17,271 nt of DNA from Candidatus Zixiibacteriota bacterium (lineage in GTDB: Bacteria; Zixibacteria; MSB-5A5; SM1-73). The stretch lies in contig JAGMBK010000019.1 of assembly GCA_023129805.1 (NCBI GenBank), forward strand, positions 1-17,271. Reading direction: 5' to 3'. Below, one piece after another: positions 1 through 17,271 of this stretch; position 1 is the stretch's first letter; every line of letters begins with the position of its first letter. A program made the position numbers and the translations under genes. Below the pieces are notes generated by a model, which was not told where the DNA came from, did not search any database, and saw only the letters and a program-made list of their open reading frames with translations.

Positions 1-5
1 CTACT

Positions 6-21
6 CGTATGAGTGCATACG
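6..21. repeat. Short hairpin downstream of hicA
   Basis: CGTATG and CATACG form a perfect 6-bp stem around AGTG. It lies about 35 bp past the hicA stop. There is no T-run on the minus-strand side, so a terminator role is only possible, not shown. Confidence 0.3.
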
Positions 22-56
22 CATCATCTACTTCTCAGGGAATTGGTTTGTTCAAT

Positions 57-257
57 TCATTCTTCCGTTTCTATGTTTTTTAGCACTTGTTTGATGACCT
101 TGGGATGTAAGATTTTTCCACTGTGAAAGGGAACCACTATCCTTTTGTTCCTTTTCATGAATATTCTGTGACTGCCCTTACTTCTGATCAACTTAAAGCC
201 AGCTTTCAGAAGCAGTCTCTCTGCTTCTTGAGCGGTCAATCTTAACAACTTATCCAA
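57..257 (-). CDS. hicA: HicA-family mRNA interferase toxin
   Basis: This 66-residue protein matches the HicA (YcfA) toxin family in length and pattern. HicA toxins have a small double-stranded-RNA-binding-like fold and cleave mRNA in the cytoplasm until bound by HicB. Visible signatures are the N-terminal RLTAQEAERLLLKAGF helix, the GSHR motif at residues 28-31 with the presumed catalytic His30, the basic KRNKRIVVPFHSGK strand, and a C-terminal helix (HPKVIKQVLKNI). The start overlaps the 3' end of hicB by 8 bp, so the two are probably translationally coupled in the antitoxin-first order. No key residue is missing, so the toxin looks intact. Family assignment is firm; activity is inferred. 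Confidence 0.9.
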   Translation of the reverse strand: MDKLLRLTAQEAERLLLKAGFKLIRSKGSHRIFMKRNKRIVVPFHSGKILHPKVIKQVLKNIETEE

Positions 258-474
258 CTTTTACCTCTAAAGATGTCGTTACAATCTCTTTGCTTAGACA
301 TGCTTTTATTTCGTCGTCCGATAGTGTCTCTAAATACAACTCAACCGCTTCTCTTATGTTCTTTAGTGTCTCTTCGAAAGTCTCGCCTTGGGTTTGACAA
401 CCTTCAAGTTCGGGGCAATAAGCATAATACCCGTGTTCGTCTTTTTCAATCACTACATTGACTTTATAAGACAT
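250..474 (-). CDS. hicB: HicB-family antitoxin
   Basis: This 74-residue protein is a short HicB antitoxin. It has the typical degenerate RNase-H-like fold, seen in VVIEKDEHGYYAYCPELEGC (residues 7-26), then TQGETFEETLKNIREAVELYL. HicB binds and neutralises HicA. The protein ends soon after this domain (SLEVKVG), so the C-terminal ribbon-helix-helix or HTH domain that many longer HicB proteins use for autorepression is absent. Operon control may therefore rely on something else. A weak AAAGGAT-type ribosome site precedes the ATG. The gene lies 72 bp after the aconitase-family gene on the same strand, with a GC-rich hairpin between them, so partial read-through is possible. Confidence 0.88.
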   Translation of the reverse strand: MSYKVNVVIEKDEHGYYAYCPELEGCQTQGETFEETLKNIREAVELYLETLSDDEIKACLSKEIVTTSLEVKVG

Positions 475-500
475 TCTCTACTTATCCTTTCTCCAGTTTA

Positions 501-521
501 GGAGGGGGCTTAACCCCCTCC
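501..521. terminator. GC-rich hairpin between leuC-like gene and hicB
   Basis: GGAGGGGG and CCCCCTCC form a perfect 8-bp stem around CTTAA. It lies downstream of the minus-strand aconitase-family gene and upstream of hicB. No T-run follows, so it is an atypical terminator or attenuator at best. An adjacent imperfect hairpin (GCAGAC/GTCTAC, 529-544) and the following ACGGCTAC resemble the repeat family at 12450-12760. Confidence 0.4.
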
Positions 522-546
522 CGATCACGCAGACAAAAGTCTACGG

Positions 547-1866
547 CTACCGTTTCTTTGCTTTAACGGTTTTTCTTTTAGCTTTCTTTTTGACCAAAAA
601 GTCACGAGGATCAGCAATCTCGCCAGCCATTGCGGTTGCCGCCGCGGTTGCAGGCGATGCTAAGTAGATAAATCCTTCTGTATTTCCCATCCTGCCTTTG
701 AAGTTTCTGTTCATGGTGGCAAGACAGGCTTCTCCATCACCCAAGATTCCCTCATGCACTCCCACACAGGGACCACAGCCGGGAGCCATGATTGCGGCTC
801 CGAACTCCACAAAGGTTTCAATGTAACCAGCTCGGAGGGCATCCAAAAACACTGCCTTAGAGGCAGGAACGATGATCATTCTGGTCTTAGGGTGTTTTTT
901 TCTTCCTTGAATCATCTGGGCAGCAACTTTTAAGTCCTCCAACCTTCCATTGGTGCAGGTGCCGATGAAGACCTGATCTATCCTTATTCCTTTAGCCTCG
1001 TGGATGGGCTTGACGTTATCCACGGTATGGGGGAATGCCACCACCGGAGCAAGCTCCGAAGCATCGATTTCGATTACCCTCTCGTATATTGCGTCCTTGT
1101 CCGGGACTAACTTTTTGAACTTGCTTTCCCTCCCCTGCCCCTTTAGAAACTCCCTGGTGGTCTCATCTGAAGCAATAAACCCGGCTTTTGCTCCTGCTTC
1201 CACCGCCATGTTGGAAAGGGTGAACCTTCCGCTCATGGACATCTTCTCGATTGTATCGCCGCAAAATTCTAACGCTTTATAAGTAGCCCCGTCGGCTCCT
1301 ATCATGCCGATGAGCGAGAGGATCAGATCTTTGGGATAAACCCCCGGTTGAAATTTTCCATTCACCTCCACTTTAAATGTTTCGGGAACTCTCAACCAGG
1401 TTTTGCCCAAAGCTATGCCAACCGCTACATCGGTGGAACCCATGCCGGTGGCAAAGGCACCCAATGCCCCACCGGTACAGGTATGCGAATCCGCCCCGAT
1501 CAAAATATCACCCGGGTCAAGATACGATTCCACTATGATCTGATGACATACTCCCTCTCCCACCTCCGAAAGACAGGCACCAGTCTTTTGGGCAAATCTT
1601 CTGATGGTGATATGATCATTGGCCAGCTCTTTCCTGGGGGAGGGGGCGGCGTGATCCAAAAACAAAACCGTCCTTTTGGGATTGGCCGCCTTCTCCAGAT
1701 TTATCTTTTGAAGCTGTCTAATAGCTAAAGGCCCTGTCCCATCCTGGGTCAGACAGACATCCACACCAACCAGCGCTATCTGGCCTGCGCTCACCTCTCC
1801 GCAGGATCCAAATTCGGATTTTCTGGCATGGCTCCCTATTATCTTTTCTGCTAATGTTTTTCCCAT
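547..1866 (-). CDS. 3-isopropylmalate dehydratase / homoaconitase-family large subunit
   Basis: This 439-residue protein is the large subunit of a two-subunit aconitase-family hydro-lyase (LeuC/HacA type). Such enzymes isomerise 2-isopropylmalate or homocitrate-type acids using a [4Fe-4S] cluster. The three cluster cysteines are visible: C304 in GTCTN, and C364 and C367 in PGCGPC. Also present are GADSHTCTGGALGAFATGMG (about 124-143) and the NRNFKGRMG active-site loop (about 387-395). The length is slightly over the usual ~420, owing to a very basic tail (residues 426-439, KKKAKRKTVKAKKR). The small subunit, which carries much of the substrate specificity, is not adjacent: a receiver gene lies upstream and hicBA downstream. 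Leucine versus lysine pathway, or another substrate, cannot be decided from this protein, so no gene symbol is given. Confidence 0.9.
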   Translation of the reverse strand: MGKTLAEKIIGSHARKSEFGSCGEVSAGQIALVGVDVCLTQDGTGPLAIRQLQKINLEKAANPKRTVLFLDHAAPSPRKELANDHITIRRFAQKTGACLSEVGEGVCHQIIVESYLDPGDILIGADSHTCTGGALGAFATGMGSTDVAVGIALGKTWLRVPETFKVEVNGKFQPGVYPKDLILSLIGMIGADGATYKALEFCGDTIEKMSMSGRFTLSNMAVEAGAKAGFIASDETTREFLKGQGRESKFKKLVPDKDAIYERVIEIDASELAPVVAFPHTVDNVKPIHEAKGIRIDQVFIGTCTNGRLEDLKVAAQMIQGRKKHPKTRMIIVPASKAVFLDALRAGYIETFVEFGAAIMAPGCGPCVGVHEGILGDGEACLATMNRNFKGRMGNTEGFIYLASPATAAATAMAGEIADPRDFLVKKKAKRKTVKAKKR

Positions 1867-1963
1867 CTTTTTCCTAACCTCTCAAATGTTGTTCCTTATC
1901 CGGAGGAATCAAATTCTCCTTCACAGTTCCATTTAATAGCCCCGATTCTTGACTTGTCCAATA

Positions 1964-1992
1964 AATTTAACATGTAATTTGCTTGAAGTCAA
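1964..1992 (-). promoter_or_regulatory. Candidate sigma70 promoter of the leuC-like gene
   Basis: On the minus strand TTGACT (1987-1992) is followed, after exactly 17 bp, by TAAATT (1964-1969), about 100 bp before the start codon. A GTGAAA-AA-TTTCAC palindrome (2003-2016) sits just upstream of the -35 box and could bind a regulator. The -10 box is imperfect, so confidence is moderate. Confidence 0.45.
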
Positions 1993-2160
1993 CTGTTCTT
2001 TTGTGAAAAATTTCACTAAAAAATCCCTTTTCTCAGGAAAATGGGGGGGTCTGTTTGGACAAACTTTTGGCGGATTCACGTAGAATAGATTGAGGCAATC
2101 AGGTAAACAAAAAAAGGGGGAAGCTAACGAACAAGAAAGGAGAGATAAATTTCGGAAAGG

Positions 2161-2547
2161 TTATTCTTGATACCCCAGATGCTTTTTCAGAAGCTCTTTT
2201 ATCTCTTCTACCTTAAATGGCTTAGCTAAAAATCCATCTGCCTGAGCGGCAAATGCGTCGGATCGAGATGAGTCGGTGCCAAACCCGGTGATGATCACTA
2301 CCGGCATATGAGGAAACTTCTCCTTGATGTTGTGTAAAAGGTCCATCCCTCCCATCTTGGGCATCCTCAGATCGGTTATCACCATGTCGAAAGATTCCTC
2401 TATAAGAATCTTCAAAGCCTCCTCCCCATCCCTTGCTCCCATCGCCTTGTAGTCAAAAAAATCCAGAATGTCCGAAAGCAGGCTGGACATATGGGGATTG
2501 TCGTCCACGATCAGTATCTGATTGGTTTGAGGCATGGCATTCTTCAT
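2161..2547 (-). CDS. Stand-alone CheY-like response-regulator receiver protein
   Basis: This 128-residue protein is a single receiver domain. The phosphorylation pocket is complete: D15 and D16 in VDDN, the phospho-acceptor D59 in TDLRMP, T87 in VIITGFG, and K109 in LAKPF. Receiver domains take phosphate from a histidine kinase and change conformation. This one has no output domain after residue 125, so it would act by protein-protein interaction or as a phosphorelay intermediate. No histidine kinase gene is in the window. There is no clear ribosome site before the chosen ATG, and M5 is an alternative start. The gene reads in the same direction as the downstream aconitase-family gene but is 294 bp from it, so they are probably separate units. 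Confidence 0.88.
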   Translation of the reverse strand: MKNAMPQTNQILIVDDNPHMSSLLSDILDFFDYKAMGARDGEEALKILIEESFDMVITDLRMPKMGGMDLLHNIKEKFPHMPVVIITGFGTDSSRSDAFAAQADGFLAKPFKVEEIKELLKKHLGYQE

Positions 2548-3114
2548 TTAAAATTCGAGATTGAAAAACTCAAGACCGTAAATGGTTTTTAGAGATCAGC
2601 ATCCAGTTAATCTCTAAGTTATTTTATCGGTTTTAAGAAACCTAATCTTCAGTTTTACAAAAATTTTAGTAAGGTAATTGATAATTTATTTTGTTGTTGA
2701 TTTAGTTTTGTCCTCAGATATTAGCATGTGTGAATGATAACTTCTTTTTTTAGTCACCCTCCATTCATCGAGTTCGATAAATCGAGCAATTCCATTTCGG
2801 ACAGCCGTAGGTCGGGTGCGACCAAAGGGAGCTACCCGACATTCTGTCTGGGGGAATTCCTTTTTCTGAAGCATTAAAAGTTCCTTGATTAAGAGTCATC
2901 TTTTCCATCTGAGTTGACTTCCCCGAATGGTCAACAGTATGAAAGCCAACATATTATTCATCAATTGCTATAAAAGCAAATAATCTGAACATTAACAACT
3001 TTCTTCGAATAGAAAAACCTGACCTGCCAACTAACGGTGGCGTAAACGGTTAGAGAGATGAACTGATTTTAGATCACATGTCTGTAAAAATATTATAATT
3101 AAGTACATTTTTTG
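2548..3114. other. AT-rich intergenic region between divergent genes, with one palindromic repeat
   Basis: This stretch separates the minus-strand receiver gene from the plus-strand glycosidase gene. At 2800-2848 there is a nested inverted repeat: GACAG...CTGTC outside and GTCGGGT...ACCCGAC inside. It resembles dispersed intergenic repeats. A 62-codon minus-strand frame across it is a translation of that repeat and not a likely gene. I see no RNA gene here. Confidence 0.5.
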
Positions 3115-3143
3115 TTGACAAATTGGCATTGTGGATGTAGAAT
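3115..3143 (+). promoter_or_regulatory. Near-consensus sigma70 promoter of the glycosidase gene
   Basis: TTGACA (3115-3120) and TAGAAT (3138-3143) are separated by exactly 17 bp. The -35 matches consensus fully and the -10 at five of six positions. Transcription would start near 3150, leaving a leader of about 110 nt before the ATG at 3263. Confidence 0.7.
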
Positions 3144-3238
3144 GATAAGACTTATTGCCAATCTCAGGAGTGGACTTGTCAAAAATGTCCTGCCGATTTT
3201 GGATAAGTGGATGTGATTAAGTGTTTTATTGGCAATAA
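3119..3238. promoter_or_regulatory. Three palindromic operator-like sites around the promoter
   Basis: A 13-bp palindrome TTATTGGCAATAA is perfect at 3226-3238. Partial copies are ATTGGCAT at 3122-3129, inside the promoter spacer, and TTATTGCCAAT at 3152-3162, just past the predicted start. The centres (3126, 3158, 3232) are 32 and 74 bp apart, close to whole helical turns. The placement suggests a repressor that covers the promoter and may loop DNA. The binding protein is not identifiable from this window. Confidence 0.5.
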
Positions 3239-3262
3239 TTCTATTCTCTGAAAAGGAGAGAT

Positions 3263-5476
3263 ATGCTGAAGATCACCAACAATAAACTGATTATTGGTAA
3301 AGAGGAGTATTATCCGTTTTCAGCTGAGATGCACTATTTCCGGGTTAGCAAGAGGCATTGGTCCATCTGCTTTGAGCGAATCAGGAAGGCGGGATTTAGA
3401 ATTATATCCACCCGGGTACCATGGAATCTGCATGAGCCGTTGGTAGGGGATTTTGATTTCATGGGAGTTACGGATCACACCAAAGATCTGGTGGTTTTTT
3501 TGGAGCTAGTAAGAGAATTTGGACTCAAGGTGATTCTCCATCCCGGTCCATTTATAGGTTCGGATTGGAAAAACGGAGGATACCCGGACTTCTTATATAA
3601 CAGTCCTGAGATTTTGGCAAAGGATCCCGCTGGTGAGCCGTTCAAGATATCCACCGGATCCAAATTCGGATCGGCAGGAATGGATCACACCGGGACAGAG
3701 AAAGAGGGTGTTTTTTCGGCCCTTCACCCCCGATTTTTAGCTCACGTTAAAAGATACCTGGGTGCCCTTTCAGATGTAATAAAAAACTACATCTACCCCA
3801 AAGGTCCAGTGATTTTGGTCAAGCTGGACAACGGACTTTTATCTTTCCGTCCTGAGCGATCACCCGAAAATCTAAATCCTTTCAACTCAGACTACAACGA
3901 CCATCTGATCCACTGCCTGTTTCCTGAGTATCTTAAGGGAAAATACGAAGACATCAAAAAACTGAATCAGTGCTACAGGGAGAAACACCGCGATTTCAAG
4001 GATGTAAAACTTCCCCGTGAGTTGAAGATCTCCAAGCTTCAGAATTTGATCAAGTATTTTGATTGGATTAGCTTCAAGGAAAGGATTTCAGCCGATTATG
4101 TTTCGAAGCTGAAGGAGCTATATCAATCTTTTGACGTCTCCCCTTTGTTTTCCACCGATCTTTTCTTATCCAGGGATTTCTCCTTGCCTTTCAATTGGAA
4201 GGCTTCAGAATCTGATGATCTTTTTACCGGGATAAACCTGCTTTGGCAGAATGATTATGTGGAGTTGACACGTCATCTGCGATATTTTGCCACCTGTTGT
4301 AAATTTCCCTGGTCTTCAGAATTTGCCGTAGGCTCCCAGGCAGAGTCGCCCAGAAACGCTGAAAAATATTTTCCAGTCCCTCCCAGAAAAGTTAAGCTCC
4401 TTTTGATCACCGCCTTAGCCTCGGGAATAAAAGGATTCAATCATTACATGTTCGTGGAAAGAGATCACTGGTACCATGCACCTTTAGCCAACGATGGAAC
4501 CATCCGCCCCAATTTCGATCTGATTAAAAAGTTCAATGAGTTGGCTGCCAAAATTCAACTGGAGGATCTGAAATCTTTTCCCCAGGTTGGATTGGCTAAC
4601 TACCGCCCCTATCTCTGGTTTGATTATCTCTCCTATGGATCCTCCGAAAAGGCTCCGGAGCCTTTCCCCTATCTGCCATTTTTGCTTTCCAAAACTCACA
4701 AGGGATTAAGTCAGGATTTGATCAACCTGAAGCTTGGCTATGGAATTCCAGATCTCTGGTTTGAAGAAAGCCTCCGGGAGTTCCCGGTTCTTATGGTGCC
4801 TTGTGCCGAATTCATGGATGCAGAGACTCAAAAGCTTCTGATAAACTTAGCCAGAGCCGGAAAAACCTTGATCCTGTTTGGCGTTCTGCCCCGACTTGAC
4901 CTGAATATGAGACAGTGTAGGCTTCTCTCTGATTCTTTAAAACTGCAGACCAAGGTTCAATCCTTTGTAGGTAAGGTGCAAGCCTCTGATCAGGAATTCA
5001 TCTCTTTTCTTTATGGATACATAAGGGGAGCCAAGAAGTCTCAAGTTCTGGCAAAATACCAGGACCGACCAGTGGGGATAGTTTCAAAATTGGGCAAAGG
5101 GCGTGTTTTTGTTCTCACCTTCGATATCTCCGCTCAACTTTTTCACCACAAACTTTCCTTTTTAGAAGAGGTGTTTGCCCGGGCAGGCGTCCAGAGCCAG
5201 ATATATTGTGATGCTCCCCAGGTAGACCTAATATTACAAAAAAATGAAAAACACAATATTCTCTATCTAATCAATTCCTCCCCAAATGAGAAAGACCAAA
5301 GAAGGTTAATACTCCGATTTAATCCTCGCAAGTTGGGGATAAAGGGAAAAAAACTGCGTTTGATCGATCTTCTGGGAGATGAGGTGATAAAGACCTCACC
5401 AGAGGAGCTCAAAACCGGAGTGATCATCGAGGTTGCCCCTCAAGATAGCAGAATGTATTTAATACAAGCAAGATAG
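3263..5476 (+). CDS. GH35-type glycoside hydrolase, acid/base glutamate replaced
   Basis: This 737-residue protein has the GH35 (beta-galactosidase / exo-glucosaminidase type) layout. The TIM-barrel start is FSAEMHYFRVSKRHW and RVPWNLHEP (residues 19-59), followed by HPGPFIGSDWKNGGYP. The ILVKLDNGLLSF stretch (184-195) aligns with the family pattern ILVQ-(V/L)-(E/D)-NE. The presumed nucleophile region is PWSSEFAVG (E353), and NHYMF...YHAPLANDG lies at 393-412. The glutamate normally acting as general acid/base corresponds to G191 (codon GGA, one base from GAA). There is no signal peptide, so it is probably cytoplasmic. C-terminal beta domains run from about 470. An AAGGAG ribosome site precedes the ATG. 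Fold assignment is good; substrate unknown, and normal hydrolysis is doubtful unless another residue substitutes. Confidence 0.8.
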   Translation: MLKITNNKLIIGKEEYYPFSAEMHYFRVSKRHWSICFERIRKAGFRIISTRVPWNLHEPLVGDFDFMGVTDHTKDLVVFLELVREFGLKVILHPGPFIGSDWKNGGYPDFLYNSPEILAKDPAGEPFKISTGSKFGSAGMDHTGTEKEGVFSALHPRFLAHVKRYLGALSDVIKNYIYPKGPVILVKLDNGLLSFRPERSPENLNPFNSDYNDHLIHCLFPEYLKGKYEDIKKLNQCYREKHRDFKDVKLPRELKISKLQNLIKYFDWISFKERISADYVSKLKELYQSFDVSPLFSTDLFLSRDFSLPFNWKASESDDLFTGINLLWQNDYVELTRHLRYFATCCKFPWSSEFAVGSQAESPRNAEKYFPVPPRKVKLLLITALASGIKGFNHYMFVERDHWYHAPLANDGTIRPNFDLIKKFNELAAKIQLEDLKSFPQVGLANYRPYLWFDYLSYGSSEKAPEPFPYLPFLLSKTHKGLSQDLINLKLGYGIPDLWFEESLREFPVLMVPCAEFMDAETQKLLINLARAGKTLILFGVLPRLDLNMRQCRLLSDSLKLQTKVQSFVGKVQASDQEFISFLYGYIRGAKKSQVLAKYQDRPVGIVSKLGKGRVFVLTFDISAQLFHHKLSFLEEVFARAGVQSQIYCDAPQVDLILQKNEKHNILYLINSSPNEKDQRRLILRFNPRKLGIKGKKLRLIDLLGDEVIKTSPEELKTGVIIEVAPQDSRMYLIQAR

Positions 5477-5740
5477 AAGATTCTCGCTTCACCAGAAAAA
5501 ATTAAAGCTCAGAAAACAGCAATTTTTTCCTTTGCTCTCGCGGGGATGTTATCCCAGGCGGGTCTCCCTCATCCCATGGCATCAGGTTGAAAATCCCGCC
5601 AAAGGTGTGAACCGCATGGTTCACACCAAAGGCGGGGATGGATGATAACATCCATCCAGGAGGGAGAGCGGGTTGCATGTCCGCCTAAGGCGGATCTGCC
5701 TATGGCAGAAATGCGACCCCTACAGACATCCCTTCTCCTT
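5477..5740. repeat. Palindrome-rich gene-free region
   Basis: Three perfect inverted repeats follow the glycosidase gene. A nested hairpin at 5595-5636 has arms CCCGCC/GGCGGG outside and GGTGTGAACC/GGTTCACACC inside. GGATGGATG/CATCCATCC occupies 5636-5657 with a 4-base loop, and TCCGCC-TAA-GGCGGA is at 5680-5694. Open frames here are translations of the repeats. No gene is supported. Confidence 0.6.
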
Positions 5741-5834
5741 TTGTGCCCGCCAGGTTCGTCCCGCAAAATGCGGGACGCATCCCTGACCTGGTCCCGCATT
5801 TTGCGGGATCGCGTTTGGGGACCCGACAGGCACA
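5741..5834. repeat. 94-bp nested palindromic repeat, copy a
   Basis: This copy matches 8190-8283 at 89 of 94 positions. Its core is an 18-bp inverted repeat (5759-5776 and 5791-5808), and each arm is itself a hairpin (TCCCGCA/TGCGGGA). GTGCC at 5743-5747 and GGCAC at 5829-5833 close the outside. It is non-coding and could be a MITE-like or REP-like element. No target-site duplication was recognised. Confidence 0.7.
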
Positions 5835-6016
5835 GAAATTGTAGGGGCTCGATTCATGGAACCATCCTGAGCGAAGCCGAAGGATCGAGCCCGCGGCTGC
5901 CAAAGCCCCGCCAAAGGCAACGGGTGGACACATCCCGCCACAGGCGGGGTCGCATAAATGGGACGCCCACGGATACCCCTTATCCAAATCAGACATCACC
6001 AATCAGGAAAGCAACT
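5835..6016. repeat. Degenerate repeat remnants before the first cassette leader
   Basis: This stretch contains the CCCGCC-ACA-GGCGGG palindrome (5934-5948), a CCTGAGCGAAGCCGAAGGATC boilerplate-type segment near 5868-5888, and GC-rich spacer DNA. No gene is supported. Confidence 0.45.
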
Positions 6017-6121
6017 TAGAAAGTGGTTGACAAGGTTGCATGAATGGTTATAATGTGTAATATGAATAGAAAGGCAGACAAAGGTTCTTATGCGGAAACC
6101 ATATAATCAATAGTTAGGCGG
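6017..6121 (+). promoter_or_regulatory. Promoter-leader module, copy 1, ending in a GTTAGGC core site
   Basis: TTGACA (6027-6032), 16 bp, TATAAT (6049-6054) form a near-ideal promoter. The module continues through AAGGCAGACAAAGG and AGGTTCTTATGCGGAAA (6082-6098) to AATAGTTAGGCGG (6109-6121). Most of it recurs at 8676-8780, and the 17-bp segment recurs exactly at 10594-10610. GTTAGGC (6113-6119) is the attC R'-type heptamer, but no matching left half is visible upstream. The position of a promoter ahead of a recombination-like boundary is reminiscent of attI/Pc; that comparison is inference. Confidence 0.6.
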
Positions 6122-6163
6122 GAACTTGAGTTTACGTGCAGCGATTTCTCCTGAGGTGATCTT

Positions 6164-6688
6164 ATGTTTGAGAGCCTTATCTTCGTTGTTGCCAATGTAT
6201 GGATCGTCTATGTATCGTGGCCTTCATTCCGCGACATCCGTTCTCATGGTTTCTATCGCTTCTTTGCGTTCGAGGCTGTCCTGGTTTTATTTCTATTGAA
6301 CATGCGCTACTGGTTTAATGCACCCTTCGCTATTCATCAAATTGCTTCCTGGTTCTTCTTGCTCTGCTCTCTTTTCCTTGTGATACATGGCTTCTATTTG
6401 CTCCGATTGATAGGCAAACCGAGGCGAGACATCGAGGACACCACCGTGCTTGTGAAGCAAGGAGCCTACAAGTACATACGTCATCCTCTGTATAGCTCCC
6501 TGTTCTTGGGGTGCTGGGGTGTGTTTTTTAAGCAACCCTCGCCAATTGGGGCGATACTGGGAGTGCTCGCGTCGATGGCAACAGTAGCAACTGCCAGGGT
6601 GGAAGAGCGGGAAAACCTTGAAAAGTTTGGCGATGAATATTCGGAGTATATGAGGTCAACCAAGATGCTCATACCATTCCTGTTCTAA
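6164..6688 (+). CDS. ICMT-like membrane methyltransferase (isoprenylcysteine carboxyl methyltransferase family)
   Basis: This 174-residue integral membrane protein belongs to the bacterial ICMT/phospholipid-methyltransferase-like superfamily, which uses S-adenosylmethionine to methylate lipophilic or small substrates at the membrane. Hydrophobic helices lie at about 3-18, 33-50, 60-83 and 110-143. The family signature is present: VKQGAYKYIRHPLYSS (97-112) with RHP at 106-108, then RVEERENLEKFGDEYSEYM (145-163) with the conserved E147/E148 and the Y-x-x-Y near the end. A GAGGTGAT ribosome site sits just before the ATG. The gene lies between a GTTAGGC core at 6113 and an attC-like site that starts 9 bp after its stop, which is how an integron cassette is built. 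The natural substrate cannot be read from the sequence. Confidence 0.85.
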   Translation: MFESLIFVVANVWIVYVSWPSFRDIRSHGFYRFFAFEAVLVLFLLNMRYWFNAPFAIHQIASWFFLLCSLFLVIHGFYLLRLIGKPRRDIEDTTVLVKQGAYKYIRHPLYSSLFLGCWGVFFKQPSPIGAILGVLASMATVATARVEERENLEKFGDEYSEYMRSTKMLIPFLF

Positions 6689-6696
6689 GATGCGCC

Positions 6697-6757
6697 GCCT
6701 AACAACTCGCTGGAGCGGACCCCGCAGTTGCGGGGCCGGTGATGTATCTCGTTAGGC
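6697..6757 (+). other. attC-like recombination site (cassette 1)
   Basis: GCCTAAC (6697-6703) and GTTAGGC (6751-6757) are perfectly complementary 7-bp ends of a 61-bp element. Its left part, AACTCGCTGGAGCGGAC, closely resembles known attC left halves. The centre is a stem CCCCGC/GCGGGG closed by GG/CC with one unpaired A, like the extrahelical base of attC. The inner L box pairing is weak. Size, orientation and position just after a stop codon all fit an integron cassette. Confidence 0.7.
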
Positions 6758-6856
6758 ATAGGAGGCATTATATCATCGGAATTTACGCGAATTCAGAAGC
6801 TCTTCAGGAATCTATGCAAACAGAGGAGTTGTGGTTTCCCTAAACCGTTTCAGAAA

Positions 6857-7147
6857 TTGCAGGCATCAAAAAGGCAAGGCGTCTATGTCATTATGAATCG
6901 CAATGATAGGGTTGTGCATGTTGGCAGAACTCGTAAAGCAAAAGATGGAATACATCAACGCCTCAAGAATCATCTTTACGGTCGTTCATCATTTGCAGAT
7001 CATTGCCTTTCCGGTAAAGGAAGCAAGCTACGAAGAGGTTATAAGTATAGGTACTTAGAAGTAGAAAATGGAAGAGAAAGAGCATTATTGGAATCTTATG
7101 CCATAGGACATCTCTGTCCGTTGCATCTAGGTTTGGGTGAAGAATGA
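6857..7147 (+). CDS. GIY-YIG domain protein, start uncertain
   Basis: This is a small GIY-YIG nuclease-fold protein. With the TTG at 6857 it is 96 residues. It shows QGVYVI (GIY strand, 7-12), HVGRT (YIG strand, 21-25), a following Arg/Lys helix (GIHQRLKNHL), and the conserved late glutamate E79 in RALLESYAIGHLCP. The family cuts DNA in repair, restriction or homing enzymes, although many small members are uncharacterised. The frame stays open upstream to 6743 with plausible protein sequence (SEFTRIQKLFRNLCKQ, then GFPKPFQKL) but no ATG, GTG or TTG before 6857. A strong AGGAGG (6760-6765) lies just before in-frame ATT (6767) and ATA (6770). The true protein may be about 125 residues with a non-standard start, or the start codon may have been lost. 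The gene sits between two attC-like sites. Confidence 0.7.
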   Translation: MQASKRQGVYVIMNRNDRVVHVGRTRKAKDGIHQRLKNHLYGRSSFADHCLSGKGSKLRRGYKYRYLEVENGRERALLESYAIGHLCPLHLGLGEE

Positions 7148-7159
7148 AGTTAGCTTTAT

Positions 7160-7197
7160 GCCTAATCCCGCGCTGCAGCCGAGCCTGATCGTTAGGC
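7160..7197 (+). other. Short degenerate attC-like site (cassette 2)
   Basis: GCCTAAT (7160-7166) and GTTAGGC (7191-7197) match at six of seven paired positions and lie 12 bp after the GIY-YIG stop. At 38 bp it is shorter than normal attC sites (about 55 bp or more), so it may be truncated. Its position between two small genes supports the cassette reading. Confidence 0.45.
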
Positions 7198-7233
7198 GTG
7201 AATAATTAATCAATAAGCACAAGGAGGTTGGTG

Positions 7234-7428
7234 ATGAACACCAAAACATTTTGGATTTTTGGGGTACTTCAAAGTCTCTCATTAGGAACAATAATATTCC
7301 TATTGTTCAGGTCGTTGAATCTAATCAAGGGAGAAAGCGTTATTGGTTTGGATACTCAAATCTGGTTGAGTATTGCTTTCCCGTTATTTCTCTTGCTTGT
7401 TGAATATGTCGTTTTTTCAAAAAAATGA
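7234..7428 (+). CDS. Small two-helix membrane protein, unknown
   Basis: This 64-residue protein starts at ATG 7234, six bases after a perfect AAGGAGG (7221-7227). In-frame TTG and GTG codons just upstream are less likely starts. It consists of two hydrophobic segments, at about residues 6-25 (WIFGVLQSLSLGTIIFLLF) and 42-61 (WLSIAFPLFLLLVEYVVF), joined by a short polar loop, with a KK terminus. No known family is recognised. It is the first gene after the second attC-like site and is followed by a 12-bp hairpin. A role at the membrane, such as an accessory subunit, is only a guess. Confidence 0.65.
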   Translation: MNTKTFWIFGVLQSLSLGTIIFLLFRSLNLIKGESVIGLDTQIWLSIAFPLFLLLVEYVVFSKK

Positions 7429-7448
7429 CCATATTCAAAAAAAAGATT

Positions 7449-7475
7449 GTCAACCCCGCCATAGGCGGGGTTGAC
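7449..7475. repeat. Perfect 12-bp hairpin
   Basis: GTCAACCCCGCC and GGCGGGGTTGAC pair perfectly around ATA. It lies between the small membrane protein and the FAH-family gene. No T-run follows on the plus strand; an A-run lies upstream, so it could terminate minus-strand transcription. It belongs to the recurring CCCGCC-GGCGGG palindromes of this window. Confidence 0.6.
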
Positions 7476-7501
7476 CTGCAAACTTCATGTAGAATCAAAA
7501 G

Positions 7502-8140
7502 ATGGTAAAGAACGATTCAAATATCGCACGTGTTTTTTGCATCGGCCGGAATTATGTTGAACACGTACGGGAACTGTCTAACAGTGTACCTGCGAAACCG
7601 GTTGTTTTTATCAAACCAGCATCATGTCTAATCGGACCAGGGGAGGAGATTCATTTCCCCAAACATGGAAGCGAGCTTCACCACGAGGTTGAGATAGTGG
7701 TGAGGGTTGGTCGGGAGGGAAGAGTGAGGACAGAGGAGGAGGCACTCTCCTTTATCTCTTCTATTACCATTGGTCTGGATTTGACCCTTCGGGACGTACA
7801 AAAAGACTTGAAGCAAAAGGGGCTGCCGTGGGAAATTGCCAAGGCTTTTGAACAAAGCGCTCCAATAGGTGATTTCATCCCATATGATCAGTCGCTTGAT
7901 TTGAAGGATATCTCGTTTGGGTGCAAAGTCAACGGAAGCCAGAGACAGAGAGGAAACACCGGTGAGATGATATTCGGCATTGGAGAGCTGTTGGTGCACT
8001 TGAGTAAGATTTGGATGCTCCGCCCTTCAGATCTGATATACACGGGCACTCCCTCAGGAGTTGGTCCGCTCAAGATTGGGGACTGGATTGAAGTTGAAAG
8101 CGACCCAATTGGATCATTCTCGTGGAGCATTATCGAGTGA
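7502..8140 (+). CDS. Fumarylacetoacetate hydrolase (FAH) family protein
   Basis: This 212-residue protein is a compact FAH-fold enzyme, similar in size to YcgM/FAHD1-type acylpyruvases and oxaloacetate tautomerases. The family uses a divalent metal to cleave or isomerise beta-keto acids. The pattern is complete: FCIGRNYVEH (12-21), KP-containing FIKPASCLIGPG, HHEVEIVVRVGR with metal ligands E62 and E64, GLDLTLRDVQ with ligand D93, and GTPSGVGPLKIGD near the C-terminus. It is probably cytoplasmic. There is no good ribosome site before the ATG at 7502. The gene stands alone with no catabolic partners nearby, in a block of unrelated cassette-like genes. A 94-bp repeat and a stop-associated repeat follow its stop codon. 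The family is firm; the substrate is unknown. Confidence 0.9.
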   Translation: MVKNDSNIARVFCIGRNYVEHVRELSNSVPAKPVVFIKPASCLIGPGEEIHFPKHGSELHHEVEIVVRVGREGRVRTEEEALSFISSITIGLDLTLRDVQKDLKQKGLPWEIAKAFEQSAPIGDFIPYDQSLDLKDISFGCKVNGSQRQRGNTGEMIFGIGELLVHLSKIWMLRPSDLIYTGTPSGVGPLKIGDWIEVESDPIGSFSWSIIE

Positions 8141-8188
8141 GTAGTAGCTCAAGAGCCCCGTAGCCCCGACATTGTTCTGCCGAGCATT
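8138..8188 (+). repeat. Stop-associated repeat, diverged copy 0
   Basis: TGAGTAGTAG, then a GCCCCG block and CCCGACATTGTTCTGCCGAGC resemble the modules at 10499, 11150 and 11689. The repeat begins exactly at the FAH-family stop codon. Similarity is strongest in the first 25 bases. Confidence 0.4.
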
Positions 8189-8189
8189 C

Positions 8190-8283
8190 TTGTGGCCGCC
8201 AGGTTCGTCCCGCAAAATGCGGGACGCATCCCTGACCTGGTCCCGCATTTTGGGGGATCGGGTCTGGGGACCCGCCAGGCACA
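8190..8283. repeat. 94-bp nested palindromic repeat, copy b
   Basis: This is the second copy of the element at 5741-5834, with five substitutions over 94 bp. One substitution (GCGGG to GGGGG in the right arm) weakens the main stem. It is non-coding. An open frame reading through it is spurious. Confidence 0.7.
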
Positions 8284-8303
8284 CAATATCACGAACTAAG
8301 TAC

Positions 8304-8438
8304 TTAACCTATGGATACCCCAAACGCCAAAGCCAATATAGCCCAGATTATAATCGCACCGCCCATCACCAGTGCCAGTATGCCAATCACGACCCAGGTC
8401 GATCTTGAGATTCCCCAAAAGCCAGTCTGTTTTTCCAT
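8304..8438 (-). CDS. 44-residue single-helix membrane peptide
   Basis: Reading the minus strand from ATG at 8438 gives 44 codons before TAA: a short polar start MEKQTGFWGISRST, then a long hydrophobic helix (WVVIGILALVMGGAIIIWAI, about 15-34) and a small hydrophobic tail ending SIG. A perfect AAGGAGG (8444-8450) lies five bases upstream, and TATAAT is present on the same strand at 8471-8476. The strong ribosome site and coherent transmembrane composition argue for a real gene despite its size. It is the only supported minus-strand gene in the accessory block. Function is unknown. Confidence 0.6.
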   Translation of the reverse strand: MEKQTGFWGISRSTWVVIGILALVMGGAIIIWAILALAFGVSIG

Positions 8439-8460
8439 AAGATCCTCCTTACTCTGGTTT

Positions 8461-8485
8461 GACTAACTTCATTATACGGTTAGGC
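8461..8485 (+). other. Possible remnant attC-like site
   Basis: GACTAAC (8461-8467) and GTTAGGC (8479-8485) are complementary at six of seven positions, but only 25 bp in total. It is too short for a functional attC. It is listed because it is the fourth plus-strand GTTAGGC in 2.4 kb. Confidence 0.25.
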
Positions 8486-8586
8486 CCCGGTCGAAGTTGC
8501 AAATATGTTCTGGTTGTGTCAGGATATTGTCCCGGACGGGCAGACGCCCCCGTCCGCGCGCCCGCACGCTTGCAATGACTGATTTA

Positions 8587-8655
8587 TTGTACCCGCCAGA
8601 CCCTGACCTGGCGGAAGGCTTAGGGTTCCCTACGGGTCTGGGGACCCGACATGCA
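8587..8655. repeat. Partial, diverged copy of the 94-bp repeat
   Basis: TTGTACCCGCCAG at the left and GGTCTGGGGACCCGAC at the right match the ends of copies a and b. The centre differs (CCCTGACCTGGCGG and AAGGCTTAGGG). It lies directly before the second promoter-leader module. The stretch 8486-8586 holds only GC-rich spacer with a GGACGG/CCGTCC inverted repeat. Confidence 0.5.
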
Positions 8656-8675
8656 AAGAATCGGGGAAAATAATT

Positions 8676-8780
8676 TAGAAAAAGATTGACAAGGTTGCAC
8701 AAATGATTATAATTAGTATTATCAAAGGAAAGGCAGACGAAGATTCTTAAACGGAACGGTAAAAAAGTATTTAGCTGGAA
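8676..8780 (+). promoter_or_regulatory. Promoter-leader module, copy 2
   Basis: TTGACA (8686-8691), 16 bp, TATAAT (8708-8713). It shares TTGACAAGGTTGCA, AAGGCAGAC and a diverged GATTCTTA segment with copy 1 at 6017-6121. The final core reads TTTAGCTGG instead of GTTAGGCGG. It is well placed to transcribe the two-gene operon starting at 8832. Confidence 0.6.
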
Positions 8781-8831
8781 ATGCCATTGTATACACACTT
8801 GCTTACATTGCTTTATTGAGGGGCTGTCAAG

Positions 8832-9374
8832 ATGGAAATACAACTCTTGCCCTTGCAGAGAATGGAAGAACGTCACATAGGACTGACACAAGCCATTGCC
8901 GATTGCTTTTACGAAGCTGCTTGCGTGTGTTTAGACAGACACCACGCACCACCGCAAGAATTCGATTTGCACGGGGACTCCCTTGAACAAAAGGCGCTGG
9001 TGGAGTGGAACCCAACTGTTGACCGTAGCAAAAAAGCTTGGGCAAATAAAGATGATGCAACGAGAGATGGCGCCTATGCTTTTGCTCTTGCTGCTACGGA
9101 ATTGTGTCTAGGGTTATGTGCCGTGAGCCGTGCTGAAACATCAACAGGGGCAGACTATTATATAGGACTTAGAGACCAATCGACGGATGATCTGGAGAAT
9201 TGTTTTCGACTTGAAGTATCCGGGACTGACTTAGATACCTATGAAGTAAATAGAAGATTAAGAGGCAAGGTAAAGCAAGCTTTGAAGGGCAAAAGTAATT
9301 TACCAGCCATCGCTGCTGTTGTGGGGTTTAGGGTAAAGTTAATAACAATGCAAAAAGTGTATGATGAGTCATGA
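8832..9374 (+). CDS. Unknown protein, first gene of an overlapping pair; possible PD-(D/E)XK-like fold
   Basis: This 180-residue protein starts at ATG 8832, eight bases after GAGGGG. I do not recognise a named family. It is soluble: an N-terminal helical part (1-35), a central alanine-rich helix (TRDGAYAFALAATELCLG, 77-94), then TGADYYIG (105-112) and RLEVSG (126-131), each predicted as beta strands, and a basic helical stretch (RRLRGKVKQALKGK, 141-154) before a final strand. A strand carrying D108 followed about 20 residues later by a strand carrying E128 recalls PD-(D/E)XK nucleases, but the usual lysine of the ExK motif is a serine (EVS), so this is weak. Six cysteines occur without a zinc-finger pattern. 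The last four bases overlap the next start (ATGA), implying translational coupling. A strong promoter lies 120 bp upstream. Confidence 0.8.
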   Translation: MEIQLLPLQRMEERHIGLTQAIADCFYEAACVCLDRHHAPPQEFDLHGDSLEQKALVEWNPTVDRSKKAWANKDDATRDGAYAFALAATELCLGLCAVSRAETSTGADYYIGLRDQSTDDLENCFRLEVSGTDLDTYEVNRRLRGKVKQALKGKSNLPAIAAVVGFRVKLITMQKVYDES

Positions 9375-10501
9375 ATTGGACGAAATATCATTCTGAGAGC
9401 GAGAAATTAGCTAGTCAGGCTGAAGCTGCTCTTAAGGATGGCAAATTAGAAGAAGCTGAAAGATTATACCAACTTGCTGCTGATGCAGAGGCTCGCGCTC
9501 TGTCTGTGCTAGACCAAACGAAGAAAAGAACCTTTGGCATCACTGCTGTCAGTGCAGCATCACTCTACTTTAAAGGAAAAGATTTTGGGAACGCGGAGCA
9601 AACTGCATATAAATACCTTGCAACCAATAAACTACCTTCATTCGCTGCAGAACAACTTCAGTCTATTTTGCAAAGCATATGGAATGAAAAAATCTTTCAA
9701 AGGGCTGGCATCGAATTCGTAAAAGGTGCTGTATTAGTTTCTGTCAGTGGGGGATTGGTTGTTCCTGGAGGAGCCCCACTGGATCTCATTCATCGTAAGG
9801 TTGATGAAGTTAAAAACATTTTCTACCGAATCATAGAAATGCTTTTGAATTGTCCATTCCGGAGGCGAGGTCTCCCCAGTTCTGAGATTCAGGATCAATT
9901 TCGTCCTTGGCTTTTCCAGACTGACCGAGGAAGCTACCGGTTTGCAGTCAGAGTCCAAAAGCCTTCCCAAACATCTCTTCTTCCAGATCGCACTCCAGAA
10001 ATCGAGGATGTCACTCAAAAGTTTTTTGAAGTGGTTGAAGCCTCAGCACAGGATACCCATGAAAAATTGGAGGAAATTGTTCCTAATTCTGAGTACCGTG
10101 AATCATTTTTAAAAATAACACGCAACTTGGCTCCTACTGGCAAGTCCTTTGAAAGGCTTGAGATAAAATCTGCAACAGATATAGAGGCAGCTCCTATAGT
10201 TTTCTTGCCCGAGTCTCGCGAAGCTATAAATAAGACGTTACGCGCCTCTAAAAAGAAAACTGAGGAAGAGTCTGAGCTTAAAGAAGAACAATTATCAGGC
10301 ATTCTGCGTAATCTTTCTTTAGATAAAGATTGGATTGAAATACATACCCCAGAGAAGGATCACAGAACAATAAGGATCTCTCAAACTGGAGACATGATTG
10401 ACGATATAGTAGGACCAATGGTTAATCAAAGGGTACTGGTAGATGTTTTTGTAAAACCCGATGGGACATATCTTTTCCGTGATATTCAATCTGAGGAATA
10501 G
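9371..10501 (+). CDS. Unknown protein with N-terminal TPR-like helices, second gene of the pair
   Basis: This 376-residue protein overlaps the upstream gene by 4 bp. The first ~105 residues look like tetratricopeptide-type helix pairs: ASQAEAALKDGKLEEAERLY (15-34), then AVSAASLYFKGKDFGNAEQT (59-78) and AAEQLQSILQSIW (92-104). Next come beta-rich pieces, GIEFVKGAVLVSVSGG (113-128) and GSYRFAVRVQKP (187-198). A charged acidic/basic region follows near 290-310 (SKKKTEEESELKEEQLSG). The C-terminal ~60 residues read as a small beta domain (IRISQTGDMIDDIV, then VLVDVFVKPDGTYLFRDIQ). There are no membrane segments or enzyme motifs I can name. It may act as an interaction or sensor partner of the 180-residue protein. 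The stop codon coincides with the start of the repeat at 10499. Confidence 0.8.
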   Translation: MNWTKYHSESEKLASQAEAALKDGKLEEAERLYQLAADAEARALSVLDQTKKRTFGITAVSAASLYFKGKDFGNAEQTAYKYLATNKLPSFAAEQLQSILQSIWNEKIFQRAGIEFVKGAVLVSVSGGLVVPGGAPLDLIHRKVDEVKNIFYRIIEMLLNCPFRRRGLPSSEIQDQFRPWLFQTDRGSYRFAVRVQKPSQTSLLPDRTPEIEDVTQKFFEVVEASAQDTHEKLEEIVPNSEYRESFLKITRNLAPTGKSFERLEIKSATDIEAAPIVFLPESREAINKTLRASKKKTEEESELKEEQLSGILRNLSLDKDWIEIHTPEKDHRTIRISQTGDMIDDIVGPMVNQRVLVDVFVKPDGTYLFRDIQSEE

Positions 10502-10560
10502 TAGTAGGCCAGGCGCCCCGTGCTCCTGACACTATTCATCTGTCAGGTGCGTAGGGCACG
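10499..10560 (+). repeat. Stop-associated repeat module, copy 1
   Basis: The module begins with the stop codon of the upstream gene (TAGTAGTAGGCC). It contains CCTGACA (10525-10531) and TGTCAGG (10541-10547) as a perfect 7-bp stem, closed outside by CGTGC (10519-10523) and GCACG (10556-10560). Close relatives lie at 11150-11275 and 11689-11837. DNA at 10561-10593 is unremarkable. Confidence 0.6.
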
Positions 10561-10593
10561 TAGCTAACACGGCTGGGGTCACAAGGTAGGGAG

Positions 10594-10632
10594 AGGTTCT
10601 TATGCGGAAATCACACGTTCAATAGTCAGGTG
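10594..10632 (+). repeat. Leader module, copy 3 (promoter part missing)
   Basis: AGGTTCTTATGCGGAAA (10594-10610) is identical to 6082-6098. TCAATAGTCAGGTGG (10619-10632 and onward) parallels TCAATAGTTAGGCGG of copy 1. The TTGACA/TATAAT part of the other copies is not present here. Confidence 0.55.
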
Positions 10633-11136
10633 GAAAAAATGGATGAATTTATTAAAAAAATCATTCTGAGAAGAACTATTCAAGCGGCATTTCAAAGAGG
10701 AAAAGTCTATCCAGATGGTTTGAGCCAAAAAGCAAGAGACGAACTTAAGAATAGCATTAAGGAGGAACTAGTAAGAATATCTGGTAAGTATGTCAACGAA
10801 GTCTCTGAGGAAAAACACTTAAAGAACATAGAAGTTCTTTCACAAACAATTATCAGAAAGCATAAAAGGAAGTTGAAAAATGGTCGTTTGAGAATCGGCA
10901 CTGCGCAGAAATTATTAAACGTCTTTATTAAATTTCTTTGGTGCTTGGGTGAGGCAAAAGAACCAGAACACTGTCCCATTGATCGAATAGTGTTAACAGA
11001 AATCAAATCTGATCATAAATGGACCGATTTACAATCAATTGACGAATATAAAGAAGTCATATCTGAAATTCGCATGCACATAGACAATGAATCAGTGGCC
11101 CGATGGGAATGGAAACTATGGAATAGAAAGGCCTAA
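10630..11136 (+). CDS. Unknown small basic protein, cassette-like
   Basis: This protein has 168 residues from GTG 10630, or 165 from ATG 10639; neither start has a strong ribosome site. No named family is recognised. It appears soluble and helical: an amphipathic N-terminus (MDEFIKKIILRRTIQAAF), a lysine-rich middle (HLKNIEVLSQTIIRKHKRKL), then the most distinctive part, GRLRIGTAQKLLNVFIKFLW (85-104), followed by CLGEAKEPEHCPIDRI (105-120). C105 and the H114-C115 pair are the only obvious metal or redox candidates. The gene directly follows leader copy 3, and its stop codon lies inside a GCCTAAC heptamer (11131-11137), the left core of attC-type sites. Codon and base composition are AT-rich compared with the next gene, suggesting separate origins. 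Confidence 0.75.
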   Translation: MEKMDEFIKKIILRRTIQAAFQRGKVYPDGLSQKARDELKNSIKEELVRISGKYVNEVSEEKHLKNIEVLSQTIIRKHKRKLKNGRLRIGTAQKLLNVFIKFLWCLGEAKEPEHCPIDRIVLTEIKSDHKWTDLQSIDEYKEVISEIRMHIDNESVARWEWKLWNRKA

Positions 11137-11162
11137 CAGCTTAGCCAAGTCGTAGATTAGGG
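11131..11162 (+). other. Possible degenerate attC-like site
   Basis: GCCTAAC (11131-11137) overlaps the stop codon. A partial right-hand match, ATTAGGG, lies at 11156-11162. With a 32-bp span and a mismatched right core it would not be functional, but the position after a small gene fits the series. Confidence 0.25.
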
Positions 11163-11275
11163 GACCCGTGCTCCTGACACTATTCATTTGTCAGGTGCGC
11201 AGGGCACCTGGCTTATGAAGTGTCAGGTCACTCCCGCCAAGGCGGGCAAGACCTGACAGAGCTAGAAAAGAGGAA
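11150..11275 (+). repeat. Stop-associated repeat module, copy 2
   Basis: It contains CCTGACA/TGTCAGG (11173-11179, 11189-11195) and GGGCACCTGG. A second cruciform has outer arms TGTCAGGTC (11221-11229) and GACCTGACA (11250-11258), enclosing CCCGCC-AA-GGCGGG (11233-11246). It shares about 125 bp with copy 3 and runs up to the ribosome-site region of the next gene. Confidence 0.65.
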
Positions 11276-11295
11276 CAAATAGTGAAGGGAAGAGC

Positions 11296-11691
11296 ATGGA
11301 CTTGACAACCGCCGCAGTCAAGTTGGCGCTGGACTCGCTCAAAAGTGCCATCAAATCATTTGGGTCCAGGGTGTCTCGGCGTAGGCAAAGAGAGCTCACG
11401 TCTACCGCCATCATGGAGCTTCTTAAGCTAGACCCCAACATGGACGCAGTGGATGCCGCCATTGCTGCGGCCGAGGCAACGGGTGTAAACCCGAGCCCGG
11501 ACCTCTTCCGGGCAAAACGTATGCGGGATGGGCTCGTTAAGCGCGCCAAGACAACCGTGATCATGCGGGGCCCGAAGATCAAGGTCACAAAAAAGAGAGC
11601 CTTCGCGAAGAAAGGAACCCGGAGGATCCCCGCGAAGTCCAAGCGTGCGGGGAAGAAGACAACCAAGAAGGGTAGAAAGGCCAAGCGGTAG
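11296..11691 (+). CDS. Small protein with histone-H1-like basic tail
   Basis: This 131-residue protein has two parts. Residues 1-75 form a helical, alanine-rich region (TTAAVKLALDSLKSAIKSFG, then AVDAAIAAAEATGVNPSPDL). From about residue 92, 20 of the last 40 residues are Lys or Arg with Ala, Gly, Thr and Pro, as in histone H1 C-terminal domains and bacterial H1-like proteins. Such tails usually bind DNA or RNA non-specifically. There are no enzyme motifs. A weak GGGAAG ribosome site precedes the ATG. The gene is clearly more GC-rich than its AT-rich left neighbour, and both sides are flanked by copies of the same repeat module, suggesting it arrived as a unit. A role in nucleic-acid binding is inference from composition. 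Confidence 0.65.
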   Translation: MDLTTAAVKLALDSLKSAIKSFGSRVSRRRQRELTSTAIMELLKLDPNMDAVDAAIAAAEATGVNPSPDLFRAKRMRDGLVKRAKTTVIMRGPKIKVTKKRAFAKKGTRRIPAKSKRAGKKTTKKGRKAKR

Positions 11692-11837
11692 TAGTAGGTC
11701 ACGAGCCTCGTGCTCCTGACACCATTCATTTGTCAGGTGCTCGGACGAGTCCGTCTGGGCGCAGGGCACCTGACCAACGAGGTCGTCAGGTCACACCCGC
11801 CAAGGCGGGCAAGACTTGATAGAACTAAGAAAGGAGG
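11689..11837 (+). repeat. Stop-associated repeat module, copy 3, with 20-bp insertion
   Basis: It starts at the stop codon (TAGTAGTAGGTC). It holds CCTGACA/TGTCAGG (11715-11721, 11731-11737), a 20-bp insert with a CGGAC-GA-GTCCG hairpin (11741-11760), GCACCTGAC (11766-11774), GTCAGGTC (11785-11792) and CCCGCC-AA-GGCGGG (11796-11809). It ends in AAGGAGG (11831-11837), so the repeat supplies the ribosome site of the next gene. Several pairings are mutually exclusive. Confidence 0.65.
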
Positions 11838-11845
11838 ATGGCACG

Positions 11846-12310
11846 ATGTCTGACCAGTCGGCCTTCGACGATGACCGGAAGACGAAAGCGTCGCGGTACC
11901 TTCAACAGCGCAAATACGAGGATCAGCTTCTGTATACCCGCATGAATGTTGTTCTGACAGTCAACGGTTTGGCAGCCATTGCTGTGGGTCTTGAGGGCAT
12001 CACCCCGTGGTGTCGGTTGTGCATTGCTATTATTGTTCTCATCATGAACATCCTGTGGCTGTTGTGCTCAACAGAAGGCGCTGATTTCATCAGAACCATC
12101 AGTCGCGAACTCAAGGTGCAACAGTTGCGCGAATTTGTGCCAGAGGAACAATTGCGGATCGACTTTCTCAAAAGCAGACCATTATCGCAGTTTATGCGCA
12201 AGAGGAACTTGTTACCGACAACAGTAATGGGCTATTACATTCCATGCTTAGTGACGCTTGGCTGGTTTCTGGGGCTAGTGATAGTCTTCTTCGTCAATGT
12301 CACCAACTAA
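11846..12310 (+). CDS. Three-helix membrane protein, unknown
   Basis: The start is set at ATG 11846, eight bases after AAGGAGG; an upstream in-frame ATG at 11816 lies inside the repeat and is less likely. The 154-residue product has a charged N-terminal helix (RKTKASRYLQQRKYEDQLLY, 11-30), membrane segments at about 33-49 (MNVVLTVNGLAAIAVGL) and 58-74 (LCIAIIVLIMNILWLLC), a cytoplasmic-looking charged stretch of ~50 residues (80-128), and a third segment at 130-150. The two-helix start with a preceding amphipathic helix is the layout of several small membrane effectors and of SLATT-like proteins, but no sequence motif proves this. No partner gene such as a nucleotide cyclase is adjacent. It is the last gene of the accessory block. 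Confidence 0.75.
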   Translation: MSDQSAFDDDRKTKASRYLQQRKYEDQLLYTRMNVVLTVNGLAAIAVGLEGITPWCRLCIAIIVLIMNILWLLCSTEGADFIRTISRELKVQQLREFVPEEQLRIDFLKSRPLSQFMRKRNLLPTTVMGYYIPCLVTLGWFLGLVIVFFVNVTN

Positions 12311-12313
12311 GGC

Positions 12314-12357
12314 TCCTAACCAATCGCTTGTCGGGTGGCCCACAGCTCTGCTGTGGG
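12314..12357 (+). other. Left half of an attC-like site
   Basis: TCCTAACCAATCGCTTG directly after the stop codon resembles an attC left half. A perfect CCCACAGC-TCT-GCTGTGGG hairpin (12339-12357) follows, as in the attC centre. No GTTAGG-type right core is found, so it would be a truncated site. It could also act as a weak terminator. Confidence 0.35.
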
Positions 12358-12410
12358 AGAGTAAAGGTTCGAACTCACCCCCAGACCCTTCTCTTTAGTA
12401 AGTCGAAGAT

Positions 12411-12425
12411 CCCGCCAAAGGCGGG
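12411..12425. repeat. CCCGCC-AAA-GGCGGG palindrome
   Basis: A perfect 6-bp stem with a 3-base loop (7 bp counting the flanking T/A). It is one of six similar palindromes in the window. Confidence 0.5.
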
Positions 12426-12449
12426 AAGAGGGGGATTAAGAGGGGGTGA

Positions 12450-12883
12450 GTTGTAGCCGCCCGTACGGGCGCAAGTTGTTGGTCTTCAATATCTCAATCT
12501 CGCAGACTCTGCGCCGTAAGCGCATCCTCCTTCGGCGGAAAGTCTGCGGCTACAAAAACTGAATCCATCCGGTTCGGGGGGGGCTTGTCCTGAAGGCTTG
12601 ATATGAAGGATTGGACCTCCGCCCAAAAGGCAATCTCACCACAGTTTTGATGCTGATCCGGATACCCCCCCTGTTATTAAGTTGTAGCCGCAATCTTCAG
12701 ATTGCGTGGGTTGTCGGTCTTTAATATTTCAATCTCGCACCCCTAAGGGTGCGCCTACAAAAACTGAATCCATCCGGTTCGGGGGGGGCTTGTCCTGAAG
12801 GCTTGATATGAAGGATTGGACCTCCGCCCAAAAGGCAATCTCACCACAGTTTTGATGCTGATCCGGATACCCCCCCTGTTATT
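12450..12883. repeat. Two-unit tandem repeat with exact 129-bp direct duplication
   Basis: Unit 1 (12450-12680) and unit 2 (12681-12883) each open with TTGTAGCCGC and later carry its complement (GCGGCTACAA at 12546-12555; one mismatch at 12751-12760). Different hairpins lie between those arms: GCCCGTACGGGC in unit 1; CGCAATCT-TC-AGATTGCG and CGCACCC-CTA-AGGGTGCG in unit 2. The remaining 129 bp, 12550-12678 and 12755-12883, appear identical. No gene is supported. Confidence 0.8.
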
Positions 12884-13450
12884 GAGGAGAGTTATATGAG
12901 AGGAAAGAACGTTCATATTCAAAGAATCAAATTTCTTCGATCCCCTCTCTCACCGTTATCAACCTATGGATGGATATGCCTATCCCTCTCGGTAAAAAGG
13001 GGATAAAGGTGAGCACATGATTACAGATGATGAAAATTTTTCAAAATGAACATCAGAAAGCCCAGAAAGCCCAGAAAGCCCAGAAAGCCCGGTGCCGACG
13101 TCGAAACATCCTGTTGGGGTGGAAAGGATTACACCCCCGTCCCTTTCTGGCGCACAGATGTACAACCCCTGTCCGATCTGGCAGAAAGCCCAGAACGCCC
13201 AGTAAGCCCGGTGGACGTGTGGGAGAGTGAAGGTTTTGAGCTCACACCTGAGACTAATCTATTCACAGCAGATGAAACGGACTTGTAGTGAGCGAAGCGA
13301 ATCTATTAAGCAGATAGAAATCGCCGGTATCAGCTTAATCTGCTTAATCAGCTGTGAGGTTTCAAGCCCCTAGTCCCTAACCCCTAACCCCTGGTTCTGG
13401 GTGCCTGGGACTGGCGACTGGTGTCTGGAGTCTGGATACTGGAGTCTGGT
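12884..13450. repeat. Gene-free low-complexity region
   Basis: It holds four perfect 9-bp tandem copies of CAGAAAGCC (13054-13089) and three degenerate ones (13182-13208). A perfect 11-bp inverted repeat ATTAAGCAGAT/ATCTGCTTAAT lies at 13305-13315 and 13338-13348. A simple-sequence tail with repeated CTGGAGTCTGG and CCCTAACC follows (13370-13450). Open frames here (for example 13046-13288) have no ribosome site and encode repeat-derived sequence, so I do not call a gene. Confidence 0.6.
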
Positions 13451-14668
13451 TTACTCGTATCTTAACGCTTCAATCGGGTCCAAGAGGGAGGCTTTTCTGG
13501 CAGGGTAGAAACCGAAGAAGACTCCTACGAAGGCGGCAAAGAAAAAGGCTAAGGCAACTGCCGGAACCGAGATGAAAATCGGCCAGTGTAAGAGTTGGGA
13601 GATCAATTGAGAGCTTAACACTCCAACGATTATGCCGACTAAGCCTCCGATCAGGCACAGGACAACGGATTCTACTAAAAACTGAATCAGTATGTCCCCG
13701 CCCTTAGCTCCCACTGCCATCCTTATCCCGATCTCCCTGGTCCTCTCAGTCACCGAGACCAGCATGATGTTCATTATCCCTATGCCTCCGACAATCAGGG
13801 AGACAGAGGCAATGGCTGCCAAGAGAATCGTCATGATTCCAGAGGTTGAACCAGCCACGCTGGCAAGATCAAGCTGACTCCTGACCCTGAAGTCGTCGTC
13901 CTCTCCCGGAGGGATTTTGTGTCGCTGGCGAAGAATCCGGGTTATCTGCTGCTCGGCTAGGTCAATCTGAGTCCGATCCGTAGCCGAGGCCATTATGTAT
14001 TGCACGTGGGTTATTCCTATCAGCTTTTTCTGGGCAGTGGTATAAGGAACGATAACGATATCGTCCTGGTCCCTGCCGAAGGCATTATCGCCCTTGGGAG
14101 ACAACACTCCCAGAACCCGGAAGGGGAGTTTGTTGATCCGGATAACTTCTCCAACCGGGTCTTGGCCCGCGAAGAGTTCGTCAACCACGGTCTGGCCCAA
14201 AACGCAGACCTTGGTTGCGCCTCTAACGTCCTGATTGGTGAAAAAAGTTCCTGAGGCAACCGGCCAGGAACGGATGAAAACAAAATCCGGAGCATACCCT
14301 TCGACTGACGTGGCCCAGTTGAGATTTCCCGCCACCACCTGGGCTCCGGTTCGCACTCTCGGTGTGACTCTGGTTATTGCCGGACAGTTTTGCAGAATGG
14401 CCTCTGCATCCTTATCGGTTAGATTGGTGATGGTTCCTGCCCCTCCCCGCGCTCCTCTGTGGAAATGACTGCCCGAGAACACGGTCAACAGATTGTCTCC
14501 CAGCGAGGCTACCTGGGCATCGATCATTCTTTTTGCCCCTTGTCCAATGCCCACCATGGCAATCACCGCACCCACGCCGATAATTATCCCCAGCATGGTC
14601 AGGCTGGAGCGCATCTTGTTTCTGGTTAAGGCACGGTAGGCCACCTTGAGTATCTGAAGATATCTCAC
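13451..14668 (-). CDS. MacB/FtsX-family ABC transporter permease
   Basis: This 405-residue inner-membrane permease is of the MacB/LolC (FtsX-like) type. Its layout is one N-terminal membrane helix (about 22-43, SLTMLGIIIGVGAVIAMVGIG), a large periplasmic MacB-type domain (about 50-275), then three C-terminal helices near 280-304, 330-357 and 367-390. It ends in FYPARKASLLDPIEALRYE, the usual FtsX-family terminus. The R-x-K-M-R-S-SLTMLGIIIGV pattern is characteristic. This class does not carry substrate through the membrane; it couples ATP hydrolysis to mechanical movement of the periplasmic part, driving export with an adaptor and outer-membrane partner. The start overlaps the ATPase stop by 4 bp. 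The ATPase is a separate protein here, unlike fused E. coli MacB. No TolC-like gene is in the window. Confidence 0.92.
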   Translation of the reverse strand: MRYLQILKVAYRALTRNKMRSSLTMLGIIIGVGAVIAMVGIGQGAKRMIDAQVASLGDNLLTVFSGSHFHRGARGGAGTITNLTDKDAEAILQNCPAITRVTPRVRTGAQVVAGNLNWATSVEGYAPDFVFIRSWPVASGTFFTNQDVRGATKVCVLGQTVVDELFAGQDPVGEVIRINKLPFRVLGVLSPKGDNAFGRDQDDIVIVPYTTAQKKLIGITHVQYIMASATDRTQIDLAEQQITRILRQRHKIPPGEDDDFRVRSQLDLASVAGSTSGIMTILLAAIASVSLIVGGIGIMNIMLVSVTERTREIGIRMAVGAKGGDILIQFLVESVVLCLIGGLVGIIVGVLSSQLISQLLHWPIFISVPAVALAFFFAAFVGVFFGFYPARKASLLDPIEALRYE

Positions 14669-15414
14669 GACTCTTCCTCCGGTTCCATCTCGGGCAAAGA
14701 TAGCAGTTCATCTTTAGCTTTTCTGGGACTTCCGAGCTTTTCGTCTTTCACAATTCTGCCATCCCTGAAGGTGATGTTCCTTTTGGCATAGGCGGCGATA
14801 TCTTTCTCATGAGTTATGAGCACAACTGTTATTCCGGCATCATTTAAGGATTGAAATATTCCCATCACCTCAACAGAAGTTCTGGTATCCAAATTTCCGG
14901 TGGGCTCATCTGCCATGATTATTGCTGGATCATTGACTAAAGCTCTGGCAATAGCTACCCTCTGCTGTTGGCCACCGGAGAGCTGATTGGGATAAGAATT
15001 CTCCCTTCCCTCCAAGCCCACCATAGACAAAGCCTTTTTAGCCCTCTGGATTCTATCTTTTGTAGAGGTGCCGTCATAAAGTAATGGCAGTTCCACGTTC
15101 TCTAATGCCGTAGTTCGGGACAGAAGATTAAAGACCTGAAAGACAAAGCCGATCTTCTGATTCCTGATTGAGGCTAAGCTGTTTCGATCTAAAGAGGAGA
15201 TATCTTTTCCTTCAAGGAAGTAGCTGCCTTTGGTTGGCCTGTCCAGACAGCCCAGGATGTGCATCAGGGTTGATTTTCCTGATCCGGATGGGCCCATTAT
15301 GGCCACAAATTCCCTCTTCTCAATAGATAAACTTATCCCCCGCAAGGCATGAATCTCGAAGTCGCCGAGGTTATAGATCTTGACCAAACGGTCTGTGGAA
15401 ATCAGTTGATCCAA
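14665..15414 (-). CDS. ABC transporter ATP-binding protein (MacB/LolD type)
   Basis: This 249-residue nucleotide-binding domain powers the adjacent permease. All motifs are intact: Walker [10 protein letters not shown] (41-49), Q-loop Q93 in FVFQ, signature LSGGQ (145-149), Walker B AIIMADE with catalytic E170, D-loop NLD, and H-loop H202. The [13 protein letters not shown] and [16 protein letters not shown] segments are typical of the MacB/LolD branch rather than nutrient importers. A C-terminal acidic extension ([16 protein letters not shown]) goes beyond the core domain. It lies 2 bp after the adaptor gene and overlaps the permease gene by 4 bp, so the three are co-transcribed and probably translated in a coupled fashion. 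Confidence 0.95.
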
Positions 15415-15416
15415 TT

Positions 15417-16649
15417 TTATCTCCCGCGTCTGCGAAACTGAGGAGCAAAAGGATTCACCTGCTGGTTATGTGAGGAAGACTCAGAGGTGCTCAGTCCAAT
15501 AATCACCTTGTTTCCTTCCTTAAGATTGTCCGAGATTATCTGGGTGGAAACTCCGTCTGATATCCCTGTTTGCACCAAAACCGGCTCCGGTTTTCCCTCT
15601 TGATCAATAATCCAGAGCACAGTTTGATCAGCCCTTTTTGTACCCGGGGCATGTGGCGTAATGGAACCGGGGTGAGATGAGGGTGAACCCATAGCGTGGG
15701 GGCTCGCATTTTTTCTTTCAGATGAGGATTCCTCGTGTCCCATGGGTGGGCGGAAACGCAAAGCACCCGAAGGAACCTTAAGTGTATTTTCTGCATGGTC
15801 TACCAGTATGGTTACATTGGCGGTCATCCCCGGTTTTAACAGAAGATCCGGGTTTGCAACTTCAATGATGACGTCGTAGGTGACGACGTTCTGCACGATC
15901 TCGGGGGAGAGTCTTATCTGGTTTACATCTCCGTTAAAGGTCAAATCTGGATAGGCATCCACCGTAAAGGCTACTTCCTGCTCCTCTCTTATCCTGCCTA
16001 TATCTGCTTCGTCTATGCTGGTTTTGACCTGCATTTCCGACAAATCTTGCGCAATGGTGAAGAGGGTGGGAGCCTGCAGGCTGGCTGCCACGGTCTGTCC
16101 CACATCAACGTTTCTGGAGATAACCACTCCATCTATGGGGGAGACTATAGTGGCATATTCGAGATTAGTCTTAGCCCGATTTAGGGCAGCCCGGGCAGAT
16201 TTCACTTGAGCTACTGCCAGATCATAATTGGTCAGATAGATATCTTTCTCAGACTCTGAGATCATGTTCTTTTCGAACAGCGACAACACGCGCTCGTATT
16301 CTTTTTTAGAGAGGTTAACCGAGGCAATCGCTTTCTCCAAATCTGCCTGAACCTGAGCCATCTGAGCTTTCAGAAAAGTGGGATCCAATTGGGCAACGAC
16401 CTGTCCCTTTTTTACCCGGTCATTGAAATCCGCATAAAGGGCTGAGATCGTTCCGGAGACCTGACTACCTACCTGAACCGTGGTCACCGCTTCTACCGTC
16501 CCGGTGGCAGTGACCAGGATGTATATGTCGCCCCTTTGGGCTTCAGCCGTGACGAACACAGCCTCCGATTTGTTATCCCCAGCCACGAAAATCACAAAGA
16601 GCAAAATCAGGACAGCCAAAACAGCGATTACAAGAAGTGCCTTTTTCAT
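15417..16649 (-). CDS. Periplasmic adaptor (MacA/HlyD family) of the exporter
   Basis: The preferred start is ATG 16649, preceded by an AGGAAA-type site and giving a proper signal-anchor MKKALLVIAVLAVLILLFVI; a longer frame to 16688 adds 13 polar residues and is less likely. The 410-residue product has the membrane-fusion-protein order. A lipoyl half-motif (ATGTVEAVTTVQVGSQVSG) comes first, then a long coiled-coil hairpin (AQMAQVQADLEKAIAS through AALNRAKTNLEYA) and the second lipoyl half (IVSPIDGVVISRNVDVGQTV). A beta-barrel and membrane-proximal region (LLLKPGMTANVTILVD) follow. It bridges the permease to an outer-membrane channel. Unusual is a Ser/His/Pro-rich insert of about 40 residues (GHEESSSERKNASPHAMG and onward) before the last domain. 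Substrate is unknown: antibiotics, peptides and lipids are all possible for the family. Confidence 0.92.
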   Translation of the reverse strand: MKKALLVIAVLAVLILLFVIFVAGDNKSEAVFVTAEAQRGDIYILVTATGTVEAVTTVQVGSQVSGTISALYADFNDRVKKGQVVAQLDPTFLKAQMAQVQADLEKAIASVNLSKKEYERVLSLFEKNMISESEKDIYLTNYDLAVAQVKSARAALNRAKTNLEYATIVSPIDGVVISRNVDVGQTVAASLQAPTLFTIAQDLSEMQVKTSIDEADIGRIREEQEVAFTVDAYPDLTFNGDVNQIRLSPEIVQNVVTYDVIIEVANPDLLLKPGMTANVTILVDHAENTLKVPSGALRFRPPMGHEESSSERKNASPHAMGSPSSHPGSITPHAPGTKRADQTVLWIIDQEGKPEPVLVQTGISDGVSTQIISDNLKEGNKVIIGLSTSESSSHNQQVNPFAPQFRRRGR

Positions 16650-16728
16650 AAGGTTTCCTTTTTCTTCTTTATATTGGACACATGTCACCCATCGAAGGTT
16701 TAATCATAATACGCATGTAGTATAAAGG

Positions 16729-16741
16729 TAGATTGAATCTA
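16729..16741. promoter_or_regulatory. Palindrome upstream of the exporter operon
   Basis: TAGATTGAATCTA is a perfect 13-bp palindrome with a central G, about 80 bp before the adaptor start. On the minus strand TATACT (16719-16724) lies four bases beyond it. It could be an operator; no matching -35 box is clear. Confidence 0.3.
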
Positions 16742-16870
16742 AAGCACCCGGATGAAATTCACATACTTATCAGGTGGTGGCGCAACTTCGTTTACCCTGA
16801 ACGCAGGCGAAGGGCGGGGCAACTTTTTGCATCTTGCCTTTTCTTTTACTCCTTTCGGATACTTTTGAAC

Positions 16871-16899
16871 TTGCCTTAGGAGTTAGAATTTCATATACT
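16871..16899 (+). promoter_or_regulatory. Candidate promoter of the aminopeptidase gene
   Basis: TTGCCT (16871-16876), 17 bp, TATACT (16894-16899), 60 bp before the ATG at 16959. The spacing is ideal and the -10 is five of six; the -35 is weaker. Elsewhere in the 16650-16958 intergenic stretch I see only the palindrome at 16729. Confidence 0.4.
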
Positions 16900-16958
16900 T
16901 AGTTCACTAAATGATGTAAAGGCTGACCGAAACTGCTATTCAACGAAAGGAGATAGAG

Positions 16959-17271
16959 ATGAGAGACGAAAGAGTGGTTACTTTGGCTAAAAATCTGGTG
17001 AATTACTCTCTTGATCTGAAAAAGGGAGAAAGGGTGTGGATCGAGACCAGAGGTTTTCCCGTCTTGGAGATGGCAAAGGAGATGATCACTCAGGTAACCA
17101 AGAAAGGAGCGATTCCTTTCTGGTATTACAATGACGATAGCCTCAACCGAAGATGGCTCCTGGATTGTAATGAAGATCAATTGAAAAGCCTGGCTGAATT
17201 TCATTTATCCATGATGAAGCAGGTGGACGCATTTGTTTCATTCCGGGGAGGGGATAATGCCTTTGATCTGG
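16959..17271 (+). CDS. M29-family aminopeptidase, N-terminal part
   Basis: An open frame runs from ATG 16959 to the window edge (104 codons seen, no stop). The start is set by GAAAGGAGAT six to eight bases upstream. The sequence begins MRDERVVTLAKNLVNYSLDL, then KKGERVWIETRGFPVLEMAK, ITQVTKKGAIPFWYYNDD and QVDAFVSFRGGDN. This is the N-terminal domain pattern of the M29 (AmpS / aminopeptidase T) metallopeptidases, which remove N-terminal amino acids from peptides in the cytoplasm. The metal-binding residues lie in the C-terminal half, outside the window, so activity cannot be judged. It is divergent from the exporter operon, with 309 bp between the two start codons. Confidence 0.82.
   Translation, partial: MRDERVVTLAKNLVNYSLDLKKGERVWIETRGFPVLEMAKEMITQVTKKGAIPFWYYNDDSLNRRWLLDCNEDQLKSLAEFHLSMMKQVDAFVSFRGGDNAFDL

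Follow-up and report, generated by a model that had tools for sequence, protein, structure and literature searches.

A probable relic of a reverse-oriented integron in Zixibacteria: promoter, attI and cassettes without intI

The DNA between positions 6006 and about 7430 of the window (the whole stretch of 17,271 nucleotides that we analysed) is best explained, with a probability of roughly 0.88 judged from sequence, as the relic of a reverse-oriented chromosomal integron, in which a promoter, an attI site, two attC cassettes and the start of a third would have been kept and intI is missing. The host most probably belongs to Candidatus Zixiibacteriota. The parts stand in the order promoter, attI, cassettes, and each of them has homology to loci that carry intI; attC sites are present, and a cassette breakpoint lies beside a core site. 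An earlier note had read part of the window as an integron-type cassette block, and this reading is supported with refinements.

We propose that an integrase once captured cassettes at G^TTAGGC and that intI, placed between promoter and attI, was then deleted. The former intI promoter would now read straight into the cassettes, which would remain immobile in the absence of a trans-acting integrase. Because no intI stub is left in the window, deletion, as opposed to, for example, copying of a promoter–attI piece, can only be inferred.

Promoter, landing site and cassettes

The window has six copies of the heptamer GTTAGGC, four in plus orientation (6113, 6751, 7191, 8479) and two in minus orientation (6697-6703, 11131-11137). 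In 200 dinucleotide shuffles the mean was 1.27 (sd 1.08, maximum 5) and none reached 6, so that the excess over chance claimed in the earlier note is real. The note had also described complementary heptamers upstream of three plus-strand copies, and these do pair: GCCTAAC 6697 with GTTAGGC 6751 at 7/7 positions, GCCTAAT 7160 with GTTAGGC 7191 at 6/7, and GACTAAC 8461 with GTTAGGC 8479 at 6/7. The copy at 6113 has no upstream partner, which is expected for attI. The following features (all on the plus strand) were delimited with a promoter HMM, an attI model (R1) and an attC covariance model (R2), the latter purpose-built for this analysis and distinct from the model of IntegronFinder.

6027..6054, plus: promoter, TTGACA 6027-6032, 16-bp spacer, TATAAT 6049-6054; HMM match 6018-6069
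6081..6119, plus: attI landing site with the core GTTAGGC 6113-6119 at its end; R1 match 6081-6118, E=2.2e-13
6114..6751, plus: cassette 1, limited by the attI core and an attC core; ORF 6164-6688, PEMT-like methyltransferase (Pfam PF04191, E=7.8e-9)
6697..6757, plus: attC of cassette 1; R2 E=1.4e-7 and arm-pairing scan
6752..7191, plus: cassette 2, limited by two attC cores; ORF 6857-7147, GIY-YIG domain (PF01541, E=8.8e-5, barely above cutoff)
7160..7197, plus: attC of cassette 2, truncated, with left arm and outer heptamers retained and the centre absent; R2 E=6.1e-4
7192..7428, plus: start of cassette 3, identified only as far as its 66-aa ORF 7228-7428

The GTTAGGC at 6113 forms the core of an attI landing site behind a TTGACA-16-TATAAT promoter and is not a cassette site. 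Since it belongs to attI and is not an attC core, the block would be an integron that has kept attI and promoter but no intI, and not a plain attC cluster. The promoter is similar to positions 8953-8986 of the related locus L042, which lie upstream of its intI. Over 22 aligned copies, conservation reaches 98% in the -35 hexamer, 93% in the -10 hexamer, 85% in the spacer and 64% in the flanks; we give these values no weight because the HMM seeds were picked by their hexamers. The 18 Zixibacteria sites from which R1 was derived match it by construction, while the window site, most of the sites in L179-L198 and the Acidobacteriota sites are independent of its building.

The 61-bp site at 6697-6757, already singled out as attC-like, was matched when the proposed covariance-model search was run with R2 (E=1.4e-7 on the plus strand vs 0.042 on the minus strand). 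With the arm-pairing scan at a score of at least 12.5, it is the sole window site and is detected on both strands, compared with 2 strand-hits in 329,149 bp of the relatives' loci L001-L021; R2, run with faster filters, gave no match at E<=2 in 299,023 bp covering 18 of these 21 loci. Small unrelated genes do lie between the sites, as the note had said. Its integrase-less cassette array stands as to the attC cassettes and the absence of a local intI, and fails as to two of its sites, 6113 being attI and 8479 not attC. Among the features of a complete integron, the window thus has attI (R1, E=2.2e-13) and an attC cassette (R2, E=1.4e-7) and lacks an adjoining intI.

Integrases, attI sites and cassette movement in relatives

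No piece of intI was reported when the window was compared with Acidobacteriota IntI proteins, and an intI may survive elsewhere in the same genome. IntI exceeded the cutoff in only one of 132 Zixibacteria genomes, where the gene is frameshifted; in L042 a promoter and an attI of the window type flank a frameshifted intI. Among 38 non-window attI sites of Zixibacteria, 6 (in 5 loci) lie downstream of a same-strand intI piece, 32 lack such a piece in the 600 bp upstream, and 8 have the promoter at most 300 bp upstream. The phylum has many attI sites without an integrase; these lie within contigs from many separate assemblies, and the intI remnants that exist vary in length. In relatives with the window's attI family, intI is read in the cassette direction; the window itself is without intI.

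Acidobacteriota, intended as the negative control of R1, were not negative: at E<=0.05, 14 of their 131 genomes matched, and the regions examined came from 7 of these 14. An intI piece lies upstream on the same strand in 9 of the 13 attI-bearing regions (E<0.1), being very short in L231, and is absent upstream of attI in L224, L226, L228 and L230. In contig L216, an attI of the window family stands about 135 bp behind an intact intI, in the order attC, intI, attI, gene, attC, and tandem units occur in L216 and L227. The loci L221-L223 have intI and no attI of the window family, so this attI family does not go with every IntI.

Near the Zixibacteria attI sites attC are scarce: 2 in 155 kb downstream and 1 in 149 kb upstream, against 4 in 658 kb of background strands. 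Over 54 loci and counting both strands, R2 matched 23 times at E<=2, the matches from Zixibacteria being confined to L198 (4), L192 (1, E=0.089) and L086 (1, E=0.23); R2 missed sites in L045 and L081 that the arm-pairing scan found. One homology search over the 132 genomes returned matches in 58 at E<=1, mostly noise, and in 9 at E<1e-5. At E<=1e-5, no other window gene was found in the relatives' glycosidase loci L001-L021.

The ORF at 7228-7428 has its sole match in one of the 132 genomes (G005), 34 bp behind another attI. DNA similarity starts 6 bp (window) and 4 bp (L089) past a GTTAGGC common to both, and the DNA before this heptamer is unrelated. Judged by this comparison, cassette 3 must at some time have moved; a breakpoint at GTTAGGC in relatives, of the kind suggested earlier, was thereby found for the one window ORF sought and found in the phylum. 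Each of the 37 attI sites examined (the window's and 36 from relatives; E<=0.01, with 300 bp or more of contig remaining) has a same-strand ORF of at least 50 aa that starts no more than 160 bp away, compared with 1928 of 3000 random positions.

Alternative explanations and known integron relics

Insertion at off-target places by a trans-acting integrase is a route proposed, in the part of PMC8618304 that bears on it, for integrase-less cassette clusters, and sequence collections are rich in related integrases (of 7998 candidates scored, 7862 reached E<=1e-60). The cassettes might then have gathered here with no local integron ever present; this is unlikely, since the window has a good attI and a promoter of the type that precedes intI in L042. 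We think it very improbable that the motif is a dispersed, promoter-carrying repeat merely resembling attI, with ordinary island genes behind it. Its copies are indeed dispersed and 32 of the 38 stand without intI, but the motif has a constant position downstream of intI in two phyla (in one case the gene is intact), two attC follow it in the window, and a common cassette gene recurs after two different copies or sites. An assembly error, with intI lost through repeat collapse, could be imagined for a single metagenomic contig with repeats of 94-99% identity; yet the presence of integrase-less attI inside contigs of many assemblies, together with the various lengths of the intI remnants, makes it scarcely credible.

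A wider reading is offered as a doubtful suggestion: intI-stripped attI modules might be non-autonomous platforms (a landing site, some with a promoter), arranged in tandem and genome-wide, on which community integrases act in trans. In tandem arrays, attI might provide the unit before it with a 3' recombination site, which is allowed by the order in L216 and by the tandem units there and in L227.

The relic of a reverse-oriented integron, which we prefer for the window, is a variant of known integron relics, with attI and promoter retained without intI. In passages of a Treponema study (PMC3607928), chromosomal integrons are described as reverse-oriented, intI being read towards attI, in the cassette direction; in T. 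phagedenis attC remain and intI is seemingly lost, and one attI per integron is assumed. Compared with these passages, the likeness consists in the direction of intI (in relatives) towards attI and cassettes and in attC without intI, as in T. phagedenis, whereas the phylum is another one, attI and promoter are retained in the absence of intI, and attI is present in several copies. Clusters of attC lacking integrase (CALIN) are treated in parts of PMC9024848 and PMC8618304, the IntegronFinder 2 default being at least two attC with no intI nearby (PMC9024848); under such a count, the window gives two R2 matches, one of them truncated at 38 bp. It resembles CALIN, as defined in those parts, in its attC-bearing cassettes without local intI and differs from them by attI and promoter, by having just two attC and by further decayed attI in tandem.

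According to a passage of PMC9024848, attI sites other than those of class 1 have been described poorly and escape IntegronFinder, and Zixibacteria are absent from the list of phyla in the relevant part of a 2021 review (PMC8618304). Surveys detect integrons via integrase and attC, and the attI family used as a probe exposes relics that such surveys would miss. The fate of an integron after integrase loss, and cassette uptake by orphan attI, become testable questions.

Right-hand part of the window and repeat D

The earlier note had extended the array to 12.36 kb. Two decayed attI copies are indeed found there, while R2 detected no further attC right of 7197 in the window at E<1.7.

8461..8485, minus: pair GACTAAC/GTTAGGC; R2 E=1.7 and 1.8; R1 on the minus strand 8481-8468, E=1, not significant
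8665..8756, plus: second promoter (TTGACA 8686-8691, TATAAT 8708-8713; promoter HMM match) and decayed attI
8832..10501, plus: two overlapping ORFs (180 aa and 376 aa) that follow the second promoter
10594..10631, plus: third, decayed attI with no promoter, core GTCAGGT; 78% identity to 6071-6124; R1 10594-10626, E=9.5e-4
10630..11136, plus: 168-aa ORF behind the third attI; no Pfam family
10497..10572, plus: palindromic repeat D, copy 1
11148..11221, plus: palindromic repeat D, copy 2
11689..11782, plus: palindromic repeat D, copy 3

The segment 8665-8756 is 79% identical to 6006-6097, its attI part reaching merely E=2 with R1. The decayed copies at 8665 and 10594 suggest several such platforms in tandem. 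GTTAGGC 8479 was rejected as an attC core by its R2 value (E=1.7); 8461-8485 is possibly a very decayed inverted attI before a 44-aa minus-strand ORF (8304-8438). Rfam gave nothing on the window at gathering scores, PADLOC nothing below E=0.003 on nine window proteins, and one 27-base attI pattern had no exact match in IMG/VR.

Repeat D consists of two inverted hairpins with GTAG...CTAC feet and lies behind gene ends. Its conserved sequence, the lack of a GTTRRRY end and its presence outside arrays (L046) rule it out as the attC of this lineage. REP/BIME palindromic repeats, which are mobilised by the RAYT (Y1) transposase of the genome, likewise have inverted hairpins with GTAG...CTAC feet and stand behind gene ends; repeat D is like them in these traits, and Y1_Tnp genes are present in 9 of the 9 genomes searched. 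It is unlike them in clustering around attI: of 23 strong copies, 16 lie no farther than 3.5 kb from attI, promoter or intI features, which cover about 1.1% of nine genomes (genome sizes being rounded and copies not independent). Relative to attI (score at least 20, within 5 kb; n=41), 35 repeat D matches are concordant in orientation and 6 discordant, some appearing on both strands owing to the palindrome.

Nature of the GTTAGGC sites and relatives of the attI

The window holds six copies of GTTAGGC over both strands, four of them on the plus strand, against an expectation of 1.27; none of 200 shuffles reached six, so the excess pointed out in the earlier note, which proposed an integrase-less cassette array at these sites, is real. 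The parts of the element discussed here are as follows.

6027-6054, plus, promoter (TTGACA and TATAAT, 16 bp spacing), inside a repeated block
6081-6119, plus, attI, with the core GTTAGGC at 6113-6119
6114-6751, plus, cassette 1, PEMT-like gene with its stop 8 bp ahead of the attC at 6697-6757
6752-7191, plus, cassette 2, GIY-YIG gene, with an attC lacking its centre (7160-7197)
from 7192, plus, cassette 3, 66-aa ORF

The first GTTAGGC (6113) is an integron core, as had been supposed, but it is the core of an attI and not of a cassette attC: a sequence model made from 18 attI-like sites of relatives, with the window sites excluded, matches 6081-6118 at E=2.2e-13 and 10594-10626 at E=9.5e-4. 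The arrangement with an integrase gene is seen in locus L042 of the Zixibacteria genome G002, where a window-like promoter (8953-8986) and an attI-like end (10202-10240) flank an intI at about 9121-10064 whose frame is interrupted, through either a frameshift or an assembly error. Relatives of this integrase are numerous (7862 of 7998 scored candidates at E<=1e-60), with 78-85% identity among the matches listed besides the query; Sedimentisphaerales and Aminicenantes are among the few source names given. Of 38 non-window Zixibacteria attI sites (E<0.01), six, from five loci (L042, L179, L187, L192 and L198), have a same-strand intI piece no more than 600 bp upstream, and eight have the promoter within 300 bp upstream. 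In loci L044 and L045, read by eye, intI ends precede a variant attI.

Acidobacteriota, chosen as the negative control for the attI model, did not prove negative: the model hit 14 of 131 genomes at E<=0.05, and seven of these were fetched. Among their 13 attI-bearing regions, a same-strand intI piece lies upstream in nine (one very short) and is absent in four. In Acidobacteriota locus L216 the intI is intact (472.7 bits across the full profile, free of stops), and its 360-aa frame, ending at 5490, is followed by one repeat copy (5503-5527) and then attI (5625-5662). Since the motif stands behind intI in both Zixibacteria and Acidobacteriota, including this intact gene, it belongs, as attI, to a reverse-oriented integron type present in at least two phyla. 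It does not go with every IntI: the same Acidobacteriota genome has another three intI regions that lack an attI of this family. Tandem same-strand units of intI and attI occur in the Acidobacteriota loci L216 (917-5662) and L227 (8837-12585), their intI mostly 5′-truncated except for the last, intact one of L216.

For multiple or intI-less attI sites, the open-access literature searched led to a paper on archaeal integrons, which reports attI downstream of intI and terms most archaeal finds CALINs. As far as titles and the beginnings of abstracts indicate, no paper on integrons of Zixibacteria or Zixiibacteriota was found in the open-access literature searched.

Cassettes, breakpoints and repeated modules

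The attC predicted at 6697-6757 was recovered by a covariance model built from the arms of 17 Acidobacteriota attC sites: with filters off, it scores E=1.4e-7 on the plus strand (minus, 0.042), and the truncated site at 7160-7197 scores 6e-4 (minus, 0.47). With default filters, the model has no match at E<=2 in 18 of the 21 relatives' loci L001-L021 (299,023 bp). The GTTAGGC at 8479, also suspected of being a cassette-type attC, was rejected, as the next-best window match reaches only E=1.7.

The breakpoint sought at the GTTAGGC side was found for cassette 3. A phylum-wide protein search, made for its 66-aa ORF only, gave a match in one of 132 Zixibacteria genomes (G005, E=9.1e-30), with 79% identity against 52% for the glycosidases of the same two lineages (L004 in G005). 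The G005 match begins 34 bp downstream of an attI. The DNA is 82% identical to G005 locus L089 across 203 bp, and, counted from GTTAGGC, the similarity sets in after 6 bp in the window but after 4 bp in L089; 5′ of the shared core stands a truncated attC in the former and an attI in the latter. The other array ORFs, compared with the fetched loci only, had no match among them.

The promoter-attI block is itself repeated: 8665-8756 is a second copy of 6006-6097 (79% identity) and 10583-10636 of 6071-6124 (78%), the promoter-bearing repeat having the 3′ end ATATAATCAATAGTTAGGC. A second promoter and a decayed attI precede the ORFs at 8832-10501; the ORF at 10630-11136 lies behind a third attI, also decayed. 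The family of the 376-aa ORF is widespread: of 7996 candidates scored, 1137 proteins reach E<=0.001, the best at 88%. A 97-bp repeat (94% identity) flanks the cassette block on both sides (5741-5837 and 8190-8286). The minus-strand ORF at 8304-8438 (44 aa) is membrane-like and has a good ribosome site, and the sequence ahead of it is weakly like an inverted attI.

While these parts are directly observed, we infer the past activity, order of events and expression: most likely, an integrase captured cassettes at 6113, intI would then have been deleted between the promoter and attI, and the promoter would today serve the fixed cassettes.

Spread of attI and probable loss of intI

IntI scores above the cutoff in one of 132 Zixibacteria genomes, the one with the frameshifted gene, versus 100 of 347 Acidobacteriota. 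The attI model matches 33 of the 132 at E<=0.05; at the stricter E<1e-4 it keeps 26 sites, spread over 13 genomes and partly its own seeds. All 37 attI sites tested have an ORF of 50 aa or more that starts within 160 bp on the same strand, compared with 19 of 37 on the other side and 1928 of 3000 random positions. Several same-strand modules follow in series in L084, L089, L179, L193 (second site weak), L216 and L227. In L198 (2700-3460), as read by eye, the left half of an attC abuts directly on a truncated intI, with attI coming next. This suggests deletion between attC and intI as one way in which intI may be lost.

Behind the variant attI of L044 (about 5830-8420, minus), a small peptide ORF is followed by two ORFs resembling radical SAM genes by eye; together they may form a cluster for peptide modification that occupies a cassette position. 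L089 (5903-6925, minus) encodes, downstream of a decayed promoter/attI, a 340-aa protein with a match to the candidate defence family PDC-S35 (E=1.5e-18).

Repeat D and the genomic setting

The palindromic repeat D sits behind three window genes (10497-10572, 11148-11221 and 11689-11782), and strong copies are present in 8 of 11 genomes searched. Of 23 copies, sixteen are no further than 3.5 kb from attI, promoter or intI features that cover about 1.1% of nine genomes. Y1 transposase genes are present in nine of nine genomes searched. In build D resembles two inverted REPs, and we regard it as a REP-like passenger rather than a recombination site.

The host is most likely a member of Candidatus Zixiibacteriota: the 737-aa glycosidase-like protein (3263-5476) shares 79% identity with its counterpart in candidate division Zixibacteria bacterium SM23_73_3, and 74% with the one encoded by another Zixiibacteriota bin. 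In three relatives with the closest macB orthologue (77%, 76% and 72%), DNA similarity to the window stops 0-5 bp from the array-facing end of macB, and past this point each differs; the 1.5-4.4 kb of contig left there hold no attI, promoter or D. A similar relic, holding a C-terminal piece of intI, adjoins macB in L045. It lies between two copies of the macB 3′ end (163 bp, 96%; 7841-8003 and 10619-10781), as if its insertion had come with a duplication.

Between array and macB the window has a 137-bp direct repeat (98.5% identity; 12545-12681 and 12750-12886). The minus strand at 57-474 carries two small ORFs that overlap, a putative HicA/HicB toxin-antitoxin pair judging by eye.
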